A DNA stretch of 64,000 nt from Xanthomonas sp. DAR 35659 (GTDB taxonomy: Bacteria; Pseudomonadota; Gammaproteobacteria; Xanthomonadales; Xanthomonadaceae), in contig NZ_CP162488.1 of assembly GCF_041242975.1 (NCBI RefSeq), positions 4,392,001-4,456,000 of the forward strand, read 5' to 3'. Within the stretch, counting starts at the first letter, position 1. Each line of letters opens with the position of its first letter. The notes beneath the pieces are model-generated. The model saw nothing but the letters and a program-made list of their open reading frames with translations. It made no database searches and was not told where the DNA came from. The translations under genes were made by a program, and so were the position numbers. Positions 1-64,000 of the stretch are shown piece by piece.

Positions 1-187
1 GCGCATCGAATGTGCTCACGGACAATCCGCTGATCGGGCACAGAAGCACAACGATTCACGCGAACTGGTCATTGGCCAAAGCGCTCGCGGATATACTTCC
101 CTCTACCGGCATCTGATCGCGCTGGATACCGTGTTTGTTCTGGCGATCCGCGCGCAACGCGATGCAGGCGATGCACGCGATGCGTGA
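1..187 (+). pseudogene. C-terminal remnant of a RelE/ParE-type toxin, frameshifted
   Basis: The window opens inside this gene. Reading from base 3, the frame gives a segment with LTDNPLIGHR, the usual mid-protein motif of ParE-like toxins. From about base 56 the continuation is in the frame starting at base 2: RELVIGQSARGYTSLYRH, then ALDTVFVLAIRAQRDAG and a TGA at 185-187. These two pieces are adjacent blocks of one ParE/RelE toxin, so an indel of one base near 48-58 has split it. In the family, the toxin acts on gyrase (ParE) or ribosome-bound mRNA (RelE); the neighbouring antitoxin, if any, lies outside the window. Family assignment rests on motif recognition only. A sequencing error cannot be excluded. 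Confidence 0.6.
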
Positions 188-523
188 AACCGGGGGCCGG
201 CACCCGCGCCAACCGCATCGACCCCGTGCTTCGCGATGCGACCTGAAGCGCGGCCCTCACGTCCTGTAATCGGCCGCGAACCTGTGCCAGGGCTTGTCGT
301 TGTGGGACGCGCCGATCGACAGGGAGGCAAACCTGGAAACGCTGTTCGCCGGTTATGTCGCCACCGTCGCCCCTCCCGGCTACTCCTTCCAGGACGAGTT
401 GATCGCGCGCTATCCGCAGGCCACGGGTAATCCCCGGCGCAACTGGAAAGCCTGCGCACCTCGCCGGGTGGCGCGCCTTGGCGGCGCCCGCGTCCACCCG
501 CCGACGCCTGAGCGCGCGTCCCG
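188..523. other. Non-coding or decayed region
   Basis: There is no convincing gene between the toxin remnant and the porin. An open stretch on the plus strand from 270 to about 480 has protein-like composition (SLWDAPIDREANLETLFAGY) but no plausible start and no family I recognise. It loses protein-like composition in its second half and then runs antisense into the porin gene, so it may be a decayed fragment. Confidence 0.4.
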
Positions 524-1306
524 CTACAGCGAGAAGCTACGCTTGATGGTGAACGACCAGGCGCCGTCGATCGGATTGGAAACATGCACCCGCCCATCGC
601 CGTCCGCCACGCCGGTGGTGTAGCGGCGATAGACGCCAGCGCTGTTCCAGGCCCGTGCGTAACTCAGGCCGAACTCGGTGCCGCGCCAGGTGCGGGTCAC
701 GCCCACGCGCGCGTCAGTCCACCCGTAATCGGCGAAGTTGCGCACATGCTGGTGACCGGCATGCACGCTGGCCTGCCAGTCCGATGCCAGCGGCAGCGTG
801 GCGTCCAGCGCCAGATAGCCGGAACCGCGCGAGTGCCGGCCCTGGCCGACGCCCAGCGTGGCGCTGTTGTAGCCGAAGTAGTCGCGCGTCCAGGTGCTGG
901 CGTAGGACAGCTCCACTGTGCGCCAATGGCCGGCGACGATGGCCTCGCCGTAGTCGTAGCGGGTGTCGCTGGCGCTCATGCGCGCGCCGGGATAGGCGTA
1001 GTGGTAGACGCCGGCGCGCCAGCCCCAGTCGCCGTGGCTGGCCGCGTAGCCGGCGTACACATCCCATTCCAGGTGCCCGCCTTCGATGAAGTACGGGCTC
1101 ACTCCCGAGGCCCAGGTGCCGGCATACCAGCCGCTGTCCGCGGCCACATCCAGCCCGCCCTGCAGCACCGGCCGGCCCCAGCTCTGCTCGAATCCGCGCG
1201 AGACGTAGTTCGAGGTCGCCGCCAGGTTGGCGCTGGCGGTGCCGGCCCAGGCCGGCGCGGCGACACCCAGCGCCAGCAGCAGCGCAACAGCGCGCACGGC
1301 CCTCAC
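524..1306 (-). CDS. TorF family putative outer-membrane porin
   Basis: 260-residue exported protein. Residues 1-21 form a signal peptide ending at AWAG. The mature part starts with the signature of the TorF/TIGR02001 family: [20 protein letters not shown], then [20 protein letters not shown]. The rest is alternating aromatic and small residues typical of a beta-barrel, and it ends in SFSL. The family is predicted to form outer-membrane pores or channels; the substrate is unknown. The start is GTG at 1304-1306 and overlaps the TGA of the upstream chemoreceptor by 4 bases, so the two are probably one transcript with translational coupling. This suggests, but does not prove, that the porin admits the ligand the receptor senses. 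Confidence 0.85.
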
Positions 1307-3846
1307 GACACCAGCTCCAGCCGCGCGCGGCCCGGCGTGGCCGTGCCGCCCGACGATGACGCGGCGAGTTTGAACAATGCCACCGCGTGCTGCAGTTCCT
1401 CGGCCTGATCCTCCATCGCCCGCGCCGCCGCGGTGGCCTCCTCGACCAGTGCGGCGTTCTGCTGGGTGACCTCGTCCATCTGCACGATGGCCTTGCCGAC
1501 CTGTTCGATGCCGGCGCTCTGTTCCTGCGAAGCGGCGGCGATCTCGCTCATGATGTCGGTGACCCGACGCACGCTGGTCACCACCTCGCGCATGGTGTCG
1601 CCGGCGCCGTTGACCAGCGCGGTGCCGTCGTCGATCTTGCCGACCGAGGCGTCGATCAGGCTCTTGATCTCGTGCGCGGCGGTCGCCGACCGCTGCGCCA
1701 GCGCGCGCACCTCGCTCGCCACCACCGCGAAACCGCGACCCTGTTCGCCGGCGCGCGCCGCCTCCACCGCGGCGTTGAGCGCCAGAATGTTGGTCTGGAA
1801 GGCGATGCCGTCGATGACGCCGATGATCTCGGCCATCTTCTTCGAGGCCGCGGCGATACCGGACATGGTGTCCACCACCTGCTCCACCACCGCGCCGCCG
1901 CGCGAGGCCACACTGGCGGTGTCCTGCGCCAGGCGGTTGGCCTGATGCGCGTGCTCGGCGTTCTGCTTCACCGTGGCGGTCAGTTCCTCCATCGAGGCTG
2001 CGGTCTCTTCCAGGCTGGCCGCCTGTTGTTCGGTGCGGCGCGACAGGTCGTCGTTGCCGGCGGCGATCTCGCCGGCGGCGGTGTTGATCGCGGTGGTGGC
2101 CTGCTGGATGCGGCCGACGATGCCGGTCAGCTGTTCCACCGTGGCGTTGGCGTCGTCGCGCATCTGCGCGAACACGCCATGGAACTCACCGTGCATGCGC
2201 GCGGTGAGATCGCCCTGGGCCACCGCGCGCAACAGCGACGACAAGGCCGACAGGTTGCCCTCGGTCAGTTCCATCAGGCGGTTCAGCCCGACCACCATGC
2301 CGCGGAAGTCGTACTGGAAGCGGTCGGCATCGCCGCGCCGCGCGAAGTCGCCGGAGGCCGCGGCCTGCGCCAGTTCGGTGATGGCGTGGTTGATCGCCTG
2401 CAGGCTGCCCTTCGTGGTGCGCATCGCTTCGGTGATCGCCGCCTTCTCGCCGGGCAGCGGTTCCATGTCCACCTGCATGTTGCCGATCGCGTACTGCGAC
2501 ATCACCTCGACCAGGCGCCGCTGCACGTCCACATGCGCGGCGACCAGCGCGTTGGTGCCGTGGACCATGCGCCCGTACTCGCCAGGGAAACGCTCGGCAT
2601 CCATCCGGTAGCTCATCTCGCCGGCGTCGTGGCGCTGCGCCATCTCCGCCTGCGCCTGCATCACCGCCTGCAACTGGGTCTGCATGCCGCCCATGGCGTC
2701 CAGCAACTGGCCCAGTTCGTCGTCGCGGCGGTGGCGGACCTGGCTGTCCAGGCGCCCGGCAGCGACGGCGGAGGACACGCGCACCGCCTCGGCCAGCGGG
2801 TCGAGCACCTGCCTGCGCAGCAACAGATACAGCGCGCCGCTCAGCAGCAGCGCCGAGAGCAGGCCGACCCCGGCGATGGCCCACAGCAGCGCACGCGCCT
2901 TGGCCATCACCAGCGCGTACGGCACCGAGACGCCCAGCGCGAACGCCTGCGGCGCATTGCCGATCTTCAGCGGCACGAACACGCTCAGCGCGTCCTCGCC
3001 GTCTGCGCGGCGATGGTCGACCACCACCTGTCCCTTGGCCACGCGCGCGAGCATGTCCCTGGACCAGGGATCGGTGCGGGTCTTGCCGATCTGCCGCGGA
3101 TCTCGGCTGGCCATCACCACGCCCAGCGGCGACAGCAGGCTGGCGTGGCCCTCGCCCATCGGGCGCAGCGCGGCGATGCGCTGCTGCAGGGTGTCGAGGG
3201 TGAAGTCGACGGTGACCACGCCGAGGAAACGGCCGTTCTCCAGGATCGGCGTGGCCAAGGTGGTCATCAACGTGTCCTTGCCGGCCACCGGGTAGTAGTA
3301 CGGCTCGATCACCACCGGCTTGTGGGTGTTGCGCGCCAGCAGGTACCAGTCGCCGTCGCCGGGTTTCTCGTAGTCGCGCAGCGCCTCGCGTACCAGCTTG
3401 CCGTTCTGCCGCGACCACCAGGTCATGTAGCGGCCGGTGGCGTCGTGGCCCTCGGCGCCGACGAAGGCCTTGTCGTTGCCGTCGAAGGCATCGGGTTCCC
3501 ACATCGTGCTGATGCCCAGCCACGTCGGATGCGCGTCGAGCTGGCTGCGCAACACCGCGGTGGCGGTATCGCGCGACAGGCCGCCGGCGGCGTGCTGCAC
3601 GCGGAAGCTGTTGGCCAGCGCCTCGCTGGCGTCGAAGGCGACGCCGATCTCGCGCGAGACGCGCTGCGCTTCCAGTTGCGCCAGGTTCTCGATACTGGCG
3701 CGCGAGGTGGACAGCAGCGCGTCGCTGCTGCGCCAGTAGATGATCAGCGCGGTCAGGCCGAAGCAGGCCAGCGCGAGCAGGCCGGTCCCCAGCATGAGGC
3801 GCTTGGCGACGCTACCTCGGCGGCGGTACGGCGACGGAGTGGACAT
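1303..3846 (-). CDS. Methyl-accepting chemotaxis protein with dCache-like sensor
   Basis: 847-residue chemoreceptor. After a short basic N-terminus there is a membrane segment (about residues 17-37), a periplasmic region of about 250 residues that looks like a dCache sensor, a second membrane segment (about 300-322), a HAMP domain, and then further HAMP-like segments before the signalling domain. The signalling hairpin is unmistakable: [20 protein letters not shown] with flanking methylation helices. There is no C-terminal CheR-binding pentapeptide; the protein ends in ARLELVS. An upstream open frame reaches 4419, but the ATG at 3844-3846 directly precedes the basic residues and first membrane helix and is the sensible start. 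The stop overlaps the start of the TorF-type porin gene. The ligand is not predictable. Confidence 0.93.
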
Positions 3847-4417
3847 GCGGATTCCTTGGCGGGAGGGAGGGACTGACGCGGCCAGACGCCACGTGCAGGT
3901 CGCCATGGACGCGGCGCGAGCGCCGTGTCCGTAACCGATGACCTGCCCGCGACATTCCCCGCGGGGCCACGGCGCGGTACCGGAACGCGCGTCCCGGCAC
4001 GCCGCATCACGGCCCACTCCCTCGCTATCGTCACGGCACCCGTGAACTTGATGGCCATTCCACAACGGGCCGACGAACGGCCGGGTGTCCGCAGCGTAGG
4101 AATTCGGTAACACATCCGAGCCGAACGCGTTGCCGACGTAGCCGGCGGGTGCCGCTGGCGGCCTCGCTTGTGCGGCACGCAGGCGAATGCTAGCGTCGCG
4201 ACGGCATGCGACCACGGACGGGCACCATGAGCGGACACGACAGCGGGAAAAGCGGACGGTCGCGACGGCCTGCCCACGCGCGCGCACTGCGCCAACTACC
4301 GGCCTTCTCCGCAACGCGTCGGTCACTGGCAGTTCGGTTTCGCAGACAGCTCGGCGTTGCGGTGCTCTTGCGTCCGACGTACTGCAGCGGCAGCCCGCAA
4401 CACACGCGTGGCGTTCC
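3847..4417. other. 571-bp divergent intergenic region
   Basis: This lies between the chemoreceptor (minus) and the GT51-like protein (plus) and must carry both promoters. Open frames cross it on both strands but none has coding character beyond GC-rich randomness. I see no clear promoter, tRNA, repeat or hairpin. Confidence 0.4.
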
Positions 4418-4972
4418 ATGAGGCGTATCGCAACGTCGGGGCTGGCAGCGATCGCGGCCCTGCTGCTGGTGGCGTTCGCCGCGTTCGTGTCCTACGACAT
4501 GCGGGTGTTCCAGCCGCGCCAGGCGCAGATCCAGGCGCTGCTACAACGCGCGCCGGCGGAGGAGCGCGTCCCGCCGGCGTTGATTCGCCGCTACATTCTT
4601 GCCACGTACGCGACCGGCGCGTCTCCCTCCAGCAGCGTCGCGCGCATGTTGCTGGGACGCCTGGAGGTCACGCGCGAGCAGAGCATGCTCGGCTGGCACA
4701 CGCACGAAGTGCTCTGGGACCTACTGGTCAGGCTGCACCTGTCGCAGGACGAGATCCTGGGGCTGTACGCCACCTTGTCCTACAACGGCGCCGGCTATGG
4801 CCTCAGCCAACTGTCGCAGCGGCTGTACGCCAAGCCCTTGAGTGCGCTGTCCGAGCCGGAAGCGGCCACCGTCGTGGCGGTGCTCTGGTGGCCGCAGGCC
4901 TACCTGCGCGACCGCGCGCGCCTGGAGCGGCGCCGCGATCTGCTGATGGCGAGAGCGCGCGAGGCGCGCTGA
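4418..4972 (+). CDS. Truncated GT51-like (peptidoglycan transglycosylase-like) membrane protein
   Basis: 184-residue protein with one N-terminal membrane segment (about residues 8-26). The second half matches the C-terminal half of a GT51 transglycosylase domain: [20 protein letters not shown], a [18 protein letters not shown] segment in place of the usual G-YG-AA-YFGK block, then [15 protein letters not shown], as in the usual LTLAEAALLAGL. The first half of a GT51 domain, with the catalytic Glu in an EDxxFxxH motif and the QGGSTITQQ block, is absent. It is therefore unlikely to polymerise glycan. It could be a regulatory paralogue or a decaying gene. The ATG at 4418 directly precedes the signal anchor; the frame is open further upstream to 4187 without protein-like sequence. 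Confidence 0.65.
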
Positions 4973-5042
4973 TGTTGCGATGGGTGTTCGCTTCGGGTGC
5001 GGATGGCGCCGAGTGGTTCAGCCACGTGCTTGCGGCCGGACC

Positions 5043-5076
5043 CTCACCCCAACCCCTCTCCCGATGGGAGAGGGGC
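5043..5076. repeat. Hairpin repeat (CCCCTCTCCC element)
   Basis: A perfect 10-bp stem, CCCCTCTCCC / GGGAGAGGGG, with a 3-base loop lies at 5053-5075, preceded by ACCCCAA. This unit is dispersed widely in Xanthomonas intergenic regions. It lies 16 bases beyond the stop of the TonB receptor and 70 bases after the GT51-like gene, so it could act as a bidirectional terminator. There is no U-run. Confidence 0.7.
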
Positions 5077-5091
5077 TAAGCTCTGGTTGTT

Positions 5092-7929
5092 TCAGAACCG
5101 CAGGCTCACGCCCAGGGTGAACGCGCGGCCATAGCGCGAGTAGCCCTGGGACAGCAGCGGATTGCCGTTGATGCTGTAGGTCTGTTCGTCGTCCAGCAGG
5201 TTCTGGCCTTCCAGGCTGAGGCTCAGCATGTCGTTGACCTGGTAGGACACGTGCGCGGTCAGCCAGGTGATCTTGTCGGCCTGTTCGTTGTAGCCGGCGC
5301 CCAGCACGTTGACCGCGCTGACGAAGCCGTCGGTGTGGTCGGCGGTGGCGCCGATCGACCACGGCCCCTTCTCGTACATCAGGCCCAGCGAGTACACCGC
5401 CGGGGCGATGCCTTCCAGCGGCCGCTCCTCGCCGTTGACCCAACTGCGCGACCAGTTGCGCGTGTACTGCGCGCGGAAGCCCAGGCCGTTCTCCCAGAAG
5501 TGCTGCAGGCCGGCCTCGATGCCGCGGACCTTGGCGTAGTCGCCGTTGATCGGACGCATCACGTTGAACAGGTGGCCAGGCACGCCGATGTCCTGGCCCG
5601 GTTCCCAACTGGTGGTGATCTGGTTTTCGATGCGCTTGTAGAACACCGCCACGTTGGCGATGGACTGTTCGGCGAAATACCACTCCAGCGACAGGTCGCC
5701 CTGCTTGGCGCTGTAGGGTTTCAGGTTCACGTTGCCGCCGTAGACCTGGGTGAAGTCGCCCCAGGACACGCTGGCGGTGGTGTTGGTCGGCGCCAGCTTG
5801 TCCACCGAGGGCCGTGCCATGGTCTTGGCCGCGCCCACGCGCAACAGCAGATCCTCGCTGAAGCGCCAGGTGAAGTTGCCCGACGGCAACACGAAGGTGT
5901 AATCGCCGTCCTGCACGATCGGCGTCGGTTCGGCGTACTCGGCGGTGTAGTTGAACGCACCGTTCTCGGTGATGCTGAGGATCTTCGCGTCCCAGGCCTG
6001 GGCGCGGGTGCGGGTCTTGACCAGGCGCACGCCGACGTCGGCGTTCCAGCGCTCGCCGGACAGGTCGGCCTGCACGTAGAAGGCGTTGGTCTTCTCCTCC
6101 ACGCGGTAGCTTTCCAGCGGATTCCATTGCGGCGCGGCCAGCGCGTAGTCGTAGGTCCCGCCGTCCGGGCGCGGCTGGCCGTTGTAGGCGCGCAAGCGGG
6201 CCAGGTAGTTGGGCACGTCGAAGGCCAGGAAGGTGCGCGGGAAGGTCGAGCCGACCTTGTCCATGAAGTGGGTCAGGGCGAAGGTGTGGTCCAGCACCTC
6301 GCCGCCCAGCGCGCCGACATTGATCGCGTTGGCGCCGGAGTAGTAGTCGGCGCCGCCGTTGAGCGTGTTGTTGACCAGATCGCGGCGCTTGCTGCGCTCG
6401 GTGCGGGTCACGCCGAAGTGCAGGTTGTCCACGCCCCACTGGCCCACGTACAGCTTGCCGCCGATGGTGCCGCCGGTGATCTCGTCGGCGATGTTGTCGC
6501 CGCGCAGTTCCATGTAGTGGGTGTTGAAGTCGCTGTCGCCGAACTGCCCGTTGGCCAGGCCGCTGGCCAGGTCGCGGCCGTCGTCGAAGGTGGTGACGAC
6601 GTTGGGCACGGCGTTGCGGCCGACGGTGATGCGGGTGGTGTTGGGCTGGTTCATGCGCAGCACCACGTAGGTGTCCTGCCCGCCGGAATAGCGCTTGGAG
6701 GTGGAGCGGTACAGGTCGCCGGTCAGGGTCAGGTCCTCGCTGGCCTTCCATTGCCCGTTGATGCCGTACAGGTCGGTGTCCACCACCCGGTGCTCGGTCT
6801 GGTTGAGCAGTTCCGGGTTCATCCGCAGCTCCGGATCCGGGTTGTCCAGGGTCAGGCCGGTGACGATGCCGTTCTGCACGGTGATGTCCGACCAGCGCCC
6901 CGGCGCGAAGAGCGGGTAGTAGGACTGCTGGTAGGACACCTGCGGCGAATCGAGGCGGGTCTTGAGGCCGTCGACGACGATGCGCACGTCCTCGTTCGGC
7001 CGCCACTCGAGCTTGCCGGAAAAGGCACGGCGCTTCTTGTCTTCCAGCGTCGAGCCGACCCGGAACTGGCCCGGCGCGATCAGCCCGTACTCGTCCGGAT
7101 CCAGCTGGCCGTTGCCGTTGGGATCGATGTTGCCGCCCCAGGCGTTGCCGCTCCAGCTCGGATCGTTCGGGTCGGGATTGCGGGTCCAGCCGCCGTCGTT
7201 GCCGGCGATGTCGGTGCGGTCCTTGCGCGCGGCGTAGACCACGCCCAGCAGCACGCCGACGGTGTCGTCGAGGAAGGTGTTGCTGTAGGCGGCCGAGAAC
7301 TTGCGCCCGTTGAGTTCGGACATCTGGTTGCGGTCGCCTTCGGCGCGCACGATCGCGTGCTGGCCCTTCTGGTCGAACGGGCTGGCCGAGCGCAGGTTGA
7401 TCAGGCCGCCGATCGCGCCTTCGCTCAGCACCGCCTGCGCGCCCTTGACCACGTCGGCGCCGCTGATCACGTCCGCCGGCAGCACGTCGTAGGCGAAGTC
7501 GCGGCCGGCGCCGTCGGTGGCCAGGAGGCGACCGTTGAAGGTGGTGAGCGTGTACTCCGGGCCCAGGCCGCGCACGCTCACCTTCTGCCCCTCGCCGCCG
7601 GCGGTGCGGCTGATCGACACGCCGGTGATGTGGCTGAGCGAATCGGCCACGTTGTCGTCGGGGAAGCGGCCCAGTTCCAGCGCGCTGATCGAGTCCTGCA
7701 CCGTCGCCGCATCACGCTTGAGTTCGGTGGCGCGCGCCAGGCTGGCGCGCACGCCGGTGACCTGGATCGCCTCCAGGTCGACCGGATTCTGGGTGGCCTC
7801 GGCGGTGCCCGCCGGCTGCGCCTGCGGCGAGACCGGCACGGCCTCCTGGGACCACGCGGTGGCCGGCATCAACAGGGCGAGGGCGATGGCGTGGAACAGG
7901 CTGTGGCGATGCGGGCGAACGGCATTCAC
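5092..7929 (-). CDS. TonB-dependent receptor, TonB-Xanth-Caul type
   Basis: 945-residue outer-membrane receptor. It has a signal peptide ending near PATAWSQ, a plug domain with the family hallmark (ELGRFPDDNVADSLSHITGV, then GEGQKVSVRGLGPEYTLTTF), and a long 22-strand barrel ending in AFTLGVSLRF with a terminal Phe. The family imports oligosaccharides across the outer membrane with energy from TonB-ExbBD. The start is taken as GTG at 7927-7929 because AGGAG lies 7 bases before it; an ATG further upstream would leave that site unused and add a non-signal extension. It is divergent from the AgaR-like regulator. Together with the downstream sugar genes it is the likely uptake component for an amino-sugar glycan. 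Confidence 0.93.
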   Translation of the reverse strand: MNAVRPHRHSLFHAIALALLMPATAWSQEAVPVSPQAQPAGTAEATQNPVDLEAIQVTGVRASLARATELKRDAATVQDSISALELGRFPDDNVADSLSHITGVSISRTAGGEGQKVSVRGLGPEYTLTTFNGRLLATDGAGRDFAYDVLPADVISGADVVKGAQAVLSEGAIGGLINLRSASPFDQKGQHAIVRAEGDRNQMSELNGRKFSAAYSNTFLDDTVGVLLGVVYAARKDRTDIAGNDGGWTRNPDPNDPSWSGNAWGGNIDPNGNGQLDPDEYGLIAPGQFRVGSTLEDKKRRAFSGKLEWRPNEDVRIVVDGLKTRLDSPQVSYQQSYYPLFAPGRWSDITVQNGIVTGLTLDNPDPELRMNPELLNQTEHRVVDTDLYGINGQWKASEDLTLTGDLYRSTSKRYSGGQDTYVVLRMNQPNTTRITVGRNAVPNVVTTFDDGRDLASGLANGQFGDSDFNTHYMELRGDNIADEITGGTIGGKLYVGQWGVDNLHFGVTRTERSKRRDLVNNTLNGGADYYSGANAINVGALGGEVLDHTFALTHFMDKVGSTFPRTFLAFDVPNYLARLRAYNGQPRPDGGTYDYALAAPQWNPLESYRVEEKTNAFYVQADLSGERWNADVGVRLVKTRTRAQAWDAKILSITENGAFNYTAEYAEPTPIVQDGDYTFVLPSGNFTWRFSEDLLLRVGAAKTMARPSVDKLAPTNTTASVSWGDFTQVYGGNVNLKPYSAKQGDLSLEWYFAEQSIANVAVFYKRIENQITTSWEPGQDIGVPGHLFNVMRPINGDYAKVRGIEAGLQHFWENGLGFRAQYTRNWSRSWVNGEERPLEGIAPAVYSLGLMYEKGPWSIGATADHTDGFVSAVNVLGAGYNEQADKITWLTAHVSYQVNDMLSLSLEGQNLLDDEQTYSINGNPLLSQGYSRYGRAFTLGVSLRF

Positions 7930-7984
7930 GGGCGGTCTCCTGGGGCTGGCGAGCGTAGGACGGCGGTGCGGGGGCCAGATAAGC

Positions 7985-8041
7985 AACGAAACCGAGCCTA
8001 TATTAGGTTTCGTTTTGTATCAATAGCGAAATGTAACGAAC
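7985..8041. promoter_or_regulatory. Putative operator cluster for the DeoR/AgaR-type regulator
   Basis: The divergent promoter region of the TonB receptor and the regulator holds AACGAAACC at 7985-7993, its inverse GGTTTCGTT at 8006-8014, and further copies CGAAAT (8027) and CGAAC (8037). The TTTCGTTTTG core resembles the known AgaR site of enteric bacteria (repeated TTTCRTTTY). The same CGAAAC motif recurs in the second divergent promoter of the locus at 10005-10038. Confidence 0.6.
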
Positions 8042-8076
8042 TGTCGCATACTCTGGGCCGTTTGCAAGGAGCCTCC

Positions 8077-8856
8077 ATGTCCGTCACCCGCGACACCAGC
8101 CAGCGCCGCCTCCAGATCAGCGAATTGGTCCGCCAGCACGGCAGCGTGCAGGTGTCCGCGCTGGCGCAGCAGTTCGGGGTGAGCCTGCAGACCGTGCGCA
8201 AGGACCTGCGCTACCTCGCCGAACGCGGGGTGATGGCGCGCGCCTACGGCGGCGGCATCGACAGCAGCGCGGTCAACGCCGCGCCGGTCGAGCCGCATTA
8301 CGACGCCAAGCGCACCGTGCACCTGGAGGAGAAGCGCCGCATCGGCCTGCGCGCGGCGGCGCTGGTGCAGCCGGGCAATACCATCGCCATCGATTCGGGC
8401 ACCACCGCGATCCAGTTGGCCGAGGCGCTGCCGGACATCGACATGACCGTGGTCACCAACGACTTCGGCGTGCTCACCGCGCTCAGCCCCAAGACCCACA
8501 TCAACCTGGTGATGCTGGGCGGCGAACTGCGGCGCAAGAACATGGCCTTCTACGGCGGACTCACCGTCGAGGCGCTGGACGCGCTGCACGTGGACCTGCT
8601 GTTCCTGGGCGTGGACGGCTTCGACCTGGAACGCGGCATCACCACCCACTACGAGCCCGAGGCGATGCTCAACCGCAAGATGGTGGAGGCGGCACGCGCG
8701 GTGATCGCCATCACCGACAGCTCCAAGTTCGGCAAGATCTGCCTGCACCGGATCATCCCGGTGTCCGAGCTGGACGCGCTGATCACCGACACCGGCGCGC
8801 CCGAGGACGTGGTCCACGCCTGCCAGGCGCTGGGCGTGGACCTGGTGCGCGCCTGA
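8077..8856 (+). CDS. DeoR-family transcriptional regulator (AgaR-like)
   Basis: 259-residue regulator. An N-terminal DeoR-type helix-turn-helix lies at residues 10-60 (QVSALAQQFGVSLQTVRKDL), followed by the DeoR effector domain with the phosphosugar-binding signature IDSGTTAIQLAEAL and FLGVDGFDLERGITTH. DeoR proteins of this class usually repress sugar catabolic genes and release DNA on binding a phosphorylated intermediate. AAGGA at 8066-8070 is a good ribosome site for the ATG at 8077. It is divergent from the TonB receptor and sits amid AgaZ, AgaS and a sugar kinase, so control of this locus by a galactosamine-phosphate-type effector is the simplest reading. The effector itself is inferred. 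Confidence 0.88.
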   Translation: MSVTRDTSQRRLQISELVRQHGSVQVSALAQQFGVSLQTVRKDLRYLAERGVMARAYGGGIDSSAVNAAPVEPHYDAKRTVHLEEKRRIGLRAAALVQPGNTIAIDSGTTAIQLAEALPDIDMTVVTNDFGVLTALSPKTHINLVMLGGELRRKNMAFYGGLTVEALDALHVDLLFLGVDGFDLERGITTHYEPEAMLNRKMVEAARAVIAITDSSKFGKICLHRIIPVSELDALITDTGAPEDVVHACQALGVDLVRA

Positions 8857-8863
8857 GCCCGGC

Positions 8864-9988
8864 TCACCGCGCCGCGGTGGCGGGCGCGGCGAACTCGCGC
8901 GCCGCATTGCGATAGTAGATCTTGTCGATCACCGCGCGCGGCAACGCGAGGCCGCGCACGTCGGCCTCCAGCACCTCGATGCGCTGCGTTTCATCGGTGG
9001 CCAGGTAGCGCCAGTCGGATCGCCAGACGCCGTGCGCCTCGGCGCGGAACTGCGCCGGGTCGGTGTTCGGCGCGTAGGTCAGGTCGGTGCCGTAGAGCAG
9101 CCTGTCCTGGTAGCGGATGAAGAACGCGCGCACCTTGCGCCAGTCGCGATTGGACTGGTACTGCACCTGGCTCATGCGCGCGGCCAGGTCGACCGTGGCG
9201 TTGGGAAAGCGGTCGAGGAACTCGGCCAGGCGATCGACGTCGTACTCCAGGCTGGCCATGTGCGCGCCGACCACGCGCAACTGCGGATGCGCGGCGACGA
9301 AGCGGTCGCGCGCGGCCATCAGGGTGGCGTGCGAGGGCATCTCCGGATGCAGGTACATGTGGTACTGCGGATGCTTGGCGAAGTATTCGCGGTCGTTGTT
9401 GGTGGTCATCTGCTGCAGCGGCAGCCAGCAGTTGTAGGGCTCGCCCTGGTGCGCGATCAACGGCACGCCCAGCGCGCGGATGTGCTCGGCCACCGGCGCC
9501 AGGCCCGGATCGTCGAGCATGATCAGCCGGCCCTGCGCATCCTTCTCCACCATGCCGATGTTCTTCCACACCTTCACCGCGCGCGCGCCTTCGCGCACCG
9601 CCTGGTCGAGGCCGGCGTCGACGCGCGCGGCCCAGCCGGGCGTGGCATAGCCCTGCATCGAGAACGTGGTCGCCCAGTGGAAGCGCGCCGGATCGGCCTT
9701 GGCCAGGCGCAGCGCGGCGCGATGCTGCGCGGCGACGCTGGGGAAATCCGGGTAGTCGACGTTGATCGACAGCAGTTCGAAGTTGTCGGCGCGCGCCAGG
9801 TCGAGGAAGGCGCGATCGGCACTGTTGGCGTGGACATGCGCGTCGTACTTGCGGACCTTCGCGAAATCCTCCATGGCATAAGGCGCGTCGGCCGCGCCAT
9901 CGTCGGGGACCGGCTGCGCGCGTGCGGGCGCGACGCCCGCGGGGATGACGGCCAGCAGCACCACGAATCGGAACAGAATAGCCTTCAT
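8864..9988 (-). CDS. Exported amidohydrolase-family (Amidohydro_2-like) protein
   Basis: 374-residue TIM-barrel hydrolase. A signal peptide (residues 1-24, ending APARAQ) points to the periplasm. Metal-site residues can be seen: the DAHVH motif near residue 50, GVPLIAHQGEP with a His near residue 190, HMASLEYD, and YGTDLTYAP with the Asp near residue 300. This fits the COG2159-like amidohydrolase/decarboxylase group rather than the NagA/AgaA deacetylases. The ATG at 9986-9988 is chosen because it begins the signal peptide. It converges on the regulator gene and is divergent from the GH36 gene, with shared CGAAAC motifs between them, so it belongs to the regulon. Its substrate is unknown; a role in trimming the imported glycan is speculative. 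Confidence 0.8.
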   Translation of the reverse strand: MKAILFRFVVLLAVIPAGVAPARAQPVPDDGAADAPYAMEDFAKVRKYDAHVHANSADRAFLDLARADNFELLSINVDYPDFPSVAAQHRAALRLAKADPARFHWATTFSMQGYATPGWAARVDAGLDQAVREGARAVKVWKNIGMVEKDAQGRLIMLDDPGLAPVAEHIRALGVPLIAHQGEPYNCWLPLQQMTTNNDREYFAKHPQYHMYLHPEMPSHATLMAARDRFVAAHPQLRVVGAHMASLEYDVDRLAEFLDRFPNATVDLAARMSQVQYQSNRDWRKVRAFFIRYQDRLLYGTDLTYAPNTDPAQFRAEAHGVWRSDWRYLATDETQRIEVLEADVRGLALPRAVIDKIYYRNAAREFAAPATAAR

Positions 9989-10004
9989 CACCCACCTCGG
10001 CGTT

Positions 10005-10038
10005 ATCGAAACAAGTAGCAACATAACGAAACAAAACG
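10005..10038. promoter_or_regulatory. Second putative AgaR-type operator pair
   Basis: ATCGAAACAAG at 10005-10015 and AACGAAACAAAACG at 10025-10038 are direct CGAAAC repeats 20 bases apart (two helical turns). They lie between the divergent amidohydrolase and GH36 genes. The motif is shared with the operator cluster at 7985-8041, and I see it in no other promoter region of the window. Confidence 0.6.
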
Positions 10039-10095
10039 CTTGCATCAATCCCGGCGCCGTGCGCAGAATGCCGCAACGCCACCGGACCTGTTGCC

Positions 10096-12207
10096 ATGCC
10101 CCCGATTGGACGCCGCAGTCTCTTGAAATACGTCGCCGGCAGCGTGGCCGGCGCCGCCGCCTGGAGCGTGGCGCCGTGGGCGCGCGCCGCGGCCACCGAC
10201 ACCGCGGTGGCCGCCGATGGTGCGCCGGCGATCGCCGATGCGGTGCTGTCCATCGCCTTCGATCGGCGCATGCACACGCAACTGTCGGCGCGCGGCAAGC
10301 GCCTGACCGGCTACCAGCCCAGCGAAGCGCTGCTGCTCGCCGACGGCAGCGCGCTTGCCGACTTCGCCCTGAGCGGGCAGCGCACGCACGCCCTGGACGA
10401 CCCACGCCATGGCCGCGGCCGCCAGACCGTGTTCAGCGGCCGCGCGGCCAAGGCGGGGATCGAGAAGCAGGTGGCGGTGAGCATGTTCGACGCCCTGCCC
10501 GGCCTGGCCCTGCTGCAGGTGCGCTACCGCAACCTGGGCGACACCGCGCTGGCGGTGGCCGGCTGGCGCAACGCCGCGCACGAACTGCCGCCGATCGACG
10601 GCGGATTCTGGAGCTTCTCCGGCGCCACCCACACCGACCGCCGCGACTGGGTGCAGCCGCTGGGCGACGGCTTCGCGCAACGCAACACGCTGGCGATGGA
10701 CTCCTCCGACTACGGCGGCGGCACGCCGGTGGCCAACCTCTGGCGCCGCGACGTCGGCCTGGCCGTGGGCCACGTCGAACCGGTGCCGCGGCCGCTGGAC
10801 ATGCCGGTGCGGCGCACCGCCGGCGGCGCCGCCATCGCCATCGAATCGCAGCAGGCGACGACGCTGGCGCCCGGCCAGGAACTGGTCACCGAGCGCACCC
10901 TGCTGGCCGTGCATCGCGGCGATTTCTTCGCCCCGCTGCAGCAGTACCGGGAGTTCATGCGCGCCGAAGGCATCGAGGGTCCGCTTCCGCCGGAGTCCGC
11001 GTTCGCGCCGATCTGGTGCGCCTGGGGCTACGAGCGCGACTTCACCGTCGCGCAGATCCTCGCCACCTTGTCCAAGGCGCGCGCGCTGGGCTTCGAGTGG
11101 GCGGTGCTGGACGACGGCTGGCAGACCAACGAAGGCGACTGGAAGATCGATCCGCGCAAGTTCCCGCGCGGCGACGCCGACATGCGCGCGTTCACCGCCG
11201 CGGTGCGCAAGCACGGCATGCGCCCGCGCCTGTGGCTGGCGCCACTGGCCGCCGATCCCGGCAGCGACGTGCTGCACGATCACGTTGACATGCTGCTGCT
11301 GGACAAGGAGGGCGCCTTCCAGACCGTGACCTGGTGGAACGCGCTGACCCAGTGCCCGGCCTACCAGCCGACCATCGACTTCTACGTCGCGCTGGTGAAA
11401 AAGGCCATCGGCGACTGGGGCTTCGAGGGACTCAAGCTCGACGGCCAACACCTCAACGCCGTCGCCCCCTGCTACAACCCCGCGCACCATCACGCCAGCC
11501 CGAACGATTCGGTCGAGGGCCTGGCCAGGTTCTGGGACGCGATCTACCGCGCCGCGCACCAGGCCAATCCGCAGGCGGTGGTGGAGCTGTGCCCATGCGG
11601 CACCGCGTTCGCGTTCCACAACCTGCCGGCCACCGACCAGTACCCCTCCTCCGATCCGCTGTCCTCGTGGCAGGTGCGCAGCAAGGGCAAGTCGATCAAG
11701 GCGTTGATCGGCGCGCGCAGCAGCTACGCCGGCGACCACGTGGAACTGTCGGACAACCACGACGATTTCGCCTCCAGCGTCGGCATCGGCGCGGTGATCT
11801 CCAGCAAGTTCACCTGGCCCAAGGACACCGAGCATCCGTCGGTGCCGTTGCCGCCGGGCGGGTTCGTGCTGACGCCCGAGCGCGAAGCGCTGTGGCGCAA
11901 GTGGGTGGAGCTGTACACCACGCACATGCTGCCCAAGGGCGAATACCTGGGCACGCTGTACGACATCGGTTTCGACAAGCCCGAAGCGCATGTGGTGCGC
12001 AAGGACGGCGCGCAGTACTACACCTTCTATGCGCCGCAGTGGGACGGCAGGATCGAACTGCGCGGCCTGGCACCCGGCCGCTGGCGGCTGCGCGACCTGT
12101 TCAACGCGCGCGACCTGGGCGTGGTCGATGCCGCGCACGCGGTACTGCCGGCGCGCTTCGAGCGCTTCCTGTTCCTGCAGGCGACGCCGGCCGGGAGCCA
12201 GGCGTGA
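10096..12207 (+). CDS. GH36-type alpha-galactosidase / alpha-N-acetylgalactosaminidase-like glycosidase
   Basis: 703-residue glycosidase with a Tat-type leader (GRRSLLKYVAGSVAGAAAW) predicting folded export to the periplasm. The central barrel carries the clan GH-D signature VLDDGWQ (about residue 337), a LKLDG strand with the likely nucleophile Asp (about residue 447), and a later DQYPSSDP segment that could carry the acid/base. The C-terminus is a small beta-domain. GH36 and related enzymes remove alpha-linked galactose or N-acetylgalactosamine. The surrounding AgaS/AgaZ genes favour an amino-sugar terminus, but this is inference. The stop overlaps the start of the permease gene by 4 bases. 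Confidence 0.82.
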   Translation: MPPIGRRSLLKYVAGSVAGAAAWSVAPWARAAATDTAVAADGAPAIADAVLSIAFDRRMHTQLSARGKRLTGYQPSEALLLADGSALADFALSGQRTHALDDPRHGRGRQTVFSGRAAKAGIEKQVAVSMFDALPGLALLQVRYRNLGDTALAVAGWRNAAHELPPIDGGFWSFSGATHTDRRDWVQPLGDGFAQRNTLAMDSSDYGGGTPVANLWRRDVGLAVGHVEPVPRPLDMPVRRTAGGAAIAIESQQATTLAPGQELVTERTLLAVHRGDFFAPLQQYREFMRAEGIEGPLPPESAFAPIWCAWGYERDFTVAQILATLSKARALGFEWAVLDDGWQTNEGDWKIDPRKFPRGDADMRAFTAAVRKHGMRPRLWLAPLAADPGSDVLHDHVDMLLLDKEGAFQTVTWWNALTQCPAYQPTIDFYVALVKKAIGDWGFEGLKLDGQHLNAVAPCYNPAHHHASPNDSVEGLARFWDAIYRAAHQANPQAVVELCPCGTAFAFHNLPATDQYPSSDPLSSWQVRSKGKSIKALIGARSSYAGDHVELSDNHDDFASSVGIGAVISSKFTWPKDTEHPSVPLPPGGFVLTPEREALWRKWVELYTTHMLPKGEYLGTLYDIGFDKPEAHVVRKDGAQYYTFYAPQWDGRIELRGLAPGRWRLRDLFNARDLGVVDAAHAVLPARFERFLFLQATPAGSQA

Positions 12208-13121
12208 GCGCGCCGCCGGTGTCCGCCGCGCAGCGCCGCCCGTGGCTGGTCTTCGCCCTGACCACGGTGCTGCTGTGGGGCCTGTGGGGCGCGCTGTCGC
12301 CCCTGTCGGCCGCACACGGCTTCCCGGACACGCTGGTGTATTGCGTGTGGGCGCTGACCATGCTGCCGCCCGCGCTCTACGTACTGTGGCGCAACGGCTG
12401 GCGACTGGAACGCTCGCCGCGCGCGATCGGCTATGGCCTCACCATCGGCCTGCTCGGCGCCGGCGGGCAGATGCTGCTGTTCCACACGCTGACCATCGGC
12501 CCGGCCTACTTCGTGTTCCCGATCATCTCGCTGTCGCCGGTGGTGACCATCGCGCTGTCGTTCCTGCTGCTGCGCGAGCGCACCGGCTGGCAGGGCACGC
12601 TGGGCATTGTGCTGGCGCTGCTGGCGCTGCCGCTGCTGGACCTGTCGTTCGGCCGCGGCAGCGGCGGCCTGGGCTGGTTCCTGCAATCGCTGCTGATCAT
12701 GCTGGCCTGGGGCGTGCAGGCCTTCTTCATGAAGCTGGCCAACGACAGCGTGCGCGCGGAAAGCATCTTCGCCTACATGGCGCTGGGCGCGCTGCTGCTG
12801 GCGCCGGTGGCGCTGGCGATGACCGACTGGCGACAACCGATCAACACCGGGCTGGACGGGCCGTGGATGGCCGCCGCCATCCAGTTGCTCAACGCGGTGG
12901 GCGCGGCGACCCTGGTCTACGCCTTCCGCTACGGCAAGGCGATCGTGGTCGCGCCGCTGAGCAACGCCGGCGCGCCACTGGTCACCGCGGTGCTGGCCTT
13001 GCTGTTCGCCAGCGTCGTGCCGGGTCCGCTGAAGACGGTCGGCCTGGCGCTGGCGCTGATCGCCTCGCTGCTGCTGGTGCTCGAACCCGAGCGCGCGCCG
13101 CCACCGCCCTCCTCCCCCTGA
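12204..13121 (+). CDS. EamA/DMT-family inner-membrane transporter
   Basis: 305-residue protein with about ten hydrophobic segments arranged as two EamA repeats (for example FALTTVLLWGLWGALSPL and ALLLVLEPE at the end of the second repeat). The start is GTG at 12204-12206 and shares GTGA with the stop of the GH36 gene. DMT proteins are exporters or permeases for small metabolites. Here the operon position, between a periplasmic glycosidase and cytoplasmic sugar enzymes, suggests uptake of the released sugar, replacing the MFS or PTS permease found in other galactosamine loci. Direction and substrate are inferred. Confidence 0.82.
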   Translation: MSAPPVSAAQRRPWLVFALTTVLLWGLWGALSPLSAAHGFPDTLVYCVWALTMLPPALYVLWRNGWRLERSPRAIGYGLTIGLLGAGGQMLLFHTLTIGPAYFVFPIISLSPVVTIALSFLLLRERTGWQGTLGIVLALLALPLLDLSFGRGSGGLGWFLQSLLIMLAWGVQAFFMKLANDSVRAESIFAYMALGALLLAPVALAMTDWRQPINTGLDGPWMAAAIQLLNAVGAATLVYAFRYGKAIVVAPLSNAGAPLVTAVLALLFASVVPGPLKTVGLALALIASLLLVLEPERAPPPPSSP

Positions 13122-13132
13122 CTGGATTTTCC

Positions 13133-14422
13133 ATGCACGCTCTGCTCGACCTGATCGCGCGGCATCGGCAAGGCCACGCCCGCGGCGTGACCTCGATCTG
13201 CTCGGCCCATCCCCTCGTCGTCGAAGCCGGATTGCGCCACGCGCAGCGCAGCGGCCAGGCGCTGGTGCTGTTCGAGGCGACCTGCAACCAGGTCAACCAG
13301 GACGGCGGCTACACCGGCATGCGCCCGGCCGACTTCGTCGCCTTCGTCCATGCCATCGCCGACCGCGTCGGCGTCGCCCGCGCGCGCGTGGCGCTGGGCG
13401 GCGATCATCTCGGCCCCAACCCGTGGACCGCGCTGGACGCGGACGCGGCGATGGACAAGGCCGAGGCGATGGTGGCCACCTACGTCGCCGCCGGTTTCCG
13501 CAAGATCCACCTGGATTGCTCGATGGCTTGCCACGGCGATCCCGAGCCGCTGCCCGAAGCGGAGATCGTGCGCCGCGCGGTGCGCCTGTGCCGCGCCGCC
13601 GAAAGCGCCTGGGCGCAGGCCGGCGGCGAAGCGCCGGTGTACGTGATCGGCACCGAAGTGCCGGTCCCCGGCGGCGCCACCGAAAGCATCGAGGGCCTGG
13701 CGCTGACCACGCCGCAAGCCGCGCTGGCCACCATCGATGCGCACCGCCGCGCCTTCGCCGAGGCCGGGCTGGACGCCGCCTGGGAGCGGGTCATCGCCTC
13801 GGTGGTGCAACCGGGCGTGGAGTTCGACCACCACGCGGTCGTCGACTACGACAGCGGCAAGGCGCGCGCGTTGAGCCAGGCGCTGGACGCGGTGCCGGGC
13901 ATGGTGTTCGAAGCGCACTCCACCGACTACCAGACGCGTGCCGCACTGGACGCGCTGGTGCGCGACCACTTCGCCATCCTCAAGGTCGGCCCCGGCCTGA
14001 CCTTCGCCCTGCGCGAAGCGCTGTGGGCGCTGGACGCGATCGAGCGCGAATGGATCGACGCCGCGCAACGCGCCGACCTGCGCGCGGTCACCCTGCGCCG
14101 CATGCAGGCCGCGCCTGGTCACTGGCAGCGCTACTACCACGGCCAGGGTCGCGCCCTCGCCATCGACCTGCAATACAGCCTCAGCGACCGCATCCGCTAC
14201 TACTGGCCGGATGCGCAGATCGACCAGGCGTGCATGCGCCTGTTCAACAACCTGCGCGCCGATCCGCCGCCGCTGCCGCTCATCGGCCAATACCTGCCCC
14301 ACGCCTTGCACGCCATCCGCGCCGGGACCGCCACGCGCGATCCGCAGGCCCTGGTCATGGCCCACATCAGCGCCGTACTCGACGACTATCACCATGCATG
14401 CCATGCCCATGACCCCGCCTGA
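13133..14422 (+). CDS. agaZ: Tagatose-bisphosphate aldolase non-catalytic subunit family (AgaZ/GatZ/KbaZ)
   Basis: 429-residue protein with clear GatZ/KbaZ family blocks: HARGVTSICSAHPLVVEAGL, LFEATCNQVNQDGGYTGM, ALGGDHLGPNPW, FRKIHLDCSMAC and VIGTEVPVPGGA. In enteric bacteria this protein partners the class II tagatose-1,6-bisphosphate aldolase (GatY/KbaY) and stabilises it; a role in phosphorylating tagatose-6-phosphate has also been considered for the family. No GatY/KbaY gene is visible in this window, so the aldolase must be elsewhere or this subunit has another function. It starts 11 bases after the permease gene and overlaps the start of agaS. Confidence 0.9.
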   Translation: MHALLDLIARHRQGHARGVTSICSAHPLVVEAGLRHAQRSGQALVLFEATCNQVNQDGGYTGMRPADFVAFVHAIADRVGVARARVALGGDHLGPNPWTALDADAAMDKAEAMVATYVAAGFRKIHLDCSMACHGDPEPLPEAEIVRRAVRLCRAAESAWAQAGGEAPVYVIGTEVPVPGGATESIEGLALTTPQAALATIDAHRRAFAEAGLDAAWERVIASVVQPGVEFDHHAVVDYDSGKARALSQALDAVPGMVFEAHSTDYQTRAALDALVRDHFAILKVGPGLTFALREALWALDAIEREWIDAAQRADLRAVTLRRMQAAPGHWQRYYHGQGRALAIDLQYSLSDRIRYYWPDAQIDQACMRLFNNLRADPPPLPLIGQYLPHALHAIRAGTATRDPQALVMAHISAVLDDYHHACHAHDPA

Positions 14423-15569
14423 TGCCCTCGGCATCGCCGAATCCGACCTGCACGCCAGCGGCGCCCTGTGGACCGCGCGCGAAATCGCGCAGCAACCGCG
14501 CCTGCTCGAGCGCACCCACGCGCTGGTGGCCGAGCTGCATGCGCAACTGCAGGCCTTCGCCGCGCCGATCGCCGACGATCCGCGGGCGCGGGTGATCCTC
14601 ACCGGCGCCGGGACCTCGGCCTACATCGGCCAGTGCCTGGCGCCGCTGCTGGACCGCGCGCTGGCCGCGCGCGTGGACGCGGTGCCCACCACCGACATCG
14701 TCTGCGCGCCGCAGCTGTACCTGGATCCGGCGCAGCCGCTGCTGCTGGTGTCCTTCGGCCGCTCCGGCAACAGCCCCGAGAGCCTGGCCGCGGTGGAACT
14801 GGCCGAAGCGCTGGTGGCCGACGTGCGCCACCTGGTGGTGACCTGCAACCGCGACGGCGCGCTGGCACGGGCGCCGGTGGCCGCGGCGATGACCCTGCTG
14901 CTGCCGCCGGAAACCCACGACGTCAGCTTCGCGATGACCTCCAGCTTCAGCTGCATGATGTACGCCACGCTCGCCGCGCTGCTGCCGGCCGGCGCGCTGG
15001 ACGACCGCATCGGGCCGATCGCGCGCGCCGTGGATGCCGTGCTGCTGCATGCGCGGCCGCTGCTGGAGACGCTGGCGCACGGCGGTTTCGAGCGTGTCGT
15101 ATACCTGGGCAGCGGCCTGCTGCAGGGCCTGGCGCGCGAAGCCACGCTCAAGCTCGGCGAACTCACCAACGGCGCGGTGGCCACCTGCTACGACTCGCCG
15201 CTGGGCTTCCGCCACGGGCCCAAGACCTTCGTCAATGCGCGCACCCTGGTGCTGGTGTTCGTGTCCAACGATCCCTACACCCGCCGCTACGATCACGACC
15301 TGCTCGACGAACTGCGCCGCGACGGCTGCGCGGCGCGGGTGATCGAGATCACCGCGCAACCGCGCCTGGGCCTGGACGCGGACACGCTGGCGGTGCCCGG
15401 CCTGCGTACCGCCGCGGACGCGGACCTGCTGTGGCCGTACATCGCCGCCGCGCAACTGTTCGCCTTCTTCAGCGCGCGCGCGCGGGGCGTGACGCCGGAC
15501 AATCCCAATCCGTCCGGCATGGTCAACCGCGTCGTGCAGGGCGTGCGTCTGTACGCGCTGGACGCATGA
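14403..15569 (+). CDS. agaS: AgaS-type galactosamine-6-phosphate deaminase/isomerase (SIS domain)
   Basis: About 388 residues with two SIS phosphosugar-binding domains: RVILTGAGTSAYIGQ and SFGRSGNSPESLAA in the first, EATLKLGELTNGAV and DSPLGFRHGPKTFV in the second. The length and blocks match AgaS, which converts galactosamine-6-phosphate to tagatose-6-phosphate plus ammonia in the family. The start lies inside the agaZ end: ATG codons at 14394, 14403 and 14409 are in frame with no strong ribosome site to separate them, and coupling to agaZ translation is likely. The stop overlaps the next ATG (ATGA). Confidence 0.88.
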   Translation: MPMTPPDALGIAESDLHASGALWTAREIAQQPRLLERTHALVAELHAQLQAFAAPIADDPRARVILTGAGTSAYIGQCLAPLLDRALAARVDAVPTTDIVCAPQLYLDPAQPLLLVSFGRSGNSPESLAAVELAEALVADVRHLVVTCNRDGALARAPVAAAMTLLLPPETHDVSFAMTSSFSCMMYATLAALLPAGALDDRIGPIARAVDAVLLHARPLLETLAHGGFERVVYLGSGLLQGLAREATLKLGELTNGAVATCYDSPLGFRHGPKTFVNARTLVLVFVSNDPYTRRYDHDLLDELRRDGCAARVIEITAQPRLGLDADTLAVPGLRTAADADLLWPYIAAAQLFAFFSARARGVTPDNPNPSGMVNRVVQGVRLYALDA

Positions 15570-16513
15570 GCGCAGCGCTCTATCTCGGCGTCGACGGCGG
15601 CGGCAGCAAGACCCGCTTCGCCGCGATCGACGCCAGCGGCGCGCTGCTGGCCGAGGCGCAACTGGGCACCACCTATCATCCGCAGGTGGGCCTGGACGGC
15701 GTCCGCGCCACCCTGGCCGCAGGCATCGGCCAACTGCTCGCGCCGTTGCGGCGCACGCCGGCCGACGTCGCCCAGGCCTTCTTCGGCCTGCCCGCCTACG
15801 GCGAGGACAGCCGCGCCACCGCCGCGCTGCAGGGCATTCCGGCGCAGGTGCTCGGCCACCACCGCTACGCCTGCGACAACGACATGGTGTGCGGCTGGGC
15901 CGGCTCGCTGGCCTGCGCCGATGGCATCAACATCATCGCCGGGACCGGCTCGATGGGCTACGGCCGCCGCGCCGCCGCCGCCGCGCGCTGCGGCGGCTGG
16001 GGCGAGGCGTTCTCCGACGAAGGCTCCGCCTACTGGATCGCGATCCAAGGCCTGAACGCGTTCTCGCGGATGAGCGACGGGCGTCTGCCGCGCGGTCCGC
16101 TGCACGCGCTGCTGCGCGCCCATTTCCAGTTGGGCGCGCACGACCTGGACCTCTGCGCGCACGTCTATGGCGAAGGCGTCGGCAGCCGCGGCGACCTGGC
16201 CGCCCTGTCGCCGCTGGTCGCGCGTGCCGCGCAGGCCGGCGACGCGGTGGCCGCGGCGATCTTCGAACGCGCCGGCCAGGAGCTGGCGGCGATCGCCGCC
16301 GCGTTGCGCGTCGCGCTTGGATTCGAGGCCGGCGAGCCGGTGCCGGTGTCCTACTCCGGTGGCGCGTTCAGCGCGGGCGAGCTGCTGATGCATCCGTTCC
16401 GGCAGGCGCTGGCGGCGGCCGACCACGGCTTCGACCTGCGCGCGCCATTGCACGCCCCGCACTACGGCGCCGCGCTCTACGCACGGCAACTGGCCACCGC
16501 GGCAGCGCACTGA
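15566..16513 (+). CDS. BadF/BadG-type amino-sugar kinase
   Basis: 315-residue ASKHA kinase. The phosphate-1 motif is YLGVDGGGSKTRFAAID at the N-terminus, and the adenosine/phosphate-2 region includes INIIAGTGSMGYGR and VPVSYSGGAFSAGE. Relatives phosphorylate N-acetylglucosamine, N-acetylgalactosamine or glucosamine. As the last gene of the operon, coupled by ATGA to agaS, it most plausibly phosphorylates galactosamine or N-acetylgalactosamine at O6 to feed AgaS, as needed when uptake is not by PTS. Substrate specificity is inferred from context. Confidence 0.85.
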   Translation: MSAALYLGVDGGGSKTRFAAIDASGALLAEAQLGTTYHPQVGLDGVRATLAAGIGQLLAPLRRTPADVAQAFFGLPAYGEDSRATAALQGIPAQVLGHHRYACDNDMVCGWAGSLACADGINIIAGTGSMGYGRRAAAAARCGGWGEAFSDEGSAYWIAIQGLNAFSRMSDGRLPRGPLHALLRAHFQLGAHDLDLCAHVYGEGVGSRGDLAALSPLVARAAQAGDAVAAAIFERAGQELAAIAAALRVALGFEAGEPVPVSYSGGAFSAGELLMHPFRQALAAADHGFDLRAPLHAPHYGAALYARQLATAAAH

Positions 16514-16668
16514 CCTGCGCTGCGCATCCCGGTCGCGCCCGCTGTCGTGGGCACGCCGGTCGCAACGCTGCACATGGGGCCTGCGTGCCCGTTCCCGTTG
16601 AAGGATGCGACAACAGGTGGCGCGACCACCGGGCGCGGGGTATTGCTGTCGGGCCAGCGGGCGGCCAC

Positions 16669-17226
16669 CTACGGCCGCCAATTCGCATTGCATTCCCAGA
16701 ACGCCACACTGCGCCGGTAGGCCTCGCGGTCCAGCGCCACGCCAGAGCCGCCCTCCTCCACGCCCAGCGCATTGCGCAGCATGGTGATCGGCGCCATCGG
16801 GATCTCCTGCGGCTCGGCGGTGTAGAGACAGCCGACCACGCCCCAGTCGGCCTCGATCGGCGTTCCTTCCTGCGCCAGTTGCGCGCGACTGTAGAGGATC
16901 GGCAACAGATACGCGGCGACCGGCGGTTCGACGCCCTCGAACCAGCGCACCAGTACCGGCAGTTCCTGCCTGCTGCGCGCTTCGTAGCCCGAGCGCAACA
17001 GATGCCGATTGGCCTCGGTGATCGGCACGGTCAGGCAGCGGGTCGAGGTCCAGTTGCGATGCACGTGCAGCTTGCAGAATGGCGCGTAGCCGTCGAGCAC
17101 CTGTAACGGCGCGGTTTCGTTGAGATGCTGTTCGAACTGCTCGGGCGTGCAGTCCTGGATCGCGTTGCGGCGACGGTCGCGCGGAAACAGGCGGATGCGG
17201 GCGAAGGCGGTGAGGACGATGGACAT
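16669..17226 (-). CDS. DUF3228 family protein
   Basis: 185-residue cytoplasmic protein of unknown function. Recognisable family blocks are FARIRLFPRDRRRNAIQDCT at the N-terminus, HVHRNWTSTRCLTVPIT in the middle, and MAPITMLRNALGVEEGGSG near the end. I chose the ATG at 17224-17226, where the conserved region begins; the open frame continues 50 codons upstream with arginine-rich non-protein-like sequence. It stands alone, convergent with the sugar operon. Confidence 0.75.
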   Translation of the reverse strand: MSIVLTAFARIRLFPRDRRRNAIQDCTPEQFEQHLNETAPLQVLDGYAPFCKLHVHRNWTSTRCLTVPITEANRHLLRSGYEARSRQELPVLVRWFEGVEPPVAAYLLPILYSRAQLAQEGTPIEADWGVVGCLYTAEPQEIPMAPITMLRNALGVEEGGSGVALDREAYRRSVAFWECNANWRP

Positions 17227-17516
17227 GGCGGAATCAGGCGCAGGAAGCGGGCAAGCGTAACGCGCCCGGCGGATGCTGGACACTGCGGGCGGCCATGGCC
17301 GCGCAGCGATGGCAGGGTATTGCGCAACGCGCCGATCCCAGCGCTTGCTGCAGGAGGGGTGTCGACTCCGACGCATTACCGGTAGAGCGTCGAAGTTGAA
17401 GTCCCTCTCACCAACGGCCGGCGTGGCGTTGCGGCACCCGCCATCGCAAACACGGAAACGCGCTCCATCCGCCGCATGCGGCGTCTATGGCAGGCCCTTC
17501 TGTGGGAGCGACTTCA

Positions 17517-17668
17517 GGGCACCTCCAATAGCCTCGGAAAGTGCCCTGTAGGAGCGGCTTTAGCCGCGACGAGGCGTTCCGGGTAAAGCCTGTCGCGGCT
17601 AAAGCCACTCCTACAGGGCAAACTGCATCTGACTTGATTGTGGCGAAAGCAGGTTGTTGGAGGTGCCC
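17517..17668. repeat. MITE-like / REP element with terminal inverted repeats
   Basis: The ends GGGCACCTCCAA (17517-17528) and TTGGAGGTGCCC (17657-17668) are perfect 12-bp inverted repeats enclosing a 152-bp element. Inside is a large palindrome: GTAGGAGCGGCTTTAGCCGC near 17549-17568 is mirrored by GCGGCTAAAGCCACTCCTAC near 17594-17613. Next comes CATCTGACTTGATTGTGGCG, which recurs in the second copy at 24112-24257. It lies directly after the M14 peptidase stop codon (17670-17672, minus strand), so it may shape the 3' end of that mRNA. Confidence 0.75.
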
Positions 17669-17669
17669 T

Positions 17670-18608
17670 TCAGTCGCGACGCGACTGCGCTGGATGCGCC
17701 AACGCATAGTCGATCGCCGCGCGCACCGCCGCCACCTGCGCCGCATTGCATTGCGCAGGCGTGGCGGTGGCGCTGTCCGGATACACCTCGGTGGTGGTGA
17801 CATAGCGCGCGCCGCTGATACCCGCGCACAAGCCGAGCTGTTTCACCGGGTAGTTGATCACGCCAGGCGCCACCAGCGGCGCGCCGATGATGTTGCCGTC
17901 GGCATCGGCCGGCGCGATATGCGTGACCTGCGCCACCGCCGCGATCACCGCCTGCTGGAACGCCGGCTGCGGATTCTCGCTGTCGCCGACCAGATAGAAC
18001 CCATCCGGAATGCCATCGGGTTCGTAGATCGCGCCGTCGCGTGCGGCCAGCGCCGGGCGGAACTCCGATTCGTCGCTGTCGGTGGTTTCGTGCAGGTCGA
18101 TATGCATCGCGATCCGCCCACGCAGCGGCGCGACCAGCCGCCACAGCGCGGCCGACTCCTGCGCCGGGCTGTTCTCTCGAAACGAGCGGTTGGGATCGAT
18201 CGCCTCCGCGTTCCAGCGGTGGATCCGCTCGTAGGCCCACGGACTCACGCACGGCGCGACCAGCACATTGGCGCGGCCCGCATAGGCGTCCATGTGCTGC
18301 TCGGCGAACTGCAACGCGCCGTGCACGCCACTGGTCTCGTAGCCGTGCACGCCTCCGGTCACCAGCATGCACGGCAACGCGTCATGCCAGTCGCGGCTGC
18401 GCAGCGCCAGCAGCCGGTATGCGTCCGGCGCATAGCGCAGCACGCCATAGTCCACCACGTCGCAGTGTCCGCGCAGGCGTTCGACCACGGCCTCCACGTC
18501 CTCCTGATAGCTGCGCTGGCGCCGCTGCCGGGCCAGCCAGGCGGCCTTTTCCGCCGCGCCCCAGGGCGTGCCGGGCGTGCCGATCGGATAGAAGGCGTCG
18601 GGTGTCAT
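17670..18608 (-). CDS. M14-family zinc carboxypeptidase-like protein
   Basis: 312-residue protein without signal peptide. Zinc-site motifs are visible: MLVTGGVHGYETSG (His and Glu ligands near residue 85) and MHIDLHETT (third His near residue 170). A conserved Asn/Arg block AIDPNRSFRENSP lies between them, and TTEVYPDS near the end carries the likely catalytic Glu. This is the M14 / succinylglutamate-desuccinylase-like fold; the substrate is unknown. The ATG at 18606-18608 has GGAG 7 bases upstream. The stop codon abuts a MITE-like repeat. Confidence 0.85.
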   Translation of the reverse strand: MTPDAFYPIGTPGTPWGAAEKAAWLARQRRQRSYQEDVEAVVERLRGHCDVVDYGVLRYAPDAYRLLALRSRDWHDALPCMLVTGGVHGYETSGVHGALQFAEQHMDAYAGRANVLVAPCVSPWAYERIHRWNAEAIDPNRSFRENSPAQESAALWRLVAPLRGRIAMHIDLHETTDSDESEFRPALAARDGAIYEPDGIPDGFYLVGDSENPQPAFQQAVIAAVAQVTHIAPADADGNIIGAPLVAPGVINYPVKQLGLCAGISGARYVTTTEVYPDSATATPAQCNAAQVAAVRAAIDYALAHPAQSRRD

Positions 18609-18986
18609 CGTGCGGCTCCGCATCTGCAATGAAGCCAATGACTTTAGCACCGCGCACCGGAAGCACGTGGCGCGCGCGCGGCCGGCGGCACGCGGGACCG
18701 GCACCCCGCGCCCAGGCGATGTCACCGTTGCCGCGGCGCGGCGGTCCGCGTGCGATCACGGCGCGCCGGTAGGCCGATGGGCAACGGGCACCGTCACCAG
18801 AACCGGATACCGATCCCGCTTTCGCACGGCACTGCAATGAATACGTATGTGGCGCACGCATGTTGCGCCGCGATGCGCGCTTAGCATCGCCGCTCGCCGC
18901 ATCGCCTGCGCCGCCCTCGCGGCCAGGCGAGACGGTGCCGCCCCGCAGGCGCGTTCGCCTGCGCACATTCCATGAGGAGACCTGTG
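18609..18986. other. 378-bp region upstream of the amylase gene
   Basis: This is the divergent promoter region of the M14 peptidase and the amylase. It includes an 8-bp palindrome ATACGTAT near 18840 that could be a regulator half-site, but nothing ties it to a known regulator. There are no RNA genes or repeats that I can see. Confidence 0.35.
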
Positions 18987-20414
18987 ATGCGCGACACGAC
19001 CGCCGCTCCGATCGTCCCGCTGCGCCTGCCCCGCTGGCGCATGTTCCTGGTCGGCCTGCTGCTGGCGCTGACCACCGCCAGTGCCCAGGCCGACGTCATC
19101 CTGCATGCCTTCAACTGGCCCTACGCGACCGTGGAAGCGCGCGCGGCGCAGATCGCCGCGGCCGGCTACCGCAAGGTGCTGGTGGCGCCCGCCTACCGCT
19201 CGCAAGGCAGCGCGTGGTGGGCGCGCTATCAACCGCAGGACATGCGCGTGATCGACAACCCGCTGGGCGACACCGAGGACTTCGCCAGCATGGTGCACGC
19301 GCTGGCCGACGTCGGCGTGGAAACCTATGCCGACGTCGTGCTCAACCACATGGCCAACGAAGCGGCAACACGCCCGGATCTCAACTACCCGGGCAGCGCG
19401 GTGTTGGCGCAGTACGCCGCCGACCCGTCGCGCTACGCCGCGCTGCGGCTGTTCGGCGACCTCTCGGTGAACGTGCTCGGCGCCGGCGATTTCGGCCCGG
19501 CGCAGTGCATCACCGACTACAGCGACGCCTACCAGGTGCGTACCTACCGCATCTGCGGCGGCGGTAGCGATCCTGGCCTGCCCGATCTGGTCGGCAACGA
19601 CTGGGTGGTGCAGCAGGAGCGCAACTATCTGCAGGCCTTGAAGACGCTCGGCGTCACCGGTTTCCGCATCGACGCCGCCAAGCACATGACCTTCGACCAC
19701 CTCAATCGCGTGCTGGACGCCGGCATCCGCTCCGGCGTGCACGTGTTCGGCGAGGTCATCACCAGCGGCGGCGCCGGCAGCGCCGACTACGACCAGTTCC
19801 TGGCCCCGTACCTGCAGGCCACGCCGCATGCCGCCTACGACTTCCCACTGTTCAACAGCATCCGCAACGCCTTCGCGTTCGGCGGCAGCATGGACGGCCT
19901 GGTCGATCCGGGCGCCTACGGCCAGGCATTGCCGGGCAGCCGCGCGGTGACCTTCGCGGTGACCCACGACATTCCGAACAACGCCGGCTTCCGCTACGCG
20001 ATCCTGGACCCAGTCGACGAAACCCTGGCCTACGCCTACCTGCTCGGCCGCGACGGCGGCGTGCCGATGGTGTACTCGGACAACAACGAAAGCGGCGACA
20101 ACCGCTGGGTGAACGCGTACCAGCGCGACGACCTCAAGCGCATGATCGGCTTCCACAACGCCGCGCAAGGCAGCGAGATGCAGGTGCTGTCGCATGGCGC
20201 CTGCTACGTGCTGTTCCGCCGCGGCGACCTCGGCATCGTCGGCATCAACAAGTGCGGCAACGCCGTCACCGCCACGGTGGCGATGAACGGCAGCGTCCTG
20301 CGCTGGAACGTGGACTACACGGACGCGCTCGGTTCCGGCAACGTGGTCCGCATTTCCAGCGGCAGCTACACCTTCACCCTGCCGCCGCGACAGGCGCGGA
20401 TGTGGAAGCGTTGA
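18987..20414 (+). CDS. Secreted alpha-amylase, GH13 family
   Basis: 475-residue exported enzyme that hydrolyses internal alpha-1,4 links of starch-type glucans. The signal peptide ends at ASAQA. The four GH13 regions are present in order: ADVVLNHMA (region I), GFRIDAAKHM with the nucleophile Asp (II), VFGEVI with the acid/base Glu (III) and VTHDIPNN with the transition-state Asp (IV). A C-terminal beta-domain ends in PPRQARMWKR. ATGs occur at 18972 and 18987; GAGGAGA at 18974-18980 is ideally placed for the latter, so I use it. It is a single gene, not joined to the neighbouring metF. Confidence 0.93.
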   Translation: MRDTTAAPIVPLRLPRWRMFLVGLLLALTTASAQADVILHAFNWPYATVEARAAQIAAAGYRKVLVAPAYRSQGSAWWARYQPQDMRVIDNPLGDTEDFASMVHALADVGVETYADVVLNHMANEAATRPDLNYPGSAVLAQYAADPSRYAALRLFGDLSVNVLGAGDFGPAQCITDYSDAYQVRTYRICGGGSDPGLPDLVGNDWVVQQERNYLQALKTLGVTGFRIDAAKHMTFDHLNRVLDAGIRSGVHVFGEVITSGGAGSADYDQFLAPYLQATPHAAYDFPLFNSIRNAFAFGGSMDGLVDPGAYGQALPGSRAVTFAVTHDIPNNAGFRYAILDPVDETLAYAYLLGRDGGVPMVYSDNNESGDNRWVNAYQRDDLKRMIGFHNAAQGSEMQVLSHGACYVLFRRGDLGIVGINKCGNAVTATVAMNGSVLRWNVDYTDALGSGNVVRISSGSYTFTLPPRQARMWKR

Positions 20415-20490
20415 TGCCGGCACGCGTGCGCCGCGCGAGCCAACGGGAGGATCGCCCTCTCGTCGAAAGCGTGAGGCGGCGCGCGACGCT

Positions 20491-20550
20491 GCCCGGCAAT
20501 GCCCGGCAATGCCCGGCAATGCCCGGCAGTGCCCGGCAGTGCCCGGCGAT
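20491..20550. repeat. Tandem 10-bp repeat, six units
   Basis: Three copies of GCCCGGCAAT, two of GCCCGGCAGT and one of GCCCGGCGAT run head to tail in the amylase-metF intergenic region. Such an array is likely to vary in copy number by slippage. It is GC-rich and has no apparent coding role. Confidence 0.9.
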
Positions 20551-20617
20551 GCCGGCGCATTCCCGGAATGAAGAGCGGTAGGGGCTGCCACTGACAACCC
20601 GCAACCCGCGACCGATG

Positions 20618-20649
20618 AGCGTTGCAGGCGCTGTTGCGCCTGCAACGCT
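20618..20649. terminator. Perfect 14-bp hairpin downstream of the amylase gene
   Basis: AGCGTTGCAGGCGC and its exact complement flank the 4-base loop TGTT. There is no T-run on either side, so intrinsic termination is uncertain. It may be a dispersed repeat or a transcript-stabilising stem. Confidence 0.5.
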
Positions 20650-20745
20650 CAAGCCACTGCGGGAGTGGCCACCGAGAAAGCACTGCCCCGGCATGGTCGA
20701 CTCGCAACACAACTATGCGCCGACAGGGCAAGCGCTGATTGCACA

Positions 20746-20759
20746 TCCATCCGGATGGA
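20746..20759. promoter_or_regulatory. 14-bp perfect palindrome upstream of metF
   Basis: TCCATCCGGATGGA is fully self-complementary and is followed by AGATATACTCC; the metF ATG lies 38 bases beyond the palindrome. A dimeric methionine or SAH-responsive regulator could bind here, but I cannot assign one. I see no SAH- or SAM-riboswitch fold in the short leader. The 20415-20796 interval otherwise holds only the tandem array and the hairpin described separately. Confidence 0.45.
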
Positions 20760-20796
20760 GAGATATACTCCACCCACTATCTGACGCGCACCGCCC

Positions 20797-21621
20797 ATGA
20801 CCGCCATCAGCTTCGAGTTCTACCCGCCCAAGACCGACGAACAGCGCGCGCAACTGGACCGCACCGCCGCACGCCTGGCGGCCTACGCGCCGGACTACGT
20901 CTCGTGCACCTTCGGCGCCGGCGGCTCGACCCTGAGCTACACCTCCGAGACCGTGCGCCACCTCAAGCAGCAGCACGGCTTCGAGGCGGCGCCACACCTG
21001 TCGTGCGTCGGCGGCAGCCGCGAGGAGATCCGCGAACTGCTCAAGCTGTATCGCGCGATCGGCTGCAGGCGCCTGGTCGCGCTGCGCGGCGACCTGCCCT
21101 CGGGCATGGGCCATCCCGGCGACCTGCGCTACGCCGCCGACCTGATCGCCTTCATCCGTGCCGAGCATGGCGACGCCTTCCATCTGGAGGTCGGCGCCTA
21201 TCCGGAGACGCACCCGCAGGCCAGCGACGCGCTGAGCGACCTGCGCCACTTCAAGGCCAAGGTCGACGCCGGCGCCGACGGCGCGATCACCCAGTACTTC
21301 TACAACGCCGACGCGTATTTCCATTTCGTCGATGCGGTGCGCAAGCTCGGCGTGCAGATCCCGATCGTGCCGGGGATCATGCCGATCTCCAACTTCAGCC
21401 AGCTGCGGCGGTTCTCCGAACAGTGCGGCGCGGAGATTCCGCGCTGGATCGGCAAGCACATGCAGGCCCTGGGCGACGATGCCGACGCGATCCGCGAATT
21501 CGGCGCCGACCTGGTCGCGGCCCTGTGCGAGCGCCTGCTGGCCGGCGGCGCGCCGTCGCTGCACTTCTACACGCTCAACCTGGCCAAGCCCACGGTCAGC
21601 GTGCTGTCGCGCCTGGCGTGA
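20797..21621 (+). CDS. metF: 5,10-methylenetetrahydrofolate reductase
   Basis: 274-residue FAD-dependent TIM-barrel enzyme that makes 5-methyl-THF for methionine synthesis. Family landmarks are ISFEFYPPKT at the N-terminus, VSCTFGAGGSTL, PHLSCVGGSREEI, RLVALRGDLPSG, AITQYFYNADAYFHFVD and PIVPGIMPISNFSQL, ending with HFYTLNLAKPTV. The length is slightly below E. coli MetF (296), as is usual in this lineage. It is monocistronic here; a 14-bp palindrome just upstream is a candidate operator. Confidence 0.96.
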   Translation: MTAISFEFYPPKTDEQRAQLDRTAARLAAYAPDYVSCTFGAGGSTLSYTSETVRHLKQQHGFEAAPHLSCVGGSREEIRELLKLYRAIGCRRLVALRGDLPSGMGHPGDLRYAADLIAFIRAEHGDAFHLEVGAYPETHPQASDALSDLRHFKAKVDAGADGAITQYFYNADAYFHFVDAVRKLGVQIPIVPGIMPISNFSQLRRFSEQCGAEIPRWIGKHMQALGDDADAIREFGADLVAALCERLLAGGAPSLHFYTLNLAKPTVSVLSRLA

Positions 21622-22122
21622 GCATCGTGGCACCCGTTGCGCACGCAATGGGGCGGCAACGGTAGCCGACGCACAGGCAAACGCCTGATCGCCCAATGGG
21701 TCGGGACAGAGAAGTCCCTCCCACCGGAGTTCGTACATCGCCCCGCTTTCCTGTAGGAGCGGCTTCAGCCGCGACAAGCGAAGCAGGGCATCGTCACTGC
21801 CGGACATCGGTCTGGTGCAAGCCGCTCGCTCACAGCACATGGCCGCCCATCTCGCCGCTCCACTGTAGGAGCGGCTTCAGCCGCGACGAACGAAGTGGGA
21901 AGCCATCACCGCCAGGCGCGGATCAGCACCAGGCGCCCCCCACAAGATTCTGCCACCTCACTTCGCCCCCTGCGCAGCGATTCCGATCGCGACAAGCCCC
22001 TGCCTTCACCCGGTCCGGCGAAAACGCCGAAGCTCCCCCATCCTGCAACCCAGCCGCGCGAGGCCGCCCACCGAGCATTCCGAATGCTTCCCAGCCAAGG
22101 TCCCTGCGACTAGGCTGACGCC
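21622..22122. other. 501-bp intergenic region holding two REP-type repeats
   Basis: Between metF and the DUF4124 gene there are only two copies of TGTAGGAGCGGCTTCAGCCG (21752-21771 and 21864-21883), each extended by CGAC and followed by A or G and AGCGAAG or ACGAAG. The core GCGGCTTCAGCCGC is a stem-loop. The same unit is found in the elements at 17517 and 24112. No RNA gene or further ORF is convincing. Confidence 0.75.
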
Positions 22123-22743
22123 ATGCAGATACCGCCGTCGATCCTCCTGCTGCTGTGCCTGTGTGCCGCGCCCGCAGCCGCGCAGAAGATCAACCGGTGC
22201 ACCGGCGCCGACGGCTCCACCGTGTTCAGCGACCGCCGTTGCGAGGACCTCGGCGCGATCGATCGGCTGCCGCCGCGCGCCGCGCCCAGCGCCGGCAGCG
22301 AGGGCGCGAGCGGCCTGTACCGGCCGCAGTGCGTGCGTCGTCTCAGCGAACTGGCGCAGCAGATCCGCGGCGCGGTGGACGCACGCGACGTCAATCGCCT
22401 GTCCACGCTGTACTGGTGGAACGGCGTCTCGGACGAGGCGGCCCGGCGCATCCTCGACCGCCTCGACGCCATCACCCAGCGGCCGCTGGTCGCGATCGTG
22501 CCGGTCGTCCCGGAGCCGGCGGCCTGGCCACCGCCCATGCCCGATGCACTGGCCCAGACCCACCCAGGCACGTCCGACACAGCGCCTGCACGGACGCCAG
22601 CCGACCCCGGCGCTAGCGACGCGCCACCACGTGCGCGCGCGACCGGGCTGCGACTGGAGCAGACCCTCGGCGGCAGCGCGACGCCGACCTCGACCGTGCT
22701 GAGTCTGCGCCGGCAATACAACTGCTTCTGGATCAGCTTCTAG
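22123..22743 (+). CDS. Exported DUF4124-domain protein
   Basis: 206-residue secreted or periplasmic protein. The signal peptide is IPPSILLLLCLCAAPAAA, then a DUF4124 motif INRCTGADGSTVFSDRRC with its paired cysteines. A linker, a helical middle (SELAQQIRGAVDARDVNRL) and a Pro/Ala-rich segment follow, with a C-terminal block ending in NCFWISF. Function is unknown; DUF4124 is a small N-terminal domain common in Xanthomonadaceae envelope proteins. It stands alone, and the end of the gene is followed by 212 bases with no feature seen. Confidence 0.75.
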   Translation: MQIPPSILLLLCLCAAPAAAQKINRCTGADGSTVFSDRRCEDLGAIDRLPPRAAPSAGSEGASGLYRPQCVRRLSELAQQIRGAVDARDVNRLSTLYWWNGVSDEAARRILDRLDAITQRPLVAIVPVVPEPAAWPPPMPDALAQTHPGTSDTAPARTPADPGASDAPPRARATGLRLEQTLGGSATPTSTVLSLRRQYNCFWISF

Positions 22744-22955
22744 CGCACGGCAAACAGACGGTCCGAGGCCCGCCATCGTCGCGACCGCCCCATGAAGTCG
22801 GTGCAACCCGGATCATCTCCAAACGTCCGAAAATCCGGCGGATGGCCAGCGACCGCTCGCCGCATGTCAGCGGCACACGATGCGCGCGCCTGCAATCAAG
22901 ATCCGCTTCGATGCTGCCCGATCCACGGTGGTGGCCCACGCCACCACACAGCCCG

Positions 22956-23918
22956 CTAGACAGCGCCCACGTCCTCGGGCCACAGCCCACGGATCGCGGC
23001 GATGCCCTGACCGCCGTGGCGGCGCGCTTCGGCGACCTGCGACGGCAGCAGGCCGCCGATCGGATACAGCGGCAGCGCTACGTTCTCGCGCAGGCGTTCG
23101 AAGGCGTCCCAGCCCATGCCCACCGCGCCCGGATGGCTGGCGGTGGCCGCCAGCGGACCGACCACCGCGAAGTCGCAACCGAGCCGCTGCGCCGCCTGCA
23201 ATTCCTCCACGCTGTGGCATGACGCACCGATGCACACCCCCGGCGGCAACGGGCGCGCGTCGAACTGCGGCAACTGCTCCGCCCCCAGGTGCACGCCGAC
23301 GCCAAGTTCCTGCGCCAGGCTCACGTCGCGATTGACCAGCACCTGCACGCCGCGCGCCACGCACAGCGCCGCGGCGGCCTGCGCCAGCGGCCGCCATTGC
23401 GCCGCCGACAGGCTGCGCGCGCGCAACTGCACGCGGCGCACTCCACCGTGCAGCGCCCGCTCCAGCGCCGCCAGCCAGCGCTCGGGCGCAGTCGGCTCCG
23501 GCGTCACCAGGTAGCGATCGGGTTGCCGCAGCATCGCCACCACCGGCTGGTCGGCCGGCGGCATCGCGTAACGCTCCAGCTTGTCCGGCGCCACCCAGGT
23601 CAGCGCCTGACCCTCGCGGCCGCGCGCGGTGCCCTTCCACGCCAGCACCTGGCGCATTTCCAGGCGCAGCCGCTTGTCCGGGTAACGCTGCGGCACCTCC
23701 ATCAGCTGCGCGCCGACCGTCGCCTCGATGCCAAGTTCCTCCTGCAGCTCGCGCACCAGCGCCTGCTCCGAGGTCTCGCCCGGCTCGCGCTTGCCGCCCG
23801 GGAATTCCCACAGCCCGGCCAGATCGCGCCCCTCGGTGCGCCGGGCCAACAGAATGCGGCCGCGGGCATCGGTGATGACCCCGGCGACGACGTGGATGGA
23901 TCTGAGCGGTTCGGACAT
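22956..23918 (-). CDS. Nudix (MutT-like) hydrolase fused to a thiamine-phosphate-synthase-like domain
   Basis: 320-residue two-domain protein. Residues 1-135 carry a Nudix box (GGKREPGETSEQALVREL followed by QEELG), as in MutT, which removes 8-oxo-dGTP. Residues 160-320 resemble ThiE: VQLRARSLS, VLVNRDVSLAQELGVGVHLG, IGASCHSVEELQAAQRLGCD, FAVVGPL and PLYPIGGLLPSQ. The ThiE phosphate-binding pattern is only partly kept, so thiamine synthesis is doubtful. This fusion is common near secA in gammaproteobacteria. ATG 23916-23918 starts the conserved region; an upstream ATG at 23954 adds 12 arginine-rich residues. Confidence 0.88.
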   Translation of the reverse strand: MSEPLRSIHVVAGVITDARGRILLARRTEGRDLAGLWEFPGGKREPGETSEQALVRELQEELGIEATVGAQLMEVPQRYPDKRLRLEMRQVLAWKGTARGREGQALTWVAPDKLERYAMPPADQPVVAMLRQPDRYLVTPEPTAPERWLAALERALHGGVRRVQLRARSLSAAQWRPLAQAAAALCVARGVQVLVNRDVSLAQELGVGVHLGAEQLPQFDARPLPPGVCIGASCHSVEELQAAQRLGCDFAVVGPLAATASHPGAVGMGWDAFERLRENVALPLYPIGGLLPSQVAEARRHGGQGIAAIRGLWPEDVGAV

Positions 23919-24111
23919 GGCGCAAGCTTGCCGTCTCCGGCGGTGCCAGCGCAATCAGCCAGAGTCACATCGCCGCCGAGCGGCGCGCAACGGCGGCGAA
24001 CCGAGTGAATGCGAGCGGCGCCAAGCCGGGCGGAAACGCGGCGGCCATCGCTACAGCCGCTCCTGACAGCAGCCACTCAGCCGCACGCACAGTGGCGATT
24101 GAGCGGCACAT

Positions 24112-24257
24112 CTAACACCTTCGGGAAATGTCCTTGTAGGAGCGGCTTTAGCCGCGACGGGCTGTCCCGGGAACGCCTCGTCGCGGCTAAAGCCGCTCCT
24201 ACAGGGCAAACCGCATCTGACTTGATTGTGGCGAAGCGGGCTATTGAGAAGTGCCCT
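24112..24257. repeat. Second, diverged copy of the MITE-like / REP element
   Basis: This shares the large palindrome (GTAGGAGCGGCTTTAGCCGC near 24136, mirrored by GCGGCTAAAGCCGCTCCTAC near 24183) and the CATCTGACTTGATTGTGGCG tail with the 17517 element, but its end repeats are degraded. It lies in the 468-bp interval between the Nudix and VOC genes; the remainder of that interval shows nothing else. Confidence 0.7.
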
Positions 24258-24386
24258 GAAGCCGCAGCCCGCTCGGATCGGCCGATGCGGACATCCCGCG
24301 CCAGCCAGGCGCGATCAGCGTCAGAGTCAGGCACAACACAAGCGCAGCGGCAGATGGCACTACGACAGTGAACGCCGATGCCTCCC

Positions 24387-24770
24387 TCACCCAAGCAAAT
24401 CGTGCCCGATCCGCCACAGCACCCCGCCCGGGTCGTGCAGGGTGAAGTCGCGCATGCCCCACTGCCGATCCTCCGGCTCGCCGAGCCGCGCGCCGTAGCG
24501 GCCGGCCAGATCGGCCGCCTGCAGCCGCCGCCACCATGCATCGGCATCCTCCACCCACAGGTGCAGCATCAGGTTATGTGCCAGCTCCTGCGCGTAGGAA
24601 TCCTGCAACAGGAACGCGCAGCGCTCGCCATGGCGAAAACAGGTCAATCCGTCGCCAAGCGGCTCCGGCACGAAGCCCACCTCGCGATAGAAATCCACGG
24701 ACAGCGCAAAGTCGCGCGCCGGCACGAACACCTTCAACTCAAGACTGGCGGAAAGCTCCACGGCATGCAC
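24387..24770 (-). CDS. VOC-family (glyoxalase/bleomycin-resistance-like) protein
   Basis: 127-residue single-domain protein of the vicinal oxygen chelate fold. It reads LELKVFVPARDFALSVDFYR, then VGFVPEPLGDGLTCFRHGE, HLWVEDADAWWRRL and DFTLHDPGGVLWRIG at the end, the usual beta-alpha-beta-beta-beta module ending in a potential Glu/His metal site. It lacks a visible Glu in the last strand (VLWRIGHDLL), so it may bind a ligand rather than catalyse. The substrate is unknown. Confidence 0.75.
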   Translation of the reverse strand: MHAVELSASLELKVFVPARDFALSVDFYREVGFVPEPLGDGLTCFRHGERCAFLLQDSYAQELAHNLMLHLWVEDADAWWRRLQAADLAGRYGARLGEPEDRQWGMRDFTLHDPGGVLWRIGHDLLG

Positions 24771-24856
24771 CCATCGGCAATGGCGATACCAGACACCCTA
24801 CTCGCAGAACACCCGACGCACCACGCCGGCAAGCACCGCATCCGGACCTTTCCGGA

Positions 24857-24884
24857 AAACAAAACGCCCCGCACAGGGCGGGGC
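24857..24884 (-). terminator. Rho-independent terminator downstream of secA
   Basis: On the minus strand GCCCCGC, a 5-base loop and GCGGGGC are followed by GTTTTGTTTT. It lies about 180 bases past the secA stop, after a 21-bp tandem repeat, and would end the M23-secA transcript. Confidence 0.75.
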
Positions 24885-24902
24885 AGCAGATACAAGGCTT
24901 TA

Positions 24903-24944
24903 ATCGATCACCGCCCCCTGTCTATCGATCACCGCCCCCTGTCT
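24903..24944. repeat. Two tandem 21-bp units downstream of secA
   Basis: ATCGATCACCGCCCCCTGTC plus T is repeated exactly twice. It is followed at 24960-25041 by GC-rich hairpins, including CCCACGTTT...AAACGTGGG (25017-25040). Similar sequence is dispersed in Xanthomonas intergenic DNA. Confidence 0.8.
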
Positions 24945-25064
24945 GGAGCCACACCTCCTTTAGTAAAGGGGGCGCGCCGACAGGCGCGGGGATTTGGGGG
25001 TTGATGAGCCGGGGCCCACGTTTTGCGGAGCCAAACGTGGGGCTGGTGCGCGAATGCGCAACAG

Positions 25065-27803
<2,739 letters not shown>

Positions 27804-27965
27804 TGAAGGAACCGGTTGGAAAGGAACGCCAGCACGGCCCGTTCCCCCAGGGAATCGAGGGGCCGCAAACGAAACAGGGCGCGAGGCGCCCTGTCGTGGC
27901 AAAGCGTATTGTAGCTTGGGGCGGCCGTCGGCGATTCAAGCGCCGCCGATGCCGCCCCGCGCCGC

Positions 27966-28913
27966 TCAGCCGCGCCCGCGGCGGCCCACCGGGGTGGCGC
28001 CGTCGCCGAGGAACTTGGCCGGGTTCATCACCACGCCGTCCTTCCACACCTCGAAATGCACGTGCGCGCCGGTGGAGCGGCCGGTGGAGCCGGCCTTGGC
28101 CACTTCCTGGCCGACCCGCACCAGGTCGCCGACCTTCACCGACAGCCGCGAATTGTGCGCGTAGCGGGTGACATAGCCGTTGCCATGGTCGACCTCGACC
28201 ACGTTGCCGTAGCCGCCGCGCACGCCCGAGTAGCTGACCACGCCGTCGGCCACGGCCAGCACCGGGTCGCCGACATTGGCGTGGAAGTCGATGCCCTTGT
28301 GGTTGCCGGCGCCACGGCCGAACGGATCGGCGCGGCCGCCGAAACCGGAGGTGATGTAGCTGTTGCGGATCGGCGTCCGCGACGGCACCGCGTTCTGGTC
28401 GAGCTGGTGGTCGAACAGCAGCGATTCGAGCACCGACAGCTGCTGGCCGGAGGTGGCGAACTGCTGTTGCAGCCCGTCCAGCTCCTTGCCCAGTTGCTGC
28501 GCCGGCATGTCCTGGCTGGGTTCGTCGTCGCCGCCACCGACGCCGACCGGCTGGTCGAAGTCGAACTCGCCGTCCTGCAGCTTGCCCATGCGGGTCAGGC
28601 GCTCGCCGAGCGCGTTCAGGCGCGTGGCCTGCGCCTGCAGTTCGCCCAGCCGCGCGGCCAGCGCGTTGACCTGGGTCTGTGCGTCGCGGCGCACCTGCGC
28701 CAGTTCCGCGTCCTGCTTCTGCACCTTGGCCCGCAACTGCGCCGAACCGGCCCAGCCGGTCGCGGCGCTGACGCCGATGCCGAGTACCATGCCCACGCCG
28801 AGGACCGTGCCCAGCACGGCCAGGGGACGCCGGTCCGCGAACTCGCGGAGCCGCCACGGCAGATCCTTGATCCCCTTTTCACGCGAATTGATTACGATCT
28901 TCTTAAACGCCAT
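27966..28913 (-). CDS. M23-family membrane-anchored peptidase (LytM-like)
   Basis: About 315 residues. There is one N-terminal membrane segment (about residues 30-55), a coiled-coil region (LRAKVQKQDAELAQVRRDAQ), and a C-terminal M23 domain with the zinc ligands in NHKGIDFHANVGDPVLAVA and the HVHFE motif, plus GNGYVTRYAHNSRL. It probably cleaves, or activates cleavage of, peptidoglycan cross-bridges in the periplasm. Two start codons compete: ATG 28911-28913 (used) and ATG 28923-28925, which would overlap the divergent dciA start. Its promoter must lie inside dciA. It is upstream of secA in the same direction. Confidence 0.88.
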   Translation of the reverse strand: MAFKKIVINSREKGIKDLPWRLREFADRRPLAVLGTVLGVGMVLGIGVSAATGWAGSAQLRAKVQKQDAELAQVRRDAQTQVNALAARLGELQAQATRLNALGERLTRMGKLQDGEFDFDQPVGVGGGDDEPSQDMPAQQLGKELDGLQQQFATSGQQLSVLESLLFDHQLDQNAVPSRTPIRNSYITSGFGGRADPFGRGAGNHKGIDFHANVGDPVLAVADGVVSYSGVRGGYGNVVEVDHGNGYVTRYAHNSRLSVKVGDLVRVGQEVAKAGSTGRSTGAHVHFEVWKDGVVMNPAKFLGDGATPVGRRGRG

Positions 28914-28923
28914 ATGAGTTTTC

Positions 28924-29400
28924 ATGTCTAAGCGAAAGTCCGGCGAGGGCCATACCACCGCGCCGATGCCGGCGTTGGACGCGGCACTGGCGGACAAGGT
29001 GGGCGACCCGTTGCGACGTGCCTTGTGGCTCGATGCGCTGGACCGACAGTTGCGCCCCCATCTGTCGCCGAACCTCGCCTCCCGTTGCCGGTTGGCCAAT
29101 GTGAACGGCGAACAGCTCGTTTTTCTCGTTGACTCTCCGGTCTGGCACGCCCGTGTGAGGCTGGCCGAGGCCGACATCCTTGCTGCTGCCCGATCCCTCG
29201 GACTGAAAGCCACCCGGGTGACCGTCAAGATTGCGACTGCACCTGCGCACTCCCCAATGCATCAGGCAAGAAACAAGCCAGCACCGGTCTCCGCGGCGAC
29301 GCACAAGGGGTTGCGCGACGCGCTGGCATCCTTGCAGGACGTCGATTCCACTACGCCCGCAACAACCGCGGCCTCCGGCCGCGGCGGTCTGCGTACGTAG
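28924..29400 (+). CDS. DciA-type replicative helicase loader (DUF721)
   Basis: 158-residue protein of the DUF721 family, now associated with DciA, which loads the DnaB helicase in bacteria lacking DnaC/DnaI. Visible landmarks are PLRRALWLDALDRQLRPHLS and the DUF721 strand-rich core CRLANVNGEQLVFLVDSPVW, then AEADILAAARSLGLKATRVT. The C-terminus is low-complexity and probably disordered. It is divergent from the M23 gene with at most 10 bases between the start codons. The assignment is from motif recognition. Confidence 0.8.
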   Translation: MSKRKSGEGHTTAPMPALDAALADKVGDPLRRALWLDALDRQLRPHLSPNLASRCRLANVNGEQLVFLVDSPVWHARVRLAEADILAAARSLGLKATRVTVKIATAPAHSPMHQARNKPAPVSAATHKGLRDALASLQDVDSTTPATTAASGRGGLRT

Positions 29401-29549
29401 ACAGACACGACGCCACCCGACGCATCCTAACGGGCGCCGGGCGCGAGGTCGTTACCGATTCGTTAAATAGAAGTTAAGGAAAGTGCGCCATCGGCGATGG
29501 CGTCCCGGTTCCGTGACCGGAGGCGGCCCCGGCAACGGGGCGCCGAACT

Positions 29550-30461
29550 TTAGGCGTAAGCCACGGCCCCGTAGGCCACCGGCGCCGGCTGCGCGCCGGC
29601 ATCGAAGCTCACCCACTCCCACGCGGCCTGCTCGGCGAGCAGTGCGCGGACCAGCTTGTTGTTCAGCGCATGGCCGGATTTGTAGCCTTCGTAGGCGCCC
29701 AGGATGGCGCCGCCGGCCAGGTACAGATCGCCGATCGCGTCCAGGATCTTGTGCCGCACGAACTCGTCGGCATAACGCAGGCCGTCGTCGTTGAGCACGC
29801 GGAACTCGTCGAGCACGATGGCGTTGTCCATCGACCCGCCCAGGCCGAGATTGCGCTCGCGCATGTACTCCAGATCGCGCATGAAACCGAAGGTGCGCGC
29901 GCGGGAGATTTCCTTGATGTAGGCCATGGTCGAGAACTCGATTTCCTGGCGCGACTGCTTGGCCGGGATCATCGGGTGGTCGAACTGGATGGTGAAGCCG
30001 AGCTTGTAGCCGTCGTACGGCTCGAAGCGCGCGATCTTGTCGCCGTCGCGCACTTCCACCGGCCGCTTGATGCGGATGAAGCGCTTGGGCTTGCCCTGTT
30101 CGACGATGCCCGCTGACTGCAGCAGGAACACGAACGGACCCGAGGAACCGTCCATGATCGGCAGTTCGGCCGAGGACAGTTCGACGATGGCGTTGTCGAC
30201 GCCGAGGCCGGCCATCGCCGACATCAGGTGTTCCACCGTCTGGATCTTGGCCTCGCCGCGGCTCAGCCCGGTGCACAGCGTGGTCTCGGTGACCAGTTCG
30301 GCATCGGCCGGCACTTCCACCGCCGGTTCCAGGTCGACCCGGCGGAACACGATGCCATGGTCGGCCGGTGCCGGGCGCAGCGTCATGTACACCTTGTCGC
30401 CGCTATGCAGGCCAACGCCGGTGGCGCGGATCGTGTTCTTGAGAGTGCGTTGCTGGGTCAT
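29550..30461 (-). CDS. lpxC: UDP-3-O-acyl-N-acetylglucosamine deacetylase
   Basis: 303-residue zinc enzyme that commits UDP-GlcNAc to lipid A synthesis. It has [20 protein letters not shown] at the N-terminus, zinc/catalytic block [17 protein letters not shown] (Glu-His), [19 protein letters not shown] with the other His/Asp ligands, and a late [13 protein letters not shown] with the catalytic His. The length matches E. coli LpxC (305). A good promoter sits 52-80 bases upstream, so lpxC can be transcribed apart from the dcw cluster. ftsZ is upstream and terminated between the two. Confidence 0.98.
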
Positions 30462-30512
30462 GGGAGACAGTCTGGGAACGTCCGCTCAGACGGGAACTGA
30501 ACGGAATCGAGA

Positions 30513-30541
30513 ATATCACGCGTTTAGCCAAATTTTAACAA
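30513..30541 (-). promoter_or_regulatory. Sigma-70-type promoter for lpxC
   Basis: On the minus strand TTGTTA (30536-30541) and TGATAT (30513-30518) are separated by exactly 17 bases, in an AT-rich pocket of otherwise GC-rich DNA 52 bases upstream of the lpxC ATG. Confidence 0.6.
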
Positions 30542-30595
30542 TCCGGTCACAGTGTCCTATCCACGCAACGCTGGTCCAGCCGGCGTTGCGGGCGC

Positions 30596-30625
30596 AAAAA
30601 CCTGCCGGGTCGGCGCGACCCGGCA
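30596..30625 (-). terminator. Rho-independent terminator after ftsZ
   Basis: On the minus strand TGCCGGGTCG, loop CGC and CGACCCGGCA form a perfect 10-bp stem followed by GG and TTTTT. It lies 205 bases after the ftsZ stop and marks the end of the dcw transcript. The rest of 30462-30829 holds the lpxC promoter and GC-rich stems with no gene. Confidence 0.85.
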
Positions 30626-30829
30626 GCAAGGGCACGGCACGCCGCGCAAGCGGACTCCCGCGCGACGGTAGGACGGCCGGCACCGGGCCGGCCCGGCGCG
30701 GTCAGGCGGCGTCGAGGCGCAGGGCGGACGGTGTGCTGGCGACGCAGCGCGTCGCCCACCGGTTCGCACCTGGCCACGGATGGCCAGGCTGGGCCATCCG
30801 CACGCCGGACTGTCGCGCCAGGAACGCCA

Positions 30830-32050
30830 TCAGTCGGCCTGGCGGCGCAGGAACGCCGGGATATCCAGGTAGTCGTTGGGCAGGTCGGCCGCCGCCGGCG
30901 CCGGCGCGGATGCGCCCATCGCCTCGCCGCTCGGACGGCGCAGGCCCAGGCCCATCGCACCGCCGACCGCCTTGGACACCGCGTCGCCGCCGTGGTCGAA
31001 GTCGCCGAACTCCGGCTGCCCGGTGGTGGCGTTGCGCACCAGCTTGATCGGTGCGCGCTGCTCCGGTCGCTGCGCCTGGCGCGACACCGCGCGGTTCAGG
31101 CCGGTGGCGACCACGGTCACGCGCACTTCGTCCTGCATGTCCTGGTCCAGCACGGTGCCGACCACCACGGTCGCGTCCTCGGAGGCGAAGCCTTCGATGG
31201 TGCGGCCGATCTCGTCGAACTCGGACATGGTGAAGTCCGGGCCGGCGGTGATGTTGACCAGGATGCCGTTGGCGCCGGCCAGGTTGACGTCGTCCAGCAG
31301 CGGGTTCTGGATCGCCGCTTCGGCGGCGGCCTGCGCGCGGTCGTCGCCGCGCGCCGAGCCGGTGCCCATCATCGCCAGGCCCATTTCCGACATCACGGTG
31401 CGCACGTCGGCGAAGTCGACGTTGATCAGGCCCGGACGCACGATCAGGTCGGCGATGCCCTGCACCGCGCCCTGCAGCACATCGTTGGCGGCGCGGAACG
31501 CCTGGATCATGGTGGCGTTGCGGCCGAGCACGGTGATCAGCTTTTCATTCGGAATGGTGATCAGCGAGTCGCAGTGCTGGCTCAGTTCCTCGATGCCCTT
31601 CAGCGCCACCTGCATGCGGCGGCGGCCTTCGAACGGGAACGGCTTGGTGACCACGGCCACGGTCAGGATGCCCATTTCCTTGGCCAGTTGCGCCACCACC
31701 GGCGCGGCGCCGGTACCGGTGCCGCCGCCCATGCCGGCGGTGATGAACACCATGTCCGCGCCCTGCAGCGCGTCCATGATGCGCTCGCGGTCTTCCAGCG
31801 CGGCCTGGCGGCCGACTTCCGGATTCGCGCCCGCGCCCAGGCCCTTGGTGACGTTGGTGCCGAGCTGCAGCTGCAGCTTGGCGCCGCAGTTCTTGATCGC
31901 CTGCGAGTCGGTGTTGGCGGTGATGAACTCCACGCCGTCCACGCTGCTGCTGACCATGTGCGCGACCGCGTTGCCGCCGCCGCCGCCCACGCCAACGACC
32001 TTGATCACTGCATTGGGTGCCATCTTTTCAATCAGTTCGAAATGCGCCAT
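30830..32050 (-). CDS. ftsZ: Cell division protein FtsZ
   Basis: 406-residue tubulin-like GTPase that forms the Z-ring. The GTP-binding signature [13 protein letters not shown], the [11 protein letters not shown] loop and the T7-region NVDFADV are intact. A variable linker leads to the C-terminal peptide [13 protein letters not shown] that binds FtsA/ZipA. AGAGGA lies 7 bases before ATG 32048-32050. It is the last gene of the dcw cluster, separated from ftsA by 293 bases filled with heptamer arrays, and followed by a strong terminator. Confidence 0.98.
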
Positions 32051-32072
32051 GTCCGTTTCCTCTTTGAGCTGT

Positions 32073-32338
32073 GAATGGGGAATCGGGAATGGGGAATCGG
32101 ATCGCTCCGTTCGCCTGCCCGACACCCGCATTTCAGCGAGTGTTGTTGTTTGGAAGCCGGGAGTGGGGAATCGGGAATGGGGAATCGCAGCAGCGATCTC
32201 CACTCCCCCATCCGCTCCTCGGCGGAAGTACAAAAAAACTACGCCCTACCTGCCCTACCGCTCTCCACTCTCTCTCTCAACCACCGCTCTTCGCTTTTCG
32301 CTCTTACCTATTCCCAATTCCCGATTCCCTGTTCCCGG
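32073..32338. repeat. Heptamer (GGGAATC/G) arrays between ftsA and ftsZ
   Basis: Two direct arrays (32073-32100 and 32159-32187) of GGGAATC/GGGAATG units and one inverted array (32308-32338) occupy most of the 293-bp gap. Each array supplies four G-tracts of three or more with 4-base loops, a G-quadruplex-compatible pattern. Direct and inverted arrays could also pair as a long stem in the dcw mRNA. Confidence 0.85.
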
Positions 32339-32343
32339 CTCCA

Positions 32344-33579
32344 TCAGAACTCGCCGCGATACCAGTTCTTCAATTTCTTGAACAAGCTGCCGGCGCGGCC
32401 AGTCGGCAGCGACGGGCGGCGCGGGTGTTCGATCTGGCTGCCCATCAACAGCAGGCCCACGCCGGTGGCGTGCACCGGGTTGCCGACGACTTCGCCCAGG
32501 CCGGTGACGTGCTGGGGAATGCCCACGCGCACCGGCATCTGCACCATTTCCTCGGCCAGTTCGACCACGCCTTCCATCTTCGAGGCGCCACCAGTGAGCA
32601 CCATGCCGGCGCGCACCAGTTCCTCGAAGCCGGAGCGGCGCAGTTCCGCCTGCACCATCTCGAAGATCTCCTCGTAGCGGCCCTGCACCGCCTGCGCCAG
32701 CGAATGGCGCGGCATGCGCCGCGGCGGACGGTCGCCGACGCTGGGCACCTGGATGCTTTCTTCCGCGGTGGCCAGCTGCGCCAGGGCGCAGGCGTAGCGC
32801 ACCTTGATCTGCTCGGCTTCCGGCGTCGGCGTGCGCAGCATGTGCGCGATGTCGTTGGTGACGTGGTCGCCGGCGATCGGCAGCGAGGCGGTGTGGCAGA
32901 TCGCGCCCTGCACGAACACCGCCAGGTCGGTGGTGCCGGCGCCCATGTCCACCAGCACCACGCCCAGCTCGCGCTCGTCGGCGGTCAGCACCGCCACCGA
33001 GGATGCCAGCGAGGACAGGATCAGGTCGTCCACCTGCAGGCCGCAGCGCTGCACGCACTTGCTGATGTTGGCCGCGGCCGACTGCGCGCACACCACCAGG
33101 TGCGCGTGCACCTCCAGGCGCACGCCGGTCATGCCGACCGGGTTGCGGATGCCTTCCTGCGAATCGTCCAGCACGTACTCGCGCGGGATCGCGTGCAGGA
33201 TGCGCTGGTCGGCCGGGATCGCCACCGCCTTGGCCGCTTCCAGCACGCGGTCCAGGTCGGTCCAGGTCACTTCGCCGTCGCGGATCGGCACGATCCCGGG
33301 CGAGTTCTTGCACTGCACGTGGTTGCCGGAGATCGAGGCGTAGACCGAACGGATCTCGCAGCCGGCCATCAGCTCCGCTTCCTCGACCGCGCGCTGGATC
33401 GACTGCACGGTGGATTCGATGTCCACGACCACGCCGCGCTTGAGCCCGCGCGATTCGTGCGAACCGATGCCGATCACCTCGATCGGGTTGCCGGGCGAGT
33501 ACTCGCCGACCAGCGCGACGACCTTGGAGGTGCCGATGTCCAGTCCAACGATGAGGGATTTGTCGCCTTTGCGGTTCAT
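32344..33579 (-). CDS. ftsA: Cell division protein FtsA
   Basis: 411-residue actin-like protein that tethers FtsZ to the inner membrane and recruits later division proteins. N-terminal phosphate loop LIVGLDIGTSKVVALVGEYS; SHESRGLKRGVVVDIESTV; phosphate-2 VVLVDMGAGTTDLAVF; adenosine motif MVLTGGASKMEGV; and a C-terminal amphipathic membrane-targeting helix (LFKKLKNWYRGEF). The start ATG (33577-33579) overlaps the ftsQ stop by 4 bases, giving translational coupling. Confidence 0.98.
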   Translation of the reverse strand: MNRKGDKSLIVGLDIGTSKVVALVGEYSPGNPIEVIGIGSHESRGLKRGVVVDIESTVQSIQRAVEEAELMAGCEIRSVYASISGNHVQCKNSPGIVPIRDGEVTWTDLDRVLEAAKAVAIPADQRILHAIPREYVLDDSQEGIRNPVGMTGVRLEVHAHLVVCAQSAAANISKCVQRCGLQVDDLILSSLASSVAVLTADERELGVVLVDMGAGTTDLAVFVQGAICHTASLPIAGDHVTNDIAHMLRTPTPEAEQIKVRYACALAQLATAEESIQVPSVGDRPPRRMPRHSLAQAVQGRYEEIFEMVQAELRRSGFEELVRAGMVLTGGASKMEGVVELAEEMVQMPVRVGIPQHVTGLGEVVGNPVHATGVGLLLMGSQIEHPRRPSLPTGRAGSLFKKLKNWYRGEF

Positions 33580-34418
33580 GTCTTGGAGCCGGGAATGGGG
33601 AATCGGGAATCGGGAATGGTGAGGAGCGGGTTCGTGCGCGCGGATGGAGGATCGGCGATCGCCGCATGGCGCGCGGTTTGGGTCGGTGCCGGCGGCTTTT
33701 TCTCCATTCCCGGTTCCCGATTCACGATTCCCCGCTCCACCGTAAAGCCATTGGTGTAGCGCAGGTCGGCGCGCGCCACGGGGCCTTGATCGCCTTGCAA
33801 CAGTTGCGGCAGCACGCGGGCGAAACGGGCCAGGCGGGTGCGCGCGTCGTCGCGGCCGACCACCACCTGCACGTTGTCGCCCAGTTGCAGCGACCAGCTG
33901 CCGCGTGCGTCCATCGCCACGCCGTTGACCGACAACCCGGCCGGCGCGAAAAGCGCGCGCGATTCGTTGTACAGCGCCACCACTTCCTGCGCCTTTGCAT
34001 CCGGCCCGGCCAACTGCGGCAGGGCTGTGCCGCGCAGTTCGGCGGGCAGGGCGAAGATGCGGCCCTGCTCGGACAGCATGCGGTCCGCGCCCCAGCGCGC
34101 GAACGGGCGATGTTCGGTGACGCGCACTTCCAGCACGTCCGGCCAGCGCTTGCGCACGCGCGCGCTCTCCACCCACGGCAGGCGCTCGATCGCGTCCTGC
34201 GCATCCTGCAGGCGCACCGCGAAGAAGCCGCGGCGCGCGTACGGCAGCACCACCTGCCGCAACTGCTCGGCCGGCACGCGCTTGAAATCGCCGCTGACCT
34301 GCAACCGGCTCAACGGCCAGCGCTCGGCGCCGACCCAGCCGTTGAGCACCGCCACCACCGGCAGCGCGACCAGGGCCAGCGCCAGCAGCCAGGCGAGGAT
34401 GCGCAGCAGGGCGCTCAT
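33576..34418 (-). CDS. ftsQ: Cell division protein FtsQ with repeat-encoded C-terminal tail
   Basis: 280-residue bitopic divisome protein. One membrane segment (about residues 6-26), a POTRA domain (LSRLQVSGDFKRVPAEQLRQ ... LPWVESARVRKRWPDVLEV) and the FtsQ domain (VTEHRPFARWG ... ADLRYTNGFTVE) are present. FtsQ links early and late divisome proteins through FtsB/FtsL. Conserved sequence stops near residue 227; the last 53 residues come from the heptamer element. AAAGG lies 7-8 bases before ATG 34416-34418; the longer upstream frame also runs into repeat DNA. The stop overlaps the ftsA start. Confidence 0.95.
   Translation of the reverse strand: MSALLRILAWLLALALVALPVVAVLNGWVGAERWPLSRLQVSGDFKRVPAEQLRQVVLPYARRGFFAVRLQDAQDAIERLPWVESARVRKRWPDVLEVRVTEHRPFARWGADRMLSEQGRIFALPAELRGTALPQLAGPDAKAQEVVALYNESRALFAPAGLSVNGVAMDARGSWSLQLGDNVQVVVGRDDARTRLARFARVLPQLLQGDQGPVARADLRYTNGFTVERGIVNREPGMEKKPPAPTQTARHAAIADPPSARTNPLLTIPDSRFPIPGSKT
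33591..33734. repeat. Paired heptamer arrays inside the 3' end of ftsQ
   Basis: A direct GGGAATC array (33591-33619) and an inverted array (33704-33734) about 84 bases apart. The pair lies inside the annotated ftsQ frame and encodes its non-conserved tail, including [16 protein letters not shown]. Confidence 0.85.
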
Positions 34419-34438
34419 TGGCGCACCTTTGGGTGCGC

Positions 34439-34536
34439 GGGAATGGAGAATCGGGAATAGGGAATGGACACGGCAAAAGCCGGCGCGCACGCGGCACCGC
34501 TCTTCCCCATTCCCGATTCCCGACTCCCCATTCCCG
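34439..34536. repeat. Paired heptamer arrays between ddl and ftsQ
   Basis: Direct array 34439-34467 and inverted array 34506-34536, 38 bases apart, fill the 121-bp gap between the ddl stop (34540) and the ftsQ start. The units are GGGAATC/G with some decay (GAGAATC, GGGAATA). Confidence 0.85.
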
Positions 34537-34539
34537 GCT

Positions 34540-35481
34540 TCACAGCGTCTGCTCCAGGATCCGCCAGCACAGGCCTGCGAAATCCACGCCCAGCTGCGCC
34601 GCGGCCTTGGGCACCAGCGAATGGCTGGTCATGCCGGGCGCGGTGTTGACCTCGATCAACTGCAGGCCGCGCACGCGGTCGCGCATCACGTCGACGCGGC
34701 CCCAGCCGCTGCAACCGGCCGCGGCGAAGGCCTGCAGCGCGAGCTGGCGGATCCGGGTCTCGTCCTCGCCGCTCATGCCCGGGCACAGGTACTGGGTGTC
34801 CTCGGCGATGTACTTGGCGTGGTAGTCGTACCAGTCGCCGGCGGGGACGATGCGGATCGAGGGCAGCGCGACGTCGCCGAGGATGCCGACGGTGTATTCC
34901 TCGCCCTGCACCATCTGCTCCATCAGCAGTTCGCCGCGGTAGTCGGCGGCGAAGGCGCGCACCGGCGCCAGGTCGGCCTCGGACAGCACCCGGAACACGC
35001 CGACGCTGGACCCTTCGCAGGCCGGCTTGACGAACAGCGGATAGCCCAGCGCGGCGGCCGCGGCGGCCAGGTCGGCCGCGGCGTCGATGCGGGCAAAGCC
35101 CGGCGTCGGCAGGCCGGCGGCGATCCACACCTGCTTGGTGCGGATCTTGTCCAGGGTCAGCGCGCTGCCGAGCACGTCGGGACCGGTGAACGGCACCTGC
35201 AGCGCGCGCAGCAGGCCCTGCAGCACGCCGTTCTCGCCGTCGCCGCCGTGCAGGATGTTGAACACACGGTCGACCTCGCCGGCGCGGATGCGCTCGAGCA
35301 GGGCGGGAATGCCGTCCACCGGCTGCGCGTCGACGCCAAGGCTGCGCAGCGCCTCGAGCACGTTGGCGCCGGAGTTCAGCGACACCTCGCGCTCGCTGGA
35401 GCTGCCGCCGAGCAGCACGGCGACGCGGCCGAACGCGGCCGCGTCGGTGACGCGCGTCGGCGGCAGGGTCGGCGCGCTCAT
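34540..35481 (-). CDS. ddl: D-alanine--D-alanine ligase
   Basis: 313-residue ATP-grasp enzyme that makes the D-Ala-D-Ala dipeptide for peptidoglycan. Landmarks: [19 protein letters not shown], the N-domain loop [32 protein letters not shown] (ATP-binding), and the metal-binding end [18 protein letters not shown]. This is the DdlB-type gene always found in dcw clusters. ATG 35479-35481 overlaps the murC stop by 4 bases. A heptamer array pair begins right after the stop. Confidence 0.97.
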
Positions 35482-36914
35482 GCGTCCGCTCCCGCGGCGA
35501 AGCCGTCCTGGGCGATGTGCTGGGCGACGTAGCCGATGTCGCCGGCGCCCATCATCAGCAGCAGGTCGCCGTCCTGCAGCACGTCCGGCAACACATTGCC
35601 CAACTCGGCGACCTGGCCCACCACCACCGGCTCGCTGCGGCCGCGCGCCCGGATCGCGCGTGCCAGCGAACGCGCGTCGGCGCCGGGGATCGGCGCCTCG
35701 CCGGCCGGATAGACCTCGCTGAGGACCAGCGCGTCCACTTCCGACAGCACCGCGGCGAAGGCGTCGAACTGGTCGCGGGTGCGGCTGTAGCGATGCGGCT
35801 GGAACGCGACCACCAGGCGCTTGTCTGGCCAGCCGCCACGCGCGGCGGCGAACACCGCGGCCAGTTCGCGCGGATGGTGGCCGTAGTCGTCGACCAGGCG
35901 CACGCGCGCGCCGCTGGCGGTGGTCACTTCGCCCAGGTCGTTGAAGCGGCGGCCGATGCCGGCGAAGCTCTGCAGTGCGCTGGCGATCGCCTCCGGCGCC
36001 ACGCCGAGCTGCCAGCCGATGGCGGCGGCGGCCAGCGCATTGAGGACGTTGTGGCGACCCGGCAGTGCGAGGGTCACCGGGATGCTGCTGCCTTCGGGCA
36101 GGCGCAGGGTGAAGCGCATGCGCGGACCGTCCTGGACCACGTCCTCGGCGCGCACGTCGGCGTTCTCGCTGAGGCCATAGCTCATCACGTGGCGCGGCGT
36201 CTTCGCCGCCAGCGCGGCCACTTCCGGATCGTCGATGCACAGCACCGCCAGGCCGTAGAACGGCAGGCGCTGCAGGAACTCGGCGAAGGCGGCCTGGACC
36301 CGGGCGAAGTCGTTGCCGTAGTTCTCCAGGTGATCGGCATCGATGTTGGTGATGACCGAGATCAGCGGATTCAGGCGCAGGAAGCTGCCGTCGCTCTCGT
36401 CGGCCTCGGCCACCAGCCACTGGCCGCCGCCGAGCTTGGCGTTGGCGCCGGCGGCGAGCAGTTGCCCGCCGATCACGAAGGTCGGGTCCAGCCCGCCTTC
36501 GCTGAGCACCGCCGCAGCCAGGCTGGTGGTGGTGGTCTTGCCGTGGGTGCCGGCCACCGCGATGCCGCGGCGGAAGCGCATCAGCTCGGCCAGCATCGCC
36601 GCGCGCGGCATGATCGGAATGCGCTGGCTGCGCGCCTCCATCAGTTCCGGGTTGTCCTCGCGGATCGCGCTGGACACCACCACGCAGTCGGTGCCCAGCA
36701 CGTTGGCCGCCGAGTGCCCGCGCATCACCCGCGCGCCGAGCTTGACCAGCCGCCGCGTGGCCGCATTGTCGGCGTTGTCGGAGCCGGAGACCTCATAGCC
36801 CAGGGTCAGCATGACCTCGGCGATGCCGCTCATGCCGGTGCCGCCGATGCCGACGAAGTGCACGCGCGGAAACGCGCGGACCAGATCGCCGGTGTCGTGG
36901 AGACGGCGGATCAT
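35478..36914 (-). CDS. murC: UDP-N-acetylmuramate--L-alanine ligase
   Basis: 478-residue cytoplasmic Mur ligase adding L-Ala to UDP-MurNAc. The N-terminal Rossmann-type UDP-binding domain has [18 protein letters not shown], the ATP loop is [12 protein letters not shown], the central motif is [10 protein letters not shown], and the C-terminal domain has [14 protein letters not shown] and [13 protein letters not shown]. Length is close to E. coli MurC (491). ATG 36912-36914 overlaps the murG stop. Confidence 0.98.
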
Positions 36915-38176
36915 TGGTGGCCTCCTGCGGAGGCGGGAATGGGGAATCGGGAATCGGGAATCGGGAAAGGCGCGGCGGCCGTGGCGATCCGTGCCTGTCG
37001 CGTGTTCGTGTCTGCGTGTGTCACTGCGTGGTTCTGCCCTTGATTGTGCTTGTACCCATTCCCCATTCCCGATTCACCACTCCCGTCTTCTTCGAGCACG
37101 ATGTCCGCGATCCGCTCGGCCGCGTCCGGCTTGGCCAGGGTGCGCGCCGCTTCGGCCATCGCCAGGCGCTTGCCGGGGTTGCCGAGCAGGTCGCGCAGCA
37201 CGCCCTGCAGGTTGCTCGCCAGGGCGTCGTCCTGCTTGAGCAGCACCGCGGCGCCACGTTCGACCAGGTATTCGGCGTTGCGGGTCTGGTGGTCGTCGAC
37301 CGCGGCGGCGAACGGCACCAGCACGCTGCCGATGCCCACCGCGCACAGTTCGGCCAGGGTCGAGGCGCCGGCGCGGCACACCACCAGGTCGGCCCAGGCG
37401 TAGGCCGCGGCCATGTCGCCGATGAAGGCTTCGACGCTGGCGGCGACACCGGCCTCGGCATAGGCCTGCGCCGCTTCGTCGCGCAGCTTCTCGCCGCACT
37501 GATGGCGCACCTCGACCTGCGCGCCGAGCGCGGCCAGCGCGCGCGGCAGCGCCTGGTTCAGCACCCGCGCGCCCTGGCTGCCGCCGAGCACCAGCAGGCG
37601 CACCGCGCCATCGCGCGCGGCGAACCGCTGCACCGGCGCGGCCAGCGCGGCGATCTCGGCGCGCACCGGGTTGCCCACCGCTTCCTCGCGCGTGGCGAAG
37701 CTGCCGGGGAAGCCGGTCAGCACGCGCCGCGCCAGCCGTGCCAGCACCTTGTTGGTCAGGCCCGGCGCGCGGTTCTGTTCGTGCACCAGCAGCGGCACCT
37801 TGAGCAGGCGCGCGGCCAGGCCACCGGGACCGGCGGCGAACCCGCCGAAACTGATCACCGCGCGCGGCGCGCGCCGGCGCAGCACGAAGCCGGCGGCGCG
37901 CACCGCGCGCAGCACCCGCACCGGCGCGCCAAGCAACGCCAGCGCGCCCTTGCCGCGCAGGCCGCCGATGGCGATGGTGTCGATCTCGATGCCGTGCTGC
38001 GGCACCAGTTGCGTCTCCATGCGCCCGGCCGCGCCCAGCCACACCACCGGCACGCCGCGCGCGCGCAGCACCTTGGCCACGGCCAGCGCGGGGAAGATGT
38101 GCCCGCCGGTGCCGCCGGCGAGGATCATCACCGGCGCCGCGGAGGCGGCAGCGGAGACGGACGCCGTCGCGCTCAT
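36911..38176 (-). CDS. murG: MurG glycosyltransferase with repeat-encoded C-terminal tail
   Basis: 421-residue lipid II synthase (UDP-GlcNAc transferase, inner face of the membrane). [59 protein letters not shown] and [13 protein letters not shown] are the family signatures. Homology ends near residue 362 ([10 protein letters not shown]); E. coli MurG has 355 residues. The remaining 59 residues derive from a heptamer-array element and end [23 protein letters not shown] 38174-38176 overlaps the ftsW stop by 4 bases. Confidence 0.96.
36935..37084. repeat. Paired heptamer arrays in the 3' end of murG
   Basis: Direct array 36935-36970 (five G-tracts) and inverted array 37055-37084, about 84 bases apart and entirely inside the murG frame just before murC. 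The spacing is the same as in the ftsQ copy. Confidence 0.85.
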
Positions 38177-39495
38177 CCCAGCCTCCCGAAGGTCGGCTCG
38201 ACGCGCGGCTGCATGCGGCTGGTGCCGCGGCCCGGCGCGCCGGCCTGGATCGCCGCGGCGACCGCGCTGGCGCTGGCCTCGCGCGCGGCGTGCAGGTCCT
38301 CGGCGTTGTCCACGGTCTGCTTGACCGGCATCGCCGCATCGCTGCGCACCAACGCCACCTGGCGCTCGGCGCGGTTGAGTTCGTAGGACACGCGCAGCAG
38401 CAGGCCCATCGCCACGCAGGTCATCAGCACGCTGGAGCCGCCGGCGGAGATCAGCGGCAGGGTCAGGCCCTTGGTCGGCAGGATGCCCAGGTTCACGCCA
38501 ACCGAGACGAAGCTCTGCAGGCTGATCAACAGGCCGATGCCGAAGGCGATGTAGCCGGAGAAGTGGCGCTTCATCTCCACGCAGCGCATGCCCAACCAGA
38601 AGGCGCGCCCGACCAGCAGCGCATACAGCGCCACGATCAGGCACACGCCGACGAAGCCCAGTTCCTCGGCGATCACCGAGAAGATGAAGTCGGTATGCGC
38701 TTCGGGCAGGTAGTTGAGCTTCTGCACCGAGCCGCCCAGGCCGACCCCGAACAGTTCGCCGCGCCCCACCGCCATCAGCGCGTTGGACAGCTGGTAGCCG
38801 GAGCCGAGCTGGTCGGCCCACGGATCCAGGAACGAGGTGATGCGGCGCAGCCGGTACGGCTCCAGGATCGCGATGAAGGCGAACACCGGCAGGCCGATCA
38901 CGATCGGCATCGACATGCGCGGCAGGTTCACCCCGCCCAGCACCAGCATGCCGGCGGTGATCGCCAGCAGCAGCGTGGAGGAGCCGAAGTCCGGCTGCAG
39001 CAGCAGCAGGCCGACCAGCGCCACCGCCACGCCCAGCGGCTTGAGCATCGCCGGCCAGGTCGCGTTGACCTCGTCGCGGAAGCGCACCAGGTAGCTGGAC
39101 AGCCACACGATGTACAGCACCTTCACCGCTTCCACGGTCTGGAAGCGGGAGATGCCCAGGTTGATCCAGCGCCGCGCGCCGTTGACGGTGCTGCCCAGGC
39201 CGGGCACGAAAACCACCAGCAACAGGGCGAAGCAGGCCAGCAGCAGCAACTGGTTGTACTGCTCGATGTTCTTCAGCTCGGTGCGCATCGCCCAGATCGC
39301 CAGCCCGACGCCACCGGCCAGGAACAGCAGATGCCGGCTCAGGTAGTAGAACGGGCTGGTGGTCAGTTCGATCGAACTGGAGCCGACCATCACCACGCCC
39401 AGCGCGGCCAGCGCCACGGCGGCGCCGAGCAGCCATGGGTCGTAGCGGCCGCCGATGGCCTCCAGCCGGGTCGCTTGGCGGGCAGTGTCGTTCAT
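38173..39495 (-). CDS. ftsW: Septal peptidoglycan glycosyltransferase FtsW
   Basis: 440-residue SEDS-family membrane protein with ten predicted membrane segments; it polymerises septal glycan together with FtsI. Diagnostic SEDS sequence: [49 protein letters not shown] and [17 protein letters not shown]. The C-terminal 60 residues are a cytoplasmic Ala-rich tail. ATG 39493-39495 shares one base with the mraY stop (TGATG). Confidence 0.97.
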
Positions 39496-40580
39496 CAGCG
39501 CACCTTCAACGTGGCCAGGCCGACCAGCACCAGCACCACCGAGATGATCCAGAAGCGCACGATCACCCGCGGCTCCGGCCAGCCCTTCAATTCGAAGTGG
39601 TGGTGGATCGGCGCCATGCGGAACACGCGTTTGCCGGTGAGCTTGAACGAGGCGACCTGGATCATCACCGACAGGGTCTCGATGACGAACACGCCGCCCA
39701 TGATCACCAGCACCAGTTCCTGGCGCACGATCACCGCGATGGTGCCCAGCACCGCGCCCAGCGCCAGCGCGCCGATGTCGCCCATGAACACCATCGCCGG
39801 GTAGGTGTTGAACCACAAGAAGCCCAGGCCCGCGCCGGCAATCGCCGCGCAGATGATGATCAGCTCGCCGGCGCCGGGGATCGACGGGATCTTCAGGTAG
39901 GCCGAGAACACCGCGTTGCCCGAGGCGTAGGCGAACACGCCCAGCGCGCAGGCGACCAGCACCGTGGGCATGATCGCCAGCCCATCGAGGCCGTCGGTGA
40001 GGTTGACCGCGTTGGAGAAGCCGACGATCCAGAAGTAGGCGATGGCGACGAAGCTGACCCCGGCCAGCGGCAGCGCGATCGACTTGAACATCGGGATGTA
40101 GAAGGTGATCGCCGCCGGCACGTCGGCGGTGTAGTACAGGAACAGGCCGGCGGCCAGGCCGAAGATCGACTGCAGCAGGTACTTCCAGCGCGACTTCAGC
40201 CCGTTCGGGTCGCGGCGCACGATCTTGATCCAGTCGTCGTACCAGCCGATCACGCCGAACGCCAGCATCACCGCCAGCACCAGCCACACGTAGCGGTTGC
40301 GCAGGTCGCCCCACAGCAGCACCGACAGCAGCACGGTGAGCAGGATCAGCGAGCCGCCCATGGTCGGCGTGCCGGCCTTGGAGAAATGGGTCTGCGGACC
40401 ATCCTGGCGGATCGGCTGGCCACCCTTGAACTGCGCCAGCTTGCGGATCACCGCCGGGCCCAGCCACAGCGACAGGAACAGCGAGGTCAGCGCCGCGAGG
40501 ATGCCGCGGAAGGTCAAATAGCCGAACAGCCCGAACATGCTTTCGAGCTGCTGCAGCCAGCGCGCGAGTTCAAGCAGCAT
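39495..40580 (-). CDS. mraY: Phospho-N-acetylmuramoyl-pentapeptide transferase
   Basis: 361-residue integral membrane enzyme forming lipid I from UDP-MurNAc-pentapeptide and undecaprenyl phosphate. Ten membrane segments, the GTPTMGG motif, the YDDWIK Asp pair, [13 protein letters not shown] and APIHHHFE (catalytic and Mg-binding region) are present. Length equals E. coli MraY (360). Its start overlaps the murF end by 11 bases. Confidence 0.98.
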
Positions 40581-42056
40581 GCGGCGCCTCCTCTGCCTGC
40601 GCCAGCAGCGCGCTCACGATCCGGTCCATGGCGCTGCCGCGCGATCCCTTGACGAGGAGCGTGGCCGGGACCCGCGAGAGCGCGCCATCGGACGGCACGC
40701 CGGTGTTCTCATGCATGTGCTTCGATTCCTGCTCTTGATCCTGCTCTTGCCGATTCCCGGCCAGCGCCGCCAGATCGCGCCGCAACGCCTCGATCAGCGC
40801 CGCATGGCTGTCGAACACCCGGCCGTTCTCGCCGAACGCCTGCGCGGCGACGGCGCTGAGCGGGCCCAGCGCGTACAGCCGAGTCAGCCCCGCGTCGCGC
40901 GCGCGGCGGCCGCCGCTGGCGTGCAGCGCCTCGGCGTCCTCGCCCAGTTCGCGCATGTCGCCCAGCACCAGCCAGCGCTCGCCGCCGACCGCGGCCAGGG
41001 CGTCGATCGCCGCGGCCAGCGAGCCGGGGTTGGCGTTGTAGCTGTCGTCGATCAGCACCGCGCCACCGGGCAGCGTGTGCGCGATCTGCCGGCCCGGCAC
41101 GGGCTGTACCTGCGCCAGGCCGGCGGCGATCAGCGCCGGCGCGATGTCCAGCGCCAGCGCCAGCGACGCGGCGGCCAGCGCGTTCATCAGATTGTGGCGA
41201 CCCGGCAGCGGCATGGTCGCGGCGACCTCGCCGTGCGGGGTGACCAGCACGAACTGCGAGCGATCCGCGTGCAGGCGCAGTTGCGTGGCGGTGACCTCGG
41301 CGCTGGCCTGCAGGCCGAAGCGCAGCACGCGCGGGGCCGGCGCCGTCGGCAGGCGTTGCTCGAACCACCGTCCGAACGCGTCGTCGGCGTTGATCACCGC
41401 GGTGCCGTCGGCCGGCAGCGTGGCGTAGATCGCGCCCTTGGTCTGCGCCACGCCAAGCAGGCTGCCCAGGCGTTCCAGATGCGCCGCGGCGACGTTGTTG
41501 ACCAGCGCCACGTGCGGCGGCGCGATCTCGGTCAGGTAGGCGATGTCGCCCGGCTTGCCCGCGCCCATCTCGTAGATCGCGTAGTCGGCGTCGTCCGGCG
41601 CCTCGATCACCGCCAGCGGCAGGCCGATCTCGTTGTTGCGGTTGCCGGGGTTGGCGTAGACGCTGCCGCCGTCGATGCGGCAGGCGTGCTGCAGAATCGC
41701 CAGCAGCAGCGCCTTGACGCTGGTCTTGCCGTTGCTGCCGGTGAGCGCGGCCACGCGGGTGGCGCGGCCGCGCTGCATGCCGGCGGCGATCCGCGCCAGC
41801 GCGACTTGCGTGTCGGCGGCGACGATCTGCGGCAGCTCGACCTGCGGCTGCAGCGTCTCCACCAGCAGCGCGCTGGCGCCGCGCGCGGCGGCATCGGCGG
41901 CGAAGGCATGGCCGTCGAAGCGCTCGCCGCGCAGCGCCACGTACAGGCTGCCCGGCGCCAGCGTGCGGGTGTCGTGGGCGATCGCATCGATCGCCACGTC
42001 GTCGCCATGCAGGTCGGCGCCGGCCCAGTGCGCGAGCATCGACAGCGGCAGACGCT

Positions 42057-42060
<4 letters not shown>
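40570..42060 (-). CDS. murF: UDP-MurNAc-tripeptide--D-Ala-D-Ala ligase, with a C-terminal insertion
   Basis: 496-residue Mur ligase that adds D-Ala-D-Ala. [16 protein letters not shown] is the ATP loop; [28 protein letters not shown] and [12 protein letters not shown] are conserved MurF blocks; the end [14 protein letters not shown] is intact. Between residues about 430 and 457 there is an extra hydrophilic segment ([19 protein letters not shown]) absent from the family core; its DNA (about 40690-40765) resembles the CGATTCCC / GCTCTTG edge of the heptamer elements. ATG 42058-42060 overlaps the murE stop. Confidence 0.96.
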
Positions 42061-43549
<1,489 letters not shown>

Positions 43550-43553
<4 letters not shown>

Positions 43554-45421
43554 TGGTGGCTCTCCGGCAAGGGCGCCGGCAATCCGGCCGGCGCCGGGGC
43601 GACGGCGCGCGCGCTCGGCAGCGCCGCTTCCACCTCGGCCGCGGCGTCGGGTACGACCGCCGGATCCGGTTCCACCACCGCCGGCGGCGGCGCATGGCCG
43701 CTCTTGCCGGCGGCCTGCGCCGCCAGCCATGCCTGGATGTCGTCCGGCGGCACGTCCATCAGGCGCAGCGCGCCTTCCATCACGTTGTGGAACACCGGCG
43801 CCGAGACCAGGCCGCCGTAGTACTTGGCGCCCTGCGGGTCGTTGATCACGATGACCGTGGCGAAGCGCGGATTGGTCGCCGGCACCAGGCCGGCGAACAG
43901 CGCGTTGTAGTGGCCGCGGATATAGCCGCCGGGGCCGTTCAGGCGCGCGGTGCCGGTCTTGCCGGCGACGTGGTAGCCGAGCACCGCCGCGCCCTTGGCG
44001 CCGCCCTGGGTGACCACGGTTTCCATCATCGCCACCACTTCCTTGGCCACTTCCGGGCTGATCACCTCGCGCGGTTCCTGGTGCTGGCCCTTGACGAAGG
44101 TGGGCTGCATCAACTTGCCGTGGTTGCCCAGCGCGGTGTAGGCGGTGGCGATCTGCAGCGGCGTCACCGACAGGCCGTAGCCGTAGGACATCGTGGTCTT
44201 GGTGGTGCCGTACCAGCTCGGGCTGCCCGGATGCGAGACCACGCCCGACGATTCGCCGGGGAAGCCGCTGTGCGGCGCCGAGCCGTAGCCGAACTTGCGC
44301 ACCGACTGATAGAACGCCTGGTCGTCCAGCTTGGCGGCGATCTTGGCCGCGCCGATGTTGGAGCTGCGGGTGATCACGCCGGTGACGTTGAGCACGCCGT
44401 TGTTCCGCGGCACGTCGCGGATGGTGTAGCGCCCCAGGGTCATGAACCCGGGGTTGGTGTCGATGACGGTGTTCGGAGTGACGACCCCGGCCTGCAAGGC
44501 GGTGGCGATCGTCAGCGGCTTCATCGTCGAGCCCGGCTCGACCAGGTCGGTGACCGCGCGATTGCGGCGCGCATCGGAGTTGACCCCGCTGACCGCGTTC
44601 GGGTTGTAGGTCGGCAGGTTGACCATCGCCAACACCTCGCCGGTGTTCACGTCCACGATCACGATCGAGCCGGCGGCGGCCTTGTTCTCTTCCAGCGCCT
44701 TGCGCAGTTCCTTGTAGGCCAGGAACTGGATGCGGCGGTCGATGCTCAGGGTCAGATCCTTGCCCGGCTCGGCGGCCTTGACCAGATCGATGCTCTCCAC
44801 GATCGCGCCCTTGCGGTCGCGGATCACGCGCTTGGCGCCGGGCTTGCCGCGCAGCCATTCGTCGAACGCCAGCTCCAGCCCTTCCTGGCCGCGGTCGTCG
44901 ATGTTGGTGAAGCCGAGCACATGCGCCATCGCTTCGCCCTGCGGGTAGAAGCGACGGAATTCGCGCTGCGAGAACACGCCCGGGATGCCCAGCGCGACCA
45001 CCGCATGCGCCTTGTCCGGATTGATCCGGCGCTTGAGGTACATGAACTCCTTGTCCGCCTTCTGCGACAGCTTGGCGGTCAGTTCGTCGCTGGGCAGCTC
45101 CAGCGCCTTCGCCAATTGCGGGATGCGGTCCGGGTTGCGCAGCAGTTCCTGCGGATTGACCCAGATCGACTCCACCGGCGTGGACACCGCCAGCGGCTCG
45201 CCGTTGCGGTCGGTGATCATGCCGCGCGAGGTGGCGATCGGCAGTTCGCGCAGATAGCGCGCCTCGCCCTGGCGCTGGTAGAAATCGGCGTTGATCAGCT
45301 GCACGTAGGCGGCGCGACCGATCAACGTGACCGAGCACAGGCCCAGCGCGGCGCCGACCAGCAGTAGCCGGCCACGGAGATTGAAGTTGCTGCGCGGGCG
45401 ATTGCGGCCGGTCTTGCTCAT
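43550..45421 (-). CDS. ftsI: Septal transpeptidase FtsI (PBP3)
   Basis: 623-residue class B penicillin-binding protein cross-linking septal peptidoglycan. One N-terminal membrane segment ([19 protein letters not shown]), the pedestal domain, then active-site motifs STMK (in [14 protein letters not shown]), SSN (TRSSNIGAA) and KTG ([10 protein letters not shown]). A Pro/Ala-rich periplasmic tail of about 55 residues follows the catalytic domain. ATG 45419-45421 overlaps the ftsL stop by 4 bases. Confidence 0.97.
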
Positions 45422-45681
45422 GGCCGCACCACCACGATGTCGCCGGTTTCCGGGAACTTCATGCCCAGCCGCTCGCGTGCGACCTGATCGACGCGATTGC
45501 TCTCGGCCCAGGTCGCCTGCTCCAGCTGCAGCCGGCCGAACTCGATGTTCAGCTCGTCGCGATCGTGCTCCAGCCGCGACAGCTCGACGAACAACTGCCG
45601 ATGGCGATGGCGCATGTAGACGACGCCGATCGCCGAGGCGACGGTGCAGGCGAGCAGGACGACGAGCAGTAGCCGGCTCAC
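45418..45681 (-). CDS. ftsL: Cell division protein FtsL
   Basis: 87-residue bitopic protein: one membrane helix (residues 2-22) and a coiled coil ([20 protein letters not shown], then FGRLQLEQ), which pairs with FtsB and binds FtsQ. It ends [19 protein letters not shown], typical of the family. The short length and dcw position (rsmH-ftsL-ftsI) confirm it. The start overlaps the rsmH stop. Confidence 0.95.
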
Positions 45682-46808
45682 GGCGCGCTCCTTTGGAGCA
45701 CGCCATGAGCCGGCGGGAATGGGGAAACGGGAATGGGGAATGGGGAAGAGCCGGTGGCCTGCACCCGGAAACCGTCCGCACCCGGAAGCGCGCTCTTGCT
45801 CTCGCTCTTACCGATTCCCGATTCCCGATTCCCGATTCCCAGCTTCTCCGCCACTCGCAACACCGCGCTGCGCGCACGCGGGTTCACCGCCAGTTCGTCG
45901 GTCTCGGCCTTGATCGCGCCACCGTGCAGGCGCAGGGTCGGCACGAAGGCGGCGGCCTCCGGCAGGCGGCGGTTGCTCGGCGGCGCCTTGGCGTGGCGCT
46001 GCATGAATTGTTTGACGATGCGGTCTTCCAGCGAGTGGAAGCTGATCACCGCCAGCCGGCCGCCCGGCTTGAGCGCGGCCAGCGCCGCGTCCAGCCCGGT
46101 TTCGAGGTCGGCCAGTTCGCGGTTGATGTGGATGCGGATCGCCTGGAAGCTGCGCGTGGCCGGGTGGGTCTTGCTGTCGCCGCGCGGCATCACGCTGGCG
46201 ATCAGGTCGGCCAGTTGCGCGGTGCGGATCAGCGGCTGCTCGGCGCGGCGCGCCACGATCGCGCGGGCGATGCGCCGGCTCTGCCGCTCCTCTCCGTAGG
46301 TCCACAGCACGTCGGCGATGGCGCGCTCGTCGGCGCGCGCCAGCCACTGCGCCGCGCTCTCGCCGGCGTCGGGGTCCATGCGCATGTCCAGCGGGCCGTC
46401 CTTGCCGAAGGAGAAGCCGCGCTCGGCCACGTCCAGTTGCGGCGAGGACACGCCCAGGTCGAACAGCACGCCGTCCAGATCGACGGCCGCGTCCCACTGG
46501 CCCAGGTCGGCGAAGCTGCCGCGGCGGATGCCCACGCGCGCATCGTCGCCGAACGCATGTTCGGCTACGGCGATCGCCTCGGGATCCTTGTCCATCACCA
46601 GCAGCCGGCCTCCCGGGCCGAGTTTGTGCAGCACCCCGCGCGCGTGTCCGCCACGCCCGAACGTGCCATCCAGATAGATTCCGTTTTCGATCACCTGCAG
46701 CCCGTCCAGGACCTGCGCGAACAACACCGGCACATGCGCCGCCGATGGTTGCGACACCGGGAGGTGACCGGCCTGCGCCTGTCCGCGCATCCGGACACCC
46801 CGACTCAC
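45678..46808 (-). CDS. rsmH: 16S rRNA m4C1402 methyltransferase with repeat-encoded tail
   Basis: 376-residue SAM-dependent methyltransferase (MraW). [30 protein letters not shown] (SAM loop), [34 protein letters not shown] and [14 protein letters not shown] are the family blocks. Homology ends near residue 322 (AVLRVAEKL); the last 54 residues are encoded by a heptamer-array element and include [12 protein letters not shown] and [12 protein letters not shown]. The start is GTG 46806-46808 overlapping the mraZ stop; ATG 46788-46790 is a possible alternative. Confidence 0.95.
45715..45840. repeat. Paired heptamer arrays in the 3' end of rsmH
   Basis: Direct array 45715-45748 and inverted array 45812-45840 (four clean GATTCCC units), 63 bases apart, inside the rsmH frame just before ftsL. 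On the transcribed strand the second array reads GGGAATC four times, a textbook quadruplex pattern. Confidence 0.88.
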
Positions 46809-47251
46809 AACTTCAGATCGAGCAATCCATCGCCCAGATCCTCGTCAGACAACGTCTGCTGGATCAGTGCGCGATGAGCCTGCTCGCTCCACAGTTCGAA
46901 CTTGTCGCCCATGCCCAGGAGCACGGCACGCTTTTCAATGCCCACCGCGGCGCGATGGCTCGGCGGAATGGTGATGCGGGCGTTGGCATCCAGCTCCAGC
47001 GCGGCCGACGAACCCACCAGCTTCTGCTGCAGGACCCGCACCACGCGCTGGGTGTTGGGCTTGGCCATGACGTCGTCACGGACCCGCTCCCACTCCTTCT
47101 CCGCGTACAGCCACAGGCAGCCGGCCTCGAACGGGTTGTAGGTCAGCACCAGCCGATTGCCGCTCACGCGCGCGACGAGGTCGCGGTACGCGGTGGGAAC
47201 CGCCATACGCCCCTTGTCGTCCACAGTGATTGCGGTCTCGCCCTGAAACAC
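46805..47251 (-). CDS. mraZ: Transcriptional regulator MraZ
   Basis: 148-residue SpoVT/AbrB-type DNA-binding protein with two swapped-hairpin repeats ([20 protein letters not shown] and [17 protein letters not shown]). It represses the dcw operon in E. coli by binding GTGGG repeats. GTG 47249-47251 is the start. It is the first gene of the cluster, with promoter and MraZ-box-like repeats upstream; its stop overlaps the rsmH start. Confidence 0.97.
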
Positions 47252-47311
47252 GACGCCTGCACCTTTCCGAATCCGCCTGGGCGGTCATTGAACCACGAAA
47301 AACCACAAAAA

Positions 47312-47336
47312 ACCCGGTTTCCCCTCAAGTGCCCAC
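47312..47336 (-). promoter_or_regulatory. MraZ-box-like direct repeats
   Basis: On the minus strand GTGGG (47332-47336), GAGGG (47322-47326) and CGGGT (47312-47316) recur every 10 bases, i.e. with 5-base spacers as in the known MraZ operator. They begin within the -10 element and extend downstream, a position suited to autorepression. Confidence 0.65.
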
Positions 47337-47362
47337 CTTAGCAGCGCGCAAAGGGTTGTCAA
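47335..47362 (-). promoter_or_regulatory. mraZ (dcw) promoter
   Basis: On the minus strand a perfect TTGACA (47357-47362), a 16-base spacer ending in TGC, and TAAGGT (47335-47340) form an extended -10 promoter. The leader to the mraZ GTG is about 75-80 bases. Confidence 0.75.
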
Positions 47363-47432
47363 CAACTTTGCGAGCGATAAATCGCTAGCCACATCAATGG
47401 CTTGCGCCATTCTTTAGAGACTTGTTCAAGGC

Positions 47433-47441
47433 TTATCCACA
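47433..47441 (+). promoter_or_regulatory. Consensus DnaA box upstream of mraZ
   Basis: TTATCCACA is an exact match to the DnaA 9-mer and lies about 70 bases upstream of the mraZ -35 element, in an AT-rich stretch between the divergent mraZ and NRDE genes. Confidence 0.55.
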
Positions 47442-47576
47442 AGTTGCTGTTTCGTCTCATATTTTGAGATTGAACGGAAATTCAGCCCTGTGCACGGGGC
47501 GTTAAGACGGGAGCCAGCCGCGACGCGGACAAGGGCGCGCCTCGCGCCCCGCTGCGCAAGACCGCACAATTGGGCC

Positions 47577-48383
47577 ATGTGCCTGGTCGTTCTCGCCCTG
47601 CAATCGCATCCGCGCTGGCGCCTGCTGCTGGTCGGCAACCGCGACGAGTTCCACGCCCGCCCGACCGCGCCATTGCAGCGCTGGCCGGCCCCGGCGCAAC
47701 GGGTGCTGGCCGGGCGCGATCTGCGTTCCGGCGGCAGTTGGGTCGGGCTGGACGATGCCGGCCGCTGCACCGTGGTCACCAATGTGCGCGACCCGCTGGC
47801 GTCGATGTCCGGCGCGTCGCGCGGCGCCCTGGTCGCCGACTACCTGGCCGGCGCCGCCCCGGCGTCGGCCTTCGCCGAGGCCCTGGCGCTGCGCGCCGAC
47901 ACCTATCCGCCGTTCAACCTGCTGCTGGCCGACGCCGAGGGCGCCCACTATCTGGGCAACCACCCGCCGGCCCGGCAGCGGCTGGCGCCCGGCGTGCACG
48001 GCATGTCCAACGGCGCCCTCGACGCGCCATGGCCGAAGACCGTGCGCCTGCAGGCGGCGGTGGCGGACTGGATCGCGGCGGGCGACGAGGATCTGGCCCC
48101 GCTATGGCGGGCCCTGGCCGACGAGACCGTCGCCGACGACGCGCGGCTGCCCGACACCGGCGTCGGCCTGGAGCTGGAGCGGCGGCTGTCGCCGGCCTTC
48201 ATTCGCGGCCACGACTACGGCACCCGCGCGAGCACCATCGTCGCGGTGGACGGCGACGGACGCGTCTGGATCCATGAGCGCCGGTTCGGTCCGGACGGGG
48301 TATTCCTGGGGGAGACGCGGCTGGAAAACCTGGCCCCAGGGCAAGGGGCCCGGGCTTCCGCGGAGCACCGGCCGACAGGCTGA
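47577..48383 (+). CDS. NRDE (TANGO2-like) family protein
   Basis: 268-residue cytoplasmic protein of the NRDE family, which starts MCLVVLAL with a conserved Cys at position 2 (often an N-terminal nucleophile-type arrangement). The family name motif is visible in GNRDEFHARPTAPLQRW. Further blocks are LAGRDLRSGGSWVGLDDAG, PFNLLLAD and GMSNGALDAPWPKT. Its function is not established; human TANGO2 is linked to haem or lipid handling. It is divergent from the dcw operon and ends 37 bases before rnpB. Confidence 0.85.
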   Translation: MCLVVLALQSHPRWRLLLVGNRDEFHARPTAPLQRWPAPAQRVLAGRDLRSGGSWVGLDDAGRCTVVTNVRDPLASMSGASRGALVADYLAGAAPASAFAEALALRADTYPPFNLLLADAEGAHYLGNHPPARQRLAPGVHGMSNGALDAPWPKTVRLQAAVADWIAAGDEDLAPLWRALADETVADDARLPDTGVGLELERRLSPAFIRGHDYGTRASTIVAVDGDGRVWIHERRFGPDGVFLGETRLENLAPGQGARASAEHRPTG

Positions 48384-48420
48384 ATGCCGTGGCCAGGCGC
48401 AACGTGCGACAATGCGCGCG

Positions 48421-48788
48421 GCGGAGTCGGCCAGACAGTCGCGTCATCCCCTCGCATTTCGGTGCGGCGGGATGCCGAGGAAAGTCCGGGCTCCATAGGG
48501 CAAGGTGCCAGGTAACGCCTGGGCGGCGCGAGCCGACGGAAAGTGCAACAGAAAGATACCGCCTACGTCTGCGCAAGCAGGCCGGTAAGGGTGAAATGGT
48601 GCGGTAAGAGCGCACCGCGAGTCCGGCAACGGACCGGCACGGCAAACCCCACCTGGAGCAAGACCAAATAGGGACCTCATGGCGCGGCCCGCGTCGGGTC
48701 CGGGTAGGTTGCTCGAGCGTACCGGTGACGGTGCGCCTAGAAGAATGACTGTCCACGACAGAACCCGGCTTATCGGCCGGCTCCGCCA
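48421..48788 (+). ncRNA. rnpB: RNase P RNA (bacterial type A)
   Basis: Catalytic RNA that trims tRNA 5' leaders. The universally conserved core GAGGAAAGTCCGGGCTCC is at 48477-48494, followed by GGTGCCAGGTAACGCCTGGG. The distal core has AGAATGACTGTCCACGACAG and GAACCCGGCTTATCGGCCGG. The P1 stem is closed by GCGGAGTCGGCC at 48421 and GGCCGGCTCCGC near the 3' end. The 5' half also has ACAGAAAGATACCGCC. End positions are good to a few bases. Confidence 0.97.
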
Positions 48789-48840
48789 CTTCCTCGCTCA
48801 GTCGCGTTGCGCGGACGGCATCAAGCGTGAGCTTTGCCAG

Positions 48841-49215
48841 CTACGGCTGCTTCTCAAGCAATAAGCGCTCTCGCCGCTTGCCTTCTATAAGTTGAATGAT
48901 CGAGGCTCGATGCTTTTCGCTGTGGGCCAGGAAGGCTGACCTAGGAAGCAACAGGCGAACCGCAGTAGGCAGAAGCTCGAAGGCTTTTTCCGCCACGAGC
49001 GAAAATGACTCGTCATCCGCGATGCGTTCATGCGCAATAGTCAACATGCCATCGACTAGAACGCGCTCGATTTGCGGCCAATGCTTTTCCAAATACTCGG
49101 TAGCGGCATTTGTACCACTTGCCACCGATCCAAGCGCGGCCCCCTTAACGGAGACGACCTTCTCGCTCAGAGACTCTGACAAGAGCTTCGCCTTCCCTGC
49201 TACAAGTCCAAACAT
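48841..49215 (-). CDS. Hypothetical protein of 124 residues
   Basis: I do not recognise this family. It begins MFGLVAGKAKLLSESLSEKV, is rich in Ala, Glu and Leu, predicted mostly helical, and has no signal peptide or membrane segment; the middle part has EYLEKHWPQIERVLVDGML. GC content is visibly lower than in the neighbours, which suggests recent acquisition. It lies on the opposite strand just past rnpB. The 168 bases between it and rsmI carry nothing evident. Confidence 0.5.
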   Translation of the reverse strand: MFGLVAGKAKLLSESLSEKVVSVKGAALGSVASGTNAATEYLEKHWPQIERVLVDGMLTIAHERIADDESFSLVAEKAFELLPTAVRLLLPRSAFLAHSEKHRASIIQLIEGKRRERLLLEKQP

Positions 49216-49383
49216 GGCATCACTGCTCTACATGCTCGATGGGCATATATCGACATCGCACAGACATTCTTTAAGTCGAAGCTCTTAGACCAGTAGACAG
49301 ATCGCAGACGGCCGAAAGGACGCGCTGATGGTGTTTGCTCGCGGAACTGGCATGGAAGAGACTGGGGACAGCGACGCTATAGC

Positions 49384-50208
49384 TCAACCGCCGTACAAGG
49401 CCTTGCGCGAGGCACCGGTCAGTTCGGCGGCCAGCTTGGCCGCGGTGGACGGCGGCAGGTGTTCGCTGAGCTTGGCGTAGACGCGGCGGCCCTCGGCCAG
49501 TTGCGCGTCGGCGTCGTCGCCGGCGCCCTGCACGATCAGCACGAACTCGCCCTTGCGCTGGTTGTCGTCGGCTTCGACCCGGGCGTGCAGGTCGGCCAGG
49601 GTGCCGTCGAGCACGGTCTCGAACAGCTTGGTCAGTTCCCGCGCCAGCACCGCCGGGCGGGCGTCGCCGAAGGCGGCGCGGCAGTCGGCCAGGGACTCGG
49701 CGATGCGGTGCGAGGCCTCGTAGAACACCAGGGTGCGCGGCTCGCCGGCCAGCCGCGTCAGCCGGTCGCGGCGCGCCGCGGCCTTGGCCGGCAGGAAGCC
49801 CTCGAAGCTGAAGCGGTCGCTGGGCAGGCCGGCCACGCTGAGCGCGGCGATCGCGGCGCAGGCGCCGGGCACCGGGCTGACCCGCACCCCGGCCGCACGC
49901 GCCGCGCGCACCAGGCGATAGCCGGGGTCGCTGACCAGCGGGGTGCCGGCGTCGCTGACCAGGGCCAGCGACTCGCCGCCGGCCAGGCGCGCGACGATGC
50001 GCTGCGCCAGCGCGTCCTCGTTGTGCTCGTGCAGCGCCAGCAGCGGCGTGGCGATGCCGAAATGCGACAGCAACTGGCCGCTGCGGCGGGTGTCCTCGGC
50101 GCAGATCGCGGCGACCGCGCGCAGCACCTCCTGCGCGCGCGGCGTCAGGTCGGCGAGGTTGCCGATCGGCGTGGCGACGATGTGCAGGGTTCCGGGCTGG
50201 GCGCTCAT
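49384..50208 (-). CDS. rsmI: 16S rRNA 2'-O-methyltransferase RsmI
   Basis: 274-residue tetrapyrrole-methylase-fold enzyme that methylates C1402 of 16S rRNA (the same nucleotide as RsmH). LHIVATPIGNLADLTPRAQE, AICAEDTRRSGQLLSHFGI, ALVSDAGTPLVSDPGYRLV, PVPGACAAIAALSVAGLPSD and VLARELTKLFETVLDGTL are the family blocks. It is divergent from lpoA with 80 bases between them, the conserved yraL-yraM-yraN arrangement. Confidence 0.97.
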   Translation of the reverse strand: MSAQPGTLHIVATPIGNLADLTPRAQEVLRAVAAICAEDTRRSGQLLSHFGIATPLLALHEHNEDALAQRIVARLAGGESLALVSDAGTPLVSDPGYRLVRAARAAGVRVSPVPGACAAIAALSVAGLPSDRFSFEGFLPAKAAARRDRLTRLAGEPRTLVFYEASHRIAESLADCRAAFGDARPAVLARELTKLFETVLDGTLADLHARVEADDNQRKGEFVLIVQGAGDDADAQLAEGRRVYAKLSEHLPPSTAAKLAAELTGASRKALYGG

Positions 50209-50288
50209 CTACGGCTTTCCATGGTCAAGGGTAGAATCGTAGCGGTTTTCCCCGGCGCGCCCGGCGTGCCCTGCCGAATGGACCAGAA

Positions 50289-52013
50289 ATGAACAAGCGA
50301 TTCGCAAGGATTTCCGCCCTGTCGCTGCTGGCGCTGCTGTTCGCCGGCTGCGCCACCACCAGCGTCACCCAGAGCGCGTCGCCGGCGCAGTCCGCGGCGC
50401 TGGCGCTGCTGGACCAGGGCAAGCCGCGGGAAGCGGCGCAGCAGCTCGAGGCGCAGGCCGCCGGCGCCACTGGCGGCGAGCGCAACCAGTTGCTGGCCGA
50501 CGCCGCGTTCGCCTGGTACGAGGGCGGCGACGCCGCGCGCGCGCGCAGCCTGGTGGCACAGGTGCAGCCACGCCAGTTGTCGGGCCTGAGCAAGGTGCGC
50601 CTGGCCCTGGTCAATGCCGAACTGGCGCTGGCCGACCGCCAGCCGGCGCAGGCGCTGCAGGCGCTGGGCGGCGATCCGCAGGCGGTGCCGCAGAACCTGC
50701 GCGCGCGCTGGCACCTGGCCCGCGCGCAGGCGCTGGAAGGCACCGGCGACGCCACCGCGGCGCTGGACGAACGCGCCCGCGCCGACAACGGCCTGACCGG
50801 CCAGGCACGCACCGACAACCAGCGCGCGATCGTGCGCCTGCTGGCCGCGCTGGACGACGCCACCCTCAAGGCCCGCGCCGCCGCGCTGCCGGCCGGCGAT
50901 CCGCTGTACAACTTCGCCGGGCGCGCGCTGATCAGCCGCGGCCTGCCGCTGCCGCGCCCGTTCGACCGTGGCGCGCAGTGGGGCTTCGACACCAGCAAGC
51001 GGCCGCCGGCCGAACGCGACGGCTACCGCCCGCCGGCCAAGCTGGCGGTGCTGCTGCCGCTGAGCGGCAGCCTGGCCACCGCGGCCGCGCCGGTGCGCGA
51101 CGGCCTGCTCGCCGGCTACTACGGCGAGAGCCGGCGCCGGCCGGAGATCAACTTCATCGACACCACCGGCACCGCCGCCGGCGCGCTGGCCGCCTACCAG
51201 AAGGCGATCGACGGCGGCGCCGACTTCGTGGTCGGCCCGCTCGGCCGCGACGAGGTCAGCGCGCTGTTCGCGCGCGACGCGCTGCCGGTGCCGCTGCTGG
51301 CGCTGAACCGCGGCACCAGCGCGCCACCGGCCGGCAGTGCCGGATTCTCGCTGGCGCCGGAAGACGACGGCATCGCCGCCGCCGAGTACCTGCTGGCGCA
51401 CGAGCGCCGCAACGCGCTGGTGATCGGCAGCAACGACGACAACGGCCGCCGCGCGGTGGCCGCGTTCCGCGAGCGCTTCAGCGAGCGCGGCGGCAAGGTC
51501 GCCGCCAGCGTCAGCGTGGCCGACACCCCAGGCGACATCGGCGCGCAACTGCGCAATGCCGGCGCCGCCGACGCGGTGTTCCTGGCGGTCAAGGGCGGCA
51601 CCGCGCGCGCGTTGGCGCCGCAGCTGGCGCTGGCCGGCTTCGCCGGCAAGACCCGGGTCGCCACCTCGCAGTTGGTGCTGGGCACCGGCAAGCCGGAAGA
51701 CGACCTGGTGCTGGACGGCATCGCCTATCCGAGCGAGCTGTGGAACGTGCGCGGCGTCGGCGGCCTGCCGGCGGCGAGCAGCGTCGCCGAGACCCTGCCG
51801 ACCGCGCGCGGCCCGGCCGGGCGCCTGTTCGCGTTCGGCTACGACGCCTGGCAGATCAGCGCCTACCTGGAGAAGCTCGCCACCGGCGCCGACGCCAACC
51901 TGCGCGGCGCCACCGGCGTGCTGCACCTGGACGGCTTCGGCAACATCCTGCGCACCCCGGCCTGGTCCACCTTCAGTGGCGGGCGCGCCACGCCGCTGGC
52001 CGATGGGCGCTGA
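50289..52013 (+). CDS. lpoA: Outer-membrane lipoprotein LpoA-like activator of PBP1A
   Basis: 574-residue lipoprotein of the LppC/YraM family. The lipobox is LLFAGC with Cys21. The N-terminal half is TPR-like helices; the C-terminal half, from [20 protein letters not shown] onward, resembles periplasmic amino-acid-binding folds ([31 protein letters not shown]). In E. coli LpoA reaches across the periplasm to activate PBP1A. It is coupled to yraN by an 11-base overlap. Confidence 0.92.
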
Positions 52014-52371
52014 CCGCCGGCAACGCGGCAACGACGTGGAAGCGGCGGCGCGCGCCGAACTGGAGCGCGCCGGGCTGCAGCTGATCGCCGCCAACGTCAG
52101 CTATCGCGGCGGCGAACTGGACCTGGTGATGCGCCACGCGCAGTGCCTGGTGTTCGTCGAGGTGCGCTACCGGCGCAACGACGCGTTCGGTGGCGGCGCG
52201 GCCTCGGTCGACCTGCGCAAGCGGCGCCGGCTGGTGCTGGCCGCGCAGTTGTTCCTGGCCGCGCACCCGCAGTACGCCACCTGGCCATGTCGCTTCGACG
52301 TGGTCGAGGCCGACGGCGAGCCGCCGCGGTTGACCTGGCTGCGCGACGCGTTCCGCGCCGACGACTGCTGA
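52003..52371 (+). CDS. YraN family (UPF0102) protein
   Basis: 122-residue protein with a restriction-endonuclease-like fold. [20 protein letters not shown], then [20 protein letters not shown] with the GELD and VEVRYR residues of a possible nuclease site, and [17 protein letters not shown]. Its biological role is unsettled. It overlaps the lpoA end and follows the rsmI-lpoA-yraN order seen widely in gammaproteobacteria. Confidence 0.92.
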
Positions 52372-52372
52372 C

Positions 52373-52924
52373 ATGCCCAGCATCTTCACCCATGCCGCGG
52401 TCCCGTTGGCGCTGTGGGCGGCCGCCGACCGTGGCCGCATCTCCCCTCGCCTGCTCGGCGCCGGCATCGTCGCGGCGATGCTGCCCGACGCCGACGTGCT
52501 CGGCTTCGCCCTGCACATCCCCTACACCGACGCCTTCGGCCATCGCGGCGCCAGCCACTCGCTGCTGTTCGCCGCGGTGCTGGGCCTGCTCGGCGCGGCG
52601 CTGCACCGGCCCTTGCGCGCAGGGGTGCTGCAGGCGGCCACCTGGCTGTTCGTCTGCACCCTCTCGCATCCGCTGCTCGATGCGATGACCTCCGGCGGCC
52701 TCGGCGTGGCGCTGGCCTGGCCGTGGAGCGAGCAACGCTGGTTCGCGCCGTGGCGGCCGATCCGGGTCTCGCCGTTCGCCAACGGCTTCTTCAGCGCGCG
52801 CGGCATGGCCACCGTGCTGTCGGAGCTGCGCTGGGTGTGGCTGCCGCTGGCGCTGGCGGTGCTGACCTGGAAACTGCTGCAGCCGCCCGCGTCCCCTCCT
52901 CCTTCTACGCCACCATCGCGATGA
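52373..52924 (+). CDS. YdjM-like membrane-bound metal-dependent hydrolase (DUF457)
   Basis: 183-residue membrane protein. FTHAAVPLALWAAADRGRIS, MLPDADVLGFALHIPYTDAF, GHRGASHSLLFAAVLG and CTLSHPLLDAMTSGG supply the His/Asp motifs of the DUF457 family within four membrane segments. The substrate is unknown; relatives are annotated as membrane-bound metal-dependent hydrolases. It starts one base after yraN and shares ATGA with the following oxidase gene. Confidence 0.85.
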   Translation: MPSIFTHAAVPLALWAAADRGRISPRLLGAGIVAAMLPDADVLGFALHIPYTDAFGHRGASHSLLFAAVLGLLGAALHRPLRAGVLQAATWLFVCTLSHPLLDAMTSGGLGVALAWPWSEQRWFAPWRPIRVSPFANGFFSARGMATVLSELRWVWLPLALAVLTWKLLQPPASPPPSTPPSR

Positions 52925-54306
52925 CCGCACCGCTGCCCGCCGCACTGCGCGATACCCTCTCCGCCCTGCTCGGCAGCGCCGGCTGGCGCACCGACGAGGC
53001 CAGCCGGCGCAGCTACGGCGAGGACGACTCGCGGCGCTGGGCGCTGGCCGACGCGGTGGCGCTGCCGCAGACCCGCGCGCAGGTGCAGGCGATCGTGCGC
53101 GCCTGCCGCGCGCACCGCGTGCCGCTGGTGGCGCGCGGCGCCGGCACCGGCACCGCCGGCGCCGCGGTGCCGTTCGACGGCGGCGTGGTGCTGTCGTTCG
53201 CGCGCATGAACCGCATCCTGCAAGTGCGGCCTGCCGACCGCTGCGCGGTGGTCGAACCCGGCGTGCTCAACGGCGACCTGCAGCAGGCGCTGATGGCGCA
53301 CGGCCTGTTCTGGCCGCCGGACCCGTCCAGCGCCGAGATCTGCAGCATCGGCGGCAACCTCTCCACCAACGCCGGCGGGCCGCGCGCGGTGAAGTACGGC
53401 GCCACCCGCGACAACGTGCTCGGCCTGGTCGCGGTGACCGGCACAGGCGAGCTGATCCGCTGCGGCGGCGCCTACACCAAGGACGCCACCGGCTACGACC
53501 TGACCCACCTGCTGGTCGGCAGCGAAGGCACCCTGGCGCTGATCGTGGAAGCGACGCTGAAGCTGTCGCCGCGGCCGCTGGCGCAGGCCGGCCTGCGCGC
53601 GCTGTACCGCGACGCCGCCAGCGCCGCGGCGGCGGTATCGCGGCTGATGGCGCAGCCGAGCACGCCGACCATGCTGGAATTCATGGACCGCAGCGCGATC
53701 GCGCTGCTGCGCCGCAACGGCAGCGACGTGCCCGAGGCCGGCGCGATGCTGCTGATCGAGGCCGATGGCGACCACGACACCCTGCCTTACACGCTGCAGG
53801 CGCTGGGCGCCGCGGCGGAAGGCGACGGTCTGCTGGCGCTGGACGTGGCCGCCGACGGCGCCGCGCGCGACCGCTTGTGGGCGGCGCGGCGCGCGCTGTC
53901 GCCGGCGTTGCGCACGATCAAGCCGGGCAAGATCAACGAGGACGTGGTGGTGCCGGTGTCGCGCATCCCCGACCTGGTGGCCGGCGTGGAAGCGCTGGCG
54001 GCCGAGTTCGACATGCCGATCGTCGCCTTCGGCCACGCCGGCAACGGCAACCTGCACGTCAACATCATGTACGCGCCCGACGACGCCGACGAGACCGCGC
54101 GCGCGCAGGCCGCGCTGCCGCGGCTGTTCGCGCTGGTGCTGGCGCTGGAAGGCACCCTATCGGGCGAACACGGCATCGGCGTGGCCAAGCGCGATTACAT
54201 GGCGCAGGCGTTCGATGCCGCGACGTTGGAGGCGATGCGCGCGATCAAGCGGGCGCTGGACCCGGACGGCATTCTCAATCCGGGGAAGGTGTTGCCGGAG
54301 CGGTGA
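52921..54306 (+). CDS. FAD-linked D-2-hydroxyacid dehydrogenase (GlcD/D-lactate dehydrogenase type)
   Basis: 461-residue flavoprotein. PCMH FAD-binding domain: VPLVARGAGTGTAGAAVPFD, CAVVEPGVLNGDLQQAL, SIGGNLSTNAGGPRAVKYG, LLVGSEGTLALIVEATL. C-terminal cap: IKPGKINEDVVVPVSRIPD, FGHAGNGNLHVNIMY with the conserved metal/substrate His residues, EGTLSGEHGIGVAKRDYM. It likely oxidises D-lactate, glycolate or a related 2-hydroxyacid into the quinone pool. It ends the small rsmI-proximal operon. Exact substrate is unresolved. Confidence 0.9.
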   Translation: MTAPLPAALRDTLSALLGSAGWRTDEASRRSYGEDDSRRWALADAVALPQTRAQVQAIVRACRAHRVPLVARGAGTGTAGAAVPFDGGVVLSFARMNRILQVRPADRCAVVEPGVLNGDLQQALMAHGLFWPPDPSSAEICSIGGNLSTNAGGPRAVKYGATRDNVLGLVAVTGTGELIRCGGAYTKDATGYDLTHLLVGSEGTLALIVEATLKLSPRPLAQAGLRALYRDAASAAAAVSRLMAQPSTPTMLEFMDRSAIALLRRNGSDVPEAGAMLLIEADGDHDTLPYTLQALGAAAEGDGLLALDVAADGAARDRLWAARRALSPALRTIKPGKINEDVVVPVSRIPDLVAGVEALAAEFDMPIVAFGHAGNGNLHVNIMYAPDDADETARAQAALPRLFALVLALEGTLSGEHGIGVAKRDYMAQAFDAATLEAMRAIKRALDPDGILNPGKVLPER

Positions 54307-54584
54307 GGGCATCCCGGGATCAGGGACCGGCAAATGGGCGCCCTGGGGTATCGATCACAGGCTACGGCCACGGCATCTCACGGCAGAGCCGGGCAACTCC
54401 CAGGTTGATTTAGGGGCCATCAATTTGTCTTTGCAGCGAGCCCTCGTGCGCCAGTTGAGTCCGGCGCCCAAGATAGGCTTGACCGGAACCAGACGTTAAG
54501 TGGCGCATGAATCTCTTTGCGCATCCTACGGGCGACTTGGACGCCAACTTTTCAGCAGCCTTTTCTGTGGACATCGGAATAAAG

Positions 54585-55048
54585 TCACGACTCCCAGAGT
54601 GATCTTTCTATAACCACCCATTTACCATCACGTCTTCTAAGAAAGGCATCGGCATTTTTCCCCGTTGGCGGAAATCCAAACTCGACGAACGCCGCATCGT
54701 GATCGAAGTAAATTTTCTCGACAGTAACAAATCTGGCTTGCCGGCTGCGCCCCAAGGATGACGAACGAATTATCTTAATATCGCCATTCACCACACCGCA
54801 AGCCTCTACCTTTTTCGGCATTCCATCCCACAGAAAAACAGCTTTCTGGGAGGGGAAAAGTGTAATTTTGCGTAGCTTTTGATCTCCGGGTCATCTGCTA
54901 CGGCCCTTAGCACATCGAAGTGAGTGGAATTGCATCCTGTATCTTCCGAGGAACCGGGTGCATCCGAACACCCAAGCAGAGCAAGCGCAACATATGCAAC
55001 TAAAGAAGGCCGAGCGCTTTTAGCTAGAATGCGGAATCTTCGTGCCAT
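54585..55048 (-). pseudogene. Lipoprotein gene broken by a one-base deletion
   Basis: The frame from ATG 55046-55048 gives a lipoprotein leader (MARRFRILAKSARPSLVAYV, lipobox LALLGC) and then mature sequence to KLHFSP before running into frame-shifted residues and a stop at 54806. The continuation, SQKAVFLWDGMPKKVEACGV to RRRDGKWVVIERSLWES (stop 54585), lies in the -1 frame. Adding one C to the CCCC run near 54853-54856 would rebuild a single protein of about 155 residues. Function is unknown. It is low in GC, lies downstream of the RHS toxin and its partner, and an IS sits 7 bases before its start codon. Sequencing error is possible. The 278 bases between it and the oxidase gene show nothing. 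Confidence 0.65.
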
Positions 55049-55055
55049 AGACTTA

Positions 55056-55922
55056 GAGTCGCTAACAAAACTAAGGAAGGATCCGTAGGCAGATGATCGA
55101 ACAGGCAATCGAGAGCCACGCCAGATGGATATCGATGCGACGTTCGAATCGGATGCGTAGCTTGCCCATGCCTGCGAACCACGCGTGAGTGCGTTCCACG
55201 ACCCAGCGATGGCGCCCCAGCCGGTCGTTGCGCTCGATCCCCTTGCGAGCGATGCGTGGCGTGATGCCCCGCTTCTTGAGGTGATGGCGGCAACGATCGA
55301 TGTCGTAGGCCTTGTCAGCGTGCAGTTTGCCTGGCCAACGTCGTGGGCGCCCTGGCTTGCCGGCGATCGGCGGCAAGGCATCGACCAGTTCCTCGAAGAC
55401 CACCGAGTCGTGCCGGTTGGCTCCGGTCACGCAGAACGCCAAGGGAACGCCATTGCGATCGACGATCAGATGCCGCTTGCTGCCGAGTTTGCCGCGATCG
55501 GTCGGGTTCGGTCCGGTGTACGCGCCCCCCGGGGGGAGGCCACACTGGCCGCGTCCAGGCTGGCTCGGCTCAGGTCCAGCTTGTCGGCTCGCCGCAATTC
55601 GGCCAGCAGAACCTGATGCAGGCGATGCCAGACGCCGGCGGCCTGCCAGTCGCGCAACCGGCGCCAACAGGTCATGCCGCTGCCGTAGCCCAATTCCAGG
55701 GGCAGTTCTTCCCATGGAATGCCGGTCCGCAGGACATAGACGATGCCGTTGAGGGCTTGCTGATCGCTGACGCGAGGCCGCCCTCCTTTGGGCGAGGGCT
55801 TGACTGGCGGGATCAGCGGTTCGATGCGCTTCCACAGCGCGGCGGGGATCTCTTTGCGACGGGCCATGTCGCTAATTTTGCCACATGCGAATCTGCGTTC
55901 AACTACGTTTTGTTAGCGACTC
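55056..55922 (-). mobile_element. IS5-family insertion sequence (IS427-like), 867 bp
   Basis: Terminal inverted repeats GAGTCGCTAACAAAAC (55056-55071) and GTTTTGTTAGCGACTC (55907-55922) are perfect over 16 bp. They are flanked by TTA on both sides (55053-55055 and 55923-55925), the likely target duplication; CTTAG can also be aligned as a 5-bp duplication. The single transposase is split into two frames. Intact ends and duplication imply recent insertion. Confidence 0.92.
55071..55867 (-). CDS. IS5-family transposase, two overlapping frames
   Basis: Frame A starts at ATG 55865-55867 (MARRKEIPAALWKRIEPLIP) and holds the N-terminal DUF4096-type domain up to SLDAASVAS. Frame B continues PPGGAYTGPNPTDRGKLGSK and carries the DDE region (DRNGVPLAFCVTGANRHDS, then KLHADKAYD and RWVVERTHAWF) to the stop at 55071. 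The switch falls in a C6G6 run near 55530-55541 (plus strand coordinates), where slippage is plausible. Programmed frameshifting is known for this IS group, so the gene may be active; a disabling indel is the alternative. Confidence 0.88.
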
Positions 55923-56296
55923 TTAGATCTTAACCCAGCCCAAGGTTTAAAATATATAAACACCGCTACTATGGCCACAAGCAGTCCATCAAGCACAAGC
56001 ATCCACATGTCATGCCAAGGCGTTCCTCTCGCATACATTATCTTGGCGATGGCCATTCCGGATAAACACCCGACTAATGGAGGCAAGAGAATCGCGCCAT
56101 ATTTTATCTTCAGAGAAAAATAAAGAGTCGAGATTCCTAAAATTAGAACCAATGGTAAAGAGAAAAAGTACCAAGCACTCAATATAATAGCCGCCTGCAA
56201 TAAGCTTAACGACTGAATTGGGGTCAAAGCAACAGCAATCAATCCAGGGGCGATTGCTGCAACCAGAAGTGAAAAAAACGCCCTACCTATATTCAT
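55913..56296 (-). CDS. Small four-helix membrane protein, candidate RHS immunity protein
   Basis: 127 residues with four predicted membrane helices (about residues 7-27, 34-58, 67-87 and 96-115). I do not recognise the family. Its ATG (56294-56296) shares one base with the RHS toxin stop (TGATG); a GTG at 56306-56308 is an alternative start that would overlap the toxin. Position directly after an RHS toxin and tight coupling are hallmarks of immunity genes; a membrane immunity protein would fit a toxin acting at the inner membrane. The last four residues and the stop come from the IS inverted repeat, so the native C-terminus has been altered. GC is low. Confidence 0.6.
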   Translation of the reverse strand: MNIGRAFFSLLVAAIAPGLIAVALTPIQSLSLLQAAIILSAWYFFSLPLVLILGISTLYFSLKIKYGAILLPPLVGCLSGMAIAKIMYARGTPWHDMWMLVLDGLLVAIVAVFIYFKPWAGLRSKSR

Positions 56297-59200
56297 CACT
56301 TCGGACACCCAGAGCTTGGGGAATTCTCATCGATAAACCGTTGCATCTGATCTCCCCATACAATCTCATTTACTATCCAGTTGACTATTCCGCCCTGCAC
56401 ACTCTTATGGTGCTGAACAGCGCTTGTGCCTTCTCCATAAGTATGCGCAATACCATTGGTAACGGTACGGGCCACATAGCCAGGATCAAAAAAACTGCCT
56501 GGAGCAGTAATATCAACCACCAAAGGCTGGCCTGTTTTCAAATCAATTGTTAAATAAGTAGTCACGAAGTTAGAGATGGGCAAATAAGGAACCCCAGCAT
56601 CGTTCCTTTTAGTTCCAGATGATGTCGCAGGCCTAGCATTGGGTGATGGAGTCGGATGATTTATAAGATCCTGCATTACACCATTGGCATTTGCGTACCC
56701 AAGTTTACGTCTGACATCATAATGATGGTACATCAACTCGCTCCCATCAAAATCCTTCCATCCAAGCGGCGTTGGCAAACTAAACGAAGGACCGCCAGGA
56801 TAATCACAGCGCGTAGTTCCGCCTGCTGATTTGCAAGACAGCCCGATGGGATCGATAGAAACCAGAGGCCTTGAGTTAATGTAGCCATAAGTCGAAATCC
56901 CACCACCCAACCCAACAGGATCGCTCTGCACATATCGCCCAGTGCCGGAATCGTAGTCGCGGAAGTAGTTTTGGTTGAATCCAGTCGCCGCATCGTACCG
57001 CTGCCCCGGGAAGCGCATATCGAACACGAACGCCGTGCCGTCACCATCCGGATCCTGGTTCGGTGGTGTGTTGCCGAAGGCCTCACCCTTCAGATCCCAT
57101 TTCCAGATCGCCACGTCGCGGACCGGATCGATCACCGCACGTGGCGTGCCCAGATGGTCCGGCTGCACGTAACGCAGGCTGTTGTTGGCCAGCACGCCCA
57201 CCGGCAGGTCATCCAGCCAGATCGCTTGCTGCAGCGGGGTGCCGTTGTTGTCGTAGTCGCCGACCCAATGGCCACTTTCGTCGTACAGCGTGTAGGTATT
57301 GGTCTTGCCCACCCGCCGCACCTGCTCACCGCGGCCGTTGTAGGCGTAGTTCATCACGACCGTTCCGGCGCGCTTGACCTGCCCGAGCCGGCCGCTCGCG
57401 CCGTACACCAACTGCAGCGCGGCGCCACCGATGGAGGTGGTGTTGCCGCTTGCGTCGTAGGTGCGCGCAGTCCCCGCCACCGCGTCCAGCCGGTGGTTGG
57501 TGGTCGGATAGGTGTAGGTCTGCGTGACGGTATTGACCTTGGCGCTGAGCCGGTTGCCGGTGGCATCGTAGCTGTAGCCGTCGATCACCGTACCGGTCGG
57601 GCCATCTTTGAATGCAGTCAGCCGGCCCATAGGGTCGTAGTCCAATTTGATCACCGGTGCGGTGTTGCCCGGCGCGGTCAGCGCGCTGAGATTGCCTACC
57701 GGGTCGAAGGCGAAGCCCACCGCCAGCCCGTTGCTGCGCGTGTCATTGACCGCCAGCGGGCGGTAGTCCTGGTCGAGCACCCGCTGCATCGGTCGGCCGT
57801 TGCCGTAGGTCCAGCTCGCCACAGGGCCGAACGGATAGTAGGTGGCATTGCCCAGCAGCACCTGCCGGGTGCCGCCGGCCGGGGTCACACCCACTTCCGT
57901 GACCTGGCCCTGCGCATTGCGAACATAATCCACCACCGCGCCATCGGGATAGGTGAGCCGGCTCAGCTGGCCTGCCTTGGTATACGCGTAGCGCAGCACG
58001 AACACCTTGCCGTTGGTGGTCTGCACCTTGCGCACCAAGTCGCCGAAGCGGTCGTAGCAGTAGTCGGTGCTGCCGCTGCCGTCCTGCATCCGGGTCAGGC
58101 GGCCGACCGCGTAGGTTTCGCCGCTGGCGCAAGTAGCCTGGCTGACGTCGTAGGTGTAGGTGACGTCGAGGCTGCTGGTCGGATAGGTGACCTGCGTCAA
58201 CCGGTTCAGCGCGTCATAGCCGTAGGTGGTCTGGACGTTGCGCGCATCGGTCTGGGTCGCGCGGTTGCCGGCGCTGTCGTAGGTGTAGGTGGTGACGCCC
58301 GTATCCGGGCTGGTGAGCTTGGTCAGGTCGCCCAGTCCGTTGTAGGCATAGGTGGTGTCCAGGCCCTTGGGGTCGGTGACCTGGGTCAGGTTGTCCAGCG
58401 CGTCGTAGCCGAACTTGGTCTCCGCCGCGATGCCGCCCACGTCCTGCAGCGTGCGCGCCAGGCGGTTGAGCGGGTCATAGTCGTTCTGGGTGACGTGACC
58501 GAGCGCGTCGGTCACGGTTTTGGTGTTGCCGTTGGCGTCGTAACCGAAGTCGGTCGGATCGCCCTGGGCGGTAGCCTGCGTGGCCAGCTGGCCGAGCTGG
58601 TTGTACACGCGCGAGAGGGTACGCTTGAGCGTGCCCGATGCGTCCTTGGTGTCTTCCTTGGCACGATTGCCAGCGTTGTCCAGGGTGTAATGGATCATAT
58701 TGCCAGCGTTGTCGGCGACATCGGTCAGTCGCTGCGCAGCGTCGTAGGTGAAGCGTATGAACGCACCGTCCGGCTGCGTGACCTGCTTGACCAGGCCAGT
58801 CGGCCAGTAGTCGATCAGGGTGATGCGGTCGTCACTTTCACCGCCGTCGTCGGCACCGCGGATCTTGCTGGCCGTCAGCCAGCCGCGTGGATGGTAGCTG
58901 TAGTCGGTGATCACGCCATTGACGTCCTTCACCGACAGCACGCGTCCGGCGCCGTCATAGGCCAAATATTCGGTGACATGACCCGAGGCGTTGGCGATGC
59001 TGTGCAGGTCGCCTTTGCGGAAAGCACAGATCCCGCCGGTGGCACAGCCGGCGTCGTCCGCCGTGTACCAGGCGTACGTAATAGTGTCCGCTACATCCGA
59101 GCGCGGTCCGTCAACGCTGCGCAGCAGGCCCACCTGCGGGCAGTCTTGCCCCACAGCTTCGCAGTAGGTCAGCGTGGTGGCACGCGTGTCGCCGGTGGCG

Positions 59201-61077
59201 TTGTCCCGCACCGTAATGCTGCTGGGCTGGAGACGTGCATTACGGGCGATGCTGGCTTCCCGATTACCTACGGTCCTTTTTACCAAGCGGTTGCTCTCTA
59301 CCGCCACACGCCTCTCAGTGACATGCTGCCCAGCAGTGCCGGTTGCCTCGGTGGTGCTGGTTATGCTGATAGCACCTGCGATCGGATCGTCGGCCTCGGC
59401 ATAAGCGTAGTTCGTCACAATGCCGCGACGATCCGTCACCGATTGCAGCCGTCGACGGAAGTCGGTGCCTTCAGGAAGATAGGTCCGGCTGATACTGCCA
59501 TTGCTTTCGGCGATATCGTTGACCTTGCGTGGAAGACCGCTTGCACCGCTATCGGTCAGCGCATAGGTACTCTGCTTGCCCAACGCATCGGTAACAATCG
59601 TCGTACCAGTTTGAGTGTATTCCAGGCGCACGCCATCGACGCCGACATCGGTTTGGGCGCAATCGCCCGAATGGCGACTACAGATCACACGCCCCGCTGC
59701 GTCATAACCGAACCAGCTATAGCGGCGATTGTCTTCGGCGGTCACTCCGGTCAGGAAGCCCGGGAATCGCGTGTCCTCATAGTGATAAGTTCTGACGCCA
59801 CCATCGGCGTAGGTGACGCTAGCAAGTTCTCCGGTCTGCATATAGGCATAGGCCGCTAATGCCTGGCCGCCCACCAGAACTGCCGATATCAGGGAGTCAT
59901 CACCAGACGCAAGGTATTGGAAGTCCAGTCGGCGACCGGTCGAATGGGCAATACTGAGCAGACGACCGCGGCTATCGTACGCATAAGCCAACGATGTCCC
60001 ATCCTCGAATTCGCGGCGCTGTATCAGACCCGAAGCGTTGAAGAGAATCCGCTCCTGAGCACGCGACAGCTGCCAACCAGTCTCTTGCTGCACCAACCTG
60101 TCGCCACTACCGTCATTTGCTTCGTAGTAGCCACCAATCTTCTCGAAGGCAGTCTGGGTGCCATCCGCCCCAATCAGCCCTACCTTCAGCTCTGTTCCCG
60201 GCGAAGAGGATGTACTGTCCACGCCAATGCTCAGACGCAGGTTATGCGAATGCGTCCAGCCAACTCCCAAGGCACCACCAGCCGTACTGGTCAGAGAATG
60301 ATAGGTGCGGTCGAATCTGATCCATCCCAGATCGAAGTCGGGCTCGGGCTGCAGCTTGTCCCCGGTGGTGGGGTCGCAGGGATTTCCGGCAGTGTCGCAC
60401 TGCTTTGGCAATACGCTACTGAAGTACTGGTTACCAGTGGATTCAAACCATGACGACATAACACACATGCCCAGATCATCCCGCCACTCCATGGCAATCG
60501 GATTCGGGCACTGCGCCTGACGGCTGCGCTGCGCATATAGATTGCCATCATTTCTAGAATGGCACTGGGACGTAGACGGATCGAAGTAAAAATTGACAAC
60601 CCCGATAAGAATGTCCTCAGCGAGATCGCTCCCATCATCACCAGTTCCTCCGCAGGGTATTCCCGTCCACGGCTGAGTGATCGGAAACTCTGTGGCCGGA
60701 CAAGGTGGATCCTGTGTGGCCCCAGCCTTCATCGCGGAGAAGAGCACCTCTTCAGAGTCATAGTACTGACCATCGTATTCGTATTCCCAATCCGTCGTGA
60801 CAAGCTTGGCGGGCTTGAAGGTGTAGTCATAGATCACCTTATCCGGCAGTACTATTGTGTTTCGCACTGCCCACTCGAAAGCACCATACTGCTGATATAT
60901 GGAAAAGTTCGACTCAATACTCTCCTGCGCCAGGCGTTCGGTGGCAAGCTTCTGAGAGCTGGACGCGACGATAGCCCACTCCTTCTTCACCTCCTGCGCG
61001 CCCACAGAGGCAATGCGGCCGAGCGCAAGCATCACCAGCATGCCGCACGATAAGATCTTCAGGAAACGTTCGAACAT
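56296..61077 (-). CDS. RHS-repeat polymorphic toxin with signal peptide
   Basis: 1593 residues. A Sec-type leader (residues 1-27, CGMLVMLALGRIASVGAQ) and an N-terminal region precede a DUF6531-like segment (CDPTTGDKLQPEPDFDLGWI, GGALGVGWTHSHNLRL). Many YD/RHS repeats (GYDALNRLTQVTYP, YNGLGDLTKLTSPDTG) and the RHS core (YVQPDHLGTPRAVIDP, PGQRYDAATGFNQNYFRDYD) follow, ending in IDPIGL at residues 1409-1413. The last 180 residues (56299-56838) are a low-GC tip of no family I recognise, with DITAPGSFFDPGYVARTV and HTYGEGTSAV. RHS barrels enclose and release such tips into rival cells. AGGAG lies 7 bases before ATG 61075-61077. No PAAR, VgrG or other type VI gene is nearby, so Sec export is suggested. 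Confidence 0.92.
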   Translation of the reverse strand: MFERFLKILSCGMLVMLALGRIASVGAQEVKKEWAIVASSSQKLATERLAQESIESNFSIYQQYGAFEWAVRNTIVLPDKVIYDYTFKPAKLVTTDWEYEYDGQYYDSEEVLFSAMKAGATQDPPCPATEFPITQPWTGIPCGGTGDDGSDLAEDILIGVVNFYFDPSTSQCHSRNDGNLYAQRSRQAQCPNPIAMEWRDDLGMCVMSSWFESTGNQYFSSVLPKQCDTAGNPCDPTTGDKLQPEPDFDLGWIRFDRTYHSLTSTAGGALGVGWTHSHNLRLSIGVDSTSSSPGTELKVGLIGADGTQTAFEKIGGYYEANDGSGDRLVQQETGWQLSRAQERILFNASGLIQRREFEDGTSLAYAYDSRGRLLSIAHSTGRRLDFQYLASGDDSLISAVLVGGQALAAYAYMQTGELASVTYADGGVRTYHYEDTRFPGFLTGVTAEDNRRYSWFGYDAAGRVICSRHSGDCAQTDVGVDGVRLEYTQTGTTIVTDALGKQSTYALTDSGASGLPRKVNDIAESNGSISRTYLPEGTDFRRRLQSVTDRRGIVTNYAYAEADDPIAGAISITSTTEATGTAGQHVTERRVAVESNRLVKRTVGNREASIARNARLQPSSITVRDNATGDTRATTLTYCEAVGQDCPQVGLLRSVDGPRSDVADTITYAWYTADDAGCATGGICAFRKGDLHSIANASGHVTEYLAYDGAGRVLSVKDVNGVITDYSYHPRGWLTASKIRGADDGGESDDRITLIDYWPTGLVKQVTQPDGAFIRFTYDAAQRLTDVADNAGNMIHYTLDNAGNRAKEDTKDASGTLKRTLSRVYNQLGQLATQATAQGDPTDFGYDANGNTKTVTDALGHVTQNDYDPLNRLARTLQDVGGIAAETKFGYDALDNLTQVTDPKGLDTTYAYNGLGDLTKLTSPDTGVTTYTYDSAGNRATQTDARNVQTTYGYDALNRLTQVTYPTSSLDVTYTYDVSQATCASGETYAVGRLTRMQDGSGSTDYCYDRFGDLVRKVQTTNGKVFVLRYAYTKAGQLSRLTYPDGAVVDYVRNAQGQVTEVGVTPAGGTRQVLLGNATYYPFGPVASWTYGNGRPMQRVLDQDYRPLAVNDTRSNGLAVGFAFDPVGNLSALTAPGNTAPVIKLDYDPMGRLTAFKDGPTGTVIDGYSYDATGNRLSAKVNTVTQTYTYPTTNHRLDAVAGTARTYDASGNTTSIGGAALQLVYGASGRLGQVKRAGTVVMNYAYNGRGEQVRRVGKTNTYTLYDESGHWVGDYDNNGTPLQQAIWLDDLPVGVLANNSLRYVQPDHLGTPRAVIDPVRDVAIWKWDLKGEAFGNTPPNQDPDGDGTAFVFDMRFPGQRYDAATGFNQNYFRDYDSGTGRYVQSDPVGLGGGISTYGYINSRPLVSIDPIGLSCKSAGGTTRCDYPGGPSFSLPTPLGWKDFDGSELMYHHYDVRRKLGYANANGVMQDLINHPTPSPNARPATSSGTKRNDAGVPYLPISNFVTTYLTIDLKTGQPLVVDITAPGSFFDPGYVARTVTNGIAHTYGEGTSAVQHHKSVQGGIVNWIVNEIVWGDQMQRFIDENSPSSGCPK

Positions 61078-61185
61078 CCCTGCTCTCCTTTCCAGATAAG
61101 CACATAACGCTAGAAGCGAATAAAACGCAGAGCCACCTTAGACTCAGCTTTCAAGTGCAACACCACGATCACATAGGGTGTTAGC

Positions 61186-61540
61186 ATGAAAAACACGACA
61201 GTCATCACGAGTTCCGACGAACGCGCGTTTCTGCAGATCGGGCCCGGCAACGATGTGAGTACCCGCCCTATTGCACGCCGACTAGGACGCCGTGCGCTCA
61301 CGCTGTCGCGTGAAGGGATGCGCTAGAACGGACCTGTGTACACCACCAGTTTCCCGGGTAAGCGCTATCGGCAGTGTCGTAGCGCCTAAGGCCGTAAGCC
61401 CAGGCTCGTCGAGGGCAGCACTGTGTTTCAGAGCGTACGTGACGATCTGGTTACGTATCGCTGGCCGCCGCCCCAGCAGTTTGCCGCCAAGCTCATGCGG
61501 TTGCGCCTGCAAGTTGAGAGCATTTACCGCAAACGGGAAA
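61186..61540 (+). pseudogene. IS30-family transposase remnant (N-terminal third)
   Basis: A frame beginning at ATG 61186 gives SDERAFLQIGPGNDVSTRPI, then ARRLGRRALTLSRE, the helix-turn-helix region of IS30 transposases, then TAG (61324-61326). Continuing in the same frame: NGPVYTTSFPGKRYRQCRSA, TAA (61387-61389), GRKPRLVEGSTVFQSVRDDL and VTYRWPPPQQFAAKLMRL, matching the next conserved IS30 block. The catalytic DDE part is missing. Two nonsense codons and truncation show it is dead. It lies 108 bases upstream of the RHS toxin start, between it and kdpE; the rest of 61078-61715 shows nothing else. Confidence 0.7.
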
Positions 61541-61715
61541 CGCACCTTGCGCATACGACCATCCTTGTCATCGTTGGATGGGATGCTAGACAAAGATCCT
61601 GCCAGTGGCAATCGGGCGAAGTAGACATCGCTCGAGCATGCAATCGCCGGCCATGACGGTTGCGGTTCGCTGTCGGAAAAAGATCCTCGAAAGCTTCGAA
61701 AGCTGACCGCGCAAC

Positions 61716-62444
61716 TCAGCCGCCGCGCTCGCCGACGCCGATAAAGCGCAACCCCACACCCGGCTCGGTGGCGATATAGCGCGGCGCCACCGCGCTGTCG
61801 CCGAGTTTCTGCCGCAGCTTGCCGACCAGGATGCGCAGGTAGTGGGTGTCCTCCTGATGCGTCGGGCCCCACACTTCGCGCAGCAGCTGCGGCTGAGTGA
61901 GGACGCGGCCGCTGTGGCGCAGCAGCAGCGCCAGCAAGGCGTATTCCTTGCGGCTCAGCGGCAGCGGTTCGCCATCCAGGCGTACCTCGCGCAGGCCGAG
62001 GTGGATGTACAGGTGGCCGTCGTCGAATACCGGCTCGGCCTCGCCGGCCGCCGGCTGCATGCGCAGCAGCACGCGGATGCGCGCCATCAGTTCCTGCACG
62101 CCGAATGGCTTGGTCACGTAGTCGTTGGCGCCGGCATCCAGCGCCTGCACCTTCTCCGCCTCGCCGGCGCGCACGGTCAGCATGATCACCGGCACCGACG
62201 ACCATTGCCGCAGTTCGCGCAGCACGCTGTGCCCGTCCTGGTCGGGCAGGCCGACGTCCAGCACCACCAGCTCGGCGCCGTGCGCGGCCAGTTGCGCCAG
62301 GCCGTCGCCGCCGCTCGCCGCCTGCAGCACGCGGTAGCCCTGCGCGCGCAGGCTGATGTCGAGAAAACGCCGGATCTGCGGCTCGTCGTCGATGACCAGC
62401 ACGCGCGGTGGCGGAATCGGATCGGCGTGGTGCTCAGTCGGCAT
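61716..62444 (-). CDS. kdpE: Response regulator KdpE
   Basis: 242-residue OmpR-type regulator of the Kdp potassium uptake system. Receiver domain: VLVIDDEPQIRRFLDISLRA, the phosphorylated Asp in ELVVLDVGLPDQDGHSVL, and the Lys in GANDYVTKPFG. The DNA-binding domain has LPLSRKEYALLALLLRHSG and HYLRILVGKLRQKLGD. The ATG 62442-62444 lies 11 bases inside kdpD, the usual coupling; the longer frame upstream is kdpD shadow. The kdpFABC genes would be expected beyond the window edge, upstream of kdpD. Confidence 0.95.
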   Translation of the reverse strand: MPTEHHADPIPPPRVLVIDDEPQIRRFLDISLRAQGYRVLQAASGGDGLAQLAAHGAELVVLDVGLPDQDGHSVLRELRQWSSVPVIMLTVRAGEAEKVQALDAGANDYVTKPFGVQELMARIRVLLRMQPAAGEAEPVFDDGHLYIHLGLREVRLDGEPLPLSRKEYALLALLLRHSGRVLTQPQLLREVWGPTHQEDTHYLRILVGKLRQKLGDSAVAPRYIATEPGVGLRFIGVGERGG

Positions 62445-64000
62445 CGGGGCGGGGCGGCGGCGCGGCGGGTTCGATGAGCGGCAGGGTAATGCGGATCGTG
62501 GTGCCGCGGCCATCGGGACCCGGCAGCGCCTCGACGCTGCCGCCGTGCGCGCCGATCATGCCCTGGCAGATGGTCAGGCCCAGGCCGGTGCCGTGGCGGC
62601 CGCGGTCGCCGCGCTCGACGCTGTAGAACATGTCGAAGATGCGCGCGCGCTCGTCCTCGGGAATGCCCGGGCCGCGGTCGCTGATGTCGATGCGCAGGCG
62701 GCCGTCGACCATCGCCGCGACGACCCGGATCGCCTCGCCGTCCGGCGAGAATTTCGCCGCGTTCTCCAGCACGTTGAAGATCGCCTGCTCGACCAGCGCC
62801 GGGTGCACCCACAGCGTCGGCAGTTCCGCGGCCAGGGCGATATCCAGGCGTACTTCCGGTTGGTAACGCTGCAGGCGCCGCGCGGCCGAGCCGATCAGTT
62901 CGTCCACGCCTATCCAGTCGCGATTCAACGTCAGCCCGGTATGGCCGAGCCGGGTCATGTCCAGCAGGTTCTGGATGTAGCGGTCCAGCCGCTCGCCTTC
63001 CAACTGGATGGTCTCCAGCAGGCTGCGGCGATCGTCCGCGTCCATCGCCTGGCCGTAGCTGGACAGGCTGCTGGCGGCGCCGATCATCGCCGCCAGCGGC
63101 GAGCGCAGGTCGTGCGAGACCGAGGACAGCAGGGCGGAGCGTAGCCGCTCGGTCTCGCCGCTGACCCGCGCGCTTTCCAGGTCGGCGACCAGGCGCGTGC
63201 GCAGCGCGGCCTGGCCGATGTCCTCGACCATCGCCTCGGCCAGGCGCTGCTGCTCCAGGCCCGGGCGCTGCACGCCCGCGCCGAAGCGCAGCCCGACCAC
63301 GCCGATCGCGCCGCGCTCGTGGCGCACCGGCAGGAACCACCAACTGGCGCCGGCCAGGGTGTCGGTGAAGCGGCCGGTGGCCTGGCCGTGGCGCTGCGCC
63401 CAGTCGGCGGCGCTGCGGTCCACCGCGGCCATCGACGGCGCATAGTCGTCGGCACCGGCGTGCGCGCGCTCCAGCGGCTGCAGGCGCAGCCAGGCTTCGG
63501 CGTCGAGCGTGCCGGCGAGCGCGCGGCGCCCGGCTTCCAGCACCTGGCCGAGGTCGGCAGCGCTGGTCAGCTCGCGGCCCAGCCGCTGCAGCGCGGTGGT
63601 CTGCGCGTTGGCCGCGCGCAGCGCCAGCACCTGCATGCGCAGGCGCGAGGCCAGGCGCCCGGCGACCAGCGCCGCGACCAGGAACAGCAGCACCGTGACC
63701 AAGCCCTGGCGCGCGCCGATGTGCAGCGTGTAGCGCGGCTCGATGAAGAAGAAGTTGTAGGCGAAGAAGCTCAGCAACGCCGACAGCACCGCCGCGGCCA
63801 TCCGCGTCTTCGCCGCCACCATCACCACCGCGACGATGAACACCATCGACAGGTCGTCGATGCCGACCCAGCGCTCGGCGATCCAGCCCACCGCCACCGC
63901 CAGCAGCGAGGCCACCGTGGCGAAGGCCAGGTCGTCGCGCGACAGCCAGTGGCCGGGGCTGCGCCAGCGCCGCCGCGCGCGGGCGCGCGCTTCGGGCGAG
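62434..64000 (-). CDS. kdpD: Sensor histidine kinase KdpD, C-terminal part
   Basis: Partial gene, open at the window end (reading frame continues past 64000, about 522 residues present). It has the KdpD membrane block (DDLSMVFIVAVVMVAAKT, FFAYNFFFIEPRYTLHI), a GAF-like region, the His box SSVSHDLRSPLAAM, the N box NVLENAAKFSPDG, and ATP-lid motifs SDRGPGIPEDE and GTGLGLTICQG. It senses K+ limitation or turgor and phosphorylates KdpE. The N-terminal KdpD and UspA domains lie outside the window. Confidence 0.95.
   Translation of the reverse strand, partial: SPEARARARRRWRSPGHWLSRDDLAFATVASLLAVAVGWIAERWVGIDDLSMVFIVAVVMVAAKTRMAAAVLSALLSFFAYNFFFIEPRYTLHIGARQGLVTVLLFLVAALVAGRLASRLRMQVLALRAANAQTTALQRLGRELTSAADLGQVLEAGRRALAGTLDAEAWLRLQPLERAHAGADDYAPSMAAVDRSAADWAQRHGQATGRFTDTLAGASWWFLPVRHERGAIGVVGLRFGAGVQRPGLEQQRLAEAMVEDIGQAALRTRLVADLESARVSGETERLRSALLSSVSHDLRSPLAAMIGAASSLSSYGQAMDADDRRSLLETIQLEGERLDRYIQNLLDMTRLGHTGLTLNRDWIGVDELIGSAARRLQRYQPEVRLDIALAAELPTLWVHPALVEQAIFNVLENAAKFSPDGEAIRVVAAMVDGRLRIDISDRGPGIPEDERARIFDMFYSVERGDRGRHGTGLGLTICQGMIGAHGGSVEALPGPDGRGTTIRITLPLIEPAAPPPRPDAD

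Follow-up and report, generated by a model that had tools for sequence, protein, structure and literature searches.

The window analysed here comprises 64,000 nucleotides of the Xanthomonas sp. DAR 35659 genome, a single contig of 5.415 Mb that was scored 100% complete, and carries on the minus strand, at 56296-61077, an intact open reading frame with an ATG start that encodes an RHS protein of 1593 residues. From the N-terminus this protein consists of a predicted signal peptide (residues 1-27, 60997-61077), a domain without a Pfam match (residues 28-230, 60388-60996) that recurs in protein P0014 and in the paralogue L009, a DUF6531 domain (residues 231-311, 60145-60387; Pfam, E 4.6e-12), 18 stretches of RHS_repeat (Pfam, E 9.9e-57), an RHS-associated core end with DPxGL motifs (residues 1333-1413, 56839-57081; NCBIfam Rhs_assc_core, E 3.6e-15) and a C-terminal toxin-like domain of 180 residues (1414-1593, 56299-56838), here called the tip, that belongs to an unnamed family. 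RHS repeats together with an RHS-associated core end place the protein among the RHS polymorphic toxins, and the initial annotation, which had described a 1593-residue RHS protein carrying a signal peptide at its start and a DUF6531-like region, agrees with the reading frame, Pfam, NCBIfam and a rule-based signal prediction. The Pfam scan of the protein returned RHS_repeat and DUF6531 only: no PAAR domain, no MafB-N domain (DUF1020) and neither the SpvB nor the TcdB domain of Tc toxin B/C components was found. Behind the RHS gene, at 55913-56296 on the same strand, lies a putative immunity gene whose ATG shares one base with the stop codon of the RHS gene and whose product of 127 residues has about four predicted transmembrane (TM) helices. 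It is followed by an IS5-type insertion sequence with DUF4096 and DDE_Tnp_1 frames (55056-55922, minus strand), and upstream of the RHS gene there is a remnant of an IS30-type transposase (61186-61527, plus strand).

The tip of the window protein matches no Pfam family, and among 12 members of its family one matches Hpf1_C (E 8e-4) and one NIP_1 (E 0.12). Neither the tip nor the immunity protein has a match in curated Pfam-A or in PADLOC, and a PDB sequence search with the tip gave nothing meaningful (best E 0.07). The protein database holds 11 relatives, some of them fragments, every one at the end of an RHS-type protein. Of the 395 genomes searched in the family, at least 19 have the tip, with at least 21 matches, and, in a sample of 369 genomes of the class, only the own genome was found among the candidates scored; both counts are lower bounds, most of the listed genomes having had more first-look candidates than the 8 or 9 that were scored. 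The distinct loci number 25, with L011 and L040, apparently the same place in Arenimonas terrae, counted once; the named ones come from Arenimonas, Dyella, Rhodanobacter, Ramlibacter and one MAG. The AlphaFold model of the tip is confident (pLDDT 89.5) and its shape recalls the START/Bet v 1 helix-grip fold. This resemblance is partial, and Foldseek by itself would not yield a fold: its best match, to PsbP, has an E value of 1.6e-3, the first matches are to PsbP and phosphoglucomutase, and the TM-score by query length does not exceed 0.48 among the best 50 matches listed.

The cysteines of the tip were compared across 35 members, which are related and hence not 35 independent events. Of these, 31 have both Cys2 and Cys11 (tip numbering), 3 of them at slightly shifted columns, and 4 have neither; a cysteine in a helix, at either of two neighbouring positions (tip ~48-53), occurs together with the first cysteine of a C-terminal CxC in 19 and is missing together with it in 16; a single member of either pair was seen in none of the 35. 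Because every tip has either both members of a pair or neither, the pairs suggest disulfides and therefore an oxidising compartment, either the periplasm or the outside, which agrees with Sec export and with an immunity protein in the membrane. The last cysteine of the CxC is partnerless in the proposed pairing, and tips with five cysteines leave one unpaired. In the tip of the window protein and in that of P0008 the second pair seems to have disappeared jointly, among relatives that retain it. Given the loss of this pair and the aspartate at position 109, where 34 of the 35 tips have asparagine, the window's copy may have diverged or been weakened.

At 23 of the 25 loci the tip is followed by a small protein that has 3-5 hydrophobic segments; of the two exceptions, one has another cassette next and the other an IS30-type transposase, and a comparable TM neighbour was found for 2 of 133 control reading frames. 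This tight linkage indicates that 55913-56296 is very probably the immunity gene. A model of its product, of low confidence (pLDDT 64.6), predicts helices at residues 2-24, 30-63, 68-89 and 94-126. Eight such proteins were aligned: P0013 is 74% identical to that of the window and six are 14-21% identical. In Ramlibacter two related TM immunity-like genes stand in tandem behind one tip (L014:6524-7305, plus strand). Downstream of the insertion sequence in the window, at 54585-55048 on the minus strand, two pieces in different frames look by eye like one broken gene of lipoprotein type, perhaps a second immunity gene.

The signal peptide of the window protein was predicted by a home-made rule (not SignalP), and it is by this rule alone that the protein is assigned to the Sec/T2SS type; the signal-peptide prediction that the initial annotation had proposed is thus positive, and a Sec signal is likely. 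The best cut by the rule falls after residue 20. The paralogue L009, however, has a clean AEA|Q cleavage site at 27, and A27 is for this reason the likely cleavage point of the window protein too. Both L009 and a further paralogue, L008, pass the rule, whereas a PAAR-RHS protein of the same genome fails it. The genome also encodes the T2SS secretin GspD, the only part of that system that was sought. A post-signal domain common to Sec-type RHS proteins had seemed plausible by eye and was rejected: among 75 N-termini an iterated profile of residues 28-230 matched only the window protein, L009 and P0014, with one further short partial match in P0002, and the protein database holds one homologue of the domain.

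Export signals also accompany the tip outside full-length RHS proteins. At 10 of the 24 other loci (L043, L044, L045, L046, L050, L051, L052, L054, L056 and L014) the tip lies in a protein of 224-329 residues made up of a rule-passing signal peptide, the final part of the RHS core and the tip, and in most cases a TM gene comes next; L047 and L055 are further short forms by eye, and the sources of the short forms are eight genera of the family and Ramlibacter. The rule is passed at 16 of the 25 tip loci, the window included, a signal peptide is seen by eye only at five (L015, L040, L041, L047 and L055), and at four (L012, L013, L049 and L053) none is recognisable even by eye. Since a signal peptide accompanies the tip even without a shell, the short cassettes need not be silent leftovers.

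We consider it probable, at roughly 0.7, that the window gene encodes an antibacterial RHS polymorphic toxin that is exported by Sec and acts at the periplasmic face of the inner membrane, the TM protein serving as its immunity protein. In RHS proteins generally, the shell is built from the repeats, and the C-terminal domain is set apart from it by the DPxGL core end. The proposed course would begin with the predicted N-terminal signal taking the protein through Sec; the RHS repeats would then form a shell and the core end, whose motif is present, would split off the tip. The outer membrane might conceivably be crossed by the T2SS, or the protein might leave in vesicles or by lysis. The 180-residue tip would act in the periplasm of a neighbouring cell, on the inner membrane or on a lipid-linked molecule, and the roughly 4-TM protein, to judge by its tight linkage from an overlapping ATG, would protect the producer, whose own periplasm also meets the toxin. 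As predictions from the sequence, export through Sec, formation of the shell with release of the tip, and protection by the TM protein are well supported.

It is possible that the window gene is instead a silent or decaying copy, either a reservoir for recombination or a degenerating member of the family whose tip and immunity gene have been damaged by mobile elements. At its ends the IS5-type element carries perfect 16-bp repeats, with a TTA duplication; it is one of four copies in the genome at 99-100% (a fifth is at 80%), in keeping with an earlier description of it as live-looking. Its insertion point lies within the final codons of the immunity gene, and its end now supplies the final residues and the stop. 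The IS30 relic that had been called dead is indeed only the N-terminal third of a transposase: over 121 aa it aligns at 40% (E 5e-18) with the start of an IS30-type transposase, residues 1 to 120. Both elements, together with the missing cysteine pair and the change at Asn109, would suit decay. Nevertheless, this is rather unlikely for three reasons: first, the frame of 1593 residues is intact. Second, the predicted helices of the immunity protein precede the insertion in all but the last few residues. Third, the core retains stretches identical to L009, the DNA of the two genes being 100% identical over codons 481-800.

Further along the genes this identity falls to 53% over codons 1361-1440 and to 1-33% thereafter, and the two tips are unrelated; with L008 the sharing is confined to the later core (89-95% over codons 721-1040 and 85-94% over codons 1041-1360). 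The GC content of the N-domain is 0.53 and that of the core 0.645, against 0.464 for the tip and 0.432 for the immunity gene. Read from the sequences, this is tip exchange of the classical kind behind a conserved core, and the exchangeable tip that characterises RHS polymorphic toxins is thereby found here. The near-identical paralogue itself (L009:6204-10718, plus strand) ends in a different, short tip, which we take to resemble a JAB/DUF4329-type domain. Such swapping between paralogues is typical of the polymorphic toxins of competition and, along with a membrane protein behind the tip at 23 of 25 loci, as self-protection against a bacterial target predicts, makes it improbable that the target of the secreted protein is a eukaryote or that its role is one in surface structure or adhesion, even though a signal peptide and a T2SS secretin would suit general secretion.

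Delivery by a type VI secretion system (T6SS) was also considered. The initial annotation had noted no type VI components in the window, and across the whole genome VgrG/Phage_GPD, TssC and Hcp each gave no match, with E. coli as positive control. The search it had proposed for orphan VgrG or PAAR genes elsewhere found no VgrG and a single PAAR, about 2 Mb from the window, which is not free-standing and heads a separate PAAR-RHS gene of 1625 aa (L007:5966-10843, minus strand; G000:C1:2433345). Given no VgrG, TssC or Hcp and no PAAR in the protein, type VI delivery of the window protein was rejected. The PAAR-RHS protein has an N-terminal hydrophobic stretch and persists in a genome without a VgrG, TssC or Hcp match, possibly as a relic or a borrowed effector; in genome G085, likewise, PAAR and DUF6531 share a frame and TssC gave no match.

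In the genus, DUF6531 was found in 19 of 20 Xanthomonas genomes (67 matches), TssC in 7 and PAAR in 9, with just 2 PAAR matches sharing a frame with DUF6531. Outside the window's genome, whose five were set apart, 40 of 62 DUF6531-RHS N-termini pass the signal rule, 7 of the 62 stopping short of the frame start and being scored as signal-less, and L102, L103 and L108 fail it while appearing signal-like by eye. Shuffled controls pass at a mean of 4.25 of 62 (maximum 10), the control being a crude one with six random starts for each shuffled N-terminus in place of real start codons. By hand count, signal-bearing DUF6531-RHS genes are present in 6 of 7 TssC-positive and 11 of 13 TssC-negative genomes, the own genome included (10 of 12 TssC-negative without it), so that the Sec type is the common form of RHS in the genus and does not follow T6SS status. 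The earlier interpretation accordingly stands in its likely Sec signal, its absent VgrG, TssC and Hcp and its very probable immunity gene at 55913-56296, and gives way in having suggested that the RHS gene is odd: a Sec-type RHS without a T6SS is ordinary here. An association of the tip with the absence of a T6SS (5 of 13 TssC-negative against 0 of 7 TssC-positive genomes, p ~0.08 by hand calculation) is not claimed. Some frames (L077, L093, L095, L096 and L098) have very long N-termini with repeated GRVLxxGG-like motifs, Kelch-propeller-like by eye, and some RHS N-termini in the TssC-positive genomes G186 and G261 (L060, L061 and L062) appear PAAR-like or DUF4150-like by eye; both types of RHS delivery may thus be present in the genus.

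That the gene is a stranded effector of a T6SS since lost from the lineage, having outlived its delivery route, has some footing in the PAAR-RHS frames kept in this T6SS-less genome and in TssC-less G085, but is very improbable given that the window protein begins with a signal-like stretch and lacks a PAAR, that signal-bearing genes occur in the proportions above with and without TssC, and that the tip's 11 database relatives, fragments among them, have no PAAR listed in their precomputed Pfam domains.

The window protein may be compared with several known systems. PAAR-RHS type VI effectors, of which L007 is one, have RHS repeats, a DPxGL core end, a tip and an immunity gene; the window protein shares all of these and differs in having no PAAR, and its genome gave no match to VgrG, TssC or Hcp. 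A Gram-positive exporter has no outer membrane to cross. WapA of Streptococcus suis resembles the window protein as an exported RHS-type toxin outside the T6SS (PMC12704120, as far as that text was available), and its host is Gram-positive, unlike the Gram-negative host of the window. RHS polymorphic toxins of a Sec/T2SS class were listed by Zhang et al. in 2012 (PMC3482391): in the accessible part of that paper, Table 1 gives a signal peptide for this class, with RHS among its repeats, and the toxins have, like the window protein, a variable post-signal domain, RHS repeats, a variable tip and a neighbouring immunity gene. The window differs from these in a tip and a 4-TM immunity protein that have no curated Pfam-A match, and the terms helix-grip, START and Bet v are absent from the first 300,000 characters of that text. 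Sec-dependent secretion of a polymorphic toxin was shown for MafB of Neisseria, a Gram-negative said to lack a T6SS (PMC4287609, in the part available); it shares the Sec signal peptide, the C-terminal cassettes and the downstream immunity genes, and differs in being described as globular, with a Neisseria-specific N-domain, the window's carrier being an RHS shell with another N-domain. Lipocone toxins, in the sections seen of PMC12419801, are likewise paired with membrane immunity proteins, TM or lipoprotein and in one case with a 4-TM core, which is read there as periplasmic or membrane action; at their simplest they consist of the toxin domain with a signal peptide or a lipobox, and their fold differs from the helix-grip-like model of the tip.

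The literature seen in part on polymorphic toxins with SRPBCC or Rhs/START/immunity proteins contained no helix-grip toxin, the available portions of PMC9513982, PMC13340143, PMC4287609 and PMC12994826 do not describe the tip, and no literature was found that joins rhs repeats, type II secretion, contact-dependent action and orphan status. It is tentatively suggested, and we regard it as doubtful, that the tip represents the first polymorphic toxin known with a lipid-binding fold of START/Bet v 1 type, an oxidised and Sec-exported domain that might bind or cut a membrane lipid or lipid carrier in the periplasm and be countered in the membrane by the 4-TM immunity protein, carried on RHS shells and, in relatives, also made as a small free secreted toxin with a signal peptide of its own. 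RHS toxins without a T6SS are known in principle; of note here are the unnamed tip family, its membrane partner, the signs of disulfides and the free secreted forms. The tip family, its membrane partner and the short secreted forms provide a small, tractable pair for probing how a helix-grip domain might affect a bacterial membrane. Studies of RHS proteins have been much concerned with type VI delivery. With Sec-type RHS genes the common form in this genus, whether or not a T6SS is present, a non-T6SS route for RHS toxins of Gram-negative bacteria is open to test.
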